In this document: piece by piece, positions 1 to 62,280 of the stretch
How positions within the stretch are numbered: the first letter of the stretch is position 1
Layout of the letters: every line of letters begins with the position of its first letter
Source of the DNA: SAR324 cluster bacterium
GTDB lineage: Bacteria > SAR324 > NAC60-12
Length of the DNA: 62,280 nt
Direction of reading: 5' to 3'
Assembly (NCBI GenBank): GCA_015232315.1
Contig: JADFZZ010000030.1
Span: 1 to 62,280 of the forward strand
The notes under the pieces: model-generated
Seen by the model: the letters and a program-made list of their open reading frames with translations, nothing else
Told to the model about the DNA's origin: nothing
Database searches by the model: none
Program-made: the position numbers and the translations under genes

Positions 1-128
1 AAAAAGGTTTTTTATATAAATGAAGTCCTCCGTGAAACCCTGATTTTCAAGTTTTCTGGTGCATATTCCCTTTTTTACTTTGTGTTCTTCGTGTACTTCG
101 TGGCTAAAAAAGTACCTGCACAGCTCGA
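1..128 (+). repeat. Dispersed repeat, copy A (cut by window edge)
   Basis: This stretch is nearly identical to 50756-50884. Both contain a run reading CTTTGTGTTCTTCGTG followed by TACTTCGTGGC, and both end near CCTGCACAGCTCGAA. The left part of copy A lies outside the window. No coding potential is evident. Direct observation by eye; alignment would give the exact identity. Confidence 0.85.
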
Positions 129-393
129 AAAATTCCTGTGCGAAATTCAGGCTGCTGAACTGCGTGATGAAAAAATCATTGTGGGGATTGCCCTGTTTTT
201 TGGCCATAGCTCGGATTTTTCACAAGGTGGAGGCTGGACTACGTCTATAACTGGCCGGACTTGTAACCCACCTCTTCCTGAGAGTAAAGCAGGATTTGTG
301 GAGGCCGGTTTTTGTCAATGATTGTTGTGGTCTAATAACTTTGGAACAAGCCGATGATCTCAGGGAGAAAAAAGCGGTGGAACTGGAATCAGC
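129..393. other. Non-coding stretch downstream of the chemotaxis operon
   Basis: Short open frames exist here but none has a ribosome site or recognisable protein. No clear hairpin followed by a T-run was seen after the stop of the minus-strand gene that ends at 394. I see nothing further. Confidence 0.5.
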
Positions 394-2613
394 TTAAAAC
401 AAATCAACATTGTCGCCAAGATCAACAGTCGCTTCTTTTTCCTGCTTTTTGGGAGTCGGGGATTGTGCGGTTTCAGCATCAGGAGTTTCCTGATCTGGTT
501 CCGTTGCGGGCGAGGCCGAATCAAATAAGTCGACATTTTCTCCGATATCCTCACTGACGGCAGAAGGCTCTGTGTCTTGAGTTTCAGTAGTTTCCGGGTT
601 CTCTGTCGAATCAAACAAATCGACATTGTCATCATCCTCCACTTTGTTGGATTGATCCTCCGAATCAAACAAATCAATATTGTCATCATCCCCGGTGCTT
701 TGCTGATCGTCATCAGAACCAAACAAAAAGACATCCTCCACATCTTCGTGTTTCATGGAATAAACATCAGAAGACGGTTTAGCTCCATTTTCAATAAGCA
801 GTGAGGAAACTTCTGCTGCCTGCGCTTTGACAGGTTTGATGTTCTGCTTTTTGCGGGCATTCCGTTGTGCGAGAAATTTTTGGTGAATTTCCCGCTGACT
901 GTGCATGGTATAGCGTTGGGCCAGTTCTTCGAGATCCTGATCCAGTTGAGAATATTCATCTTCCAGACCACCGGGAACCAGTTTACCAACCTGATCGTGA
1001 ATCACTTTAAGACTACGGATGATGGCCTGAAGCTTGGTTCGCATCACCTTGTCAAACTGGACACTCGCAATCACACTGGCAATTTCAGTTTCCAGTCTTT
1101 TGGAAATATTGGAAACTTCAACCATCGATTGCATGACGGTTTCGTCATCGTTGATAATTTTTTGAACAGCTTTGCGGGTTCGTTGATAGGTTTTGTCAGT
1201 GGTTTGAAGCTGCTGATTGAGTTTTTCCGTCAGATCACGTTCATACTGCGCAAAGCTATGCAGTATTTCATTGATCGCGATGGTTTTTTCATTGAGTTCT
1301 TTTTGGGCACTGTTGGACAGTCTGCGGATGTTTTCAGACAGCACACTCAATACTTTGCCTTCTTCACCGGCACGGATGGCTTTGATGACAGCATTCAGTG
1401 TCAGATCATCCAGATCTTCCTGGATTTCTTCAATGTTGGCCACCTGTTCAGCCACCAGCCCAACCTGTTTGCTGACAATACCGATAGATCCTACAATCCG
1501 GGTTGTAATATCTTTGCTGGAAGATAAGGTTTTCAGCAGGGTTTTGAGTTGGTTGTCTGTCACTTCAACACGTTCCGTACTGGAATTCGCCATTCGCAGA
1601 ATATGATCCGCTTCCATGCTCTGAGATGTAGCAACTTCAGAAATCACCGCAAGATGTGATGAAATCTTGTTGGCTGTCTGGTCGGTTTCCCCGAGAACAT
1701 GTTCAATCTGGATAATCTGGAGTTCTACAACCTTGCTCATCCAGTAATAAAACAACGTTTTTTCTTTTTTCCTGGCATGCAGGGCATCTCCGAGTCTGGC
1801 AACAATTTCTTCAAAAGCCTGGCTCACATGTTCCACCTGCTGACGGGAGATGTCATGATATTGCAAAGCTGTCACCACCTCGCTCATTTCCGGAGTGATT
1901 CTGGAGGCCAGTTTCTGAATGTTTTTACAATGTTTGCGGGTGTCCAGGGTCGCGTTTGAAAGTTCATTGATGATGTGCTGAACACTATGACGGCTGGAAT
2001 CCAGCTCTGAGTTGAAGGTGTTGAGGTGTCTCAGGCTTTCTTTGCCAATTTCCGTAATTTGCTGGGTGGCCTGCCTGGTGGTGGAATAAATGGCATCAAT
2101 ATACTGAATGATTTGTCGATAAAGATTTTCTACAGATTCTGCCACCGCATAAAAATCATGTTTGCCGACCCTGGCAATTTCGATTTTCATTGAAACACCA
2201 AGGAACCGTATGGAGTGGCATAATTTTTCCAGAATCTCGGTCAAGGTGGTAACGGAAGCCATTTTCACATTCAGCTCTTCCAGTCCATTCAACACATTTT
2301 CAATTCTCTCAGACGCTGATCCCACCTGATCATAAGCATGATCAAACGATTTACGGAAGGCATCAATATTCAGTCCATCCCCGCTTTCAATCATACGGAT
2401 GATGTCACTGGCACGACTGAGATTTTGAGAGCATAAACCGAAAAATTCATTGAGACGACTGCCAATGGCCAGAAACTCACTTTCAGTTTCCTTGGAGAGT
2501 GAATTCATGGCGTGAATGGCCTCTTTCAATTGACGTTCCCAGGTCCGATGTCCGCCAAGACGAAATTTCATCCAGGAAACCCGGGTTTTAATATGATGAT
2601 AAATCGCGGCCAT
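394..2613 (-). CDS. Soluble MCP-like/CheZ-like chemotaxis protein with repeated C-terminal DLF motifs
   Basis: A 739-residue protein with no membrane segment, almost all predicted helix. Residues 400-440 resemble a degenerate MCP signalling hairpin (LTLNAVIKAIRAGEEG, then ENIRRLSNSA). Residues 249-262 read ALQYHDISRQQVEH, with D254 and Q258 spaced like the catalytic Asp and Gln of the phosphatase CheZ (FQDLTGQ). The acidic tail from about 624 to 739 carries five related motifs: DVFLFGS, NIDLFDS, NVDLFDS, NVDLFDS and a terminal NVDLF. These recall the CheY-binding peptides of CheZ and FliM. It is the last gene of the che operon, 18 bp after cheA, with an ATG start. I infer a CheY-P phosphatase or docking scaffold. 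A plain MCP-type transducer is the alternative. Confidence 0.75.
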   Translation of the reverse strand: MAAIYHHIKTRVSWMKFRLGGHRTWERQLKEAIHAMNSLSKETESEFLAIGSRLNEFFGLCSQNLSRASDIIRMIESGDGLNIDAFRKSFDHAYDQVGSASERIENVLNGLEELNVKMASVTTLTEILEKLCHSIRFLGVSMKIEIARVGKHDFYAVAESVENLYRQIIQYIDAIYSTTRQATQQITEIGKESLRHLNTFNSELDSSRHSVQHIINELSNATLDTRKHCKNIQKLASRITPEMSEVVTALQYHDISRQQVEHVSQAFEEIVARLGDALHARKKEKTLFYYWMSKVVELQIIQIEHVLGETDQTANKISSHLAVISEVATSQSMEADHILRMANSSTERVEVTDNQLKTLLKTLSSSKDITTRIVGSIGIVSKQVGLVAEQVANIEEIQEDLDDLTLNAVIKAIRAGEEGKVLSVLSENIRRLSNSAQKELNEKTIAINEILHSFAQYERDLTEKLNQQLQTTDKTYQRTRKAVQKIINDDETVMQSMVEVSNISKRLETEIASVIASVQFDKVMRTKLQAIIRSLKVIHDQVGKLVPGGLEDEYSQLDQDLEELAQRYTMHSQREIHQKFLAQRNARKKQNIKPVKAQAAEVSSLLIENGAKPSSDVYSMKHEDVEDVFLFGSDDDQQSTGDDDNIDLFDSEDQSNKVEDDDNVDLFDSTENPETTETQDTEPSAVSEDIGENVDLFDSASPATEPDQETPDAETAQSPTPKKQEKEATVDLGDNVDLF

Positions 2614-2631
2614 GAGCTTCAGACAATAAAA

Positions 2632-4776
2632 TTAATGGACAAGGGAAGATTCGATTTCTTCCGCAGAATGAGTCAACTGATTGATATCCAGAATCAACGC
2701 TACCGTGCCATCCCCGAGAATGGTGGCACCTGAAATTCCTTCCACATCACGATACATTTTTCCGAGCGATTTGATCACGGTCTGGTGTTCGCCGATGACA
2801 TAATCCACAACAAATCCAACCCTGCGGTTACTGACTTCAGTGATCACAACCTGTTCAATTTCAGGGGGTTCGCCATCCAGTCCGAATTGCTCCCGCAAGC
2901 GGATATATGGTATGATTTCGTTGCGGACATAGGCCACATGTCGATTATGCGCCTTGGCCACATCTTCTCTGCTCAATTCAACACATTCTTCGACAGAAGA
3001 AAGCGGAAGCACAAAGAATTCCCTGTCAATTTTTACCAGCAGACCATCAATGATAGCCAATGTCAGCGGTAATTTCAGGGTGATGGTGGTTCCCTGTCCC
3101 ATTTTGCTCTGGATATCGATACTGCCCCGGAGCGCATTGATACTTTTTTTCACCACGTCCATGCCGACACCACGACCTGAGACACTGGTGACTTGCTTTG
3201 CGGTTGAAAAACCCGGCGCAAAGATCAGATTAAAAATCTCCGTATCCGACATTTCCGTATCATGATAGAGGAGTCCACGTTCCACAGCCTTGCTGCGAAT
3301 GGCGTTAACATTCAGGCCCGCACCATCATCCTGAATCTGAATGAGCACATGGGCGCCGGAATGCGCGGCTGTCAACAGGATTGTTCCCTCCTCAGGTTTG
3401 CCTTCAGCAATGCGGGTTTCAGGGGATTCAATACCATGATCGATAGAATTGCGGATAATGTGAACCAGTGGATCATTGAGTTGTTCAATGACAGTCTTAT
3501 CCAGTTCGGTTTCAGCACCTTCAGTTTGAATCACAACTTTTTTGCCAAGATCATTCGATAAATCACGGACCAGTCGGCGGAATTTATTGAAGGTTGAGCC
3601 AATCGGCAACATTCGGACACTCATGGTATTATCTCTGAGTTCCGTTGTCAGTCGTTCGACTTCTTCAGAAATCAGGGTGAGGTCTGAGTCACTTTTCATG
3701 TTGGCCCACTGGGTCAGTCGGGCCTGAACAGTCACCAACTCGCCAACCAGGTCAACCAGTTTGTCCAGTTTTTCGGAATCAACACGGATGCTTGAGGACG
3801 ATTCACCCTGCTGTCGTTTTTCATGGGTATCACGAACCCGGTGCTGTTCCGCCAGAGCGGATTGAATTTTATCCGGAGGCACCAGTCCTGAATCTTCCAG
3901 TATTTTACCGATGGGCTTTTGTCCGCCCAATACCTGCTGAAGATCTTCCGGTTTGAGATCTCCGCGTTCAATCAGAATTTCGCCGAGTTTTTTATAGTTA
4001 CCCTCCTGAAATGTCGCATCATCAATGACATCAATGTGAACCTCACAGACATCTTCGACAAAAATAAAAACATCCTTGATCGCATTGATGCCCCGATTGG
4101 TCGTCAACAGAATATCCCAACTCACATAACACAGTTCAGGGTCCATCTCTTTAATGGGTGGAATCAGATGCGTGTCCGCAATGATCACGGCTTCGCCAAG
4201 CTCCTGTAATTCTTTGAGCAACGGTGCCGGATTAGTACCATTGGCAAAAATGTCAGTGGAGGGCGTAAACCGTATACGGAAGGTGATGGTTTTTTCAGGA
4301 TCAGTGTCTTGCTCCAGAGCAGGCTGCTGTTTTTCCTGACGTGACTGTTGTGCTTTGGGTTTTTCTTCAGGTTGCGTTTTTTCTATGGGTGCGGAAAGCA
4401 GATTGCGAAATTCCAGGACGATTGCTTCACCAATGGACATATCCACACTTCCCGGTTTGTCATGTCCTTCAAGCAAAGCTTTGATATGATCATGCGCGGA
4501 CAATGTCAGCGCGATCAATTTGGGGGTGACCGGCAAATCGCCATTCCGGACACGGTCATAGGTGCTCTCTACTTCATGGGTGAATTCAGCGATGTCATCG
4601 TGGCCGAACATGGCGCCTGAACCTTTGATGGTGTGCATGGCACGAAACGCGCTGGCAATAATGTCCATGTTTTCCGGATCCTGTTCCAGTTCCAGCATGG
4701 CGTTTTCCAGTTCGGCCAGTCGTTCAGTCGCTTCTTCCCGATATACCTCTTTGATTCTATCAAATTCGTCACTCAT
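2632..4776 (-). CDS. cheA: Chemotaxis histidine kinase CheA
   Basis: A 714-residue CheA that autophosphorylates and passes phosphate to CheY and CheB. Domains in order: Hpt (1-105, phosphorylatable H48 in AMHTIKGSG); an acidic linker; a P2-like alpha/beta region (163-252); an inserted pair of GEIL...G...L...Q motifs (262-311) resembling MshEN modules; P3 dimerisation (about 330-395); P4 ATPase with N-box LVHIIRNSIDHGIE and G-box GRGVGMD (about 395-570); and the CheW-like P5 domain (about 570-705). The ATG start overlaps the cheY stop by 4 bp (ATGA), and AAGGTGATGGG lies just upstream as a ribosome site. The MshEN-like insert is the unusual part. Family assignment is secure. Confidence 0.97.
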   Translation of the reverse strand: MSDEFDRIKEVYREEATERLAELENAMLELEQDPENMDIIASAFRAMHTIKGSGAMFGHDDIAEFTHEVESTYDRVRNGDLPVTPKLIALTLSAHDHIKALLEGHDKPGSVDMSIGEAIVLEFRNLLSAPIEKTQPEEKPKAQQSRQEKQQPALEQDTDPEKTITFRIRFTPSTDIFANGTNPAPLLKELQELGEAVIIADTHLIPPIKEMDPELCYVSWDILLTTNRGINAIKDVFIFVEDVCEVHIDVIDDATFQEGNYKKLGEILIERGDLKPEDLQQVLGGQKPIGKILEDSGLVPPDKIQSALAEQHRVRDTHEKRQQGESSSSIRVDSEKLDKLVDLVGELVTVQARLTQWANMKSDSDLTLISEEVERLTTELRDNTMSVRMLPIGSTFNKFRRLVRDLSNDLGKKVVIQTEGAETELDKTVIEQLNDPLVHIIRNSIDHGIESPETRIAEGKPEEGTILLTAAHSGAHVLIQIQDDGAGLNVNAIRSKAVERGLLYHDTEMSDTEIFNLIFAPGFSTAKQVTSVSGRGVGMDVVKKSINALRGSIDIQSKMGQGTTITLKLPLTLAIIDGLLVKIDREFFVLPLSSVEECVELSREDVAKAHNRHVAYVRNEIIPYIRLREQFGLDGEPPEIEQVVITEVSNRRVGFVVDYVIGEHQTVIKSLGKMYRDVEGISGATILGDGTVALILDINQLTHSAEEIESSLVH

Positions 4777-5138
4777 CCCATCACCTTTTTAACCACCGCT
4801 ATGAGTTGATCCGGTTTGAAGGGTTTGACAATCCACCCTGTCGCTCCGGCACTTCGTCCTTCCTGTTTTTTAGTATCCTGGGACTCGGTCGTAAGCATGA
4901 CGATTGGTGTGAACTTGTGGGCAGGATTCGCGCGCAGTTGTTTGATAAGCTCAATCCCGTCTACATTCGGCATGTTCAGGTCCGTGATGACCATATTCAC
5001 ACTGTGTTGCTTGACCTTGTTTATCGCATCAGCACCATCTACAGCCTCAACCACCTCATATCCCGCGTTTTTCAGAGTAAATGTCACCATTTGCCGGATA
5101 CTGGGCGAATCATCGACGGTCATTATCACTTTGCCCAT
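4773..5138 (-). CDS. cheY: Chemotaxis response regulator CheY
   Basis: A 121-residue single receiver domain without an output domain. It has the acidic pocket D9-D10, the phospho-acceptor D53 (MVITDLNMP), T83/T84 and K105 (IVKPF), so the active site is complete. It should be phosphorylated by CheA and act on the motility machinery, which is not in this window. The ATG is preceded by AGAAGGAGCAAA, a good ribosome site. It is translationally coupled to cheA by a 4 bp overlap and follows cheB by 26 bp. A close relative of classical CheY; conserved operon context supports the name. Confidence 0.95.
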   Translation of the reverse strand: MGKVIMTVDDSPSIRQMVTFTLKNAGYEVVEAVDGADAINKVKQHSVNMVITDLNMPNVDGIELIKQLRANPAHKFTPIVMLTTESQDTKKQEGRSAGATGWIVKPFKPDQLIAVVKKVMG

Positions 5139-5164
5139 TTTGCTCCTTCTGTCTTGATTTCTGG

Positions 5165-6232
5165 TTAATTACAAAGCTTGATCACTTCACGGGCAATGCT
5201 CTCCAACGGAAGAACCTTGTCCACACATCCTAATTTGACGGCTTCTTTCGGCATACCATAAACCACACAGGAAGCCTCATCCTGCGCGATGTTATAGCTT
5301 CCCATTTCTTTCATTTCAAGCATTCCTTTGGCGCCATCATCCCCCATTCCTGTCATAATTACACCCACCGCGTTTTTACCAGCGTATCTTGCGGCTGAGC
5401 GAAACAGGACATCCACCGAAGGACGATGCCTGGTGACCAGTGGACCATCTTTCACTTCCACATAATAACGGGCACCGCTTCGTTTGAGCAGCGTATGTTT
5501 GTTGCCCGGAGCGATCAGTGCGCGTCCCCTGACAACAGAATCGTTATTTTCCGCTTCCTTGATCGAAACCTTGCACAAACTGTCCAATCTGCGAGCGAAC
5601 GCCGCGGTAAAATTTTCGGGCATGTGTTGCACAATTACAATTCCCGGAGAATCCTCAGGAAGTGCTTCCAGAAAAACTTTCAAGGCTTCTGTTCCGCCGG
5701 TCGAGGCCCCGACGATCACGACCTTTTCAGTTGTCTGGATCATGGAATGTGTTGGCGCTCTGGCAATCACCGCATCCGCGGTCAGTTTAGGCTGTGGGGT
5801 GGAAGAGGCCCTGGATGAAATTTTCCTGGCCTTTGCCATGGCGGCACCTTTCACCACATCACAAATCATGATCTTGGCTTCTTCCAGAAATTGTTTGGTT
5901 CCCAGCCTGGGTTTGTGGATGATATCAATCGCGCCCAGTTCCAGTGCTCTTAAAGCGGTTTCAGAGCCTTTGTCGGTGAGACTGGAACACATCACCACCG
6001 GTATCGGATGTTGGCTCATCAGTTTCTGCAGGAACGTGATGCCATCCATTCTCGGCATTTCCACATCCAGTGTGATCACATCAGGAATCACGCTTTCCAG
6101 TTTATTTGCGGCCACCAATGGATCACTGGCCATTGCCACTACTTCTATCTCCGGATCCGATGAAAGAATCTGTTCCAGGGTTTGTCGGACAATGGCAGAA
6201 TCATCAATGATCATAACCTTGATTTTATTCAT
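5165..6232 (-). CDS. cheB: Protein-glutamate methylesterase/deamidase CheB
   Basis: A receiver domain (phospho-acceptor D56 in VITLDVEMP) joined to the CheB methylesterase, which removes methyl groups from receptor glutamates during adaptation. Counting from the chosen start, the catalytic triad is S177 (GASTGG), H203 (VQHMP) and D299 (TGMGDDG). An upstream start at 6328 would add 32 residues unlike CheB and overlap cheR. The ATG at 6232 begins directly with [12 protein letters not shown], as expected for a receiver, and gives 355 residues, the normal length. The gap to cheR is 40 bp and the ribosome site is weak. CheY lies downstream. Confidence 0.95.
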
Positions 6233-6272
6233 GATAACCGTCAGCTCAATGGTTGAAAATAAAGACTTCGAA

Positions 6273-7112
6273 TCACTTCTTTTTATAAATGGTAGGTGAA
6301 ACCTGCACCAGCGGAACGTCCATCCCATGCAAGGTTTCTGAGTGGCCTACAAACACATAGCCACCATCATTCAGATTGCGGCAAAACTTATGAAATATTT
6401 TTTCCTGAGTAGGTCGATCAAAATAGATAATCACATTACGGCAGAAAATAATGTCATACCGCTCTTTCAAGCCATAGTCTCCATCCATGAAATTCAAACG
6501 GCCAAACGTAATCAGACGTCGTAATTCAGGCACGACTCTCAAATTCGGTTTTGCTGGATTCTTGCTTTTCATGAAATATTTATGTTTAAAATCCAGGGGG
6601 ATCCCGACCACCCGATCAGGGGGATAAACCGCCCTGTGCGCAATTTCAAGGACTTCCATGGAAATGTCCGTTGCCAGAATTGAAAACCCTGAAATAGCTG
6701 ATTGATTTCTGGAATGGAACTCGGAAAGGACCATGGCCAGGGTATAAGGTTCTTCGCCACTTGAACATCCAGCACTCCAGACTTTCAGGCTTTTTCGTGA
6801 ACCGTGCTGTTGCACCAGGTCAGGGATTGCGGTGCGAGTCATGTAGTCAAAATGGCCGGCTTCCCTGAAAAATTCGGTTTTGTTGGTAGTGACCTTGTTA
6901 ATGAACGGGATCATTTCCTGCGCTTTCCCTTCAGGGCTGAACAGAAAATCAATGTATTCGGTGAAAGAATTCAACCCGAGCAGTCGCAGTCGTTTCTGCA
7001 GACGTGATTCCAGCAACACTTTCTTGATCGGAGGCATCTTGATGCCAAACTCCCGATGAATGAACTGGCTCAAACGCTGAAAATCATGCTCACTTAACGT
7101 GTTGTTGATCAT
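6273..7112 (-). CDS. cheR: Chemotaxis protein methyltransferase CheR
   Basis: S-adenosylmethionine-dependent methyltransferase that methylates chemoreceptor glutamates, opposing CheB. It has the all-helical N-terminal domain ([11 protein letters not shown]) and the SAM-binding motif [17 protein letters not shown]. Further matches are LATDIS and the segment [17 protein letters not shown] chose the ATG at 7112 (279 residues), 11 bp after the cheD stop. A GTG at 7130 would add six residues and overlap cheD by 7 bp, so the start is not certain. No TPR or PilZ extension is present. It sits between cheD and cheB in the operon. Confidence 0.95.
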
Positions 7113-7123
7113 AGGGGGATCTC

Positions 7124-7762
7124 TTACCACAAATCAATTTCAGTTGTTTCTTTCTCCTGTTTTTCAAGAGAACGTTTCCAGTATTGTTCATCACGTTGGA
7201 CAATCTCTGTTCCATAGGTTTTCTGGATTTTTCGAACATGCACAGAAAAATCCATGGCGGAAAAGTGTATCACGCGGCCATTGTCTCCGCCCAGATCAGC
7301 CGCGATCAGCGGAATTTTTTCTGTGGCCAGATACTCCCGAATAAAGCGCGCGTTCACTTGCCCCACGCAGAAAAAATTAGTCGAATCATTAGAATTCTGA
7401 AGCATATTACCCCCACCGAAAGCCTTGGCCTTCAGATATTCTTTGCGTGCGCCGTTTTTGATCATTTCATTGATCAGCAATTCCATGGAATGAATCCCAT
7501 ACCGACCCGCTTCGGTGATCTCAACCGGTAAGGCTTTTGAATAACGCTTATTGCTCAGCAAAAAGTGGTTCATCCCAATAATTTTCCGGACAGGATCATA
7601 CAGGCATGCGGCAACACAGGATCCCAGCAACGTGGAAATGATAATAGGCTCTTTTGTCGCGTGAAACTCCCCCGGATCAATCGTGATTTGGGGGTGTCCT
7701 CTCCAGATTCTTTGTCGCAAATATTCCTCATTTAAAAGAGTGACCTTTTTATTTTTCCGCAA
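7124..7762 (-). CDS. cheD: Chemoreceptor glutamine deamidase CheD
   Basis: CheD deamidates receptor glutamines and in some bacteria interacts with CheC. The signature is present: STLLGSCVAACLYD with the catalytic Cys, followed by GMNHFLL with the catalytic His, then AFGGGNML. The C-terminal extension is somewhat longer than in minimal CheD (212 residues here). The reading frame has no ATG before the conserved core. The first possible start is TTG at 7762, directly after an in-frame stop; another TTG at 7720 has GAGGA just upstream and may be the real start. It overlaps or abuts cheR, indicating translational coupling. Confidence 0.9.
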   Translation of the reverse strand: MRKNKKVTLLNEEYLRQRIWRGHPQITIDPGEFHATKEPIIISTLLGSCVAACLYDPVRKIIGMNHFLLSNKRYSKALPVEITEAGRYGIHSMELLINEMIKNGARKEYLKAKAFGGGNMLQNSNDSTNFFCVGQVNARFIREYLATEKIPLIAADLGGDNGRVIHFSAMDFSVHVRKIQKTYGTEIVQRDEQYWKRSLEKQEKETTEIDLW

Positions 7763-7800
7763 ACATCAGGTGCCGTCAGCCAATCGCCCGTTCACAGGTT

Positions 7801-8289
7801 TCAACCATTGAGCATTCCCAGAGATTCTGAATCAAAAATTTTATTGATATTCAGGATGATAATAAAATTATCTCCGTGCTTCCCCATGCCGTCAATAAAT
7901 TCAGTATTCAATCGGGTTCCGATTTTAGGTGCCGCTTCAATTTCAGAAAGTTCCAGAACCTCCTGAACTGAATCCGCAATCGCCCCCAGCAGCAGATGAT
8001 CGCCTTCCAGTGTGATTTCCACAATGATAATGCAGGTATTGATGGTTTTTTCTGTGCGGGTCATTCCCAGTTTCAGTTTCAGATCTACAACCGGAACCAC
8101 GCTTCCACGCAGATTGATCACACCTTTCATATAGTCGGGTGTCTGTGGAACCCGTGTCACAGACTCAAATTCCAGCACTTCCCGTATTGAACCGATATCC
8201 AGCGCGAAGATTTCATCATCCAGTGTGAACGTCAGATATTGTTCTACGTTATCCAAACTTTCATTTTTTGATTTTTCGTTATGTTCCAT
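7801..8289 (-). CDS. cheW: Chemotaxis coupling protein CheW
   Basis: A single CheW (SH3-like) domain that links chemoreceptors to CheA. Characteristic segments are YLTFTLDDEIFALDIGSIRE, then VTRVPQTPDYMKGVINLRG, then VPVVDLKLKLG, and a final FIIILNINKIF. Length is about 162 residues. Two ATG codons lie close together at 8295 and 8289. The second is placed about 7 bases after AGAGGT and is the better start. It follows the STAS gene by 100 bp and precedes cheD by 38 bp. This is the only free CheW gene in the window; CheA carries its own CheW-like domain. Confidence 0.94.
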   Translation of the reverse strand: MEHNEKSKNESLDNVEQYLTFTLDDEIFALDIGSIREVLEFESVTRVPQTPDYMKGVINLRGSVVPVVDLKLKLGMTRTEKTINTCIIIVEITLEGDHLLLGAIADSVQEVLELSEIEAAPKIGTRLNTEFIDGMGKHGDNFIIILNINKIFDSESLGMLNG

Positions 8290-8389
8290 GGGCATACCTC
8301 TGGACCGGGCCTTCTACCTTCGATGTGAATAAACAGGATTTCCATGGATAGACAAGATTTAGAAATCCAATGCAGGACAGTTGCTTCTG

Positions 8390-8698
8390 TCAACCGAAAC
8401 AAAGCCATTTTTTCTGGTTGAAACCAACGGTGTCTACCAATTGACGTAATAGCGCGGGGCAAAGGCCATCCAGTTGGACGGTTTTTCCTGATTTGGCCGC
8501 TGTTTGAGACAAAGAATAGAGCAATTGTACAAAAGATAAATCAGCCTCGGTCAAGCCACTTAAATCCAGTTTGAGAAGCTGAACTTTATCCAGTGCCTCG
8601 ACCAAGCCTGTTTTCAACTCTTTGGCATAACCAATCGTTGAGTGGCCCTGGATGCGCAGTTTTCCTGTCTGATTATCTTCTGAAATAAATTCTAACAT
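8390..8698 (-). CDS. STAS-domain protein
   Basis: A 102-residue stand-alone STAS domain (anti-sigma-factor antagonist fold). The strand-helix core is LLKLDLSGLTEADLSFVQLL, where the family usually has DLS...D-S-G at the phosphorylation loop. Here the sequence is EADLSF, so a serine (in DLS) is present at about the right place. The ATG is preceded by AAAGGAAACC. It lies 15 bp after the GGDEF gene and upstream of cheW, inside the che operon. Small STAS proteins occur in some chemotaxis operons; their partner kinase here is not identified. An RsbW-like ATPase (22711-25299) and a PP2C phosphatase (58525-59745) elsewhere in the window could be related to it. Confidence 0.82.
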   Translation of the reverse strand: MLEFISEDNQTGKLRIQGHSTIGYAKELKTGLVEALDKVQLLKLDLSGLTEADLSFVQLLYSLSQTAAKSGKTVQLDGLCPALLRQLVDTVGFNQKKWLCFG

Positions 8699-8712
8699 GG
8701 TTTCCTTTGTTA

Positions 8713-10167
8713 TTATTCTTGCGGATGTAACGGTTCAGCGGCTACCACAATATTGCGTCCAGATTCCTTTCCGCGATAGAGGCAATCATCCGCTTTTTTC
8801 AGGAGCATTTCAACATCTGTCGCATCATCCGGATAGGTCGCAACCCCTATTGTTACCGTGAGATTTCCTGTGGGTTGCATTTCCTGGTGAGGTATGACTT
8901 CATCCTCAATCGCTTTTCTGAGTTTTTCAGCGACCTTGATCGCCGCGTCTTTATTGCAATTGGGAAGGATTACGACAAATTCCTCGCCACCAAATCTCGC
9001 GGCAAGATCCCCGTTGCGAACATTCTGGGCAAACACAATTGCGACGGTGGCCAACACCACATCGCCCATCTGGTGTCCATGGGTGTCATTGTAAAATTTG
9101 AAATTATCCACATCTGAAATGATAAAGGAAAACGGTTGTTTGGTGTCAGGATACAAAGTCAGCAGGGCACTGACGAATTCATCCATTCTGCGGCGATTCG
9201 CCAATCCGGTCAACCTGTCTGTATCGGCCGCCCGTTCAACCCGGTCCAGTTCACGATGCTTGTAATACCAGATCCTGAATTTGGTCATGGCATGTTTAAG
9301 ATCAAACACCGAGTAGGGTTTTCCCAGAAATTCGTCTATTTCCCGTTCTACCAGCAACAACCGGTTGAGCGAGTTGTTGCAGTAATTACTGATGATAAAA
9401 ATCGGTGCCCCATGAACTTTCAGGGCATTGATCAGGTTTTCAACAGCCGCCAGTTCTGATTCCATCATGTGAGGATACTGGACATCGACAATCAGGAGGT
9501 CAAACCTGTGGTCCAGCGGACTATCCAGATATTCCTGCGGATCCGCATAGATGACAGGTTCACATTCGCTCCATTCCGAATAAAGCGCACCCTGGATGAT
9601 CATACGATCTGATTCATTGACATCAATGATCGCGACTTTGGGTTTGTCAGACGAATGGACTCTCTGATTTTTGCGAATCATCGACTGTGCGGTGGTGAGC
9701 TTCAATTTTTCAGCGAGAATATGCGCGAACAAAAAATAAAAGACCGGCACCAGTTCGTCATCATTCTGAACCTTGAATACTTCATGTGGAAACGAAACCA
9801 GTTCACAATCGCTCTGCGCGATCACATCGGCAGATCTTGGTCCCGGTGAAATGACCGACATCTCACCCGCAATGTCTCCCGGACGTTCCAGACGCAGGAT
9901 GAATTTTTCCTGGCTCATCACATCCAGTGTTCCTTCGACCAGAATAAACATTTCCGGAGGCATGGTGTCGCCATCCTTGATCAAGACTTCATCTTTTTTC
10001 AAATGCAGGAGATAGCCTTGTTGAAGAACCTTTCGCAGAACAAGTTTTCCCGCCTTCTTAAAATACCTGCTTTCCTGGAGAATATTCAGGATCACTTCCA
10101 GGCGTGGATGAGTCACCAACAGTTTCGGATTATTTTTATCTGGTACTGATAAAGGGGTACGAAGCAT
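8713..10167 (-). CDS. cNMP-binding / receiver / GGDEF diguanylate cyclase
   Basis: A 484-residue three-domain enzyme expected to make cyclic di-GMP. Residues about 30-160 are a CRP-like cyclic-nucleotide domain with the phosphate cassette GEMSVISPGPRSA, keeping R111. Residues 177-297 form a receiver (acceptor D228 in LLIVDVQYP, K283) with an incomplete acidic pocket (IIDVNES). Residues 315-475 are the GGDEF domain, with DRLTGLANRR, active site GGEEF (393-397) and an inhibitory I-site RNGD (384-387) at the standard spacing. The cyclase therefore looks active and product-inhibited. The ATG has AGGAGA upstream. It is the promoter-proximal gene of the che operon, which suggests coupling of second-messenger output to chemotaxis. 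Confidence 0.94.
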   Translation of the reverse strand: MLRTPLSVPDKNNPKLLVTHPRLEVILNILQESRYFKKAGKLVLRKVLQQGYLLHLKKDEVLIKDGDTMPPEMFILVEGTLDVMSQEKFILRLERPGDIAGEMSVISPGPRSADVIAQSDCELVSFPHEVFKVQNDDELVPVFYFLFAHILAEKLKLTTAQSMIRKNQRVHSSDKPKVAIIDVNESDRMIIQGALYSEWSECEPVIYADPQEYLDSPLDHRFDLLIVDVQYPHMMESELAAVENLINALKVHGAPIFIISNYCNNSLNRLLLVEREIDEFLGKPYSVFDLKHAMTKFRIWYYKHRELDRVERAADTDRLTGLANRRRMDEFVSALLTLYPDTKQPFSFIISDVDNFKFYNDTHGHQMGDVVLATVAIVFAQNVRNGDLAARFGGEEFVVILPNCNKDAAIKVAEKLRKAIEDEVIPHQEMQPTGNLTVTIGVATYPDDATDVEMLLKKADDCLYRGKESGRNIVVAAEPLHPQE

Positions 10168-10339
10168 AGATCTCCTCTTGACATTCCATTGTGGTTTTGT
10201 AGGGTTTATTCACCAGTCATGCCATAAAAATCAAGAGGATTGTATGTTTATACGGATCCGGGGTAAAAATAAAATAGTTGTAAACCATTTATGACGTATT
10301 GAATATTCTCCTGTCAATTAAAACTTCTGGAAATCGTTT

Positions 10340-11098
10340 ATGCTAATGTATGTGATCAGCTTTGTTGTGACACCACTGTTGCTTTGGGGGTGGGGATTGT
10401 TACGGTTTCATCGTTACAAACGGTTGAACCTTAAGGTGTTAATGCTATTTTTTGTTGCGGGAGCCGTCAGTGGTTTGATCGCGCTGTTGATGAACCACTC
10501 GATTGAAAAATACACCATGTTCTGGCCTGATGCGGAAGAGCAGTTACTGGGAACCTGGGACACTGGAATGCCTGTGTATGCCTATGGTTTCTGGTTTCTT
10601 GTCGGCTTTAATGAGGAATTTGCGAAAATGCTGGTGCTGTTGATGTTGTTTTTTCCGTTCAGGTTCATTGAGGAACCGCTGGATGGTATTTTTTATTCAG
10701 TCACAGTGGCCATGGGATTCGCGACCCTGGAAAATCTGTTTTATGTGAGCCAGTATGGTTACTCCATTCTGATGACGCGTTCCATTGTCACCTTGCCGGC
10801 TCACATGTTCATGAGTGTTCCGGTCGGATACTTTGTGGCAAAATCGAGATTGTTGCTGGAGGTTCGGCCACTCCCGCCACTGGGCATGACCTATAGCATT
10901 CGTTATATCCTGGCCGGTTGGTTTCTATCTTCATTTCTGCATGGATTTTATGATTTTATCCTGTCAACAGAATGGAGAGTTTTCGCCTATGTTCAAATCC
11001 TGCTCATGATCGCAATGGCTATTATCCTGAGCCGTCATGTCATGCGAGTCTCGCCCTACAAACCGCCCGCAGAGTCCCTACACACGTCAAACGGTTGA
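10340..11098 (+). CDS. PrsW-family intramembrane metalloprotease
   Basis: A 252-residue polytopic membrane protein with about seven hydrophobic segments. It has the PrsW signature: NEEFAK (91-96), EEPLDGIFYS (111-120), GFATLEN (126-132) and a membrane His at 155 (PAHMFM). These acidic and histidine residues are those thought to bind metal in the PrsW/CAAX-protease superfamily. PrsW of Bacillus cleaves an anti-sigma factor; the substrate here is unknown. It is divergent from the chemotaxis operon and convergent with the lipoprotein gene, so it is probably monocistronic. The start ATG at 10340 lacks a strong ribosome site. Confidence 0.85.
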   Translation: MLMYVISFVVTPLLLWGWGLLRFHRYKRLNLKVLMLFFVAGAVSGLIALLMNHSIEKYTMFWPDAEEQLLGTWDTGMPVYAYGFWFLVGFNEEFAKMLVLLMLFFPFRFIEEPLDGIFYSVTVAMGFATLENLFYVSQYGYSILMTRSIVTLPAHMFMSVPVGYFVAKSRLLLEVRPLPPLGMTYSIRYILAGWFLSSFLHGFYDFILSTEWRVFAYVQILLMIAMAIILSRHVMRVSPYKPPAESLHTSNG

Positions 11099-11129
11099 GA
11101 GAAAGGTTAGCTGTGGAAATCAGATGTCT

Positions 11130-11891
11130 TCAACCGTTGGGGGATGATGCCTGTTTGATCTGATACTTCAATTGGGCAATCGCTTCCATCATTACCATCA
11201 TGAGTGACGGTGAGGCCTGAAACCGTTGAATAACCGGGATAATTTCAAACAAGGCTTCATTCAGCAACCCTGGATCTGATTGTGTCGAGGTGGCTTCATG
11301 AAACAGTTTGGTCAAAGACATGACTTCCATCAGGGACTGGGTCTGTTCCATTTCATGTGTGATCATTTTGATAATTTTTCTGAAACGTTCCGCTTCACGG
11401 TTTTCTTTAGTCAACAGAACCAGATTTTCGAAAGCTTCCCGTTTGGCGTCACCCGAGGCCTTTTCATAGGTGCTGAGTTCAACTTCAAACAAGGCACGGT
11501 TTTTGAGGGCAAGGGCCTTGTCATAATCCGGTTGCCCTTCGAGGATCGTGTTCAACTGGGCAAATGCGGATTTGTATCTTTTTTTCTCAAAATACCATTC
11601 GCCCTTGAGATAGGAGATTTGCGACACAGCCTGAAGGGCTTCCGGATATTTTTCAGAATCGGGAGGCACCTGCCTGAACAAAATCAACGCGGACTGGTAG
11701 CGTTTTTTGCCCAGTGCTTCCATACCTTTTTCAAACGGGGATTTTTTGTATTCTGTCCAGTATTGCTTCAAGGGGGCACAGGCCGACAACCCTGTCAGGA
11801 GTAAGGCCATAAGCAGCAGTTTTTTGACAGGAATTGTTCTGCTTCGGTATCCCCGGGAGAAAATATGAGCCATCAGTCTGTTCCTGTTCAT
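11130..11891 (-). CDS. TPR-containing lipoprotein
   Basis: A 253-residue predicted lipoprotein. A basic N-terminus and hydrophobic stretch end in the lipobox LSAC, so C38 is the likely lipidated residue. Residues 52-150 show TPR-like helix pairs (GMEALGKKRYQSALILFRQV, then YFEKKRYKSAFAQLNTILEG). The C-terminal part is helical without recognised domain. The ATG overlaps the hemJ stop by 4 bp (ATGA), so the two are co-transcribed. A role as periplasmic scaffold or assembly factor is only inference. Confidence 0.75.
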   Translation of the reverse strand: MNRNRLMAHIFSRGYRSRTIPVKKLLLMALLLTGLSACAPLKQYWTEYKKSPFEKGMEALGKKRYQSALILFRQVPPDSEKYPEALQAVSQISYLKGEWYFEKKRYKSAFAQLNTILEGQPDYDKALALKNRALFEVELSTYEKASGDAKREAFENLVLLTKENREAERFRKIIKMITHEMEQTQSLMEVMSLTKLFHEATSTQSDPGLLNEALFEIIPVIQRFQASPSLMMVMMEAIAQLKYQIKQASSPNG

Positions 11892-12415
11892 TGTTGTGAA
11901 TTACGAACCTTTCTTTGTAGTGCAACCACAATACCAACAATCAGAACCGTGAGGATGAGAATCCCGATGCCAAGGCCGACGAACGAAATAGCGTTCTTGA
12001 AAACAACCATGAACACAATGCTGATCAACAACAGGGTTGGAATTTCATTGAACATTCTCAAATGCTTGCCTGTCATTTTGCAGGTACCCTCCAGCAATTG
12101 TTTGCGCACCAGCCCGCACCAGTAATGATAGCCCAGCAACAACGCGATGAGAAACAGTTTGACATGCAACCAGGGCTGAAAGCCCCAATACATGATCAGG
12201 GCTGTACCCATCACAACCGTCAGGACCATGCCCGGCTGGGTTATGGCATACCACAGTCGTTTTTCCATCAGGGCAAACTGATTTTCAAAAAGTTTTCTTT
12301 CATACTCCGGTTTTTCAGAGGCTTCCTGATGGTATACAAACAACCGTCCCAAATAGAATAAACCGCTGAACCAGACAACAACGCCAATAATATGAAGTGA
12401 TTTAAGCCAAAACAC
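11888..12415 (-). CDS. hemJ: Protoporphyrinogen IX oxidase HemJ family protein
   Basis: A small membrane protein of 175 residues with four or five membrane segments. It matches the HemJ (UPF0093) family, which oxidises protoporphyrinogen IX in haem synthesis. Matching segments are LKSLHIIGVVVWFSGLFYL with its conserved His, PWLHVKL, and RMFNEIPTLLLISIVFMVV. A longer frame from a TTG at 12430 exists, but GTG at 12415 lies about 7 bases after AAGGAG and gives the usual HemJ N-terminus. It is the first gene of a two-gene unit with the TPR lipoprotein. No other haem genes are in the window. Confidence 0.85.
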   Translation of the reverse strand: MFWLKSLHIIGVVVWFSGLFYLGRLFVYHQEASEKPEYERKLFENQFALMEKRLWYAITQPGMVLTVVMGTALIMYWGFQPWLHVKLFLIALLLGYHYWCGLVRKQLLEGTCKMTGKHLRMFNEIPTLLLISIVFMVVFKNAISFVGLGIGILILTVLIVGIVVALQRKVRNSQQ

Positions 12416-12497
12416 GAGGTCTCCTTGCAAGAGGTGAGAGTAGACAATCAGGTTGAGGGGAAATCAGATACACGCAGACGGGATAAACTGCCAGTGT

Positions 12498-13337
12498 TTA
12501 CTCGGGATTCAACCACTGAAGTTTAAAAAAACCATCTGCCGGTGCCAATTGATTGGTTAACCAGGGCAGAAGTTCTTTCAGTTGATTTTGAAGACACCAT
12601 GGTGGATTGATGAGGATGAGTCCACTTCCGGTCATTTTTCCTGAGGCATGATCGGGAGCCACGCAAAGTTCTGTATAAAGCATTTTGGGAATAGCGGCGT
12701 CACAACAGGCCTCCAGTAGTCCTTCCACCAGTGTCCGTTGAACAACCGGATACCAGAGCATGTACGTTCCTGTCGGGAAACGGCGATAACCAGCATGCAT
12801 TCGGGAGATGACCTCAGCATAATCACGGGATCCTTCATAGGAGGGATCAATCAGAATCAATCCCCGGCGCTCACGGGGGGGCAGACAGGCCTTGAAGGCC
12901 TCATAGCCGTCACCACCGGAAACAGATACCGAGGCGCTATTCAGAAATTCCTGTTTGAGGACTTGCAGTTCGGTGGGATGTTTTTCCCACAAAACCATGC
13001 GGTCATGCTCACGCAGGCAGTAGCGGGCAATTCGTGGAGAGCCAGGATAATAAGACAGGTTCTCTCCGAAATTAAACGCTTGAACCGCTTTCAGATAGGG
13101 TTCAATTTGAGGATGCGAGGCGGGTCGATGCCACAATTTACCGATGCCGTTGAGATATTCACGATTTTTCTGAACAAACTCAGAATCCAATGGATAGCCC
13201 CCAGCTCCCGCGTGGGTTTCGAGATAAAAGACAGGTTTATCTTTCTGGATCATGTATTCAATCACCAGCGACAAGACCGCATGTTTGAGAACATCCGCGA
13301 AATTACCCGCATGGAATCCGTGCCGATAACTGAGCAT
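12498..13337 (-). CDS. rlmJ: 23S rRNA (adenine-N6)-methyltransferase RlmJ
   Basis: A 279-residue SAM-dependent methyltransferase that modifies A2030 of 23S rRNA in E. coli. The N-terminus LSYRHGFHAGNFADVLKHA is diagnostic. It also has the segment YLETHAGAGGYPL and the catalytic tetrad DPSY (164-167, of the DPPY type) in LILIDPSYEGS. Length is normal for the family. It lies 19 bp after the stop of the upstream chemoreceptor gene on the same strand, so the two may be co-transcribed, but no functional link is apparent. Confidence 0.94.
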   Translation of the reverse strand: MLSYRHGFHAGNFADVLKHAVLSLVIEYMIQKDKPVFYLETHAGAGGYPLDSEFVQKNREYLNGIGKLWHRPASHPQIEPYLKAVQAFNFGENLSYYPGSPRIARYCLREHDRMVLWEKHPTELQVLKQEFLNSASVSVSGGDGYEAFKACLPPRERRGLILIDPSYEGSRDYAEVISRMHAGYRRFPTGTYMLWYPVVQRTLVEGLLEACCDAAIPKMLYTELCVAPDHASGKMTGSGLILINPPWCLQNQLKELLPWLTNQLAPADGFFKLQWLNPE

Positions 13338-13355
13338 AATTTTTCCGGTTCAGGT

Positions 13356-16007
13356 TCAGGTTTTTTGCTCGATCGTATCCAGGAGTGAAACGATGACATT
13401 GCTCATGGTAACCAGTTTCTTATATTCCATTTCAGCCCTGGTTTTATCGACTTCCTTGAGAGAGATGATGGTTTTGACAAGCTGGTGCAGTTTTTCATGA
13501 TCAAATTCCAGTTTTTTCATTTCCTCAAAATGGCCATAGGCCGCGATCCCTTCCGCATAAAGCCATCTTCCCAGCATACAGTCCTTGTGTGAAACAGCTT
13601 CTTTGACGCTCAGGGTTTCCCGTCCATCGAGATAATTCCGCAACCGTGTTTTCCATGCCATGTGCTGGGAGCGAGCCAGTGAGAAATCCATATTTTTTAC
13701 CGGCAATAAGGTCTGATTGGTTGTTGCCTCCAACCTGAAAAATGCCACAAGTTGCCGGAGATCATTGCTTGTATGGCGGATATCCCTTGCGTTCTGCACG
13801 GACTGACTGGAATTTTCCGCCAGCAGATTGATCACTTCTTCCAGTCCGTGGATGGTGCTGTTGAGTTTGTTGACACCTCCGGAAAGTTCTGAGGAGGATT
13901 TCGCGATTTCCCTGACCCCCATTGTGGCTTCAACGGTAGCATTGCTGACTTCGCTGGCACTTTGGGCGGCATCGTTGATCGACCGTGTGATTTCATTCAG
14001 GCGCATGGAAGCTTCATTGGTATTTGACACCATCTGTTCACCTGATTTGCCAATGTCCGTCAGAAACCGGCTGATTCTGGCAGCATCCTGTTTTTGGGTT
14101 TCTATCAGAGAATTAATCGCGTCATTGCTTTCCGCTACATCCTGAATAATAGTTTCCACTTTTTGTGTCTGTGACAGGACACTCTGACTGAGTTGCTGAA
14201 CCTGTGTGATTTCCTGATTGATCTCGCTGGTCGCTTCCGCGGTCTGCTGGGACAAAGCCTTGACTTCACTGGCGACTACCGCAAAACCTTTGCCCGCCTC
14301 GCCGGCGCTTGCGGCCTCAATGGTGGCATTGAGCGCCAGCATGCTGGTCTGGGACGCAATATCATCAATCAGTTTGACCACCCTCGAAATCCGTTGAGCT
14401 TTTTCCTGAAGTTGCTGGACCGATGTCAGGTTGTCCCGGGACCGTCTGGTTGCTTCAGCAGAATTTTGCTTGGCCTGCTGCGTTTGTTCCGCAAATTGTT
14501 CCAGGGATTCCAGCATTTTTACGGCATTGGAACTGACGGCGTTTAATTCGTTGGTGGTCTGCGTTACATTCTGGTTCACAGCGTTCATGTTCCCGGAAAT
14601 ATCACGACTGGACGAGGCGACTTTCCCGATCTGTGTGCTCAGGCTTGAAATCATGTTGGAAATCTGTGACAAACTGGCTGAGGCCTCTTCGGTTGCGGCT
14701 GCCACTGTTCCTATGTTGTTTGTCATTTTATGGGAAAATTCAACCATCGACTGGGCTTCAGCCTTCATTTCATCAGGACTGCTTGCCATCTGGTTCACAC
14801 CTGCTTCAATTGATCCCGCTGAGGCTTCAATCGATTGGGTTGCGCTTATAATGCCACCGATGATTTTCCGCACATTGCCGACCATTTGTTTCAACGATTG
14901 CAACATCAGGCCGATTTCATTTTTTTCATGGACTTCCAACTGGAGCGCTAAATTGCCTGAAGCCACTTCATTTCCGGTGAAAATGGTCATTTCAAAGCCT
15001 TTTTTTAGATCAATCAACATGAAGCACACAATCAGTATGGAACTTCCAATAATCGAAATAGCCAGCAGACTCATGGTCCAGACATCCGTAAGGGCCTCAC
15101 TTAAAGCGATCTCCAGTTTTTGAAGAATTTCACCTGCCATAAAATCTTCTATTTCATGCAGAAGATCAATCCTGCCGGTTGAGACTCTGAACCAGTTTTC
15201 CGCATCTTCAGTGAATTGTCCCTGCGGCCCCGCGTCCATGGCGATTTTCCGCAGGCGCATTGTGTCTGTGATCATGGCACCGTTCATCAATCTGTTGTAT
15301 TGCGCCAAAGTTGTTTCAGAGGCATTGTCCTGAAAATTATTCAGATACACATCCTGACTGCTGACAAGCCCCACAAATTTTTCATACAATCCCGGACCAA
15401 ACCGTCCCTGACCAAAGGTATTGCTGAGGGTTGCCCGTTCGATACCGGCTTTTTCCTTGGTTCTCATGAGCTGTGAATAGGCGTTGATCTGAAGGGTCAA
15501 CTCACCGCTCAAACCCAATTTTGAAATTTCGGTAACACCTGACAAAAGATTCTCAATGATTGAGGTGTAATATTTAAGTTCCTCAGCAACGGGAATACTC
15601 AAACCGTCTATCCTGGTTCGAATGGACATTAATTGTTCCAGGTCACCTGTGGCGTCATGCAATAAATTTTCACTTTCTTTTGAAAGTATTCCGGATTCAG
15701 TTTCTTTGATAAGGGCTTCAAGGTTCATTATTTCCTGGTCAGTATCCCGACGCTGTTCCGGCAGGGAATCTCTGAATTTATTGCCCTGACTGCCCAGAAA
15801 TCCAGCCGACATTCCCCGTTCTTTCTGAAGTTCATGCACCAGACTGCTGGATTGAACAATAAGTTCTGACAGAGATTTCAACTTCCTGTTGAGATTGATT
15901 GCACTGACACTATGACTGATATCCAGCAAGGCAAAGCCCGCACAAACCAGAATCAGAAAACCTAGCGTGACTATCAACTTGTGAGTGATTTTGATTTCTT
16001 TAAGCAT
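13356..16007 (-). CDS. Methyl-accepting chemotaxis protein with NIT sensor and CZB domain
   Basis: An 883-residue membrane chemoreceptor. After an N-terminal membrane segment (about 10-30), the periplasmic region contains the NIT nitrate/nitrite-sensing motif ([18 protein letters not shown], then RRDTDQ). A second membrane segment (about 312-332) leads into a HAMP domain and the MCP signalling region with its tip around [20 protein letters not shown]. The C-terminus is a CZB zinc-binding domain (about 775-850): [20 protein letters not shown] and [10 protein letters not shown] supply the His3-Cys ligand set. CZB domains sense zinc or oxidants such as hypochlorous acid in other bacteria. The ATG has GAGGAA upstream. 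It probably signals to the CheA/CheW of this window, but it is not in that operon. Confidence 0.93.
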
Positions 16008-16073
16008 GAGTTCCTCATTTTTTAGTAAGTTTTTCAGAAAAATCTTTTGTTTTTATATAAATAACCCCTGTGA

Positions 16074-17654
16074 ATGGCAAGAACATTAATGCTGCTCTCA
16101 AGGCAAATTCCCGGAAATTTTGATATGATGCAGGTATTGAAAGGCGTTGATCTTACATCAAAAAAATGGATAGCAGGATTGTTTCTGCTGCTGTTTGTGA
16201 TCCGGTTGTACCATCTGGATGGTCCCCTTGTGGATCGGCATAGCTGGAATCAGATTTCGACCGCCGCCACGATCAAATACATGACCATGGACTGGAAATA
16301 TCTGCTTTATCCCACGGTCGATGTTTACGTGGCACCCGGCTATGAAAGCCGGGTTTATGCCCAGGAATTTCCGCTTTATCACATCCCGGCGACCTTGCTG
16401 AACCAGTGGACAGGACACCTTGAAGCCTCTGCCAGGATCGTCACCATTGCTTTCGGGATGCTCGGCTTGTGGGGTTGGTTTCTGCTTTCACGTAAAACCG
16501 CAGGTGATACGGTCGCATGGTGGACCACCCTGTTCTGGGGGTTCTCTCCGCTCAACTGGTTTTATCAGCGGGCTGTGATGGGTGATACCAGCATGGTGAC
16601 CGGCATGATCTGGGGCTTGTATTTCTTTTATCTCTGGCTGGAACAACAGCAAAAAAAGTATTTGTTTTATGCTCTGCTCTGGACAATGGCCACAGGGTTG
16701 TTCAAACCGTTCGGGTTGGTGATCGGCGTCAGTTATCTGGCACTCATTGTTTTAAGAAAAAATTACTGGTGTTTCCGTCGTTGGGAAATTTATGTCGTTG
16801 CCCTGCTGGCATGGCTACCAACCCTCTTGTGGATTGCCCATGCGCTGACCCTGGAATCAGGCATCAGTGAGTTTGCGGATGTCAACAACATGAACCAGAT
16901 TCGGCATCCTGAACTTCTGCTTCAATGGGAATTCTATTCCACCCTGATCGGGCCTAGATTGCTGGATTCCCTGCTCACGCCCTGGATCGGCATTTTTTTT
17001 ATCGGAAGTCTGTTTTCACTTCGTGTCACCGCTATTCGTTATCACATTCCCATCGCCTGGATGAGTGGCTGTCTGATGTATCTGGTCATTGTTCAGCATG
17101 GAAATTTTCAGCATGAATATTACCAGCTTCCTTTCGGTCCCGGACTATGTTTGCTGGCGGGACTGGGCTTTGAACAATTTCTGGGAAAAAACATGAAATA
17201 TCCAATGGTCCAGACATGGTTTGCCCGACTGATGATTGTATTGTTCATCCTGCATGCAACAGCCTATTTTTATCGCTTCTCACGGTATGACGAAGGCAGC
17301 TATGCAACAGGCAGGAAAATCGCGGAACTGAATGACACCCCCGAGGCTCGTGTGCTGGCATGGGATATTGGTTCTAACAAATGGAATCAGATGATTTATT
17401 ATTCCGGTTTGACGGGCTGGTGCCAGAACAGGGAACTCACGCCGGAACTGCTGGAATTATATCGTCAGCATGGAGCACGCTGGCTCGGAGTCAACATGCT
17501 GAAGGAAACCCATTATCCCACCTTCCGCCCCCTGCTTGAAAAAATTGAGACCGCCTATCCACTGGTATGGAAAAATGATCAGTATCCTGATCGTTATCAG
17601 CGGAAAACAATGTCGCTGATCTTTGATCTTCAACCGGATGCGGGGTTGCCTTGA
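16074..17654 (+). CDS. GT-C family membrane glycosyltransferase (PMT/ArnT-like)
   Basis: A 526-residue polytopic protein resembling GT39/ArnT-type glycosyltransferases, which use polyprenyl-phosphate sugars. The first membrane segment ends in RLYHLDGPLVDRHSWNQ, where the acidic residue of the first periplasmic loop is typically catalytic. About nine to ten membrane segments follow, then a soluble C-terminal domain from about residue 405. The ATG at 16074 is used; an ATG pair 18 codons later could also serve, as neither has a strong ribosome site. It is divergent from the chemoreceptor gene. Substrate and acceptor cannot be read from the sequence. Confidence 0.75.
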   Translation: MARTLMLLSRQIPGNFDMMQVLKGVDLTSKKWIAGLFLLLFVIRLYHLDGPLVDRHSWNQISTAATIKYMTMDWKYLLYPTVDVYVAPGYESRVYAQEFPLYHIPATLLNQWTGHLEASARIVTIAFGMLGLWGWFLLSRKTAGDTVAWWTTLFWGFSPLNWFYQRAVMGDTSMVTGMIWGLYFFYLWLEQQQKKYLFYALLWTMATGLFKPFGLVIGVSYLALIVLRKNYWCFRRWEIYVVALLAWLPTLLWIAHALTLESGISEFADVNNMNQIRHPELLLQWEFYSTLIGPRLLDSLLTPWIGIFFIGSLFSLRVTAIRYHIPIAWMSGCLMYLVIVQHGNFQHEYYQLPFGPGLCLLAGLGFEQFLGKNMKYPMVQTWFARLMIVLFILHATAYFYRFSRYDEGSYATGRKIAELNDTPEARVLAWDIGSNKWNQMIYYSGLTGWCQNRELTPELLELYRQHGARWLGVNMLKETHYPTFRPLLEKIETAYPLVWKNDQYPDRYQRKTMSLIFDLQPDAGLP

Positions 17655-17673
17655 ACCTGCCAACAAAGGAGTG

Positions 17674-17748
17674 ATGCTTAAAAAGGTGAAGGGTTTGCAT
17701 AGCTATTTCAAAAAATATTCGATGCCTGGTCTTTCCTATCAGAAATAA
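17674..17748 (+). CDS. Possible 24-residue basic peptide
   Basis: A short frame beginning ATGCTTAAAAAGGTG, placed directly after AAAGGAGTG, a good ribosome site, 19 bp downstream of the glycosyltransferase stop. The peptide starts MLKKVKGLHSYFKKYS and is basic and amphipathic. No family is recognised and it may be chance. Comparison with related genomes would decide. Confidence 0.2.
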   Translation: MLKKVKGLHSYFKKYSMPGLSYQK

Positions 17749-17755
17749 AAATGAT

Positions 17756-17798
17756 AAGTATCAGACCATAAATTTTAATCATTTTTGGTCGGGTACTT
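17756..17798. repeat. 43 bp palindrome resembling the ends of the MITE-like element
   Basis: An imperfect palindrome whose left arm reads AAGTATCAGACCA and right arm TGGTCGGGTACTT. The right end shares GGTCGGGTACTT with the inverse of the left terminus of the element at 27027-27279. I interpret it as an internally deleted derivative or solo end of that family. Confidence 0.5.
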
Positions 17799-17805
17799 AA
17801 CTGTC

Positions 17806-17835
17806 ATCCCGATCCTTTGGGATTTTATTTTTTTG
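17806..17835 (+). terminator. Candidate rho-independent terminator
   Basis: ATCCC-GATCCTTT-GGGAT forms a five-pair stem followed by a T-rich run. It lies downstream of the glycosyltransferase and before mltD. The stem is short, so confidence is moderate. Confidence 0.4.
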
Positions 17836-17926
17836 TAAGCCTTATGTCGAAAGGACATATTTTGAATTACGCGACCGCGACTCATTATTTTTGTGATCAA
17901 AAAACCTCAATTTAAAGTTGGTAATC

Positions 17927-19618
17927 ATGCAGTCAAAAATTTTGATATGTCTGGTATTTTTTCTGTTTCTTCAAGCCATGCCCGTACATTCCGCGGATGA
18001 AGATGTTTTATTTCCCAGATCCCAGATCATAAAAATTCAGGTTTATTTCTGGAAAAAGATATTCACTGAGATCAAGGTCGATGAAGGCGTGTTTCATGAC
18101 AGTGAACTGGTGTTGCCCATCTATCGCAAAATTTCATTGACCGGACTGAGCAACCGTGAGGCCAACTCCCAAATCAAACAGGCCCGGCAGGAAATTCAGG
18201 AAAAGCTGAGTGATCTGGCCCAGGCACTGGAACGTGGCTGGAATCTTACCGCCTCGCAACAGGAACTGCTGGACAAATTCTATGTCGGCATCACACCGGA
18301 TGAACTCCGGCAATCCATGGACCGCATCCGGTTTCAGGGTGGTTTGATGGAACGGTTTAGGCAGGGAATCATCCGATCAGGCGCATACCTGCCCTTTATT
18401 CAGGCCACGTTGCATGAACAGCGATTGCCGTTGGCTCTGGGCTATATTCCGCATGTGGAGTCCTCGTTCAACCTGATGTCTCATTCAAAAACCGGTGCGA
18501 AAGGCATTTGGCAGTTTGTCTACAGTACGGGTCGTGAATACATGAGAGTCACCCCCTATGTGGATGAACGTAAAGATCCTTTCACTTCCAGCAAGGCCTC
18601 AGCCAGATTGCTCAAGAAAAACTTTGAATTGCTGAATTCCTGGCCCCTGGCAATCACAGCCTACAATCATGGACCAAACGGACTTAAACGGATTGTTGAG
18701 ACCATGGGGACTGATGAACTGGGACACCTGATCCGGCATTATAAAAGTCGCAGTTTCAATTTTGCCAGCAAGAACTTTTATGCTGAAATCATGGCGGCCT
18801 GGGATGTGGCCGCCAATTACCGTCAATATTTTGGTGAACTGGATCTGGATGAACCCATCTATTTTCAGACCGTCAGGCTGTCCCATGCGATGTCACTGAC
18901 CAGTTTAACCGCCTTGCTGAACTATTCACGTGAAGAGATTCTAAACCTCAATCCGGCACTCCAGTTTCCTGTTTCTCAGGGGTATGTCCCCATTCCGGAT
19001 TATTATCCGGTCAAACTGCCCTACCATCCTTCAGGAATCCAGTTCAATCCGGACCTGGCAAGGGATACCGAAGCTCAAGTCGTGAGCAGTGAACCTCGAA
19101 GCGTGGTCGTTCGTTCCGGGGACACCCTGTTTGGCCTTGCACGAGCTAATAACCTCACGGTGGAAGAACTGGCGCAACTGAATGGAATTCCTATGGATAA
19201 TCCTGTCATCTATCCGGGAACAACACTCAACCTTCCTGCGGTTTCAAATGAAATTTCTGTAGAAATTTCTTCACGATCCCCGTTGACCCGATATGTTCAG
19301 GTTGGCTCTGGAGACACGCTGAAGCGCATTGCCAGGACGTATAATGTGGATATCGACGATCTCATGACTGAAAACCGCATCACCCGGGAAGACAGCCTTT
19401 TTCCGGGGCAATCTCTGAAATTGCCAGGGAAATGGTTGCCTTATCTGAAAGAACTTGAAACCACTGCCAGAATCCGCAAACGGGTTGTTCAGCGTGGTGA
19501 CAGTCTGTATAGCATTGCCGTGGAAAGCGGAATCTCTCTGAGTAAACTCATGCAGGCCAATGGGCTGACACACACCTCTGTGATTTATCCCGGGCAGGAA
19601 TTGGTGATCAGTCTGTAA
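17927..19618 (+). CDS. mltD: Membrane-bound lytic murein transglycosylase D-like protein
   Basis: A 563-residue exported enzyme that cleaves the glycan strands of peptidoglycan. A signal peptide ends near VHSA-D. The lytic transglycosylase domain (about 150-330) has ALGYIPHVESSFNL, with catalytic E178 counted from the ATG, then GAKGIWQFVYSTGREYM and AITAYNHGPNG. Three LysM peptidoglycan-binding domains follow: VVRSGDTLFGLARANN, VGSGDTLKRIARTYNVD and VQRGDSLYSIAVESG. The frame opens at TTG 17918, but ATG at 17927 gives a clean signal peptide. Unlike E. coli MltD no clear lipobox is seen. It precedes the TPR lipoprotein by 54 bp. Confidence 0.92.
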   Translation: MQSKILICLVFFLFLQAMPVHSADEDVLFPRSQIIKIQVYFWKKIFTEIKVDEGVFHDSELVLPIYRKISLTGLSNREANSQIKQARQEIQEKLSDLAQALERGWNLTASQQELLDKFYVGITPDELRQSMDRIRFQGGLMERFRQGIIRSGAYLPFIQATLHEQRLPLALGYIPHVESSFNLMSHSKTGAKGIWQFVYSTGREYMRVTPYVDERKDPFTSSKASARLLKKNFELLNSWPLAITAYNHGPNGLKRIVETMGTDELGHLIRHYKSRSFNFASKNFYAEIMAAWDVAANYRQYFGELDLDEPIYFQTVRLSHAMSLTSLTALLNYSREEILNLNPALQFPVSQGYVPIPDYYPVKLPYHPSGIQFNPDLARDTEAQVVSSEPRSVVVRSGDTLFGLARANNLTVEELAQLNGIPMDNPVIYPGTTLNLPAVSNEISVEISSRSPLTRYVQVGSGDTLKRIARTYNVDIDDLMTENRITREDSLFPGQSLKLPGKWLPYLKELETTARIRKRVVQRGDSLYSIAVESGISLSKLMQANGLTHTSVIYPGQELVISL

Positions 19619-19672
19619 AGGGCACGAGCAAACTTTTACAACTTTTTCTTTTGCCATTCCTGAGTGTTTTTC

Positions 19673-22348
19673 ATGAACCACCCCACCTCGTTCTTCCATC
19701 CATTCCCTAACTCAGGGTGTTGGCGTTCCAGATGGACGATCCTGTTGATGATATGCCTCCCCCTATGGGCTGGCTGTACTGTCAACACCCCAGCCATACA
19801 CGGCGATGAAAGCCAAAGCATCCTCACAGCTATCCGGATTTACCCCTCCCACTGGCTCGGCTATTTGAGACTGTCCCAATATTTTCAGCAACAGCGCGAA
19901 TGGAACAAGGCCATTGCCGTGCTTGAAAACGCCCGGGAAGTTGTTTCGGACACCACCCCTGTCATGAGCGCGCTGGGAAGGCTTTATCAAACCGTTGGTC
20001 AGAAGAATCAGGCCTTGAGTCTGTTCAATCAACTGCTGGAACAGGATCCGCAAAATTCGGTTATTCTCTTTGAACGCGGACAGTTTTTCCTCAGAATGGG
20101 TCGTGTGGTGGAGGCGATCAAAGATCTGGAGAAATCCATCAACATGAATCCTGATTTTTTTGATCCACATCTGGTTTTAGGGATCCTGCGTATCAATCTG
20201 AAGCAGGTTGACGAAGGGTTGGTTTTGCTGATCAAGGCCGCGGAAATAGAACCAAGGCATCCGGAACTCTGGCATCAACTCAGTCTGGCATGGCAGGAAA
20301 AAAAAGATTGGCCCAAAGCCAAAAACGCCATGTGGGAAGCTCTCCAACTCAATCAGGAACATTATTTTTATTTGCAGTCTTACGTGAGCATTCTGGAACA
20401 TCTCGAATTTACTGAATCCGTGTCCACGGAGATGGAAAATATTCTGGAAACCATGCTGACACTGTTTCCTGAAGATGCCTGGACTCATGCGCATTATGGC
20501 AATATGGCGCTTGTCCAGAACAAATATGACGTCGCTGAAACATATCTGAAGCAAAGCCTGAAATTCCGGGACGATTACGCCTGGGCCTGGTTCCGGCTGG
20601 GATTGCTTTCCCTGGCAAAAGAAAATCCCGATCAGGCTATTTCACTGTTGGTCAGAGGATTGGCCTACGAACCTGACAACGCCTGGGCTTACAAACAACT
20701 GGGAGACATTTACTTACGGCAACAAAAAATGGATGACGCGATACGGGTGTATCAAAAGTTGCTGACTCTACCGGAAAAAGAACCGGGTCTGTATCTTCAA
20801 TTGAGTCAGTTGTACTGGTCAGAACTCAACTTCAACAATGTGGAAGCCACACTGAATAACGGCCTCAAGGTTTTTCCAGATTCTATCGAATTACTGCGGG
20901 AAATAGCAAAGTTTTATGAGTTCAACCAACGCTGGTCGGAAGCCCGGAAAACATATCAGCAACTCCTTAAAATGAACCCCAGGGATCTTGGCGTTCTGGG
21001 AAAACTGGGAATGCTGGAAAAGAAAGATCAGCACTATGGGGAAAGTAAAACGTATTTCAAAAAAATTCTGGAATTGCAACCCGACAATGTCTGGGCCCAT
21101 ATTGAACTGATTTATACTGTTTTGGAAGATGATCAGGATCAGGAAGCAGAACAGCAACTTGTGCAGTTCATCCTCAAACATCCCGAGGCGGAATGGGGCT
21201 ATGTTCAACTGGGATTGCTGAAATTCCGTCTCAAACAATGGCCCGAAGCGGAGTATGTCCTCAGCACAGGTTTGAAAAAGTTTCCCAAATCCGGGTGGTT
21301 GGCTCAGGCGCGGGGACTCGTGTTTGAAGCGACCGGACAATGGGAGCAATCCTTGTTCTGGCTGAAGAAGGCTCAGGAGTCGCGTCCCGGCGAACTGCTG
21401 TTGTTGACACGACAGAGTCACGTTTATGCCAGAATGGGACAAACCGGGATGGCTGAAAAACTGCTGAAACAATTCATGTCCAGCACAGACTGGCATTTGT
21501 GGGAATGGTTTCATCTGCTGACACTCCAGCCTGAAACGGCACAAGCGGCCTGGCTGGGTAAACGCTATGCGGAGTTCATCCCTGTTTTTCAAATCATGCT
21601 GGATCATGATTATGCGAAAGCAAGATATCTGATGAGCCAATCCGGCCTGCAACCGGACGAGCTTCAGGGATTGGAAACATTGCAGAAAATCCTGGATGGC
21701 CAAACCCCGACAATCCTCAATTATCGGGGTTCGGCTTCATGGCTGTTGTTTCTGCAAGGGTCCGTGGCAGAAATGAACCAGCAATTTGCCCAAGCCCTGA
21801 CCATTTATCAGAAACTGCTGCTTCAATTTCCCTTTGATCCCTGGTTGCATCAACGCCTGGGAGTCCTCAATGAAAAATTGAAAAATTACAAACAAAGTGC
21901 TGAGCAATATGCCGCGTTTTTGAAAACCTTTCCTGAATCCACGTGGGGACAGTTTCGTCTGGCCGTTGTGCAGGGATTACAGGGACAGGAAATGAGCGCG
22001 ATTGACATCTACGAAAAAATTCTGGCACGCCAAACAAATCATTCTCCCAGTCTGAACAACCTCGCCTGGCTTTATCTGACAGGGACGAGCGCCAAACCTT
22101 CAAGGAAAGATCGTGCGCTGGAACTGGCCTTGCAGGCCGTGGAACTGGACGAATCCGATGACAATCTGGACACGCTGGCTGAAGCCTATTTTCAGTCAGG
22201 TAATATTGACATGGCCCTACAGACGATAAAAAAAGCCATTCTCCGGAGCGACACACGGTCTGGAAAATTTGATTATTTCCTCACACAGTATCAGCGGTTC
22301 CGTCTTGAACAGGCTGATTCCCTGCCAGCAGTTTATATGGATCCCTGA
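19673..22348 (+). CDS. Large TPR-repeat lipoprotein
   Basis: An 891-residue protein made almost entirely of TPR helix pairs. A hydrophobic segment after a basic stretch ends in the lipobox-like LWAGC, giving a probable lipoprotein. Typical repeats include ALGRLYQTVGQKNQALSLFN, AYKQLGDIYLRQQKMDDAIR and LGMLEKKDQHYGESKTYFKK. The last repeats (AWLYLTGTSA..., then LDTLAEAYFQSGNIDMALQT) are well conserved. A GTG at 19664 is possible but the ATG at 19673 is preferred. It follows mltD on the same strand. It is likely a cell-envelope scaffold; no partner is identified. Confidence 0.8.
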   Translation: MNHPTSFFHPFPNSGCWRSRWTILLMICLPLWAGCTVNTPAIHGDESQSILTAIRIYPSHWLGYLRLSQYFQQQREWNKAIAVLENAREVVSDTTPVMSALGRLYQTVGQKNQALSLFNQLLEQDPQNSVILFERGQFFLRMGRVVEAIKDLEKSINMNPDFFDPHLVLGILRINLKQVDEGLVLLIKAAEIEPRHPELWHQLSLAWQEKKDWPKAKNAMWEALQLNQEHYFYLQSYVSILEHLEFTESVSTEMENILETMLTLFPEDAWTHAHYGNMALVQNKYDVAETYLKQSLKFRDDYAWAWFRLGLLSLAKENPDQAISLLVRGLAYEPDNAWAYKQLGDIYLRQQKMDDAIRVYQKLLTLPEKEPGLYLQLSQLYWSELNFNNVEATLNNGLKVFPDSIELLREIAKFYEFNQRWSEARKTYQQLLKMNPRDLGVLGKLGMLEKKDQHYGESKTYFKKILELQPDNVWAHIELIYTVLEDDQDQEAEQQLVQFILKHPEAEWGYVQLGLLKFRLKQWPEAEYVLSTGLKKFPKSGWLAQARGLVFEATGQWEQSLFWLKKAQESRPGELLLLTRQSHVYARMGQTGMAEKLLKQFMSSTDWHLWEWFHLLTLQPETAQAAWLGKRYAEFIPVFQIMLDHDYAKARYLMSQSGLQPDELQGLETLQKILDGQTPTILNYRGSASWLLFLQGSVAEMNQQFAQALTIYQKLLLQFPFDPWLHQRLGVLNEKLKNYKQSAEQYAAFLKTFPESTWGQFRLAVVQGLQGQEMSAIDIYEKILARQTNHSPSLNNLAWLYLTGTSAKPSRKDRALELALQAVELDESDDNLDTLAEAYFQSGNIDMALQTIKKAILRSDTRSGKFDYFLTQYQRFRLEQADSLPAVYMDP

Positions 22349-22403
22349 GAAGGTGATCCATCCCACGTCTCATACGAAAACCGGAAAAAAATATACGGGG
22401 AAT

Positions 22404-22641
22404 GGTAGCCCCGGGTTACGTCCCAATGTCGTCAACTTAAGGCGTTCTGAGCAGGGGAATCCCCCTTTTCAAAGGGGGCATGGGGGATTTAACGCTCAGA
22501 ATTACATCCCCCTAACCCCCTTGAACCAAGGGGGAATTGAAACACAGCACCATTCAGAATGCTTAAGTTGATGACATTGGGTTACGTCCCGGGGAGTGCG
22601 ACAAACCGTGGAATTTCATCGGGACGTAACCCGATGCTACC
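22404..22641. repeat. Nested palindromic element with CCCCCTTTTCAAAGGGGG core
   Basis: The outer arms GGTAGC...GGGTTACGTCCC (22404-22423) and GGGACGTAACCCGATGCTACC (22621-22641) are inverted copies. Inner arms (22421-22450 and 22554-22582) are a second inverted pair containing CAACTTAAG and CTTAAGTTG. The core 22458-22538 nearly matches 27114-27193. The whole fills the gap between two convergent genes (22349-22710) and would fold on either strand. No coding potential. Confidence 0.8.
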
Positions 22642-22710
22642 GTCCTGGAAATAAGATTTTACAGCAACAATTCTGGTTGGTTATTTCCGGCGATCGTCTC
22701 AGTCAGGGGG

Positions 22711-25299
22711 TTACCCGAAAAAATAATGGAAGGATGTGGTTTTTTCGGTTTTGGCATGATCGGGATCAATATTCAGAATGGCGATGACTTCAGTGCGAAC
22801 GCCGGGTTTGACATTGAACACCACCAGATCCGAGGTTTCCATGATTTGAAACAGACCTCGTCCCGCACCACCTTTTTCCTTGTTCAAACTGCCGGCCCGA
22901 CCTTCATAGCAGCTTTCCAGATAATCCAGCACAGTGGTTCGTCCAAACGCGCCAAACGGATCTTCAACCGAAATGGCCAGCAGGACACCATCGCAGGCAT
23001 AACGGAACGTGGCATACTCGTTTGGTTTGAGTTCAATCGGAATGGTTCGGGAAAGATGATTGTAAATGGCTTTTCCGTTGACATCGGTTGGAGCGTCATA
23101 GATCGAGTTCATCAGTAATTCTTCGGCCACCATTTCACATTTGGAAAGCAGATTGCGGCGCACGCCCAACTTGTTGAGATAAGCGGCCATGTGTTGAACC
23201 AGCTCCGAGCGAGTTTCACTGCTCACCACAGGATGTGCCTTCACGTCAACCCCCCAGTTGAGATATTTTTCCAGTCCAAACCAGTCATGACTGATCAGTT
23301 TGCTGACGGTGGTGGTGATATTTTTCAGAGTGAAACTCCGATCTTCATCATTGCGGGAAACAATGTTTGAGATGAACGGATATTTCCTGAGTAAGGGCAA
23401 GTATATCGGCGCGTCATCCGAAGTCATGAACACGGTTTGAACGGTTTCAGAATGATCCTTGGCAATCTGTGCCAGTTCGATCAATTCAGTATCGAAACAG
23501 ACAATGTCATAGGTTTGCTGATCCAGCAATTCCCGGCCTTTTTCAACGGTAGACGCGATATCCAGTTCCAGTCCGGTTCCGCCCAAAGCCAGTTTGTCAA
23601 TGATCTGCTGTTTTTTATTGGTGGAGGCCAGCAGAACCCGTCTGTTTTGAATGGCCTGTTCATGCTGATACAGGGAACTGATAGGCCTGAGCAATTCTTC
23701 AATCTGATAAACTTCTTTCAGGGCTGATTGAAGCTGTTGCTGATTTTCAGCGTTTTTCTGTTCGGCAAGCGTTTCATGAATCTCTTTCAGAGCCTGCAAG
23801 TGAGTTTTTTCCAGCACATTCAGGTTGACCATCAAGGTTTCCTTGATACTGCTCAAATCCTCCAGTTTGCGGTTGCTGGCCTGCAATTGCAGATTTTGCT
23901 GTTCCAGATTTTTGTGAGAGGTATCCAGTGCCAGAGACGATTCAATCAATTGCTGGCTCAAAGCGGTCTGTATGGCCAGTGAGTCCTCCAGTTCATTTTT
24001 TTTCTCATTCAATTCATGAGTTCGCTGTTCAACTTTTGCCTCCAGTCCTTCGTTGTATTCTTTCTGCAGATCCAGTGCTTTCCGCTGAGCAAGAAATTTT
24101 TCCTTGCGATACGTGTTGATACGGTCGGCCAGTCCCAACGAAAGCAAGGTCACTTCAATGGCGGCACCCACCTGAAACCCATAGGTCGTCAAAAACATGA
24201 CAGGCACCACACCAAACTCACGCAAGGCCGCCAGAAACGCACCCAGAAAAAATGTTGTCCAGGCCAGGAGATAATACCGTGCTGGTGTGTAGCCCTTTTT
24301 CAAACTGAGCACACCGGCAGTCATGGATGTGATGATCAGCAGGACCACTGTCAGCACGCCGATTCGTATGCTTAGCGCATAGCCGATTATCGGTTGGAGG
24401 AGAATGAGAAGCACACACCATACCGTCATGCTTATGAGCATTTTATTGGTTCGGGGAAGGTAGTGAGCGGTATGAAGATATTGTTTGGCAAATAACGTGA
24501 GAAACAACAAAGTCAGATTCAACCCGAAGGCCAATCCGTTATTGGCCAGCCAGGGAGAATCCGGCCAGAGATATTCATAGGCCAGTCCGTTCATGGCCAT
24601 TCCCAGCAATGACAATCCCAGGATGTACATGACATAGTAAAAATAACTGCTGTCTCTCACCGAAATAAAAATAAACAGGTTATAAAACGCCATGACAAAC
24701 ATGATCCCATAATAGAACCCCAACCCATACACTTCCTTGTTGATTTTTTCCGAAAATGCGATGGGAGACCATAACGTCAACGGAATCTGCACATTGCCGG
24801 AATTGACCACACGGATATAAAAATGGTGGGTATAATCAGCCATAATCTTCAATGGAAAAACATGGTTCCGGTAAATCACCTTCCTGTCATAAAATGGAAT
24901 TTGATCACCGCCTTTGAACATCTCATAGTTTCCATCAGCGTGTTCAAAATACACATCCACATGATCGATCAGCGGATAACCCAGTTCCAGCAACCATTCA
25001 TGCGGGGCATTGCCGGCATTCGTCAAACTGAACCGAACCCAGAAGGCCGATTTGGAATAACCATAATTGGGAACAGGTTTTTCATTCTTCACAAAGCGGG
25101 ACGCATTGCTCTCATTCCGTACTTCCGCAAAGGTCATTGTGTTGGTGGGATCTTCCAGAATCTCCAGAACAGGACCCAGTTCATAACTGGCTTCTGAACG
25201 GATTGTCAGCGTTGAGGCCTGCACCTGGGCGATCATGAGAAACAGCAGGCATGAGACATAACCGGTTTTCAGGAAGATCATTTTCATCAAAAAATTCAT
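22711..25299 (-). CDS. 7TMR-DISM receptor with coiled coil, degenerate receiver and RsbW-like ATPase
   Basis: An 862-residue membrane signalling protein. After a signal peptide (cut near VQA-S) come a periplasmic 7TMR-DISM extracellular domain (about 30-170, with YSKSAFWVRFSLTN) and seven membrane segments (about 185-385). These are followed by a long coiled coil (395-560) and a receiver-like domain (about 560-665) that has lost most of the acidic pocket (VLLASTNK instead of VDD) and the conserved Lys. The C-terminal ATPase (about 710-850, EELLMNSIYDAP and KGGAGRGLFQIM) resembles the HATPase_c_2/RsbW type. No HisKA dimerisation helix or phospho-His is visible, so it may be a serine kinase or binding switch rather than a classical histidine kinase. 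No clear ribosome site precedes the ATG. Confidence 0.82.
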   Translation of the reverse strand: MNFLMKMIFLKTGYVSCLLFLMIAQVQASTLTIRSEASYELGPVLEILEDPTNTMTFAEVRNESNASRFVKNEKPVPNYGYSKSAFWVRFSLTNAGNAPHEWLLELGYPLIDHVDVYFEHADGNYEMFKGGDQIPFYDRKVIYRNHVFPLKIMADYTHHFYIRVVNSGNVQIPLTLWSPIAFSEKINKEVYGLGFYYGIMFVMAFYNLFIFISVRDSSYFYYVMYILGLSLLGMAMNGLAYEYLWPDSPWLANNGLAFGLNLTLLFLTLFAKQYLHTAHYLPRTNKMLISMTVWCVLLILLQPIIGYALSIRIGVLTVVLLIITSMTAGVLSLKKGYTPARYYLLAWTTFFLGAFLAALREFGVVPVMFLTTYGFQVGAAIEVTLLSLGLADRINTYRKEKFLAQRKALDLQKEYNEGLEAKVEQRTHELNEKKNELEDSLAIQTALSQQLIESSLALDTSHKNLEQQNLQLQASNRKLEDLSSIKETLMVNLNVLEKTHLQALKEIHETLAEQKNAENQQQLQSALKEVYQIEELLRPISSLYQHEQAIQNRRVLLASTNKKQQIIDKLALGGTGLELDIASTVEKGRELLDQQTYDIVCFDTELIELAQIAKDHSETVQTVFMTSDDAPIYLPLLRKYPFISNIVSRNDEDRSFTLKNITTTVSKLISHDWFGLEKYLNWGVDVKAHPVVSSETRSELVQHMAAYLNKLGVRRNLLSKCEMVAEELLMNSIYDAPTDVNGKAIYNHLSRTIPIELKPNEYATFRYACDGVLLAISVEDPFGAFGRTTVLDYLESCYEGRAGSLNKEKGGAGRGLFQIMETSDLVVFNVKPGVRTEVIAILNIDPDHAKTEKTTSFHYFFG

Positions 25300-25335
25300 A
25301 AAATTGCCTTAATGTTAAAAATAAATCGGGCGACG

Positions 25336-25364
25336 GTAGAGACGGGTTTCAAACCCGTCTCTAC
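25336..25364. repeat. GTAGAGACGGG palindrome
   Basis: A 29 bp perfect inverted repeat: GTAGAGACGGGTTT, one central base, and its complement. One of five members of a family in the window (also 25392-25413, 40414-40442, 49778-49806, 52515-52541). Intergenic. Confidence 0.85.
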
Positions 25365-25391
25365 GCACGATCAAAAACCAATCTGCGATGT

Positions 25392-25413
25392 CGGGTTTCA
25401 AACCCGTCTCTAC
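25392..25413. repeat. Partial GTAGAGACGGG palindrome overlapping a stop codon
   Basis: The sequence GGGTTTCAAACCCGTCTCTA, ending in a final C, repeats most of the element 30 bp to its left. On the minus strand its GTAGAG end supplies the TAG stop of the radical SAM gene (stop at 25410-25412). Confidence 0.8.
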
Positions 25414-26807
25414 ACCGGTTCAGGGGTTTTCTCAGGAATTTTCCAAAGAGTGACATCCTCATTCACATAGGACTTTCTGGATTTCAGATTGATGACCATG
25501 ATCCGCGCGCATTCTTTGATGCTTTGGGTGGTAGTCAGGGTGCTCAACGCTCTTTTCGCGATATTTTTGAGGGAATAAAAATCCATACCGATCTCTTTGA
25601 CGGCATGGAGAAATTCCAGGGTATCCATTTTTTTCAGATCATAATGCACACCCATGATGAAATGGTCAGTGATTTTCTGCCAGTCTTCCGGAAATTGTTT
25701 GAGATGCAGGCGCCCTTCCCGTTTCAACTGTTCAAATGTTTCGGTTCCGGGAAAAGGCTGAAGAATCTGGAGACGCAAAATATCAAAGCCCGCGATTTGA
25801 ACAAATTTTCTGGTTTCTTCCAGCACCCGCATGTCATCAGAATCGCTTCCCAGCAGGATCTCGCCCAGAACCATGATTTTACGTTTCTGGGCATTCGCAA
25901 TGAGTTCAGGATATTTATCCACACCAATCTTCAGATTCATCACCTTGTTCATGTCTTTGAGGGAATCAGGATTGATTGATTCAAAGCCGATCGACAACAG
26001 CCTGCACCCTGCGGCCGCGGCCAGATCGAGAGCTTCATCATCCTGCAGTGCATTCACCGAGGCGTAACAGGTGAACTGCTTGAAATTGAAACTGCCTTTC
26101 CTGCGTTCTTCGGCCATTCTCCGGCAGATTTCCTTGAACCGGGAAGCGTCACTTTTGGAATAGCCATACATGTTGCCATCCGTAATAAACAGGGTGTCAT
26201 AGCCTTTGGGAATCCGTTTCAGATCGGTGATCACTTCTTCCACATCCCGTTTCCGGTATTTGCCATCATAAAACTTGTTGATCGAGCAAAAATTGCAGTC
26301 AAAGGGACACCCGCGACTGGTTGAAAACGGCAAAAATGAATATCCGGGTTTGAACAGCTCATAACGCGGAAATCTGATGCCATCCAGAGAATGCATCCCG
26401 CTTTTGTGATTATAAACTTTTTGCAGACATTTGTTTTCAAAGTCCGTCAACATCTGCGCAATCACCTGTTCGCCATCACCGATACACACAGCGTCACAAA
26501 ATGGTTGGGCTTCGTCAGGGCACATCGACACATGCACTCCGCCAAGAAACACCGTCACCCCCCGTTTTCTGAATTCTGTGGCGACTTCATAGGCTCGGTT
26601 GATGGTCAACGTCGTGGTGGATAATCCGACCACATCCACCGCCATGTCGAAATCAATCGTTTCAATCTGCTCATCAACAATGGAGACATCCCAATGTTCC
26701 GGGACATAGGCGGCGAGATAGCCAAACCCCAGTGGAAAAATGGTCTTGATGTTCCGGTCCAGTTTCACGGCAGTGAATTTGGGTTGAATGAACACAATTT
26801 TAGGCAT
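25410..26807 (-). CDS. B12-binding-domain radical SAM protein
   Basis: A 465-residue radical S-adenosylmethionine enzyme. The N-terminal part (1-130) resembles a cobalamin-binding Rossmann domain (PLGFGYLAAYVPE, VGLSTTTLTINRA, VFLGGVHVSMCPDEA and IGDGEQ). No DxHxxG cobalamin ligand is visible. The radical SAM barrel carries the 4Fe-4S motif C167-x3-C171-x2-C174 (RGCPFDCNFC). The rest resembles the BchE/P-methylase-like class, whose substrates are varied. The ATG has GGGAGTG upstream. Its stop lies inside a palindromic repeat, suggesting the natural C-terminus was altered. Substrate unknown and no pathway neighbours help. Confidence 0.85.
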   Translation of the reverse strand: MPKIVFIQPKFTAVKLDRNIKTIFPLGFGYLAAYVPEHWDVSIVDEQIETIDFDMAVDVVGLSTTTLTINRAYEVATEFRKRGVTVFLGGVHVSMCPDEAQPFCDAVCIGDGEQVIAQMLTDFENKCLQKVYNHKSGMHSLDGIRFPRYELFKPGYSFLPFSTSRGCPFDCNFCSINKFYDGKYRKRDVEEVITDLKRIPKGYDTLFITDGNMYGYSKSDASRFKEICRRMAEERRKGSFNFKQFTCYASVNALQDDEALDLAAAAGCRLLSIGFESINPDSLKDMNKVMNLKIGVDKYPELIANAQKRKIMVLGEILLGSDSDDMRVLEETRKFVQIAGFDILRLQILQPFPGTETFEQLKREGRLHLKQFPEDWQKITDHFIMGVHYDLKKMDTLEFLHAVKEIGMDFYSLKNIAKRALSTLTTTQSIKECARIMVINLKSRKSYVNEDVTLWKIPEKTPEPV

Positions 26808-27026
26808 AAATCACTCCCTGAAATGTCGGCTGACACATGAATGAAACATCTTATCGTCCGGAAATACTCCAGCACAATCCTGATCTACCTCTGCTTGTAA
26901 CAATTTTTTACGTCCGTTGTCCAGAGTCATACTGCTTCCTGATAAAAATTGATCCGGGGAACCTTATTTGTTATGATCTCTGACTCGACATATCCTTTTT
27001 ATTTTTATAAGGCTAAGGCTAAGAAT
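26808..27026. other. Intergenic region upstream of two divergent genes
   Basis: Together with the element at 27027-27279 this makes a 529 bp gap between divergent genes. The first 219 bp are AT-rich and hold no gene that I can support. A promoter for the minus-strand radical SAM gene must lie here but I cannot place it. Confidence 0.5.
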
Positions 27027-27279
27027 AAGTACCCGACCATCAATCTTTAAACATTTTTTCTGGTTCCCTACCTCTGGTGCAAGGCTGTTAAGTTAAGAAA
27101 TTACCTGCGAGACAATCCCCCTTTTCAAAGGGGGCAGGGGGATTTAAAGATCAGAATAACATCCCCCTAACCCCCCTAAACCAAGGGGGAATTGGTGCAA
27201 GTGCCTTCACGGTGCTTAACAGCCTTGGCCGAGACGTCAGGAACCAGATTCATGTTAAAAAACTTTTGAGCGGGTACTT
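27027..27279. mobile_element. MITE-like element with about 65 bp terminal inverted repeats
   Basis: The left arm 27027-27092 starts AAGTACCCG and ends CAAGGCTGTTAAG. The right arm 27215-27279 is its imperfect inverse, starting CTTAACAGCCTTGG and ending CGGGTACTT. Shared blocks include CTGGTTCC and TTAAACA-like stretches. The centre holds the CCCCCTTTTCAAAGGGGG core also found at 22458-22538. It carries no coding frame and no clear target duplication was seen. Confidence 0.75.
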
Positions 27280-27294
27280 CCTTCGCCCTATAAT
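27266..27294 (+). promoter_or_regulatory. Sigma-70-type promoter partly supplied by the MITE-like element
   Basis: TTGAGC (27266-27271), a 17 bp spacer and a perfect TATAAT (27289-27294). Transcription would start near 27301, leaving a leader of about 36 bases before the ATG at 27337. The -35 box and half of the spacer lie inside the right terminal repeat of the element ending at 27279. Confidence 0.65.
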
Positions 27295-27336
27295 GATTAA
27301 TTCCGGCTACGTTTTTACCCTTGAATGTGAGGATGC

Positions 27337-30300
27337 ATGCCCCCGAAAACAACAGTCACCAAGGATCTGACTGAATCCATGGATTCCAGTCAACAGCAGA
27401 ATATTGAGACTTCAGAGTTTGAGAGAGAGGAACAGGTTGTTGTTGGCATCGGCGCCTCAGCAGGAGGTCTGGAAGCCTTGCAGCGTTTGCTGGCAACACT
27501 GCCGGATCAACTCAATCTTGCCATTATCATCGCTCATCATCTGGATCCTCATCATCAAACAATTCTAGGGAGCCTGCTGGCACGTTGCACAGAAATTCCG
27601 ATTGTGGACGCTGAACACAATGCGCCCATTGAAATGAATCATATTTATGTGACGCCACCCAACAAAGACATCATCATTGCCAACAATACCATCCAGTTAT
27701 TGGAACCAGTCACGACCACAGGCTCCAAGCCCTCCATTGATATTTTTTTCACTTCGCTCTCACGTGAAAAAGGCAAATATTCCGTGGGTATTATTTTGTC
27801 CGGAGCAGGCTCTGACGGTGCGTTTGGTGTTAGAGCCATCAAAGCCGCGGAAGGCGTGGTGATTGTACAGGATGAACTCTCCGCAAAACACGATGGTATG
27901 CCACGTTCCGCAATTCAAACCGGCTGTGCAGATCTGGTGCTGGAGCCTGACCAGATTTGGTCTGAACTGTTGAGACTGCTCCATGCCAGAGAATCAGCCC
28001 GGACGCATCAGGACAATATCGACAACCTGAACCAACTGCTTCACAAAATATTTCTACTGATCCTGGAACACACCGGGCATGATTTTTCAGGATATCGTGA
28101 AAGCACCATATTCCGCCGGATTGACAGAAGAATGCTGGCCACTAAAAGCGCCAGTCTGGAGAAATATATTGAATATCTGGAACAGCATCCCGCTGAAATC
28201 CGAATGTTGTTCAATGAGTTTCTCATCCATGTGACATCCTTCTTCAGAGATCCTGAAGTGTTTGAGGAACTGGAAATTGCCATCCGTAAGATCATTGCCG
28301 CCAAAACCGGCAACGAGCCCATTCGTGTATGGGTTCCGGGATGTTCCACAGGCGAAGAGCCCTACACCATTGCCTTGCTGTTTGCCAAACATCTGCAACA
28401 CAGGATCTATGATATGGATATCAAAATTTTTGCCACTGATCTCAACGAAAGCGCGATCGCTGTTGCCAGAAAAGGTTTGTATTCAGTGAGTTCCATTGAA
28501 AATGTCCCGGCGTCGTTGCGCGAACGTTTTTTTTCTGAAGGCGCCAATACCTATCAGATCCTGAAACAAATCCGGAACATTGTTGTGTGTTCCCTGCACA
28601 ATATTCTCAAAGACCCCCCTTATCTCAAACTGGATCTGATCAGTTGCCGCAACATGCTGATTTACATCAAACCTGAAAAACAGAATGAAATTTTCTCACT
28701 GTTTCATTATGCCCTCAATCCTGACGGCTATTTATTGTTGGGAAAATCTGAATCAGCCACACAATCCGCGGAGTTGTTCACGATCATTGACAGTAAAAAG
28801 AAGCTGTATCAACGCAATCTCGCCTTCAGTTCAGAAGCTCTTTTTTCCAGAGCCAACAGTCAAAACCTGCGCATCGCATCCCGGAAAAAGCCGGAATCCA
28901 CAGGCACTCTGTCACCTGTGACGCTGGTGCAAAAATACCTTCTGGAACATTATGTGCCCTGTTCTGTGCTCATCAATCAAACCGGTGATATTCTATTCAT
29001 ACAGGGGAATATTGTTCCCTGGTTTGGAACAGTTTCCGGAAAGCTGGAAACTAATCTGTTCAAGCTGTTGCAACCGGAATTGAGAGTTGAACTCCGGATT
29101 CTGTTGAAAAAAGCCATGGAACAGCACGTACCACTAAAAAGCCATAAAATCCCGTTGGGTTCGCCGCCGACAAACCGTGCGATGACGCTCACCATCCTTC
29201 CTGTCCTGGAACAAGCGCAATACAAGGACTGTTACATTGTCTGTCTGCAAGAGCTGGCTATTGCCCCGCAACAGTCCGATGACGCGCCTCCCGATAGGGA
29301 AATCCAGAATCGTGTGACCGAGCTTGAACAAGATCTCGCGACCACACGGGAACACCTGCAATCCATGATGGAAGAACTGGAATCTTATAATGAGGAACTT
29401 CAGTCGGCCAACGAAGAACTGCAATCCACCAATGAAGAACTGCAATCGACAAATGAAGAACTGGAAGTCTCCGGTGAGGAACTGCAATCGACGAATGAAG
29501 AACTGCTGACAGTCAACGACGAATTGAATGACCGGACCATGGAACTGAATCATTCCAATGCGGATCTGCTCAACATTTTGAACAACAGCGCGCCCTTGAT
29601 GGTCCTGGATAGCCACCTGAAAATCACACGGATGACACAGTCCATGAGCACGGTTCCCGGAATGGACCCGGATCATATCGGCATGACAGTGACCTCTCTT
29701 TTGTTTCCCACCGAACTGAGGCCTCTACACGCCTGGTGTCAGGAGGTCCTTGAGAGCAATGTCAGCTTATCCCGGGATGTTCAGGTGAATGATAATTTTT
29801 TTCAAATCCGGATTTTGCCTTATTGTGATGAAAATGAGGTCACTACCGGAGTGATTCTGGTGTTCATTGATCTCACTGATTATAAAAACATGGAAGTGGC
29901 GTTGAGAGAGGCCAAAGAAAAAGCGGAATCTGCCAATAACGCAAAAAATAATTTTATTGCGAGCATCAACCATGAAGTACGGGTTCCGCTCAATACCATC
30001 ATTGGTATGTCTGAACTGCTGCAAACAACCGAACTGAGCGATACCCAGCGAAGCCATGTGGAAATCATCAACAGTGCCAGCAGTACTCTGATTGAAATGA
30101 TTTGGGATATTCTTGCTCTGGCTGATGCGGACAAAGAAAAAATAGCGCTGGAACAGGTTGATTTCAATCTGAAAGATCTCCTGGAACGCAACATGAAAAT
30201 TCTGGCGTTGCGCGCTCAACAGGCCGGGTTGTCTTTTGATTATTCCATAGCGCCGGATGTACCGGTCAATCTCCTCGGCGACCCCTTCAATTTAAGACGC

Positions 30301-31464
30301 ATTCTCTACAAACTCATTGGCAACGCCATTCAGTTCACCCCGTCAGGACGCATTACCCTTCGAGTTCAAAATGAATCTAAACCCGGAGATCATCAATGTC
30401 ATTTGCGTTTTTCCATTCAGGATACAGGAATTGGAATTGACCGGGAGCAGCTTGAAACAATTTTCGATAGAGTCACCCGGGAGGATCGTTCCATGACCGG
30501 GGACTTTGGCGGAACCGGGACAGGATTGGCCCTTTGTAAAAGTCTGGCAGAACTGGCAAAGGGCAGCATTGCTGTCCAAAGCGAAGTTGGCAAAGGCAGT
30601 GTCTTTCATTTGATGATGCCCTTTGCTCTGAGTGAGTTAAATGCTATGACGGTTCTCACGGAGGATTCTGACTTTTCAGAAGAACGGATACATACAGAAA
30701 ATGATGCGGATGAAAATCTGAACATAACTCAGAAACTTCCACCTTTACGGATTTTACTTGTGGAAGATATAAAAGACAATCAGACCATATTCACACACCA
30801 TCTCATCCAATGGGGGGCAACGGTGGATGTGGCATGCAACGGACTGGAGGGAATCGCGCTGTTTCAGAAAAATGAGTATGACCTGGTTCTGATGGACATT
30901 CGCATGCCTGTTATGAATGGCTATGATGCCACCAGAATGATTCGTGAAATTCAACAGAAAAAACGCTCAACACCAACACCGATCCTGGCACTCACGGTAA
31001 ATTCCGTTCAGGAAGAGTTACAACTTGCCATTGATGCGGGATGCGACGGAGTCATCACCAAACCACTCAAAAAGGACACCTTGTTCCGTAAAGTTCTTGA
31101 AGTAATCCATAACACCTCTGACCCGTCTCACACTGAGGCCAATGAATCCCTGGTGGCCTCAACGCGCCCCCCCCGACTTCGGATCACCCTGGGATCCGAT
31201 TTCCGGGAGGTGATGCCTCAGGTCAGGGATTTTCAGCGCAAGCAAATCCAGTTGGCCGTCACAGCCCTTGAGCAACAGGATTTTGAGCAACTGCGAATGA
31301 TCGCGCATAAAATCAAAGGTATGATGACACATCCCCGAATCAATGAACTGGGAGCACATCTGGAACAGATCGCTAAAAATCAGGAGTCCCGGGATTGTAG
31401 AAAAATCCTCGGAGAGATTAAAAAACTCCATGACCTGCTTGAAATTGATTATGAACAACCCTAA
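27337..31464 (+). CDS. CheB-CheR fused hybrid histidine kinase
   Basis: A 1375-residue soluble protein. In order: CheB methylesterase domain (about 35-220; GASAGG serine, IAHHLDP histidine, GAGSDG aspartate); CheR methyltransferase (about 245-490; VPGCSTGEEPYTIAL); PAS-like region; a coiled coil built of NEELQS repeats (about 655-735); PAS; HisKA with H879 (SINHEVRVPLN); HATPase (about 980-1095); a receiver with D1187 (VLMDIRMPVMNGYDA); and a C-terminal Hpt with H1324 (AHKIKG). The order gives a complete His-Asp-His relay inside one chain, ending on an Hpt that can pass phosphate onward. The ATG has GTGAGGA upstream. It is followed after 16 bp by another hybrid kinase. Confidence 0.94.
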   Translation: MPPKTTVTKDLTESMDSSQQQNIETSEFEREEQVVVGIGASAGGLEALQRLLATLPDQLNLAIIIAHHLDPHHQTILGSLLARCTEIPIVDAEHNAPIEMNHIYVTPPNKDIIIANNTIQLLEPVTTTGSKPSIDIFFTSLSREKGKYSVGIILSGAGSDGAFGVRAIKAAEGVVIVQDELSAKHDGMPRSAIQTGCADLVLEPDQIWSELLRLLHARESARTHQDNIDNLNQLLHKIFLLILEHTGHDFSGYRESTIFRRIDRRMLATKSASLEKYIEYLEQHPAEIRMLFNEFLIHVTSFFRDPEVFEELEIAIRKIIAAKTGNEPIRVWVPGCSTGEEPYTIALLFAKHLQHRIYDMDIKIFATDLNESAIAVARKGLYSVSSIENVPASLRERFFSEGANTYQILKQIRNIVVCSLHNILKDPPYLKLDLISCRNMLIYIKPEKQNEIFSLFHYALNPDGYLLLGKSESATQSAELFTIIDSKKKLYQRNLAFSSEALFSRANSQNLRIASRKKPESTGTLSPVTLVQKYLLEHYVPCSVLINQTGDILFIQGNIVPWFGTVSGKLETNLFKLLQPELRVELRILLKKAMEQHVPLKSHKIPLGSPPTNRAMTLTILPVLEQAQYKDCYIVCLQELAIAPQQSDDAPPDREIQNRVTELEQDLATTREHLQSMMEELESYNEELQSANEELQSTNEELQSTNEELEVSGEELQSTNEELLTVNDELNDRTMELNHSNADLLNILNNSAPLMVLDSHLKITRMTQSMSTVPGMDPDHIGMTVTSLLFPTELRPLHAWCQEVLESNVSLSRDVQVNDNFFQIRILPYCDENEVTTGVILVFIDLTDYKNMEVALREAKEKAESANNAKNNFIASINHEVRVPLNTIIGMSELLQTTELSDTQRSHVEIINSASSTLIEMIWDILALADADKEKIALEQVDFNLKDLLERNMKILALRAQQAGLSFDYSIAPDVPVNLLGDPFNLRRILYKLIGNAIQFTPSGRITLRVQNESKPGDHQCHLRFSIQDTGIGIDREQLETIFDRVTREDRSMTGDFGGTGTGLALCKSLAELAKGSIAVQSEVGKGSVFHLMMPFALSELNAMTVLTEDSDFSEERIHTENDADENLNITQKLPPLRILLVEDIKDNQTIFTHHLIQWGATVDVACNGLEGIALFQKNEYDLVLMDIRMPVMNGYDATRMIREIQQKKRSTPTPILALTVNSVQEELQLAIDAGCDGVITKPLKKDTLFRKVLEVIHNTSDPSHTEANESLVASTRPPRLRITLGSDFREVMPQVRDFQRKQIQLAVTALEQQDFEQLRMIAHKIKGMMTHPRINELGAHLEQIAKNQESRDCRKILGEIKKLHDLLEIDYEQP

Positions 31465-31480
31465 CTTTTGAGTTGATTGA

Positions 31481-33871
31481 ATGACACGAATTCGTGATCA
31501 ATTCTCTGGAAAATCAAATTTTCAAACACGATTTATCGATATTATTCACAATCCGGCCGCCGCATGGGTCATCCTGTGCGTGTCTCTGAGTTTAACGGTT
31601 GTTGCCTATTTTTTATCCGTCTCGTTTGTACAACAACGACGCTCTGACCAGTTTTATTTCCGCTCCCTTGAGATTGAAATCGCCATTAAGGAGCGTCTCG
31701 ATATCTATGAACAGGTTCTCTGGGGGGGCGTGGCCTTTCTATCACAAACCGAAAAGCCCACCCGGAAACGCTGGAAAAACTATGTGGAACAACTGAACCT
31801 CATCAATCAATGGCCTGGAATTCAGGGAATCGGTTTCAGCATTCCAGTCTTGCCCGCAGACAAAGAGTCCCATGTCACCGCCATCCGGGCTGAAGGATTC
31901 CCTGAGTATGACATCAAACCCACCGGAACCCGTGAACTGTATTCCGCCATCATCTGGCTGGAACCGTTTGACTGGCGCAATCAACGAGCCTTTGGCTATG
32001 ACATGTGGTCCAATGACATCCGGCAAAAAGCCATGAGGCGCGCCAGAGATCAGGGCGTGGCCGCGACTTCCGGAATGATTTTGCTGGTTCAGGAAACAGA
32101 AAAGGACATCCAGAAAGGTTTTTTGATCTACACCCCCCTGTATGACCAACCCGCCCGGACATTGTCGTCACCGGAAGACCGCAGAGCACATTTTGTCGGT
32201 TGGGTTTACGCGCCCTTTCGCATGGGCGACCTCATGAAGGGGATACTTGGCAGCGAAGACACCAGCATAGAGTTTGAAATTTATGACGGGGAACAAATGA
32301 CTTATGAAAACCTGTTATACAGTTCCTCGGGGCGTTCTCATCCAGAGTCTTCACAGACACCCGTTTTAAACAGGACTGAGACGATCACCCGTCAGGGACA
32401 TCCATGGACTTTATATTTCAAAACACCTGATGATTTCACCTTCAAAAGCGATTATAACCAGCCCCGATTTGTGGTCATCGCCGGAACATTGATTGACCTG
32501 TTGCTGTTTTATGTGGTTTATTCCCTGTATTTCGTCAATCGAAAAGCAGAAAATATTGCCCGAGCAATGACAAGGGAACTTGAACTCACAAAACAAGGCC
32601 TGGAAGAAACCGTAAAAACTCGAACAGGCGATCTGCTACAGGCCAGAGACGATCTGATCCGGCAAAACAAAGTTCTGCTTCATACCAGGGAACTGGCAGA
32701 AGCCGCCAACAAAGCCAAAAGTGAGTTCCTGTCGGTCATGAGTCATGAAATCCGCACCCCGCTGAATGCCATTCTGGGTATGACAGAATTATTGGACGAG
32801 ACCCCCCTGACAACCGTTCAACAGGAATACGCCTCGTCCATCATGCGAAGTGGCGAAACACTGCTTGAACTGGTCAATCATGTCCTTGATTTGTCACGGA
32901 TCGAAGTCAACCGGATGGAACTGGAAATCATCCCGTTTGATCTGCATGAGTTGATCCGTAAACATGAAACCATGTTACGGTTGTCCTCACAGAAAAAAAA
33001 TCTGGAGTTGATTTATCATCTGGCTCCCGGGGTTCCCGCCAGCCTGCGGGGAGATCCAGCCCGACTGAGGCAGATCCTGACCAATCTTGTGGGCAATGCC
33101 ATCAAATTTACAGAACAGGGATCCGTGACCCTCCAGATCGAGCAGGTGCAACAGACTGAATCTCCACCCGGAGAGGTGCTTTTGCGCTTTTCTGTGCAGG
33201 ATACCGGCATTGGAATTCCCGACCATCGACTGTCATCCATTTTTGACAGTTTCACCCAGGTGGATTCTTCGACAACCAGAAAATATGGAGGCAGTGGCCT
33301 GGGATTGACCATTTGTAAAAAACTGGTTGAGCTGATGGGTGGTCAGATCCATGTGGAAAGCAAAGAAGGGAAGGGAAGTCGATTTTACTTTGAAATTCCA
33401 TTAAGCATCGCCCCTCCGGACAATTCCAAAAAAATCGAAAAACCGGTTGCAACGCCCCAACTGGAGCCTAGGGCCGAAACAAAACCCCTTAGAATATTGC
33501 TGGCTGAAGATTCGTTTGACAACCAGTTGATTATCAAAAAACTTCTTCAAAAACTCCAGACCTCGGTTGTGCTGGCCGAAGATGGAAAACAGGCACTGGA
33601 GCATTTCCAGAAAGAAGACTTTGATCTTGTGCTGATGGACATGCAAATGCCGGTCATGGATGGTTACACCGCCACCCGTCTCATTCGTCAATGGGAACAG
33701 GAACACCACCGGACTCCGATCAGGATTATCGCGTTGACGGCGCTTTCGTTCAAGGAACAACTGGAAAAGACAACGGAAGCAGGTTGTGATGGCTATCTGA
33801 TCAAACCCTTCACCCAGAAACAGTTTGAACAAAAGATCCTGGAATCGCAGAGAACTCCAGAGGCGGTCTAA
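31481..33871 (+). CDS. CHASE-domain hybrid histidine kinase
   Basis: A 796-residue membrane kinase. Two membrane segments (about 25-50 and 325-345) enclose a periplasmic CHASE domain (about 65-285; [23 protein letters not shown] and [10 protein letters not shown]). CHASE domains bind small ligands such as peptides or cytokinin-like compounds; the ligand here is unknown. A coiled coil leads to HisKA with H422 ([15 protein letters not shown]), HATPase ([13 protein letters not shown]) and a C-terminal receiver with D720 ([16 protein letters not shown]). There is no Hpt, so the receiver needs a separate Hpt, possibly that of the upstream hybrid kinase (gap 16 bp, same strand). Confidence 0.94.
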
Positions 33872-33949
33872 TGCCGGGCTGTTCAGTTTTCCGGTAGAAC
33901 GACGTGCCCGTCAAACATACGATTTTTATAAAACTTTTGCCATTCCTTA

Positions 33950-34375
33950 TCAGGATTCATGGTGTCCCTGAGGGTGATTTTTATAATACTCAGCGGTATG
34001 ACCAAGAATCGCCGCGATTTTTTCCCGGGTAGCAGGTTTGACAATGCAGTCCTCACAGCCATGTTTGGAAGAATCGGCCCCCTTTTTATGGTAGTTTGTG
34101 ATCATCGTAATCATGATGATTCTGATTTTCTGAGCCGTTAAGTTTGAATAGTTTTCCCATTCCCGAATGTAACTCATCAACTGTTTGCCATTCATGCCGG
34201 GCATATCAATGTCCAGTGTCATCAGTTGGTAGGGTTGTCCTTTGGCATGTGCCAGATGAAACCCCTGGATGGCTTCCAGGGCATCGGAAAACACATCACA
34301 GGTTCCATAAGGACCAAGCAGAGCCCTCAAAGATTCACGAGCCACCAGACTGTCATCAACGATCATTATTTTCAT
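33950..34375 (-). CDS. Single-domain response regulator
   Basis: A 141-residue receiver domain without output. The acidic pocket is in MIVDDS, the acceptor aspartate is in [12 protein letters not shown], and the conserved Lys is in [10 protein letters not shown]. The ATG has AGGAATATC upstream and lies within the end of the upstream hybrid kinase gene (20 bp overlap), so expression is coupled. It may receive phosphate from the C-terminal Hpt of that kinase. It is convergent with the CHASE kinase gene. It resembles CheY in length only; a motility role is not implied. Confidence 0.9.
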
Positions 34376-37300
34376 GATATTCCTCTTGATTGAAATAGGT
34401 TTCCAGTTCTTGTTTCTGGCTTATCAGTCGCGAAATCAGAACATCCGCTCCATCAAATTTGCCGGAATTTCCAAGTTTTTCGAGTTCATAGGCTGTTTCC
34501 GTCATGGCATGGGCCGCAAGGATGCTGGCTGAGCCTTTGAGGGAGTGGGCTTCACGGCCCAGAAGTTCACTGTTTTTTTGTAAAACAGCATTTTTCATAC
34601 GTTCAAACTGCTGTTCAGTGAGGACCAGAAATTTGGACATAATGTTTTTCCAGAGTTTCACATCGCCGTCAAACCGCTCCAGAGCCTCCTCATAAATCAT
34701 GGGAGGCGCTTTGCTCACCGGTGAAGTTGCCGGCGCAACCGTCTCATTTTCTGTTGTTCCAGACGTTGCCTGAAGACCATGATCTTTTGGCCTCTCAGGA
34801 GCTGATGGCAACCATTTGCTGAACACTTCAAGAATGCGTTGACGGCTGAAAGGTTTTTCGAGAAAGTCATCCATCCCCGCGTCAAGGCAGGCATCCCTGT
34901 CACTTTTAGCACTGCTTGCTGAAAGCGCGACAATCGGAATACGCAATCCGGACAACTCTTCCATTTCCCGGATTTTCCGGGTTGCGGTCAAGCCATCCAT
35001 CACAGGCATGTTCACATCCATCAGAATCAGATCAAACAGGTCTTGCCGCAACAGAGTCAACACCTGTTCACCATTTTCCGCCAGCGTGACCTCACAGCCG
35101 AGACGCTTCAGACTCGCCATGATCACTTCCTGATTGGTGGGGTAATCTTCGGCCAGCAGAATTTTTCCCTGAAATTGTGAAGCAGCGCTCCCGGTTATGG
35201 ATCCTTTGTCTGAAGCTGTTTTTCGCGTTTCTTTCGCAAGGGTCAGCCAGACGGTGAACCAGAAGGTGCTTCCCCGACCCGGTTGACTTTGCACACCAAT
35301 CTCTCCCTGCATCAGCGTCACCAGTTCTCTGGAAATGGTTGTCCCCAGTCCGGTTCCGCCAAATTTTCGGCTGATACTGCTGTCTGCCTGAGAAAAACTA
35401 TCAAAAATTGTCTGTAAATGTTCTTCCGCAATACCAATTCCTGTATCCTGAATGGCAAAATACAGTTGGACCTGATCCCCTTTCTGTTCCTGTTTCCGCA
35501 GAGTGAGGGAGATGCTTCCGGAGGCGGTAAATTTGACGGCATTGCCGAGCAGATTTGTCAGGATCTGGCGCAAGCGTGAGGCATCACCCACCAGCGTTTC
35601 CGGCAAATCCGGAGCAATGTCACGGTGAAACCGCAGTTTTTTTTCTTCTATCCGGGGCATCAGGAGTTCCGTGAGTTCCTGAATAAAGGGTTGCAGAGGG
35701 AAGGGATTGAGTGCCAGTTCAAACTTGCCGGCGGCAATTTTCGCGTGATCCAGCAGGCTGTTGATGAGTTCCAGGAGAATGACGGATTCTTTCTGAATAT
35801 AGCGGGTGTAGGCATGACAGTCCGCGGTGGTGTCCGCGGTCAGCACAAGGTCCGAGAAGCCGATGATCCCTGTCAGGGGGGTTCTCATTTCATGCGACAT
35901 TTTGGCAATAAAATCGGACTTGGCCTGATTGGCCTGCTCTGCCAGATTTTTGGCATTTTGCAGGGTGATCTCGATCACTTTATGCAGAGTGATGTCTTCC
36001 AGGCCAATATCCACCGCAAGGACCTTCCCATTCTGATCCAGACAGGAATAATAAAACAACTGATACTGGCGTTCTCCCAACGTTGGATGTTGAAACTGAA
36101 CTTCGCGGGGCAACTGCTGGATATTCTGTTCAAACAGGGCGGCTTGTTCAAACAGGATGTGAAAACATTGTTGCCATTGTTGTTGCTGGTCCGGGGAAGA
36201 AAACAGGATTTCCTCAACCGGTTTTCCCTCCAGATCATTCCGGCCGAGATACCGCACACACTGCGTTGAATAATCATGGGTGATCCTTCCAGTAGAATCC
36301 ACTTTCACCAGCCCCTGGTGGGTATGTTTGAGAATTTCACTGAATCTCCGGTCAGTTTCCAATAACCGGGATGAAGAATCTTTGAACACTCGTTGCCATA
36401 ACTCAGGCAACCGGTTGACAATTGCCATGAATACGCCCCGGTCAACTTGCAAAACATGGCAGGGAGTCAGGGTTCGCACCGTAGCTGAAGCGTATATTTC
36501 TTCTCTCAAGCAGGACATTTCGCCCACAGAACCGCCTGCGGTCCGATGCGCGACCAGTTCGTCGTTGACCAGAATTTCCAACTCACCGGATTCAATGAAA
36601 TAAACGTTATCCGCAGGTTGGTCCTGCCTGAGCAGGATGGTGTGAGGCGGCACCGCCATTTCAGTCATGCTCTCGGTGAGAGTGATGAGATCAAACGAAC
36701 TGAGTTCACTGAACAGCGGCAGTTTTTTAAGCAGTGCAATCCGGCCCTGTCTTTTATGGATGGATTGAAGGTCTCGCTCCTTGCTGATTTTGATAAAATT
36801 TGACAGATTTTCACCATAACGACTGGTCATACGTATCAAGGTGTCCATCAGTTCCTGATCCAGAAAATTCACTTCAGACGCAAAACGATTCAACACTGTT
36901 TCCATAGCGTTCTGAATGTCCGGGGGGATGGCATTCCATTGTTTGAGCACCTGCCGATGGTGTTCCAGTTCCTCAGCGATTTTCAGGCGACTTCGACGCT
37001 CCTGAACCAACTCGATCTCATCCCGTTCCACACGATGTTCCAGACGCTGAATCAGCTTTTCACGTTCGTCCGTGAGTTGTTTGAGTTCGAGATACATGGC
37101 TTTCATCTGGAGCGTCAACCGCCTTTTTTCCAGGGCGTTCGCAATGGAAAACAACAGTTGACTGGGATGATCCAGCGGTTTGAGCAGAAAATCAGAGATG
37201 TGAGCTTCGAGCAGCAATCGATTTGCTTCTTTAAAATCACCATGACCGGTCAACACGATGAAGGCTGTGTCTGGATTGATCTGGCGAATATTGTCAATCA

Positions 37301-37508
37301 AGGCACTGCCTGTCATACGAGGCATCCTCAAATCCACAATGATCAAATCAAAGGGTGTTTTTAAAAATTTTTCCAAACCATCCACCCCATCGATGGCCGA
37401 ATCCACGTCATGCGGCGTCTGTTTCAGAATCTCCAGCAACAGTTTGCGAATATACGGGTCATCATCCACGATGAGAATTTTTTGATTTGCGGTTGTGTCA
37501 GGAGTCAT
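34356..37508 (-). CDS. Hybrid histidine kinase: REC-cNMP-PAS-HisKA-HATPase-REC-Hpt
   Basis: A 1050-residue soluble kinase. An N-terminal receiver (acceptor D59 in [11 protein letters not shown]) is followed by a coiled coil (about 140-190) and a CRP-like domain (about 255-375). Its phosphate cassette reads [14 protein letters not shown], lacking the usual Arg. Next come PAS (about 390-520), HisKA with H539 ([12 protein letters not shown]) and HATPase ([13 protein letters not shown]). The C-terminus has a second receiver (D831, [13 protein letters not shown]) and an Hpt (H988, EAHSLKGSA). The chain holds both an input receiver and a full internal relay. The ATG has GAGGCAGAA upstream. It overlaps the next receiver gene by 20 bp. 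Its first 390 residues are paralogous to the protein at 37665-40319. Confidence 0.94.
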
Positions 37509-37581
37509 TTCTGCCTCGATGGTGTTGTTGCAAAAAGCTATGAGTCATGGTGCGTGTCTGATCTGTTTGCAGGATCATTTC

Positions 37582-37645
37582 GGGCGACCCGCCGGTCGCC
37601 CAAACGGTTTTCCGCAATGATGTAGGGGCGACCCGCCGGTCGCCC
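37582..37645. repeat. Two GGGCGACC palindromes
   Basis: Two copies of GGGCGACCCGCCGGTCGCCC at 37582-37601 and within 37622-37645, the second flanked by GTAG. They fill the gap between two kinase genes on the same strand. The family also occurs at 40869-40892, 40921-40943, 42719-42742 and in the array 46772-47010. Confidence 0.9.
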
Positions 37646-37664
37646 TAAATCCATATCACAATCC

Positions 37665-40319
37665 TCAATTTTTCAAGGGGATATTCAACACAAAGGCTGT
37701 TCCCTGCTGCGGTTCGGTTTCAACCTCAAGCGAACCGCCCAATTCTTCAATCATCGCTTTCACCGCATCCATTCCCACACCACGTCCTGAAACATCGGTT
37801 ACCTTCGAGGCGGTGCTGAATCCCGGTAAAAACAGGATTTTCCAGGCAACCTGACGGTCAATCCATTGCTGAAGCAGAGAGGAATCAAGACCCGGATGAG
37901 AGCGTGCCTTTTGAATCACTTTATCCAGATCAATTCCCTGCCCGTCATCTGCTATTTTAAGGATCAGGTTGTTCTCCACCCTGGAAATTCCGAAGGTGAT
38001 GTAACCCCATTCGGATTTGTCCCGTCGGGAGCGTATATCGGGTGTTTCAATTCCGTGGTCCATCGAGTTCCGCAGTAAATGTATCAGTGGTGCTTCGAGT
38101 TTTTCAAACAACTCATGGATGATTGCTACCGGTTCGGTTTCATGAATGCGGAATTTCACCAGTTTGCCTAACTGTTGACTCAATTTCGCGATTTCATCAG
38201 GCCAGTGTTGAGTCAGTTTTTTCACAGGAACCAGATCCACCTGATTCACAATCTGCCAGACTTTCGGGTTTTTTTCCTGCTGAAGACTCTCTTTCAGCAG
38301 AGCAAACTGTTCCCGTGAAAAGACAATCCCCATCATTCTGCGTTTCACCTCTGGTTTCATGGTATCCAGAAGGGCATGCGCATACTGCATTTGTGCGTCC
38401 AGTTGGTTAAGGCCCTCTTCCAGTTGTGTTTTGGCAGATGGTGGATCCAGATCGTTCCGGTTGTCACGACGCAAGGCATCTTCAAGCTCATGGGTAATTT
38501 TTTTCAGGCGATCAAACAGAAAAATTCCGCTGATTCCCTTCAGCGTATGCAATTGCCGCATCAGGTCAACCCGGGCCTTGAGTGTGTCGTCGGTCGGCGT
38601 TGCTGACAAGCACTGAGCAAATTGTTGGACCGATTCAGTCGTTGCTTCCGCAAGTCGCAGAAATTGTAAAAAAGAATCAGGGTCTTCATAAATTTTTTGA
38701 ACAACCGCTCTTTCTTTTTTGAGTTGCTCTCCTTCACGAGCCAGTATTCTTTCCTGAGTGACATCATCAATACCAACATCCAGGGCCACCAGTTTCTTTT
38801 CCGCATTGCGGCAGGGATAATAACTCAACCGGTATTCTCTGGACTCTCCTCCCAGAACGATGGTTGTTTCTTTGGGAAACATATCCGTGAGCATGTCAAA
38901 GCCCATCACGGTGTTTTCAAACAGAAGCGTGAAGGTGAGTCGCCATTCTTCCTGATAGCGCGGATTGTTTGGAAATAACAGGCTTTCAGCAGATTTTCCC
39001 ATCAGTTGACGGGTACCCAGCAAATGGGTGCACTGAAGGGAATATTCATTGGTGACGTTTCCTGTCGGGTCGATTTTCATCAACCCCTGAGAACTATGTT
39101 GAAACAACTCGCTGGTGCGCTGATTGCTGTCAGTCAGGCGCTGGCTCATGTCACGAAAAACCTGCTGCCATAACTGCGGCAACCGGTTAACGACCTCCAT
39201 AAATTCATCCCGTTCAATTTGCAGAATACGACATGGTGTCAGTGCCCTGACAGTGGCTGAGGCGTTTTCTTCGCCTCTCAGACAAGACATTTCCCCCACA
39301 GAATCCCCCGGTGTCCGATGAGCAACCAGCTCATCGTTGACCAGAATCTCCAAATCTCCGGCTTCGACAAAATAAACCTTATCCGCAGGTTGTCCCTGTG
39401 TCAGCAGAATCGTATCCGCAGGCACCTCCATTTCCCGCATTTTTTCAGTGAGGGTGATCAGTTCGAACGCATTGAGTTGACTGAACAGCGGAAGTTTTTT
39501 CAGCAGGTCGATCCGCTCCTGTCGTTTGTGAATGGATTGGAGATCCTGTTCTTTACTGATCTTGATAAATTGGGATAGATTGTTGCCATAGCGACTGGTC
39601 ATGCGAATGAGGGCCCCCAGCAATTCAGGATCCAGATCATTCACCTCAGAACCAAAGCGATTCAACACGTCTTCCATCGTGTTCTGAATCTCGGCAGGAA
39701 TTGAATTCCATTGATTGAGCAAGGTTCGATGCTGAGCCAGTTCCTCAGCAATCTTCAACCGTTGCTCCCGCTCATTCTTCAATTCCATCTGACCCTGTTC
39801 AACCCGAAATTCCAGTTTCTGGATCAGTTTTCCCCGCTCAATGGTGAGATCACGAACCAGCCTGTACTGTGCTTTCAATTCAAGGTTCAAGCGTCGTTTT
39901 TCAAGAGCGTTTGTGATGGAAAACAGCAATTGATTGGGATGGTCCAGTGGTTTTAACAGAAAGTCGGAAATGCCATAGTCTGTCAACAGGAGGTTTGCCT
40001 GAGTCAAATCGCCATGCCCGGTCAATACGATGAAGGCCAGATCAGGGTTGGTTTTGCGAATACTCTGAATCAGGGCGCGACCATCCATACGAGGCATTTT
40101 AAGATCGACAATCATCAGGTCATAAGGTTGTTTTTTGTCGTCAGCCTCTTTGTCCGGAGAAATAAATCGTTCTATGTATTTTTGAAACCCCTCCTCTCCA
40201 TCCATGGCAGAATCCACTTCGTGCGGAGTCTGTTTCAAAATTTCCAGCAAAAGTTTACGAATAGACGGGTCATCATCCACGATCAGAAGGCTTTGACCCC
40301 TTGTTTCCTCAGAAAGCAT
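37665..40319 (-). CDS. REC-cNMP-PAS-Hpt protein with CheA-like ATPase domain
   Basis: An 884-residue soluble protein. The N-terminal half matches the neighbour at 34356-37508: a receiver (D72, with a lysine- and acid-rich insertion at about 51-65), coiled coil, and a CRP-like domain (GEMSCLRGEENASA, no cassette Arg), then PAS. The catalytic half differs completely. It has an Hpt with H591 (RQLHTLKGISG) and a CheA-type P4 ATPase (LIHLLRNSMDHGIETPD, FLPGFSTASKVTDVSGRGVG). It has no CheW-like P5 domain and no obvious P3 helix pair, so it probably does not join receptor arrays. The ATG has GAGGTAAAC upstream. It probably acts as a stand-alone CheA-like phosphodonor whose target is unknown. Confidence 0.9.
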   Translation of the reverse strand: MLSEETRGQSLLIVDDDPSIRKLLLEILKQTPHEVDSAMDGEEGFQKYIERFISPDKEADDKKQPYDLMIVDLKMPRMDGRALIQSIRKTNPDLAFIVLTGHGDLTQANLLLTDYGISDFLLKPLDHPNQLLFSITNALEKRRLNLELKAQYRLVRDLTIERGKLIQKLEFRVEQGQMELKNEREQRLKIAEELAQHRTLLNQWNSIPAEIQNTMEDVLNRFGSEVNDLDPELLGALIRMTSRYGNNLSQFIKISKEQDLQSIHKRQERIDLLKKLPLFSQLNAFELITLTEKMREMEVPADTILLTQGQPADKVYFVEAGDLEILVNDELVAHRTPGDSVGEMSCLRGEENASATVRALTPCRILQIERDEFMEVVNRLPQLWQQVFRDMSQRLTDSNQRTSELFQHSSQGLMKIDPTGNVTNEYSLQCTHLLGTRQLMGKSAESLLFPNNPRYQEEWRLTFTLLFENTVMGFDMLTDMFPKETTIVLGGESREYRLSYYPCRNAEKKLVALDVGIDDVTQERILAREGEQLKKERAVVQKIYEDPDSFLQFLRLAEATTESVQQFAQCLSATPTDDTLKARVDLMRQLHTLKGISGIFLFDRLKKITHELEDALRRDNRNDLDPPSAKTQLEEGLNQLDAQMQYAHALLDTMKPEVKRRMMGIVFSREQFALLKESLQQEKNPKVWQIVNQVDLVPVKKLTQHWPDEIAKLSQQLGKLVKFRIHETEPVAIIHELFEKLEAPLIHLLRNSMDHGIETPDIRSRRDKSEWGYITFGISRVENNLILKIADDGQGIDLDKVIQKARSHPGLDSSLLQQWIDRQVAWKILFLPGFSTASKVTDVSGRGVGMDAVKAMIEELGGSLEVETEPQQGTAFVLNIPLKN

Positions 40320-40403
40320 GTTTACCTCGAAGACTGGTGAAAATAAGTATTGTTCCGGAACATCAAAAACAGGTTGTATCAGTTAAAACACCGGGCAACC
40401 TAT

Positions 40404-40820
40404 TCACAGGTCTGTAGCGACGTGCGCATCGTGCGTCTCTACTACTAGCTTTTTCAACCAGTCCACTGCTTCTGTTTCAGAAGTGAAAAGTCTGGTGGGA
40501 ATGGAATAATGTTCCATGCTGATAATAAAATTGCCAATGATCTTGCTCAGTGGTGATGAAACCAGCAACGCAAGTGCCAAAACTACTTTGGAACCCTCGT
40601 TCGCAAAATAGGATCGAGCGTCTTTGGTTATAGCTTTTATTTGCCGGAGATCGACCAGCAAGGGATATCTTTTATTGCCAAAAATAGGTACTGTTTCAAT
40701 ATATTTCCTTGAATCCTCTATGGTGACAACCGCCTTCGGCCTATGCGCAAAATGAATGATGCCTTGCTCTTCATCAAACCAGATTTTTCCTTGTGAGAAC
40801 TCTATTGCCTTGGATTCCAT
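40404..40820 (-). CDS. STAS/SEC14-like small protein (DUF7793-like), paralogue 1
   Basis: A 138-residue soluble protein paralogous to the product of 42269-42652. Shared blocks are PLLVD-R, AR-Y-A-EG-K, LLVSSPLSKIIGNF and IPTRLFTSETEA--WL. I recognise the pattern as the STAS/SEC14-like family often annotated DUF7793 and found beside histidine kinases; function is not established. The last eleven residues (ETHDAHVATDL) are absent from the paralogue and are encoded by a palindromic repeat at 40414-40442, into which the frame reads through. The ATG has AGGAATCAAT upstream. It follows a histidine kinase gene on the same strand. Confidence 0.8.
   Translation of the reverse strand: MESKAIEFSQGKIWFDEEQGIIHFAHRPKAVVTIEDSRKYIETVPIFGNKRYPLLVDLRQIKAITKDARSYFANEGSKVVLALALLVSSPLSKIIGNFIISMEHYSIPTRLFTSETEAVDWLKKLVVETHDAHVATDL
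40414..40442. repeat. GTAG(A/C)GACG palindrome inside a coding tail
   Basis: A 29 bp inverted repeat starting GTAGCGACGTGCG and ending GCGTCTCTAC on the plus strand. It is fully contained in the 3' end of the small STAS-like gene and encodes its extra C-terminal residues. Confidence 0.8.
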
Positions 40821-40868
40821 ATTGATTCCTGAACATTATTTTTTGTTCTTGGCCTTGTGTTGAGAGAA

Positions 40869-40943
40869 GGGCGACCGGCGGGTCGCCCCTACGTACGGCC
40901 TGATCATTGCGTTGTTGTACGGGCGACCGGCGGGTCGCCCCTA
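40869..40943. repeat. Two GGGCGACC palindromes at a gene end
   Basis: Inverse-orientation copies at 40869-40892 and 40921-40943, each ending CCCCTAC on the plus strand. On the minus strand the second begins GTAGGGGCGACC, and its TAG is the stop codon of the kinase gene ending at 40941. Confidence 0.88.
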
Positions 40944-42272
40944 CGGGCCCGGGCAGGGGAACGAGAGTTCAAACACGGTGCCTTGATCTTTTTTGCTGGA
41001 AACCGTGATGGTGCCCTGGTGTTCCTTCACAATGCCATAACTGATGGATAATCCCAATCCTGTTCCCTTGCCCACTTCCTTGGTGGTGAAAAACGGATCA
41101 AAAATACGGTCGATCATCTCCCTGGGGATACCACAGCCGTTGTCTTTGAAGCGGATAACAACCTCTCCGGCTCCAACCGGTTGAGGGCGATGTTCTGTCT
41201 GTATGACCACCTGAGATTCCGGATTTCCATCCAGAGCGTCGCGGGCATTGCTCAACAGATTGATAAACACCTGCTCCAGTTGTGAGGCATTGCCCATGAT
41301 CTGAGGCAACCCTTCTGCCAACTCCCATTTCACTTCAATGTTGCGCAACCTGAATTGCTCATTCAATAAGGTGAAACTGCTTTCCAGAATCACAGGCAGA
41401 TCAATCAGTTTCGGCGTTTGAGGACTGTGTCTGGCAAAGTTTCTCAAATGATTGATGATCTTTCGCATACGGTCGGTTTGCTGGACGAACTCTTCAAAAG
41501 TTTCATAGGCCAATTGACCGGTAAGGGCTTCCGGTCCCATCTGGAGGCGCAATTGCGAGATGTTCCGCAAATACGCCAGCGGTTGATTGAGTTCATGAGC
41601 AACCCCGGTTGCCAACTCTCCGATTGAAGCCAGTTTGGCGGACTGCACGAGTTGAGTCTGTGTTTCCTGAAGCTGTTTGTTGGTGCTCATCAACGCATCG
41701 ACAAATTTTTGCAGTTTAATTTCCGCTTCTTTTCGTTGGGTAATATCCTGGGCGACACAGGCAATTGCGTGGATGTTGCCAGCGTCATCATGGATCACAG
41801 AGGCTGAAAACAACATGGGAATCTTTCTATGTTCTTTGGTCACATAGTTTATTTCCAGATTATGAATGGTATTCTGTTGGTTGAGCAGATCACCATATTC
41901 CCTGAAGAGTGTGTCCGTGTCGTCCAGAATGATGCGGAAGGACGTTCCCACCAGTTCTTTTTCCTCATAGCCCAACAGCGCCAGCGTAGCAGGATTCACG
42001 GTTTGAATGATCGCCTCTGCATTCAGGACAATCAATGTATCAACCATGGATTTAATGATGTTTTCATAATAATTTCGAGCCGCTTTCAACGAATTTGTAG
42101 AATTCATCAGTTCTTCTGCCAGCATGTTCAAGCCACCCAGGATCGCGTCCAGTTCATCACCAGCGTCAGAGACAGTGCCTCGTTGCTCCAGATTTCCGGC
42201 AGCCAACGCAATGACCAGTTCCATAATTTGAGAGATTCGTTCATCCCCTGCAAAGGATATTTGATGTTTCAT
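40941..42272 (-). CDS. Soluble PAS histidine kinase
   Basis: A 443-residue kinase without membrane segments. The N-terminal 90 residues form a helical region ([20 protein letters not shown]) resembling a HAMP-like helix. A PAS domain follows (about 75-190, [19 protein letters not shown]), then a coiled coil and HisKA with H226 ([16 protein letters not shown]). The HATPase has N-box [14 protein letters not shown] and G-box [12 protein letters not shown]. The kinase half closely matches the 7TMR-DISM kinase at 42756-45491. The ATG overlaps the stop of the upstream STAS-like gene by 4 bp, so the pair is translationally coupled. Its stop codon lies in a palindromic repeat. No cognate regulator is fused. 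Confidence 0.92.
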
Positions 42273-42652
42273 TGAAGAAATTCTCCCAACCAGCGAAGAG
42301 CCTCTGTTTCAGAAGTAAACAGTCTGGTGGGAATTGGCCCCTTATCCAAACCGATAAAAAAATTACCAATCATCCTGCTCAGCGGGGATTCCACCAGTAT
42401 GGCAAAGGCACTGAGATTTTTTGCGCCTTCTGAGGCCAAATAGGCTCGTGCGGCTTTATCCACAGATTTTGAATGCCTCGCATCCACCAGCAATGGCCGT
42501 TTTTTATTTCCAGTTAATTTATTTACGAGTTCCACGTTATTTCGCGCATCTTCTAATACTAACTGTGCATTGGTTTCATAAATCATTCGAACAATGCCAT
42601 CTTCTCCGCGGAAGCCTTTACATTGGGATCCTCTCACAATTTCTGAGTCCAT
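42269..42652 (-). CDS. STAS/SEC14-like small protein (DUF7793-like), paralogue 2
   Basis: A 127-residue protein with the same conserved blocks as the product of 40404-40820 (KRPLLVDARHSKSV, ARAYLASEGAK, LVESPLSRMIGNFFIG and PTRLFTSETEALRWLGEFL). It ends cleanly at GEFLQ and so probably shows the natural C-terminus of the family. The ATG has AGGAAACAGT upstream. It sits between two histidine kinase genes: 103 bp after the 7TMR-DISM kinase and overlapping the soluble kinase by 4 bp. That placement suggests a direct partner of one or both kinases, possibly as a modulator similar to STAS proteins. This is inference. Confidence 0.8.
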   Translation of the reverse strand: MDSEIVRGSQCKGFRGEDGIVRMIYETNAQLVLEDARNNVELVNKLTGNKKRPLLVDARHSKSVDKAARAYLASEGAKNLSAFAILVESPLSRMIGNFFIGLDKGPIPTRLFTSETEALRWLGEFLQ

Positions 42653-42718
42653 ACTGTTTCCTGTTCATGTTCTGATTTGTGGGTGATCCGACCTTTTGTC
42701 GCTTATGCTGTGATGTAC

Positions 42719-42742
42719 GGGCGACCCGCCGGTCGCCCCTAC
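42719..42742. repeat. GGGCGACC palindrome
   Basis: A single copy of GGGCGACCCGCCGGTCGCCC followed by CTAC, placed 13 bp after the stop of the 7TMR-DISM kinase gene, again at a 3' gene end. Confidence 0.88.
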
Positions 42743-42755
42743 GGTTGCGGTATTA

Positions 42756-45491
42756 TTAAGATTCATTCTGATTTGTGTTATCCCGACAGGGAAACGTCAA
42801 CTCAAATTCGGAGCCTTTGCCTTCTTCGCTGGAAACCCGGATACTGCCACCATGTTCCTGAATGATGCCGTAGCTGATGGACAATCCCAAGCCGGTTCCC
42901 CGCCCAACTTCCTTGGTGGTGAAAAAGGGATCAAAAATGCTGGTTAAATTGGATTCCGGGATGCCACAACCATTATCACGGAACCGCATGAGAACCTGTC
43001 CCGGCCCCGCTGACTGAGGCTGGAACACGGACTGAATGGTTAATCGGGCCTGCTCGACGCCCTCCAGCGCATCCCGTGCGTTGCTCAGCAGATTGATAAA
43101 AACCTGTTCCAGTTGAGAAGCGTTTCCGGAAATTTCCGGTAAAGACTCAGCCAGTTCATAAATCACCTCAATATTCCGATGACGTAATTGTTCATTCAAC
43201 AGGGTAAAGCTGTTTTCCAGCACAGCGTGCAGATCCACCGGTTCAAAAAATTTGGGTGACTGACGCGCAAAATCTCTCAAGTGATTGATGATCTTCCGCA
43301 TCCGGTCCGTTTGATCCACAAATTCCGCAAACGTTTCATACGCCAATTCGGGAGAAAGCGCTTCAGGTCCCATCTGAATACGCAGTTGTGAAATGTTTCG
43401 CAGATAGGCCAGCGGTTGATTCAGTTCATGGGCAATGCCTGTGGCCAATTCCCCGATCGAGGCCAACTTGGCGGATTGCACCAGTTGTGATTGTGTTTCC
43501 TGGATCTGTCGATTTGCGGCCAGCAGATGTTCAATGGTTTGTCTCAAGGAGATCTCAGCCTTTTTTCGATCGGTGATGTTCTGTGCCACACAAACGATCC
43601 CATCCATCTGCCCCTCACGGTCACTCATGACAGACCCCGACAACAGCATGGGAATGCGATCCCCGGTTCTGGTTCGATACACAACTTCCAAACCTTGAAT
43701 CACTTCTTTTTGAATGAGGTCCATCAGCGGCGTATGAAGAAACTGCCTGGTTTCGTATCCTTCAATGATTTCATCATGGCGTTTTCCTATCAGTTCGTTC
43801 TCGCTATAGCCCAACAGATTCAGTGTCATCGGATTCACAGTCCGGATTGTTCCATCCGGGTTGAACACAATCAGAGTGTCCATCATTGAATACAGAATGT
43901 TGTCAATATAGTTTTTCGTTGAAACAATTAGTTTTGCGGCTTCTTTGATGGCATTAATTATCTGGTTGAAGGCCATGGTCATTTGTTCGAAGTCTTCCTG
44001 TGTCGGAATATGACTTTCCAGTTCAGCATCTTGCGATTTCATTTTTTCAATAAGGCTTGTCTTGAAAAGATCTGACGGAGACTTGAACGCAAAGTTCAAT
44101 ATTTCATTGGATTTTTCATCGTAAACTCCCAGCAAAGATTCACTCAAACCGATGATTTCGTTCAGGGGCGTTCTCAACTGCCGGGATGTGCTGGCTAAAA
44201 ACTCATCTTTGAGTTGATCAAGTTTTTGTAACTGCCTGAAGGATTCCTGTTGTGTCTCCAGAATTTTAGCTTGAACGGCCAATGTCTCCTGTTGCGCGAT
44301 ATATTTTTCCTTCCGATCCTGATTGATCCGGTCAGCCAACCCCAAAGAAAACAGGGTAACCTGCATGGCAGACGTTATATCAAACGCATTGTCTGTCAGA
44401 AATGATGTTGCCAGAACGCCAAATGATCTCAGCGCATAAATAATTCCACCCGCGATATTTACTGTAAACGCCATCAAATAATAACGTGCGGGCGCATAGC
44501 CTTTTTTCAGGCATAATAAGGCCGTCCAAACCAAACCGGCACTACCAGTGACATGCAACAGGAAAAGGAAAAGAATGACAATTTCTAAAGACACCATAAA
44601 CATTAATCCGATTGATCCTGCAAACAGGAACATCCCGAAAATATAAACAGAATCCCACATTGGGATATAGGTTTTTGTTTTCAGAAACGAACGGGAAAAC
44701 TGAGCGGCAAAGATCCCGAAAAGACTCAGAAAGAACGGAACCGCATTGTTGCCCCACCATGGATAATCAGGCCATAGATACTTGTAAGCCAAACCATCCA
44801 TACTCAGTTGAAACAAACAAAATGCCAGAATGTGCAGAACATAATACAGATAGGCCAGTTCCCTGAGGCTGGCGAACAGGCTCAGATTATAGAACAGCAT
44901 CACCAGGATAATTCCGTAATAGAGTCCTAATCCGTAGTTGGATTCTTCCAGATGGTTCGTCCAGGCAACGGAAGACCAGATGGTCATTGGAAGGATGATC
45001 GCTGTTTCGCTTTGAATTCGAAGATAGAACCGTTGGCTCTCTGGAAGTGGCTTATGGAGGCGAAACAAAAAAAAGCGATTCTTGAATTCCCGTTGACTAA
45101 ACGGAATTATGTTCCCATTTTTAGTGATGAGCCAGTTGCCTTCAGCAGAAGGTTGATAGAGGTCAATCCTGTCAAGTCGGGGAACACCGATTTCCAGAAA
45201 CCATTCTTTCTGAACCTCCACGCCATGCTGAAGGTCGAAACGCACCCAATACACAGATTTGGTAAAACTGAAACCCGGTGTTTCTTTCTGGCTCGGTTTC
45301 CAGGAAGATTCGAGTTTAGATGAACTGACATCCCCGATCGTCCATTGGCCAGCCTTGTCTTCCAGAATATCCAGATAAGGTCCCAGTGAATAATGATCTT
45401 TACCCGATTCCAGCATCACCGGAGTTGCCGCCCAGGAACAGGTGTTCCCGAACAACAATAATACAACCAGAATGACATGCCATGGGTTCAT
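42756..45491 (-). CDS. 7TMR-DISM histidine kinase with PAS and a vestigial HisKA
   Basis: A 911-residue membrane kinase. Signal peptide (cut near SWA-A), extracellular 7TMR-DISM domain (FTKSVYWVRFDL), seven membrane segments (about 190-385) and a coiled coil come first. A HisKA-like segment follows in which the phospho-His position is R437 (STSRQLRTPLNEIIG). After a linker comes a PAS domain (about 535-650), a coiled coil, a complete HisKA with H688 ([16 protein letters not shown]) and HATPase ([12 protein letters not shown]). The C-terminal half is paralogous to the soluble kinase at 40941-42272. The membrane half is paralogous to that of 22711-25299. The ATG has AAGGATTGATTT upstream. It heads the four-gene kinase/STAS-like unit. 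Confidence 0.92.
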   Translation of the reverse strand: MNPWHVILVVLLLFGNTCSWAATPVMLESGKDHYSLGPYLDILEDKAGQWTIGDVSSSKLESSWKPSQKETPGFSFTKSVYWVRFDLQHGVEVQKEWFLEIGVPRLDRIDLYQPSAEGNWLITKNGNIIPFSQREFKNRFFLFRLHKPLPESQRFYLRIQSETAIILPMTIWSSVAWTNHLEESNYGLGLYYGIILVMLFYNLSLFASLRELAYLYYVLHILAFCLFQLSMDGLAYKYLWPDYPWWGNNAVPFFLSLFGIFAAQFSRSFLKTKTYIPMWDSVYIFGMFLFAGSIGLMFMVSLEIVILFLFLLHVTGSAGLVWTALLCLKKGYAPARYYLMAFTVNIAGGIIYALRSFGVLATSFLTDNAFDITSAMQVTLFSLGLADRINQDRKEKYIAQQETLAVQAKILETQQESFRQLQKLDQLKDEFLASTSRQLRTPLNEIIGLSESLLGVYDEKSNEILNFAFKSPSDLFKTSLIEKMKSQDAELESHIPTQEDFEQMTMAFNQIINAIKEAAKLIVSTKNYIDNILYSMMDTLIVFNPDGTIRTVNPMTLNLLGYSENELIGKRHDEIIEGYETRQFLHTPLMDLIQKEVIQGLEVVYRTRTGDRIPMLLSGSVMSDREGQMDGIVCVAQNITDRKKAEISLRQTIEHLLAANRQIQETQSQLVQSAKLASIGELATGIAHELNQPLAYLRNISQLRIQMGPEALSPELAYETFAEFVDQTDRMRKIINHLRDFARQSPKFFEPVDLHAVLENSFTLLNEQLRHRNIEVIYELAESLPEISGNASQLEQVFINLLSNARDALEGVEQARLTIQSVFQPQSAGPGQVLMRFRDNGCGIPESNLTSIFDPFFTTKEVGRGTGLGLSISYGIIQEHGGSIRVSSEEGKGSEFELTFPCRDNTNQNES

Positions 45492-45659
45492 AAATCAATC
45501 CTTCATCATCCGGTGAACGTCTCGCAGTTTTTGTGCGCTGAAGCACGACAAAAAAATAAGTTGAACGTTCCTAAAAAAGCCATTGCGGGATTATTGTTCG
45601 ATATGTTATGCAGATAAGCAGATTCTTGCTTTTTCTTAATCTGTTTGAGCATAAATACT

Positions 45660-46763
45660 ATGTCCGATGAAACACTGTTTGCACAAACCTATGACACGTC
45701 CCGCGATTTATTTGTTGCAGAGGCCGGACAATATGACAATGCAAGAATTCAGGAATTCCGCACGGACCCGGAGGCCTCACTGTTGACTCATACCCTGCTG
45801 TTGCCGGCAATCACGAAGCCGCAACGGTTGCTGGTCATCACGTCCGGAATTCATGGCGTGGAAGGCTATATCGGCAGTGTGATTCAACGGCTGTTTCTTA
45901 AATCACTGGACTCATGGATTGACCGCAACACCACCGGGATATTGCTGATCCATGCAGTGAATCCCTATGGTTTCAGGCATGACCGGCGAGTCAACGCGAA
46001 AAACATTGATCTGAACCGGAATGGCTTCACCGTCTCAGGAAATTTCGATAAACACCACAATCAAGCGTATGAACAACTGCAATCCTTTCTGGAACCCCGG
46101 AAATGCTATGCGAGTTCACGCTTGTTCCGGGCACAAGCCCGCAAACAGATTGAGCATCACTCGCAAGCCACCGTGTTTCAGGCGGCGGCCGGAGGACAAC
46201 ATCATTCACCACAGGGAATTTTCTATGGCGGGGACTCGCAGGAACCCGAAGTGTTGCGATTGAGAGAAATCATCACCGAACACGCAAAGGATTATCCAAC
46301 GGTGTTTCTGATTCATCTGCATTCAGGTTTCGGACAATGGGGGCATCTGCATCTGCTTTATCCAACTTCACCGCTGGTTCAGCATGAACTGCTGGAAACC
46401 CTGTTTGCCGGACTGTCGATCAATGACTACCTCCGGAAACACACCGCTTACGAAGTGGTGGGCAGCCTCTGTGATTTTCTGGGAGAACCGTTGCGGGCAG
46501 AAGGTAAAACATATCTTCCGGTCAGTTTTGAATATGGCACGCTCAACACCCAGACCATGGATGGTTTTATGGAAACCCTCCGTCGGATGATTGTGGAAAA
46601 CCAGATTCACCATTGGGGTGCCAAAACACCTGAAATCGCAACACACGAACAGCAATTGTTTCGGGAAATGTTTTATCCGGATGATCCAGCGTGGCAACGA
46701 TCCGTGATGGACCAGACACAAACCGTTTTTTCAACCGTTTTTTCCCGATTCCATCAAATTTAG
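45660..46763 (+). CDS. M14-like DUF2817 family peptidase
   Basis: A 367-residue soluble protein of the DUF2817 branch of zinc carboxypeptidases. The zinc site HxxE is in TSGIHGVEGYIGS, and further signatures are HAVNPYGFRHDRRVNA and NIDLNRNG. The segment LIHLHSGFGQWG probably supplies the third ligand. The frame opens at a TTG (45645), but the ATG at 45660 is the natural start. It stands alone on the plus strand, divergent from the 7TMR-DISM kinase unit. It is likely a peptidase or amidohydrolase with unknown substrate. A repeat array begins 9 bp after the stop. Confidence 0.82.
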   Translation: MSDETLFAQTYDTSRDLFVAEAGQYDNARIQEFRTDPEASLLTHTLLLPAITKPQRLLVITSGIHGVEGYIGSVIQRLFLKSLDSWIDRNTTGILLIHAVNPYGFRHDRRVNAKNIDLNRNGFTVSGNFDKHHNQAYEQLQSFLEPRKCYASSRLFRAQARKQIEHHSQATVFQAAAGGQHHSPQGIFYGGDSQEPEVLRLREIITEHAKDYPTVFLIHLHSGFGQWGHLHLLYPTSPLVQHELLETLFAGLSINDYLRKHTAYEVVGSLCDFLGEPLRAEGKTYLPVSFEYGTLNTQTMDGFMETLRRMIVENQIHHWGAKTPEIATHEQQLFREMFYPDDPAWQRSVMDQTQTVFSTVFSRFHQI

Positions 46764-46771
46764 GAACATCA

Positions 46772-47055
46772 TCGTAGGGGCGACCCGCGGATCGCCCTGA
46801 AATTTGATGGTCGCATGAATCATATAAACCGTGGGCAACCAGGGCGACCCGCCGGTCGCCCCTACATAAATGGACAACCGTAGGGGCGACCCGCCGGTCG
46901 CCCTCATAATATGTCGATCACATTAAACACGTGGGCAACCAGGGCGACCCGCCGGTCGCCCCTACATAAATGGACAACCGTAGGGGCGACCCGCCGGTCG
47001 CCCTGAAATTTGCCGGTCGCATGAATCATATGTCGATCACATTAAACATATAAAC
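46772..47055. repeat. Array of five GGGCGACC palindromes with a duplicated 74 bp unit
   Basis: The 330 bp gap between genes is almost filled by this array. A 74 bp block at 46831-46904 recurs identically at 46931-47004, giving a 100 bp period. Each block holds two palindromes in opposite orientation. A further variant copy starts at 46773. Flanking words such as GGTCGCATGAATCATAT and ATGTCGATCACATTAAACA also recur. No frame is supported. Confidence 0.88.
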
Positions 47056-47093
47056 CGATTGTCAGAACCTAATTTTTTTTACAGGGGAACATT

Positions 47094-48986
47094 ATGAATC
47101 CAGCGTTGAATTCTGATATTCCAAAAGCCATCATTCTGGCAGCGGGAACAGGCAGTCGACTTAAACCATTTACAGAACATCTGCCCAAATGCCTCACGCC
47201 GCTGAATGGTGTTCCGATTCTGGTCAATGCGCTGACACAACTTTTCACCGCCGGTGTGCGTGAGACCATCATCGTGGTCGGACATCTCAAGGAAAAAATC
47301 ATTGACGCCATTGGCCCCGATTTTCAGGGAATGACCATCACCTACATTGAGTCCGACGCTTATGCGAGAACCAACAATATTTATTCCCTGTGGTTGGCCA
47401 GAGAATACCTGCATGACGACATCCTGCTGCTGGAAGCTGATGTGTTTTTTGAGGGTGGACTGCTGGAAAGTCTGCTGGCCTGTTCAGGCAAAAACGCACT
47501 AGCGGTTGACCGCTATCAGCCCCATATGTCCGGAACCGTGGTGAAAACAAAGGCTGATGGAACAATAACCGGGTTGTTCACCAAAAAACAGCAGGTGTCC
47601 GGTTTTGATTATGGGAATGCCTGGAAGACCATCAACATTTCCCTGCTCCGGAAAAACTTTCTGGAAGCCATGCTGCTGCCTGACCTGGAAGATCACATCC
47701 AACAGGGAATTCATGGCGTTTATTACGAAGTTCTCCTGCAAAAAGAACAGCCCTGGAAGATCCCCGGTTCCCTGGTCGCAGTGCCCTGTGAACAGTTGCG
47801 ATGGTATGAAATCGATGATGAACACGACCGGGCTATGGCCGAATATCTGTTTGCGTCACAGGAACAGCGTTATGAATTGATACAGCAACAGCATGGCGGC
47901 TTTTTCCGTTATCCGTTTGTGGATCATGCGTATCTGTATAACCTCTATTTTCCGCCGGATGATGTGATTCGCCATTTTGAAAGCCAGATGCGGGAACTGG
48001 TGCTGCATTATCCTTCCGGACAACAGGTTCTCACTGAATTGATGGGCGGCTATCTCGACACTTCGCCGGAACATCTGCTGGTTTGCAATGGCACCTCAGA
48101 GATCATCAGGGTTCTGGGACGAAAGCTCTGCCGGAAAATGATTGTTCCTGTGCCGTCGTTCAATGAATATCTCAATGCACCGCAACCCGAAAAAGTCATC
48201 CCGTTTAAATTGAGAGCGCCTGACTTTCAGTTGAACGTACAGGAATTTTTTCAGGCGATTGAGGCCTCAGAAGCAGATCTGGCAATTCTGGTCAATCCCA
48301 ACAATCCGACCTCGCAAAGCATTCCCAAAGAGTCGCTTGTCTGGCTGTTGGACCAGCTTCAAACCACAAACTGTCAGTTGGTGGTTGATGAATCATTCAT
48401 GGATTTTGTGGATGATCCACCGCATGTTTCAGTGGCGGATCTTCTTGAAAAATATCCGTGGCTTTCCATTTTGAAAAGCCTGAGCAAGTCTTATGGCATA
48501 TGCGGTTTGCGGCTGGGATATTTCATGACGGCCAACCCCTTGCTGATGCAGGAACTTCACAAGGAAGTGAGCATCTGGAACATCAATGGCTTTGCGGAAG
48601 CATTTTTGCGAATTTTGCCCCGATACCGTGAGGACTTTGAAGAAAGTGTCAGAAAAGTTCGTGCGGACAGGGATGACCTGTATGAAGCACTAGGCAAAAT
48701 TCCCGGAGCTTCTGTGCTGAGGCCCCAGGCCAACTATATCTTCTGTCATTTTTCTCAGGAGAACATGATGGCTAAAGACCTCGCCCGCATGATGTTCGTC
48801 CAGCATAATATTCTGATCAAATCCTGCGCGGAAAAAATGTCTGACCCGGCCCATGAATATTACCGCATTGCCTGCCGGACTCATCAGGAAAATCAACGGT
48901 TGGTTGAGGCGCTGACTCAATGTCTGCAACTCAAAAATTCCATGCTTCAAACCACCAGCCCCAAGGATCTTCATGCCTCGCTCTGA
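47094..48986 (+). CDS. Nucleotidyltransferase fused to PLP-dependent aminotransferase/decarboxylase
   Basis: A 630-residue two-domain enzyme. Residues about 8-245 form a sugar- or choline-phosphate nucleotidyltransferase (IILAAGTGSRLKPFTEHLPK, then LLLEADVFFEGG). Residues about 275-620 form a fold-type I PLP enzyme close to HisC/CobD (VNPNNPTSQSIP, VVDESFMDFVD), with Schiff-base Lys at K465 in SLSKSYGICGLRLGY. By analogy with fused CTP:phosphonate cytidylyltransferase-transaminases and phosphoserine decarboxylases of the HisC fold, it may make a CDP-activated amino-alcohol or aminophosphonate head group. This is inference. The ATG has AGGGGAACATT upstream. The next gene overlaps it by 14 bp. 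Confidence 0.85.
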   Translation: MNPALNSDIPKAIILAAGTGSRLKPFTEHLPKCLTPLNGVPILVNALTQLFTAGVRETIIVVGHLKEKIIDAIGPDFQGMTITYIESDAYARTNNIYSLWLAREYLHDDILLLEADVFFEGGLLESLLACSGKNALAVDRYQPHMSGTVVKTKADGTITGLFTKKQQVSGFDYGNAWKTINISLLRKNFLEAMLLPDLEDHIQQGIHGVYYEVLLQKEQPWKIPGSLVAVPCEQLRWYEIDDEHDRAMAEYLFASQEQRYELIQQQHGGFFRYPFVDHAYLYNLYFPPDDVIRHFESQMRELVLHYPSGQQVLTELMGGYLDTSPEHLLVCNGTSEIIRVLGRKLCRKMIVPVPSFNEYLNAPQPEKVIPFKLRAPDFQLNVQEFFQAIEASEADLAILVNPNNPTSQSIPKESLVWLLDQLQTTNCQLVVDESFMDFVDDPPHVSVADLLEKYPWLSILKSLSKSYGICGLRLGYFMTANPLLMQELHKEVSIWNINGFAEAFLRILPRYREDFEESVRKVRADRDDLYEALGKIPGASVLRPQANYIFCHFSQENMMAKDLARMMFVQHNILIKSCAEKMSDPAHEYYRIACRTHQENQRLVEALTQCLQLKNSMLQTTSPKDLHASL

Positions 48987-49719
48987 AAAAACCATCACAC
49001 GCGAAGTGCCGACGAGTTCTCTGACCAAAGAACAATTTGATGCCATCTGGTCGGTTTATGCCCCCTATCACGAACGCGACCGTGCTGAATTTGAACGCAC
49101 CTTGTGTCTCAATCACAAAGTGTTGATGTTTCATGACGCTCAGACTGAAGCTCTTCAGGGATTTCTGGCCGTGAGCGTGTTTGATGTGCAGGAGGAGGAG
49201 CGTTCGTTTGTTATTTTATATTTTGGCACACTGGTGATCCATTCCGGTTTTCGGGGACAGAACATTGTGCAGAACATGGTATTGCGGGAATACCTGGGAA
49301 TTCGGCGACGTTACGGCTTCAGAAAGATCTATTTCATTTTTTCCAGCCTGAGCTACATGAGTTATCTGGCGATGTCACACACTTTTCTGGAATACTGGCC
49401 CCGGAGAGAACAGCCAACCCCGCAATATGCTCAGGAGGTGCTGACGTATCTGATCGAACAGATCTTCAAAGGGAAATATGACCCGAGCGGAGTGAGTCAG
49501 GGAACCGGACAAAAACGGGTCACCGATCAAAAAGTAACAGGAACAGAAACGAACCTTGATCCACAGCTCGCATTTTATCTCAAAAACAACCCCGGCCATC
49601 AGCATGGCGATTGTCTGATGTGCTTCATTCCGCTCTACGAACTGAATATTCTGACCTTGATCTTCAAACGACACGTGCAGCGACCCTTGAAAAAGTTGTA
49701 TAAAAACCTGTTTCAATAA
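48973..49719 (+). CDS. GNAT-like acetyltransferase homologue
   Basis: A 248-residue protein whose first 150 residues follow the GNAT pattern: an N-terminal helix pair, a beta sheet (ERSFVILYFGTLVIH), then SGFRGQNIVQNMVLREYLG at the place of the acetyl-CoA loop. The expected Q/RxxGxG/A is degenerate (RGQNIV). The C-terminal 80 residues are unassigned. Its ATG lies 14 bp inside the end of the nucleotidyltransferase-PLP gene, so the two are coupled and probably work in one pathway. Family membership is likely but the reaction is unknown. Confidence 0.6.
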   Translation: MPRSEKTITREVPTSSLTKEQFDAIWSVYAPYHERDRAEFERTLCLNHKVLMFHDAQTEALQGFLAVSVFDVQEEERSFVILYFGTLVIHSGFRGQNIVQNMVLREYLGIRRRYGFRKIYFIFSSLSYMSYLAMSHTFLEYWPRREQPTPQYAQEVLTYLIEQIFKGKYDPSGVSQGTGQKRVTDQKVTGTETNLDPQLAFYLKNNPGHQHGDCLMCFIPLYELNILTLIFKRHVQRPLKKLYKNLFQ

Positions 49720-49735
49720 GGCACGGCAAAAGAAT

Positions 49736-49753
49736 AACTGACCACAGTTTTTT
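49736..49753 (+). terminator. Weak candidate terminator
   Basis: AACTG-ACCA-CAGTT followed by further T residues gives a short hairpin plus T-run 16 bp after the GNAT-like gene. The stem has only five pairs, so this is tentative. Confidence 0.35.
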
Positions 49754-49777
49754 AACACACACCCCTTGTCCAGGTCT

Positions 49778-49806
49778 GTAGCGACGTGCGAATCGCGCGT
49801 CGCTAC
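49778..49806. repeat. GTAGCGACG palindrome
   Basis: A 29 bp inverted repeat starting GTAGCGACGTGCG and ending GCGCGTCGCTAC, in the gap between two convergent genes. Confidence 0.82.
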
Positions 49807-49876
49807 GCATGCCCGGCAGGAAATGTTTTATGAAAAGTACAGTTATTTTTCGAATGTTCCTAAGTCTGCATTTTTA

Positions 49877-50674
49877 TCATGGCCGTTGCTTCAATTGATT
49901 TACCATGTCCTGCATCACACTCCGCATACGATCGGCTTCCACTTGCAACTGCTGACGACGAACTCTGGGATCGTGCCCCAACTCTTCTGCCTGAAGAATT
50001 GGATAATAACGTTTTGTATAAACCGTAAGATGAGGAATGCGGGTCATGAGCCATGGCAAGCCATAATGATCGGCGTTTTTCAGAAAAGCGTCATCAATTT
50101 TGTCCACAAACGGTTGAGCCAACATGATGCTTTTCAAGAGTTTTTTCCGCCATGGCTGTTGGATATTGATTGTTTTCTGCCATTTCTCAAAACCTTTGCA
50201 GATGACAAGCATGATGTCACAGCGTGCACGCAACGCAATTTCGATGGATTTGGGAGAACGAAAAGGCTGAACATCCAGACCATTGCCATACATGCTATAT
50301 TCCCCTTCAGGAGCCACCCCCAGAAAATCCATCTGATTGTCTTCAAAAAGCTGAATATAATCCTCCACACCAAACCGTTTCTTCCCATGCATGGGCAGTC
50401 CCAGAGCCTTTGCCAAACCAGGAAAACTCATCACTATTGGATGGGCGATCGAATTGAATCGTTTGTGCCCAAACCCCAGTTTGTTCATGCGACTGATCAT
50501 GGCGCAGGCACTGGCAAGGGGGCCACTGAAAGGGCCATGATTGAACACGGCTATTGTTCGGGTTTGTGTTTCCATATAATTTTCCATGTCAAAATCATCG
50601 AGATAATCCACCTCCTTGACAAACATGGATAATAACACCTGGCTGACAGTCGCAATCTGTTGAATCTGTGGCAT
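49877..50674 (-). CDS. Acyltransferase-like protein (PlsC/LPLAT-type)
   Basis: A 265-residue protein resembling lysophospholipid-type acyltransferases. The likely catalytic His is in FNHGPFSGPL (family pattern HxxxxD, with Gly in place of Asp) and the substrate-binding block is APEGEYSMYG (family F/YPEG). A longer frame to 50803 would read through the start region into a dispersed repeat. The ATG at 50674, preceded by AACAGGAGAAACAGC, is clearly better. The Asp-to-Gly change may mean altered or lost activity. It is convergent with the GNAT-like gene. Pathway unknown. Confidence 0.65.
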   Translation of the reverse strand: MPQIQQIATVSQVLLSMFVKEVDYLDDFDMENYMETQTRTIAVFNHGPFSGPLASACAMISRMNKLGFGHKRFNSIAHPIVMSFPGLAKALGLPMHGKKRFGVEDYIQLFEDNQMDFLGVAPEGEYSMYGNGLDVQPFRSPKSIEIALRARCDIMLVICKGFEKWQKTINIQQPWRKKLLKSIMLAQPFVDKIDDAFLKNADHYGLPWLMTRIPHLTVYTKRYYPILQAEELGHDPRVRRQQLQVEADRMRSVMQDMVNQLKQRP

Positions 50675-50755
50675 GCTGTTTCTCCTGTTATCATGAATTT
50701 TTTCCACCTGCAGGTGGTTTGAAAATGAGCCGCTAAGAACGCTAAGAACACGAAT

Positions 50756-50884
50756 AAAAAGGTTTTTTATAAATGAAGTCCGCAGTAAAACCCTGATTTT
50801 CAAGTTTACAGGTGCATATTCCCTTTTTTACTTTGTGTTCTTCGTGTACTTCGTGGCTAAAAAAGTACCTGCACAGCTCGAATT
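50756..50884 (+). repeat. Dispersed repeat, copy B
   Basis: Nearly identical to 1-128, in the same orientation. It lies in the 536 bp gap between the divergent acyltransferase and alcohol dehydrogenase genes. A perfect 14 bp palindrome, CCACCTGCAGGTGG, lies about 40 bp to its left (50704-50717). The rest of the gap (50885-51210) contains no supported gene. Confidence 0.85.
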
Positions 50885-51055
50885 TTTTCATAAAGCTGAC
50901 TGTGTCACTTCGAGTTGAAAGCGAGAAATCTTAAAAAAAATCCGCGCATTTCTCATTGGGATTGGTTTAATGGGTTTCTTAACGAGAATGTCCATGATAG
51001 ACAAATGGATTTTTCCCGCAGTCCGGTTTTTATTGATGAAGACCCTGCTTGCCAT

Positions 51056-51101
51056 TTGACAATGACTCCTTTTATGTTTACTGAGTGAAGAGTCGTTGTC
51101 A
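51056..51101 (+). promoter_or_regulatory. TTGACA box overlapped by a 12 bp inverted repeat
   Basis: A perfect TTGACA lies at 51056-51061. The arms TGACAATGACTC (51057-51068) and GAGTCGTTGTCA (51090-51101) are inverted with one mismatch and flank the place of a -10 box. The best -10 at 17 bp (TACTGA) is poor. The arrangement could be an operator controlling the alcohol dehydrogenase 110 bp downstream. Confidence 0.3.
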
Positions 51102-51210
51102 TGACGTTATTCACCAGTCCACTACGATCATCGTCAGAGGTTTCTGTTTTATCGAAACAGTTCGTCGATAATCCAGATTTGTAGATTCGCATCATTTCAA
51201 AGGAGCTACC

Positions 51211-52467
51211 ATGATACAAAAAGGAATTTCAATGATTGAAGATATCGGCATGTCCGTTGTCCCCTTCAAACTTCAGGTCAATGGGTATCAAAACTACCAG
51301 AAAGTGTTGAAGGAAGTGGCCAAAAATCTTCCGTTTCCCGCACCAACCTTATTTTCCGGACCGGGATCTTCCCTTGAGTTGTGCAAGGCAATCGCCTATA
51401 TGGGCACCAAAAAACTGTTGATTGTCACAGATGCCATGCTGATAAAAATCGGATTGCTGGATAACATCAAGAAAGCCCTGGAGCAACATAAGGTAGAATA
51501 TGTGATTTATGATGGTGTTCTGCCTGACCCGACCTTTGCGCAGGTGGAAGCCGGATTGACCGTGCTGAAAAAAAATAAATGTGACGCGGTTCTGGCTGTT
51601 GGCGGTGGATCCTCCATGGATGCCGGCAAACTCATTTGCGCACGAGCGACCAATGACAAACCTCTGCCAAAATTTGCCGGACTGTTCAAGGTCTTCAAAA
51701 CAATCCTGCCCTTGTTCGTGATTCCAACCACTGCTGGTACTGGCTCAGAAGTCACCATTGCGGCTGTTGTGTCTGATCCTGTGGCACACCAGAAAATTCC
51801 GGTGATGGACCCGAAACTGATCCCAACCATGGCGGCACTGGATGGAGCGTTGATGACAGGTTTGCCGCCAATGATCACCGCCGCGACAGGAATGGACGCA
51901 TTGACCCATGCGGTTGAAGCCTATATTTCAGCCAATGCCATGCCCTCCACAGACAGTTACGCGTTGGCGGCAACCCGGTTGATCATGGAAAATCTGACCA
52001 ATGCGGTGAAAAATGGTCAGGATGTGGAAACCCGCCAAAACATGGCACAGGCATCCTATTACGCGGGACTTGCTTTCACACGGGCCGGAGTGGGATATGT
52101 CCATGCGATTGCCCATAACTTCGGCGCGTATTATCACACTCCGCATGGGCTGGCGAACTCCATTGTACTGCCACATGTTCTGGATTATTCCAAGGAAACC
52201 TCCATGCCACGCCTTGCTCATCTTGCGGTTATCAGCGGATTGCAAAAAGGCAAGGAATCCGATCAAAAACTGGCTGATAAATTCATTGCTCACATTCGGG
52301 CGATGATGAAGGATTATAATATTCCGGAAAAACTGGAAGCCCTGAAAAAAGAGGATATTCCCGCCATTGCCAAAGCAGCCCTGAAAGAAGCGCATTTCAC
52401 CTATGCGGTGCCCAAATACATGGATCAGGCTACCTGCGAAAAACTGATCAGTAAAATGATGGTGTGA
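51211..52467 (+). CDS. Iron-containing alcohol dehydrogenase
   Basis: A 418-residue type III (iron-dependent) alcohol dehydrogenase that interconverts alcohols and aldehydes or ketones with NAD(P). Signatures are the nucleotide-binding AVGGGSSMDAGK, then PTTAGTGSEVT, then TGMDALTHAVEAYIS and the iron ligands in GYVHAIAHNFGAYYHTPHG. All expected His ligands are present. The ATG is preceded by AAAGGAGCTACC, a strong ribosome site. A possible operator lies upstream. It is monocistronic. The natural substrate cannot be told from the sequence. Confidence 0.94.
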   Translation: MIQKGISMIEDIGMSVVPFKLQVNGYQNYQKVLKEVAKNLPFPAPTLFSGPGSSLELCKAIAYMGTKKLLIVTDAMLIKIGLLDNIKKALEQHKVEYVIYDGVLPDPTFAQVEAGLTVLKKNKCDAVLAVGGGSSMDAGKLICARATNDKPLPKFAGLFKVFKTILPLFVIPTTAGTGSEVTIAAVVSDPVAHQKIPVMDPKLIPTMAALDGALMTGLPPMITAATGMDALTHAVEAYISANAMPSTDSYALAATRLIMENLTNAVKNGQDVETRQNMAQASYYAGLAFTRAGVGYVHAIAHNFGAYYHTPHGLANSIVLPHVLDYSKETSMPRLAHLAVISGLQKGKESDQKLADKFIAHIRAMMKDYNIPEKLEALKKEDIPAIAKAALKEAHFTYAVPKYMDQATCEKLISKMMV

Positions 52468-52514
52468 TTAGTCAGAATTAAAAAGCCACTATCAAACGGA
52501 TCCTTATCCGGCCT

Positions 52515-52541
52515 GTAGAGACGCGCGAATCGCGCGTCTCC
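52515..52541. repeat. GTAGAGACGCGCG palindrome
   Basis: An inverted repeat GTAGAGACGCGCG / CGCGCGTCTCC around a central AAT, between the convergent dehydrogenase and chemoreceptor genes. It could serve as a bidirectional hairpin. Confidence 0.8.
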
Positions 52542-52572
52542 GGCGGCACACCTTCTTGTTGAAGCAGGCGGT

Positions 52573-54942
52573 TCATTGCGTCTGTTGTTCCAGTTGATCC
52601 AGCAAATTGACAATTTTTTCACTCAGAGTCGCAATGTTTCGTGACTGTTTCTGTGCTTTTGCGGACTGTCCCTGAGTTTTCAACTGAATGATTGTTTTGA
52701 TCAGCTCATGAAGTTTGGTATGTTCTGACTCAAGCGTTTTGATAGTAGACAAATTCCCCCACTTGTTCATGGCCGTTCCATAGAGCCATTTTCCCAGATC
52801 ACAATCACGATGCGAGACGGCTTGATCTTCAGTCAGACTTTCCTTGCCCTCCAGAAAATTCTGAATCCTGCTACGCCATAGCAGATGCTTGGTTTTTGCG
52901 GCTTCAAAATCAAAAACAGCGTCTTGATTTCTGCCAACGGCCCGTTGTCTCTGGTCAATTTTAAAGAAAGAGACCATTTCCATTTGTTCACCGCTTTGCA
53001 TGGAAAGATCGTCTGAAGCCGCCGCCATTTCCTCGGAAATGGTAGCGTTGCGCTGAATCGTTTTGCTCAGTTGCTGAATGGCACTGTTGATCTGGGCAAT
53101 GCCACTTTTTTGTTCACCGGCCGCAACTGTGATTTCCCGAACCAGTCCCGCTGTTTTCTGAATGTTGGGAACCAGTGTTTGAAGCATGTGTCCGGCTTTC
53201 TCGGAAACCTCCAGACTGGATTGTGAAAGTCCCATAATCTCGGCCGAGGCCACCTGACTGCGTTCGGCCAATTTTCGAACTTCAGTCGCAACCACGGCAA
53301 AACCTTTCCCCTGTTCACCCGCTCTGGCGGCTTCAATGGCGGCATTCAGTGCCAGCAGATTGGTTTGGCGGGCAATTTCATCAATGATGGAAATTTTTGA
53401 AGCGATTTCACGCATCGCCTGAACCGCTTCAGCCACAGAGTCACCACTCAACTGAGCTTCTTTTGCGGATTTGTTGGCGATATTTTCGGTATTTTTTGAA
53501 TTTTCCGCAGTGTGTTCAATATTGGCGGACATTTCTTCAATCGAAGCGGATGTTTCTTCAATGGCAGATGCCTGTTGGGTTGAACCATGAGCAATTTCTT
53601 CAGCGATGCTTTTCAATTGAAGACTTTTCTGATTCATCTGCTCAGAGGACTCCACAATATGCCCGATGATGTTCCGGAGATTTTTAATCGCGCTCAACAG
53701 ACTTTTACCCATTCGTCCCAGTTCATCATGAAAATCGAAGGATTGCTTCACATTGAGATTGCCCTGCGCCAGTTGCACCGTCACTTCAGACACGGTGATT
53801 AAGGGGTGGGTGATGCTCCGGGTCAGCAGGAAGCCTAATAATCCTGAAAGGGCGAGGCCCACCAGCACTGCCAGCAGAATGCCCTGCCAGACAGATCGTG
53901 TGGTGGCACTGGCCATATCAACAGTCCGGGCAATGAGTATTCTGGATTCTTTTTCGATGGTCTGTAGTTGCTCAATCATGCGCTGGGCGATGTCATCCGC
54001 ATGCGCATCCAGTTGGTTCAGATGAGCCCTGATCTCCCGTACTTCATCCGCCAACTGAATCAGCCGGGTTCCTGCCGACTGAAATTTTTCTGAATGCAAT
54101 TGTTCAACGGCCATCAGCGTCTGCCGGATTTCCGGAACCGTGACGGGATAGATCCGGCCTTCCCGGGTTTGTGCTCCATTTTTCAGGGCAGTCACCCATG
54201 TTCCAAAGTCGCGGATACTTTCCAGATAGGCTTCCCGTGTTTGTTGAAGCCGATCCTCCTGATCAGCACGCTGGTATTCCTGCAACCAGATCCAGGAAAG
54301 TGCCAGAGTTGTTTTCATTTCCATCGACATATCCGCCCAGGTGTTTTCAATCTGTAGAACAGATGCCGTATTGCCTTTTTCAATAAGCGTCTGAATCCGT
54401 TCCTTGACCTGACTTTCCAGTTTTTCCGCCAAGGCAATGACCTGTTCAAAAATCACGAATGATTCACGAAGGGTTTCCTCCCGGGTTTGCATGAGTTCAT
54501 TACGTTTCAGAACATTTTCCTGAATTTTTTTGATCTGAGGTTGGAGTTGCGTGTTATGAAATTCATCCGTGTCTGTCACCACCTTCCGCAGTTCTTTATC
54601 GCTGGTGGCATAGAAGGCACTGCCAGCAATATTTCCACCGCTCAGAATCGCTTCCGCATAGCTATCAAAATGCGCGATCATCTGCTGATGCGCATTCCAG
54701 GCATCGTTCAAGTCCTGTAAATTGTCAGCTTCGATCAGTTCCATGATGAGTTGCATGTCTCTGGATACCGAATAGGTCATTTCCTGGGAAGCCTGAATCA
54801 GGGGTGTTGTCTCATTCAGCAGGCGCGTGGCATCATTCACCCGCATGACCCCGTTGTAAGAATAAACACCCGACGCCACAAGAATGCCGCACACGAGTAA
54901 AAAACCCGTAATCAAGCGAATAGAAATGGAAACGTTTTTCAT
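52573..54942 (-). CDS. Methyl-accepting chemotaxis protein with CZB domain
   Basis: A 789-residue membrane chemoreceptor. A membrane segment (about 8-28) is followed by a long all-helical periplasmic sensor (30-345) and a second membrane segment (about 350-372). HAMP ([20 protein letters not shown]) and the signalling domain (tip around [18 protein letters not shown]) come next. A C-terminal CZB domain contains [22 protein letters not shown] and SEHTKLHEL, which supply His3-Cys zinc ligands. The ATG has CAGGAGAACAC upstream. It is the second CZB receptor in the window, but its sensor differs from the NIT type at 13356-16007. It likely signals through the che operon proteins. Confidence 0.93.
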
Positions 54943-55207
54943 GTGTTCTCCTGCGTTATTTCTGTTTTTTGAATGTGATTCAATACGTTCATGTTTCTTT
55001 CATGAACCATTTTCAGACTGAAGGTCAATAAAAAACTGGTTTGACCCGTATTATTTGTTTCCCGAGAATGTTCGATTCCTTTCCTTCAATCTGGTTATTG
55101 CCGTTTTGCGGCGCTTAAAACTTTTCATAATCAAATTGTTTGTGATTGCACATCCCATACTGGAAGGTTATATACAACCATCTCATCAGTCTCATGTCAG
55201 GAGGATT

Positions 55208-56350
55208 ATGAATCAGCAATTGAATCGGGAAACAGCAGAAGGACTGCTGCGAAGTCGGCAGTTAGAATCCATGACCATCATGGATATGGTGGATGACATT
55301 ATGGATGATGTCAAAATGACAGAATTTGTGCCAGACTCAGTCTGCCAGATTGATCCGCGAACCGGAGAACTGGTTGTGTATAACTCATCCCGTGCCAAGC
55401 GGATTCATACGACAACCAGCCAGGAGCAGAAAACTACGTCAGAAGAAGTATTCTGTCCCATCTGCAGTGGTCAGAGCACCGGCATTATTGATCTGACCCC
55501 TCAGTCAGAAGGCTTCACCTTCATCAACAAAAACCTGTTTCCAATTCTGCATCCGATGGAGCATCTGCTGGAAGACGCGGTGTCGACCCCCTTGTACGCC
55601 GACCCGTTGCACCACGGCAGGACATCGTATGGTTTTCATTTTTTGCAGTGGACCAGTTCTCTCCATGAACGGGATTGGCACAACATATCGCATGAAGACG
55701 CATTGATCTGCATGGAACGCCTGGCATGCATGGAAAAACAGTTGCTTTATCAAGCCAAGGGATTCATGCCGCCCACCTCGAGTTCCAATAGCGGTCAGCC
55801 AACCTATGGTTATGTTTCGATTATCAAAAATTACGGCCATGAAGCAGGAGCCTCGCTGACTCATGGCCACCAGCAAATTGCCCACAGCAACATCATGCCC
55901 CAGCGTTACTTCAACAATCTTGGTTTTCTAAGCCGCAACAACCGTACTTTTGCAGAATACATGCTGAAGGAAAATCCAGCCAAACTCATGATTCACGATT
56001 ATGGTGCGGCCGTACTACTTGTGCCGTACTTCATGCGACGACCTTATAACATGCTGCTGATCATGAAAGATTTCCACAAACAATATCTTCATGAACTGAA
56101 TCTCGAAGAAAAGACAGCTCTGACCCGGGGACTGCAAGACTCCATCAAGGCCCTGATGACAATCATGCCACAACTGGGAAAACAGCCTGCCTACAACTTG
56201 AACATCAACAATGGTCCGGGAGCAGGATTGTATGTGGAAATTCTGGCGGCAACCCAGATTACCGGAGGCTTTGAGCAGATCGGCCTTTGGGTATGTCAGG
56301 CAAGTCCCTATGACATTGTGAAAACCATTCGGGAAGTGTTGAAATATTGA
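55208..56350 (+). CDS. GalT/HIT-superfamily nucleotidyltransferase-like protein
   Basis: A 380-residue protein resembling galactose-1-phosphate uridylyltransferases and related nucleotide phosphorylases. It has a CPIC zinc-type motif, the segment FTFINKNLFPILHP, then YGHEAGASLTHGHQQIAHS with H219-G-H221-Q at the place of the catalytic HPHxQ. A second half is symmetrical to the first, as in GalT. An earlier frame opening at TTG 55055 is not credible. The ATG at 55208 follows AGGAGGATT. No galactose pathway genes are nearby, so the true substrate is open; ADP-glucose phosphorylase-like activity is an alternative. Confidence 0.72.
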   Translation: MNQQLNRETAEGLLRSRQLESMTIMDMVDDIMDDVKMTEFVPDSVCQIDPRTGELVVYNSSRAKRIHTTTSQEQKTTSEEVFCPICSGQSTGIIDLTPQSEGFTFINKNLFPILHPMEHLLEDAVSTPLYADPLHHGRTSYGFHFLQWTSSLHERDWHNISHEDALICMERLACMEKQLLYQAKGFMPPTSSSNSGQPTYGYVSIIKNYGHEAGASLTHGHQQIAHSNIMPQRYFNNLGFLSRNNRTFAEYMLKENPAKLMIHDYGAAVLLVPYFMRRPYNMLLIMKDFHKQYLHELNLEEKTALTRGLQDSIKALMTIMPQLGKQPAYNLNINNGPGAGLYVEILAATQITGGFEQIGLWVCQASPYDIVKTIREVLKY

Positions 56351-56448
56351 ACAGCAATTTCGCCACGTCTGAAACTGGCGAAACAACGACTATGGCCACT
56401 CTAAACCACCATTTATACAAAATTTTCATCACCCCAGAGTTGCACTGA

Positions 56449-58488
56449 ATGTTCCGGTCACTAACCATAGCCAGCCTTTACAAATATTCCATGCTGGGAC
56501 TGTTGGGTTTGACCTGTGTGCAGCTTGTTTACAGTCAGATTCTGTCATGGCCGGTGATGCTGAGCGGATTGGTGCTGTATGGTTGCATGGTGCTCAATTA
56601 TCAGTCTTCCCGACCGCGATTGAGCGACAGGATTACCGGCGGTTTTCTGATTCCTGTACTCGGTTTCTGTTTGTATCGGGTGATTGTTGAAAAAAATAAT
56701 CCTGTTCAGGAAGCTCTGGTTTTTATCTTTTTTCTGAATGTCATCTGGCAGGGAGGACGCGCCAAACTCGAAGACTACTGGAACCGGCACAGTTTTTTGT
56801 TTCTGCTGAATATCCTGACCACCAACATGAATCTGGACTGGATCAGTTTTCTGTTATTCATCCTGTTCATGATGGTTTCAGTGCCTGTGATGGGGGTGGG
56901 GTTTTTATATCATTATGAAAAAAAATCAGTTTCGTTTGTAGAACAATCCCAGAAACTGCGCTGTCTCCTGCCTGTGCTCAAAGGAACTCCGTTTGTTCTC
57001 GCCGCCGGCTTGCTCCTGTTTTTTCTGATTCCCCGATCCCCCTTTGCCCTTCTGAGCCTATCCCAGAACCGGTCAATTCCCGCAACGGGCTACACCAATC
57101 AGGTGGCCCTTCTTGGCGATGGTGAAATTCAGGTTGATCAACAGGCCATGGTTCGTGTCTATTCGCCAAGTCCTGAATGGGCTGACCGTAATCCGTCCTT
57201 CCGTTTTATCCGGGGAAATACGCTGGACGCGTTTGATGGCAGACGCTGGCATAAAACAGATCCGATGGTCCAGTCTTTCCGACCGGGACAGGAAATCATA
57301 CTTCACCGTGATTCATCTCTGGCAAAGAAAGCTGTGGAGTTGACCTTTCTGCTGGAAGCAACCCTGGACAAGGAATTGTTTGTTCCATGGGGGGAACTGA
57401 TTCATTTCAACCCGGCCAATTTTTATAACACACTTTTGCAGGATGAAAGTGGAAACCTGATCAGAAAAAATATCCGTCAGATTCGAACCAAATATGAGAC
57501 AGGAATATTACCAGAACGTTTTTTCACACGGCTGACCGATGCCCAGAAGGCACGATACCTTCAGATCCCAACAGACTCATGGCAGGGATTTTCTGAATTT
57601 CGCAAATGGGTTGAAACCGTGTTGCCCCAAAACAAGGATGCCACTGAACTGACAAGACTGTTGAAACAGCATTTTGATCAGGAATTCACAGCATCCTACA
57701 TGAATGATTTTTCAGGAGAGGATAAACTGATTTCATTCCTGACACAGGAAAAAAAAGGCCATTGTGAATATTTTGCCTCCGCCGCGGTATTGGCTTTAAG
57801 GTTCAGGGGAATTCCATCCCGCCTGGCCGCAGGATATTCCGGCGGACAATGGAATTCGGTCTCGAATGTTTTGACGTTCAATAATGAACATGCCCATGTG
57901 TGGGTCGAGTATTTTGAAAACCGGCAATGGCATCTGTTTGATCCAACCATTGCCTCCCCCTTGCTACAGATCAATCTGAACTCACCGTCCCTGTGGAAAC
58001 AATATGTGGACGCAATTTCCTTCTGGATCGAAAGTTACATGGTGGATTATACCTTTGACACACAAAAGCAGATCCTTGTTTCCTTGAGTGAAATGGGAAA
58101 AACAGACGCCAACACCGATTCCACCAGCTCATTCTGGTCAGCGGGTTCGTCATTCCGGATTAAAATCATAGTTGCTGGAATAACAGGTTTGCTGGCCACT
58201 TATTGGCTGTTGAGAAAGACAAGAGGGCGTGACCGGAAATTTCAGACCTACCCTTCCGCTTACCGGATGGTTTTGAAACATATGGAATCGATTTATGGTC
58301 AATTTCCCCCTTCCCTTAGCCCGAAAGATATTTTATATACCATTCAGGATCAGATGAGCCCCAATGAACAGGAAGCCGCCCGAACAATCATTGACGCCTA
58401 TTACGCCTTTCGTTATGGACAAAAAGAATTTAAGAATCAAATGCTGACAAACATGTGGCTCAGGGCTGCAAAAACCCCGGATATTTGA
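56449..58488 (+). CDS. TgpA-like membrane transglutaminase-domain protein
   Basis: A 679-residue membrane protein. About six membrane segments in residues 10-195 correspond to the DUF3488 part of the TgpA family. A periplasmic transglutaminase-like cysteine protease domain follows (about 370-510), with the triad C439 (GHCEYFASA), H483 (EHAHVWVEYF) and D498 (HLFDPT). A further membrane segment (about 565-585) precedes a cytoplasmic tail resembling DUF4129. TgpA is essential in Pseudomonas, with poorly known substrates. TgpA genes often accompany a MoxR ATPase and a DUF58 protein; neither is here. The start ATG has no strong ribosome site. The next gene starts 36 bp later. Confidence 0.88.
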   Translation: MFRSLTIASLYKYSMLGLLGLTCVQLVYSQILSWPVMLSGLVLYGCMVLNYQSSRPRLSDRITGGFLIPVLGFCLYRVIVEKNNPVQEALVFIFFLNVIWQGGRAKLEDYWNRHSFLFLLNILTTNMNLDWISFLLFILFMMVSVPVMGVGFLYHYEKKSVSFVEQSQKLRCLLPVLKGTPFVLAAGLLLFFLIPRSPFALLSLSQNRSIPATGYTNQVALLGDGEIQVDQQAMVRVYSPSPEWADRNPSFRFIRGNTLDAFDGRRWHKTDPMVQSFRPGQEIILHRDSSLAKKAVELTFLLEATLDKELFVPWGELIHFNPANFYNTLLQDESGNLIRKNIRQIRTKYETGILPERFFTRLTDAQKARYLQIPTDSWQGFSEFRKWVETVLPQNKDATELTRLLKQHFDQEFTASYMNDFSGEDKLISFLTQEKKGHCEYFASAAVLALRFRGIPSRLAAGYSGGQWNSVSNVLTFNNEHAHVWVEYFENRQWHLFDPTIASPLLQINLNSPSLWKQYVDAISFWIESYMVDYTFDTQKQILVSLSEMGKTDANTDSTSSFWSAGSSFRIKIIVAGITGLLATYWLLRKTRGRDRKFQTYPSAYRMVLKHMESIYGQFPPSLSPKDILYTIQDQMSPNEQEAARTIIDAYYAFRYGQKEFKNQMLTNMWLRAAKTPDI

Positions 58489-58524
58489 TTTTCCGGATCT
58501 CAGTTCAATAGTAGAGAGAGTTCG

Positions 58525-59745
58525 ATGGACATTGGAGAAAAACTATACCCGCATATTTTTGATCAGTTGCGCCAATCGCGGTATACCAAACATATTTCTG
58601 ACAAATCACTGGAAAAACTGCTGATATATTCGGACTTTCGCTGTTACATGAAGAATCGGGTCATTATTCATCAGGGCGAAATCAATCATCATTTGTTTGT
58701 GCTGGTTTCAGGAGCCATCACGGTCAAGGTTGACGGAAATTTTATTTACACCTTACGTCGTAACGGCGACATTTTCGGTGAGATGAGCCTGATCACAGGA
58801 AATCCTTCCAGTGCCCATGTAGAAACCAATGAAGACAGCGATGTGATTGCGATTTCGGCAGAAGTTCTCAAACAGGTTTCTCCAGAAGATGAAACACTGA
58901 TTGAGGACTCACAGGTAGAGATTCGTCTGATTCTGCATGAGTGGTTTTCCAGAATTCTCTCAGAAAAACTGTTTTTAACCTCGGAAAAGGCTAAACTGTA
59001 TGAAGGTTTGAGCCAGCGAATGAAAAAAGACCTGGATAATGCCAAAAAAGTCCAGGAAGAAGTGTTTTATTCCAACCTGCAAAACATACCCGGATTCCAG
59101 TTGCATTTGAAATCAGAATTTGCCAGTGAACTTGGCGGTGATCTGTTCGGTATTTTTCATGTAAAAAAACAGCTTTATGGAATTTTATTGGGAGATGTGA
59201 CAGGCCATGGAACTGCATCAGCACTGCTGGCCCTGAGTACCTGGAATGTCTTTCATGATGAAGCCCTTCATGTGGAACACCCTCTGAAAACCATCACAGC
59301 CGTCAACGCCTCCAGCCTTAAATACATGCCCGACAATTATTTCATCACCGCGTTTTATGGCGTGTATGATTCCTCCAGTCATCAATTGAGATATGTGAAC
59401 GCGGGCCATCATCCCGGCATTTTAATCCGGAATGAGACGATCACCACTATTCCGGTAGCCAAGGGTTTGCCGTTGGGAGTATTTCCCTCTGAAATGTGTA
59501 ATTATCATGAGTTTTCACTTCAGTTGCAGTCGGGAGACCGTCTGGTTCTTTGTACGGATGGCGTGTTTGAATACATGCAGAGTAAGAATGTTAATGGATA
59601 CAATAAATTAATATCCATTCTGGAGGAACATCAACATCTACCCTCAGAAACTCTGAAGGATTTTCTGTATGAGTATGGAAAAAAACTCTTGTCCGATAAA
59701 CAGTATGAAGATGATTTCACCCTGATGATTTTTGATGTTGCCTGA
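58525..59745 (+). CDS. cNMP-binding domain fused to SpoIIE-type PP2C phosphatase
   Basis: A 406-residue soluble protein. The N-terminal CRP-like domain (about 20-140) has the cassette GEMSLITGNPSSA, with Ser where the nucleotide-phosphate Arg normally is. A short coiled coil leads to a SpoIIE/RsbU-type phosphatase (about 185-405), with metal-binding acidic residues in ELGGDLFG, LLGDVTGHG and LVLCTDGVFE, then YEDDFTLMIF at the end. Such phosphatases usually dephosphorylate STAS proteins in partner-switching circuits. The STAS protein at 8390-8698 is a possible but distant target. The ATG follows AGAGAGAGTTCG. It is convergent with the next gene with no spacer at all. Confidence 0.92.
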   Translation: MDIGEKLYPHIFDQLRQSRYTKHISDKSLEKLLIYSDFRCYMKNRVIIHQGEINHHLFVLVSGAITVKVDGNFIYTLRRNGDIFGEMSLITGNPSSAHVETNEDSDVIAISAEVLKQVSPEDETLIEDSQVEIRLILHEWFSRILSEKLFLTSEKAKLYEGLSQRMKKDLDNAKKVQEEVFYSNLQNIPGFQLHLKSEFASELGGDLFGIFHVKKQLYGILLGDVTGHGTASALLALSTWNVFHDEALHVEHPLKTITAVNASSLKYMPDNYFITAFYGVYDSSSHQLRYVNAGHHPGILIRNETITTIPVAKGLPLGVFPSEMCNYHEFSLQLQSGDRLVLCTDGVFEYMQSKNVNGYNKLISILEEHQHLPSETLKDFLYEYGKKLLSDKQYEDDFTLMIFDVA

Positions 59746-61524
59746 TCACAGAAATTCAATACTGCTGATTTGCTTCAATTTCTCTTCATTTTGTTCCATT
59801 TTCGACAACTCCTCAATGATGCGTGATACCGCATGATCATCCAGCTTGAAATGATCAAGCAATATCAGTTTGATCCCCATACCCAGACGAACAAAACCAA
59901 AGGATTTGGAGTGGTTTTCGATCAGAATTTCCAACGCCAATTCAAAATATTCCTGAATACGCTTCACATTGTTGAAGACGATTTTGATATTTTCGGTCGC
60001 ATACGCCACATTGCGTGTTGATTCCTGGCTCGCCTTAGTGATGTTTTCCACCGACTGTTTGATTTGCGTGGCCGCGATGTTTTCGTTTTGAACAGAAAGA
60101 TCAATGGAGTTGTTGATTTTTGAGACCTTGTTGATGATGGAAGTCATATTCTGGGTATGACTCAATGCCTGTAAAATGCCATTCTGCACATGCTCAATCT
60201 GTTGGGCGATTTCGTTGTTGGCCTCAGAAGTTTGCTGTGCCAGTTTTTTCACTTCTTCAGCGACCACCGCAAAACCCTTACCTGCTTCTCCTGCGCTGGC
60301 GGCTTCAATGGTCGCATTGAGCGCAAGCATGTTTGTCTGACTGGCAATGGTATCAATCAGTTTCACAACCCGCCCGATTTGCTTGGCGGTTTCACCCAAC
60401 TGATTCATGGTAGTCAGTGTCTCCTGGGCACTGGCATCCGCCTCTGCTGAAATGTTCATGGCATCTTTGGTGTGCCGGCTGATGGCCCCAAGCGAGTTTG
60501 CCATTTGACGAATTGAAACAGACACCTTGCCGATATTATCAGAAATCTGTTTGGCGTTATCGTTGATTCCCTTCATTTTTTCTGAGCTTTCATCCGCGGC
60601 GGCTATGATCCCGCTGACAGTTCGCTTGATATCATCCACCTGCTCTTTCATATTGGACTGGTTGTCCCGTAGTTCATCCGCACTGGAGCATATTGTGTCG
60701 GCCGCGCTCAGGATTTTGTCAACCATCACAAGGATGTCCGGTTCGGCAATATTTGTTGCCGTATTGAGCCGCCGACTTTTAGGCGGTTGGGGCGCTTCAC
60801 TCATTTTGAAGGTCATGAGTTCTTCAAGTTTCTGCTGAACTGTTTTTGCGCTTTCTGTCATCACCTGCTGATTGCTTCTGATTTCAACAACACCGCCTTC
60901 CACCGATTTTGCGATGTTCGACACCTGATGAACCATGCCCGACAAATCATGCGACAACACATCCAGTGCGAGATACAGGTGATGGGTTCTTTCTGAAATA
61001 TCATTCAGTTCCATCACACTGGTTTCAAAGGGTTGGGGAAGTCGACGACCAGAATCCTCAGAGACGAGCTCCAGAATCTGGCTGATTCGACTTTTGATTC
61101 GTTTTGCCAGTTCATCAATACTGCTCTGATAATCTTCCACGGTGGCATCATCCGAAAAAGCCCAGTCCATGATTGCCAGAAGTTTTTCCAGCAGTCTGGC
61201 GGAGTCTTCATGCAAATCACTCAACTGCGCTCCTGCAAATTCCAGATGACGCTGATCACAAAGTCTACTGAGTTCCAGATAGCCCTCATGCAACACCTGT
61301 AACAGGTGCATTAGAACACGCTCGAGATGATGAATATTTTCTTCATGACGATTGTTCTGAAGCAACAGATAATAACCAAAGCCACCAGATCCCGCGGCAA
61401 TCAAACAAAAAAGCATTCCCAGCCAGGCCAACCAGAGTGGCATGTGAATAAAAAGACCTACGTTCACAAGGAGTCCTCCCAGACACCCGAACACCAATAT
61501 GCCAAAACCTGTTTTATATTTCAT
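59746..61524 (-). CDS. Methyl-accepting chemotaxis protein without periplasmic domain
   Basis: A 592-residue chemoreceptor anchored by two closely spaced membrane segments (about 5-27 and 30-52), with almost no periplasmic loop. A long helical cytoplasmic region (55-270) may be the sensor. The MCP signalling domain has its tip around [19 protein letters not shown]. The C-terminal 60 residues extend past the usual coiled coil, ending [19 protein letters not shown]. Sensing is therefore probably intracellular or membrane-linked. The ATG has AAAGGTTGAC upstream. Its stop codon directly abuts that of the convergent PP2C gene. Confidence 0.92.
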
Positions 61525-61841
61525 GTCAACCTTTGAAATGAGAGTGTGGCCAGGGCAATGAATCAGACCTCACAATCGGTTTTGTGATGATTTATATTTA
61601 TAACTTGTTGTCAGCATCCATTAAACGTAATTGTTTTAATACTATCGTCAAGTAAACCTAAAGATTCTGTAGCAACAAATAGTTCATGAAACAATAGAGC
61701 TATAAATTATTCATTATCAATCCGGTTGCATCAATTCTTACTTCCTGCTGATTTTTATTTATCAAAATGATGCTTCCCCCACAAGAGACAAAAACCGCTT
61801 TATTTCATTCATTTGTTATTTGACTTTTAAAAGGAACCCTT
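61525..61841. other. AT-rich divergent intergenic region
   Basis: A 317 bp gap between divergent genes. It is AT-rich and must hold promoters in both directions. On the minus strand TATAAA with a weak TTTAAT box 17 bp upstream is a possible promoter for the chemoreceptor, but the match is poor. No gene is seen. Confidence 0.4.
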
Positions 61842-62243
61842 ATGAAGAACCCAAAATCGCTTGAAACATCCAGAATCAGCATCACCGCTCATTATACCAG
61901 CTATGTCTGGGCTAAAAACAACTTATCACATCCCTTATTGACAACATGGCAGGGAAAAGCTGGATACCACCTACTTGATCCGTTGATGAAACTCGGACGT
62001 TCGCTGGGCATCAATGACCTTGAAACCACGCTCCTCCAACGGCACCATATCATTGATCATCTGCTGGAAAAATTGGTAACTGAGCATCAAGTGAGCCAAA
62101 TTATAGAATTGGCCTGTGGATTATCCGCCAGAGGATATCGATTCATGAAAAAATTCCACCTGTGCAGGTGTATTTTACGCAACCAGTTTAAACTCAAGGA
62201 CATGATGCTTAAACCAGGTTGGATATTCCTGATTCTTTTTTAA
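61842..62243 (+). pseudogene. Truncated LCMT-like (class I SAM) methyltransferase
   Basis: The first 105 residues match the N-terminal part of leucine-carboxyl-methyltransferase-like SAM enzymes: RISITAHYTSYVWAKNNLSH, then the SAM-binding start QIIELACGLSARGYRFMKKF. From about base 62156 the similarity stops and an unrelated 28-residue tail follows to the stop at 62241. The family normally continues for 150 or more residues. Neither alternative frame restores the expected sequence, so an insertion rather than a simple frameshift is likely. The ATG has AAAAGGAACCCTT upstream, so the fragment may still be translated. Confidence 0.7.
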
Positions 62244-62280
62244 GGCCGTCACCGAAGCCAAGGCCACACTCCCTGCCTTA
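62175..62280 (-). CDS. Possible 3' end of a minus-strand gene at the window edge
   Basis: On the minus strand an open frame enters from the right edge and ends at a TAA (62175-62177). Its last residues read NQEYPTWFKHHVLEFKLVA. It starts within the foreign tail of the broken methyltransferase and could be the end of an inserted element's gene, for example a transposase. With only 34 codons visible this may also be chance. Confidence 0.35.
   Translation of the reverse strand, partial: KAGSVALASVTALKKNQEYPTWFKHHVLEFKLVA

Follow-up and report, generated by a model that had tools for sequence, protein, structure and literature searches.

The last gene of a chemotaxis operon from a SAR324-cluster bacterium encodes, on balance probably, a CheZ-like phosphatase for CheY-P, with a chemoreceptor signalling domain as its ancestor. 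The wider proposal—that it represents a new response-regulator phosphatase family, independent of CheZ and of CheC/CheX, spread over six phyla or more and derived from a duplicated chemoreceptor hairpin that bears a D/Q site in only one of its halves, its docking peptide having multiplied in certain lineages—we would put, from the sequences compared here, at about even strength. In other words, bacterial chemosensory signals may have an off-switch that evolved independently.

The gene, its operon and its relatives

The window, by which we mean the whole stretch of 62,280 nucleotides that was analysed, is contig 30 of a SAR324-cluster genome of 5.25 Mb in 88 contigs. The gene lies on the minus strand, a detail absent from the earlier sequence-only reading of this DNA, and the operon runs in the order GGDEF, STAS, CheW, CheD, CheR, CheB, CheY, CheA and, as its last member, the gene for the 739-aa protein.

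394-2613, minus strand: gene under study, 739 aa from an ATG start; MCP-derived, with a CheZ-like motif and an acidic tail
2632-4776, minus strand: CheA, residues 263-311 of which form an MshE-N-like c-di-GMP motif
4773-5138, minus strand: cognate CheY, with the D12/D13/D57/T87/K109 equivalents retained and N59/E89 as in E. coli CheY
5165-8295, minus strand: CheB, CheR, CheD and CheW of the same operon (Pfam scan)
8390-10167, minus strand: STAS protein and cNMP-binding/receiver-like/GGDEF protein at the operon head (Pfam scan)

The operon's first protein (window 8713-10167) combines cyclic-nucleotide-binding, degenerate receiver and GGDEF domains. The motif in CheA (NF053729, E 6.8e-10, above cut-off) sits between a P2-like region and P3; it is also above cut-off in the CheA of L116, L117, L118 and L119 and slightly below it in L039, L040 and L044. 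It is not mentioned in a survey of CheA architectures (PMC10782961), and it may connect c-di-GMP with such CheA kinases.

Our searches brought up 61 relatives. Going by the record names, they come from SAR324 and no fewer than five further phyla; the names read SAR324, Thermodesulfovibrio, Nitrospirota, Ignavibacteriales, Deferribacteres, Desulfuromonas, Kryptoniota, Bacteroidetes and Bryobacteraceae. Related genomes (e.g., G268 and G312) are counted separately, and the counts are thus of sequences and not of independent events. In a sample of 345 genomes from the phylum to which the Desulfuromonas record belongs, 40 carry the gene; in the sample for a Bacteroidetes record's phylum, the figure is 6 of 395. 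A literature search returned no description of the family, with earlier notice in subscription papers a possibility; this is apparently a widespread and undescribed family of doubled chemoreceptor-domain proteins.

The family gene usually adjoins CheY and CheA, and often a STAS gene too. The neighbouring CheYs are 59-78% identical to the window's CheY, and all cognate CheYs retain the catalytic residues and the equivalents of N59/E89 of E. coli CheY. That pair accompanies slow self-dephosphorylation, and a phosphatase would therefore be useful to these CheYs. Two exceptional members are instructive. L037 has lost three things together, its D/Q pair, its tail and its che neighbours (there is no che gene in the 14-kb locus); in L039, both MCP tips are deleted while D/Q, the YTM segment (see below) and the tail (DNVELW) are retained, a pattern that speaks for D/Q and the tail as the core of the function.

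Other oddities are recorded here for their own sake. Two complete family genes lie about 8 kb apart on contig 45 of G312 (L129), and the stretch around them holds two sets of STAS, CheY, CheA, CheW and CheR genes. In a Deferribacteres homologue (L043 8890-10773), a single in-frame TAA separates the two halves; sequencing error, pseudogene and true two-gene version are all candidates, and the gene was left unaltered and excluded from the counts. Long N-terminal extensions in L077, L082 and L100 have the appearance of frame artefacts from GC-rich DNA, and among the relatives there was no natural fusion of a family protein with a receiver domain.

Is the protein, then, what these bacteria use in place of CheZ? 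The sequence-only reading had it replacing CheZ in its che operon. The window genome has 3 CheZ genes and 8 CheX matches (7 above cut-off), so the protein is not the genome's CheZ replacement; it serves, at most, its own operon in CheZ's stead, and in G402 (locus L116 6931-7422) a CheX gene stands directly upstream of the relative, in the same cluster. Across the 44 genomes with a family gene, CheZ is above cut-off in 22, CheX in 35 and CheC in 20, and FliM is found in 39, so most hosts, but not all, are flagellated. We dropped the argument from phosphatase-free genomes because a single genome, G186, is clearly without CheZ, CheX and CheC. A separate curiosity is a 695-aa protein (L033 4056-6143, contig 4 of G000) with a canonical CheZ domain at its end and a long N-terminal region that, by eye, is histidine-kinase ATPase-like.

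A duplicated chemoreceptor hairpin with a CheZ-like helix

MCPsignal (PF00015) is the sole Pfam match above cut-off in the 739-aa protein (E 2.3e-14; 54 bits against a cut-off of 34.6; residues 371-518), and no Pfam sensor domain was found in it. The protein had been read as soluble and helical, rightly so: in the AlphaFold2 model, a monomer prediction, the body is all-helical with pLDDT mostly 80-95 (helices of half 1 at residues 83-149 and 153-277), and the maximum 19-residue hydropathy of 1.2 indicates no membrane helix. The parts of the body are as follows.

1768-2541, minus strand: half 1, residues 25-282; first MCP-like helical hairpin, bearing D254/Q258
934-1767, minus strand: half 2, residues 283-560; second MCP-like hairpin, D/Q motif position degenerate
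2122-2199, minus strand: tip 1, residues ~139-164; degenerate MCP tip SMKIEIARVGKHDFYAVAESV, E145 91% conserved
1315-1413, minus strand: tip 2, residues ~401-433; degenerate MCP tip LTLNAVIKAIRAGEEGKVLSVLS, N407 invariant
1810-1878, minus strand: CheZ-like helix, residues 246-268; D254, Q258, invariant Q251 and near-invariant H262
1024-1080, minus strand: equivalent helix of half 2, residues 512-530, QFDKVMRTK; D/Q unconserved

When the family was split at residue 282 and the halves were compared (hhalign), they aligned in register over 237 columns (probability 98.9, E 1e-17), tip 1 with tip 2 and QYHDISRQQ with QFDKVMRTK; against a canonical MCP profile, the halves matched at the tip with probabilities of 97.8 (half 1) and 99.2 (half 2). 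These alignments show an MCP-type hairpin tandemly duplicated in a single chain, a predicted pseudo-dimer with two degenerate tips, and the simplest reading is a chemoreceptor-type dimer fused in one chain that is asymmetric, with D/Q retained in half 1 only. The sequence-only reading had seen a single degenerate tip; the MCP homology is genuine, and the tips number two. The MCP tip core (ending ...GFAVVA) is degenerate in both halves and absent from L039; in tip 2 its core E is replaced by K. Tip 1 lies 110-113 residues from D254 in the measured members, save in L039 (88, tips deleted) and L100 (122).

D254 and Q258 lie in VVTALQYHDISRQQVEHVSQAFEEI. They are where the sequence-only reading had placed them, at the CheZ catalytic spacing, and they stand within an extended CheZ signature, [AS]xx[FY][QH]D[ILM][TS]xQ. 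The pair (DXXXQ) is present in 60 of the 61 members having that region. Our first scan had selected for QYHDI, so we quote conservation from profile searches: with members fetched by that pattern omitted, 51 of 52 keep D254 and Q258, although relatives are merely 17-30% identical overall to the window protein. Conservation in homologues, on which the sequence-only reading had staked itself, bears out this part of it. Q251 is invariant and H262 nearly so across the family and, judging from spacing, Q251, D254, Q258 and H262 would share one helix face. The core motif occurs in 0 of 28 canonical MCPs. The extended signature is matched by 40 of 61 members; the window's ORFs, 26,537 aa in all, contain it a single time, at the D254/Q258 site. 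The published CheZ motif is AXXFQ-DXXXQ (PMC7750401), and four members have it exactly.

Resemblance is one thing and descent another. The window protein gives no match to the Pfam CheZ model (PF04344), and its relatives all fall below the 30.7-bit cut-off (best 23.1 bits among the matches listed). Weak matches to that model do occur in 13 of 43 members (best about 8e-5) versus 0 of 10 canonical MCPs, and in the six members checked the match sets an Asp at about profile position 127-133, where D143 of E. coli CheZ falls. Profile comparison (hhalign) to CheZ returned probabilities of 27-58% in the wrong register, which is no homology, and a PDB fold search with both AlphaFold2 models gave no CheZ among the 50 best folds for either; the matches were mostly generic long helical bundles, those of the full-length model including MCPs, and they decide little. 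On the profile comparison we rejected CheZ homology, taking the weak in-register Pfam matches as motif similarity and not as proof of descent. By membership, as these profiles judge it, the family is not CheZ; its mechanism is probably CheZ-like, because members and not MCPs touch the CheZ model and the Asp falls at the D143 position. The label “MCP/CheZ-like hybrid,” given to the protein earlier, overstated CheZ ancestry where profile comparison gives MCP ancestry. Coiled-coil sequences yield spurious profile matches, and for that reason we relied on position-specific conservation, co-loss and synteny.

The C-terminal tail and the competing explanations

Beyond the body lie a short conserved segment and a long acidic tail.

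883-912, minus strand: YTM-x-[SE]-ERE-x-H segment, residues 568-577; Y568, T569 and M570 93% conserved, R574 and H577 88%
397-792, minus strand: disordered acidic tail, residues 608-739; pLDDT <50
721-735, minus strand: tail motif 1, DVFLF, residues 627-631, divergent
667-681, minus strand: tail motif 2, NIDLF, residues 645-649
613-627, minus strand: tail motif 3, NVDLF, residues 663-667
523-537, minus strand: tail motif 4, NVDLF, residues 693-697
397-411, minus strand: tail motif 5, NVDLF-COOH, residues 735-739, the conserved C-terminal copy

The YTM segment, immediately before the tail, is about 90% conserved across phyla and is possibly a second docking element; we know of no match to it elsewhere, nor of a CheZ counterpart to it or to Q251 and H262. 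Downstream of it the window protein has a net charge of -32. All five DLF-type motifs reported between residues 624 and 739 were located, the last at the very C-terminus, with the reservation that the first is degenerate; four DLF were never obtained in 20,000 shuffles of the last 120 residues (mean 0.06). What the family keeps is the end of the chain, a GDNVELF-like peptide, [VIL][DEL][LF][FW], in 58 of 59 complete members (58 of 62 sequences, the other four being L037 and three incomplete at contig ends). More than one motif is found only in the window protein (four good and one degenerate), L036 (two) and L079 (two). The conservation sought for the tail thus attaches to its C-terminal motif, and the tandem array, once taken as the key feature, is not a family trait: a single C-terminal motif is, by this comparison, the ancestral state, its multiplication is local and multivalent docking would accordingly be a local elaboration. 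The conserved peptide follows a disordered tail, with spacing unlike that of CheZ's CheY-binding peptide. One CheZ of the SAR324 genome ends SQDNVDDLLASLGF and its FliM begins MGAVLSQQEVDALL; the family tail resembles that CheZ C-terminus (DNVDDLLASLGF) and the FliM N-terminus (QQEVDALL), and is one residue short of the CheZ/FliM VDxLL spacing between the acidic and hydrophobic parts.

What else might such a protein do? It could be a noncatalytic scaffold or sink, its tail peptides gathering CheY-P or holding CheY near CheA and its D/Q helix structural or meant for another partner. The conserved tail motif, raised to five copies here and to two in L036 and L079, and the existence of other phosphatases in the genome speak for this, but a structural role fails to explain 98% retention of D/Q, with the spacing of CheZ and flanks resembling CheZ's, when the corresponding helix in half 2 varies freely, and we think it unlikely. 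The sequence-only reading had left the choice between a multivalent CheY sink and a phosphatase; the near-invariant D/Q pair and C-terminal motif and the linkage to cognate CheY and CheA sustain its core, and multivalency survives as a local matter. Less likely still is a cytoplasmic pseudo-receptor that uses its MCP tips to enter the chemoreceptor array and that regulates CheA, its tail recruiting a che protein. Both halves are MCP-derived, tip residues such as N407 and E145 are retained and the operons usually contain CheA and CheW; the tips are nonetheless degenerate, down to that K in tip 2, and L039 lacks both, yet keeps D/Q, YTM and tail.

The target might also be a different operon partner (CheB-P, the STAS protein or CheD). 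A STAS gene adjoins many family genes, but no STAS neighbour was detected in L042, L048 and L049 and CheY is the most constant neighbour, so that we regard this as very unlikely. Then there is the chain's end itself, which by eye resembles NWETF, the pentapeptide of Tar/Tsr that tethers CheR/CheB: with MCP ancestry, a C-terminal aromatic residue and a flexible tail that in most members runs for about 24-60 residues past the YTM segment, NVELF could be a dock for adaptation enzymes. CheR pentapeptides, however, require an aromatic residue at position 2 (PMC7390727), and here that position is V, I or L in 58 of 58, never aromatic as xZxxZ demands; internal copies, which have no free C-terminus, do not fit; and other MCPs of the SAR324 genome bear true CheR-type ends, EFERF and TFERY. 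On position 2 and those ends we rejected the tether, which we find scarcely credible.

A possible mechanism and its place among known systems

A CheY-P phosphatase of chemoreceptor origin, the reading we prefer, would work as follows. Duplication of an MCP-type hairpin made a chain of two halves, of which the first alone keeps a CheZ-like Asp/Gln pair. The C-terminal NV[DE]LF-type peptide would dock the cognate CheY on its alpha4-beta5-alpha5 face, by analogy with the CheZ and FliM peptides, after which the D/Q pair could reach into CheY's active site, where D254 would pair with CheY's conserved Lys and Q258 would orient a water, and loss of the phosphoryl group would thereby be accelerated. 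There would be one active site per chain, versus two per CheZ dimer, and the roughly five docking peptides of the SAR324 species would raise the local concentration of CheY.

If this is right, a CheZ-type active site arose by convergent evolution from a receptor domain, and many gene annotations would need correcting, databases labelling the family just “MCP.” It would also supply a signal-termination step for operons without a CheZ of their own, a need that Geobacter exemplifies, where chemotaxis was reported without CheZ and as requiring a CheZ-independent mechanism (PMC2577667).

Compared with CheZ (PF04344), the new family shares the Asp-x3-Gln of a long helix together with its flanking signature, a helical hairpin bundle, a flexible linker, an acidic-hydrophobic C-terminal peptide and a CheY encoded alongside; it differs in that homology is undetectable and derivation is from the MCP signalling domain, in having two hairpins per chain with one D/Q site and in a tail that ends VELF where CheZ's ends VDxLLxxxGF. 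With CheC, CheX and FliY it would share a proposed role, the removal of CheY-P; those phosphatases have an alpha/beta fold unrelated to the family's and other catalytic residues, and separate CheX-like genes are present alongside the family in most genomes. To the MCP signalling domain (PF00015) both halves align, hairpin and tip, but the new protein is a tandem duplicate with degenerate tips and no visible sensor, HAMP or membrane region, and the family's conserved D/Q helix and tail are absent from the MCPs examined. Its architecture also has a parallel in a human product: artificial single-chain chemoreceptors (PMC4692393) likewise join two receptor hairpins in one chain. Those were engineered receptors, whereas in this family the fusion is natural and, being shared across phyla, old.

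Follow-up and report, generated by a model that had tools for sequence, protein, structure and literature searches.

A possible fusion promoter at the junction of a MITE-like element and its flanking DNA, upstream of a hybrid kinase gene in a SAR324 cluster bacterium

In the window analysed here, a 62,280-nt stretch of contig JADFZZ010000030.1 from a SAR324 cluster bacterium, the right end of a MITE-like element and the DNA beside it together form a promoter-like site before a CheB-CheR hybrid kinase gene (Table 1). Our preferred reading, held tentatively and at a little less than even chances, is that the kinase may be transcribed from a fusion promoter at this junction, which would be an accident of one copy rather than a property of the element family. 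Both transcription from the junction and its importance for the kinase are what we infer from the DNA. The second hybrid kinase gene follows closely and is likely carried on the same transcript. The positions and distances that the initial annotation had given for the element, the TTGAGC and TATAAT hexamers and the kinase start codon all agree with the sequence.

Table 1. Features of the window around the element and the kinase genes (domain assignments from Pfam).
Feature	Position	Strand	Remarks
B12-binding/radical SAM gene	25410..26807	-	Divergent; across the intergenic region from the kinase genes; Pfam
Upstream promoter-like site	26949-26977	+	TTGATC-17-TATGAT, extended -10 type (TG precedes the -10); upstream of the element, a candidate for the native promoter
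MITE-like element copy, nested form	27027..27279	+	253 bp; AAGTACCCG...CGGGTACTT; predicted to fold as one long hairpin if transcribed
Left-type end	27027..27050	-	Outward ...GGTCGGGTACTT; family hexamer slot ATGGTC (15/27), not TTGA
Inner hairpin element	27079..27233	+	CAAGGCTGTTAAG...CTTAACAGCCTTG; CCCCC/GGGGG stem; boundaries approximate
Right-type end	27256..27279	+	Family consensus ...AAAAAACTTTTGATCGGGTACTT then A; window copy has TTGAGC and is without the A
-35-like hexamer TTGAGC	27266-27271	+	4/6 match to TTGACA; inside the right end of the element
-10-like hexamer TATAAT	27289-27294	+	Perfect; in flanking DNA; 17-bp spacer from TTGAGC
Hybrid kinase CheB-CheR-PAS-HisKA-HATPase-receiver	27337..31464	+	1375 aa; Pfam
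Hybrid kinase CHASE-HisKA-HATPase-receiver	31481..33871	+	796 aa; Pfam; 16 bp after the first kinase

The 253-bp element is a genuine member of a non-autonomous, multi-copy MITE-like family, being short, bounded by terminal inverted repeats, devoid of a gene and present in many dispersed copies. Its arms are imperfect inverted repeats (complementary at 75% over 28 nt and at 82% over 34 nt), no ORF of at least 80 aa lies inside it, and it matches 80 stretches in the genome that it comes from (G000; 88 contigs, 5.25 Mb in total), some of these matches being paired arms or opposite strands of a single copy. Among the paired elements examined (n = 16, 42–351 bp), T precedes 13 and A follows 15, with both present in 12. 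This T/A flanking, together with the A that follows 50 of the 53 element ends compared below, is consistent with either TA duplication or a longer repeat, while the window copy has T before it and C after it; no empty site was seen in the test for a target-site duplication. The exact right-end 17-mer TTTTGATCGGGTACTTA occurs 18 times in the genome, 0 times in reversed form and 0 times in the other 40 genomes of the order, and by this right end the family was found only in its own genome among the 41 genomes of the order searched. With the whole element as query, one of 20 other relatives searched (G010) has matches, which are to the core. A search for an autonomous partner with PF13358, which covers one transposase family, gave two partial matches, neither at a locus with element-type ends (up to three mismatches), and an Rfam scan of 26500-27700 returned two weak matches, both below the gathering scores and treated as chance. 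No paper on SAR324 with miniature inverted-repeat elements was found in the open-licence library searched.

The junction site TTGAGC-17-TATAAT matches the promoter consensus at 10 of 12 positions. Its TATAAT lies wholly in the flank, 9 bp outside the right end of the element, and the kinase ATG stands 43 positions past the last base of that hexamer (42 bases between); the -10 is without a preceding TG and the -35 reaches only 4/6. When the element is removed and the flanks are joined, with or without the usual A, the best -35 slot at spacers of 15–19 from TATAAT matches 2/6 as against 4/6 now, so the -35-like box comes from the element, on the assumption of the present flank, which may have changed since insertion. 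The earlier proposal that the element donates this box is thereby borne out, the box being element DNA, the -10 being flank DNA, the spacing falling within 16–18 bp and the joined flanks holding no -35-like hexamer, which is the composition of a fusion promoter. In the mechanism that we propose, the element inserted between the divergent gene for the radical SAM protein and the two kinase genes. Its right end has an outward TTGANC, with a TATAAT in the flank at the ideal distance of 17 bp, so that the junction could be recognised as a fusion promoter by RNA polymerase with the housekeeping sigma factor, which would give the kinase transcript a leader of ~35 nt.

The initial annotation had further suggested that the family might carry a portable half promoter in its repeat end, and this did not hold when the ends were counted. 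The loci used contain 78 distinct CGGGTACTT contexts (at most one mismatch), of which 25 unlike either end type were dropped, which left 53 ends, with identical 40-base contexts counted once and the loci of other genomes left out. A -10 in register (spacer 16–18 bp, total match of at least 9, A2 and T6 required) is present at 1 of the 53, which is the window end itself, while 0.29 are expected with random genomic flanks and 0.52 with shuffled flanks; the check for other ends near TATAAT proposed with the initial annotation thus returned none beyond the starting case. Family-wide promoter donation was rejected, since one end in 53 is as chance allows. A looser test, with at least 4/6 in the -10 slot, also gave no excess at right-type ends (4/26 vs 4.7 in shuffled flanks) or at left-type ends (2/27 vs 4.3). 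Exact TATAAT follows 1/26 right-type ends, with 0.05 expected (P 0.052), and this one case is the case that was selected for having TATAAT and therefore is not independent evidence. A latent -35-like hexamer is thus present in the family, yet that it makes promoters in its own genome visibly beyond chance is not supported.

The -35 slot of the right-type ends reads TTGATC in 21 of 26, TTGATG in one and TTGAGC in the window copy and no other. As the family hexamer is TTGATC, TTGAGC is private to the window copy, and, because both hexamers match TTGACA at 4/6, the private change is no improvement by count. The window end is one of the three among 53 without a following A, and if the usual A was lost there, the spacer went from 18 to 17 bp. 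It is quite improbable, in our judgement, that the right-type end is a latent -35 spread genome-wide by the family, which at the kinase would have been tuned after insertion through loss of the flanking A and the shortening of the spacer from 18 to 17 bp, the promoter then arising by transposition plus a one-base change. The two other ends that are also without the usual flanking A are those of L085 and L053.

Chance resemblance has to be weighed against the fusion promoter, and so does a second candidate site. When both strands were scanned, the junction site is one of the two best in 20 kb, and seven 10/12 sites occur in the whole window. In the non-coding DNA (the 6,980 bases outside 33 ORFs picked as the main genes of the window), 3 sites reach at least 10/12 and 19 reach at least 9/12, against 2.2 ± 1.4 and 14.3 ± 4.0 in mono-nucleotide shuffles, and sites of such quality are therefore not enriched there. 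This nearness to the shuffled expectation, as well as the lack of an excess of -10 boxes at the ends of the family, agrees with the view that the kinase is driven from another start, through another sigma factor or from a site missed by the consensus scan, with neither candidate site in use. We hold that view to be somewhat unlikely, as the perfect TATAAT, the optimal spacing and the right distance and strand weigh against it, and, by our own arithmetic from the non-coding density, any single gene would be expected to have ~0.01 10/12 sites in its upstream 85 bp. About 33 main genes were, however, open to the same coincidence, and the position and spacing of the junction site are accordingly suggestive, not conclusive.

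The second candidate, the extended -10 type site upstream of the element, could be an older promoter of the kinase, since it stands 360 bp before the kinase ATG and would stand ~105 bp before it if the element were removed. The element would then have fallen between a native promoter and its gene and would now lie in a long hairpin-forming leader, and the TATAAT at the junction would be incidental. The site matches the consensus at 9/12 and has a TG preceding its -10, the only terminator-like site listed on the way to the gene is on the reverse strand, and the element RNA is predicted to fold to -110.9 kcal/mol (z -9.2), all of which would suit such a leader arrangement. There is also a precedent in Neisseria meningitidis, where, according to PMC2649163, a Correia element lies between the native promoter and mtrCDE; the same paper reports, as the other of two situations, an element end that supplies the promoter. 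That the upstream site is the native promoter is nevertheless unlikely in our estimation, because its consensus count is weaker than that of the junction site, and sites at 9/12 are common, as the count of 19 against 14.3 in the non-coding DNA indicates.

The relatives found for the kinase locus are distant, none being a close relative without the element, and the comparison with them was uninformative. None of the relatives searched was listed under the same genus, and when 31 genomes of the family were searched for the kinase, only one relative covering nearly the whole protein was found, at 44% identity (G005). That genome has no match to the element, and its kinase gene has a different upstream gene and upstream DNA unlike that of the window, as judged by eye. 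The upstream neighbour looks from its sequence like a LysR-type gene. In genome contigs, a first scan for the kinase found none and a second found four loci, none close, the best being 43% identical in a SAR324-cluster MAG; from the matching position and strand, this locus is probably the same record as G005.

A fusion promoter at the kinase would resemble systems known elsewhere. Like the 'Black promoter' of Correia elements (CREE/NEMIS), it involves a short non-coding repeat with inverted ends and many copies in one genome, and in both the -35 lies in the end nearest the gene and the -10 is completed by, or lies in, the flanking DNA. In Neisseria, working promoters take their -35 and a portion of their -10 from a Correia element (PMC2649163), and the T/A flanks of the present family are reminiscent of the TA duplication that PMC9330008 reports for CREE. 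There are also differences: CREE ends are CCGGTACGG or TCAGGACAA whereas those of the present family are AAGTACCC/GGGTACTT, and CREE ends hold part of the -10, whereas at the kinase the -10 lies entirely in the flank, only 1/53 ends has it and the promoter is a predicted one. Identity with a Correia element was considered and rejected, as the CREE end sequences differ and the host is not neisserial, the nearest kinase relative being in a SAR324-cluster MAG. The junction is also like the fusion (hybrid) promoters of IS911, IS2, IS21, IS30 and IS256, in which an outward -35 in one terminal repeat is combined with a flanking -10 (PMC9330008). In several such IS, however, the -35 serves the IRR-IRL junction promoter of the transposase, and no such role or autonomous partner was found for the present family.

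Fusion promoters made by transposable elements are a recognised way of switching on neighbour genes, and it is plausible that the kinase locus is a further instance, here a single predicted case. Should the junction be in use, a small repeat would have rewired a pair of chemotaxis-type hybrid kinases in an uncultured SAR324-like lineage, as with the Correia elements in Neisseria, and MITEs would then alter signalling genes also outside well-studied pathogens. So far the kinase junction is a lone candidate, and the count across the family speaks against a general role in donating promoters.

The window copy is of a nested form. Its inner part belongs to a second MITE-like hairpin family, CAAGGCTGTTAAG...AACAGACGTG, of ~154 bp (the window copy, L083, L013, L006, L009 and L016), while the plain form of the outer element seems to be ~184–187 bp long (L050, L055, L067 and L069). 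Elsewhere the inner element occurs both by itself, flanked by 11-bp direct repeats, and within outer elements at differing points; by the rule used, a direct repeat is present at 25/36 inner-element rows, in which most copies are counted twice, once per strand. Many of the target 11-mers appear, by eye, to have CCC or CCT before them and GGG or AGG after them, hinting at a preferred target of the inner element. In three outer elements (the window copy, G000:C50:4000-4257 and G000:C20:74751-74997), the inner element lies between two different 11-mers, which would fit a recombination event between a pair of inner copies in which the outer core was deleted. Moreover, a 43-bp pair of outer-family ends nearly without core (AAGTATCAG...CGGGTACTT) lies between two genes at 17756-17798 of the window, and similar mini-forms of 42–55 bp of the outer family occur elsewhere in the genome.
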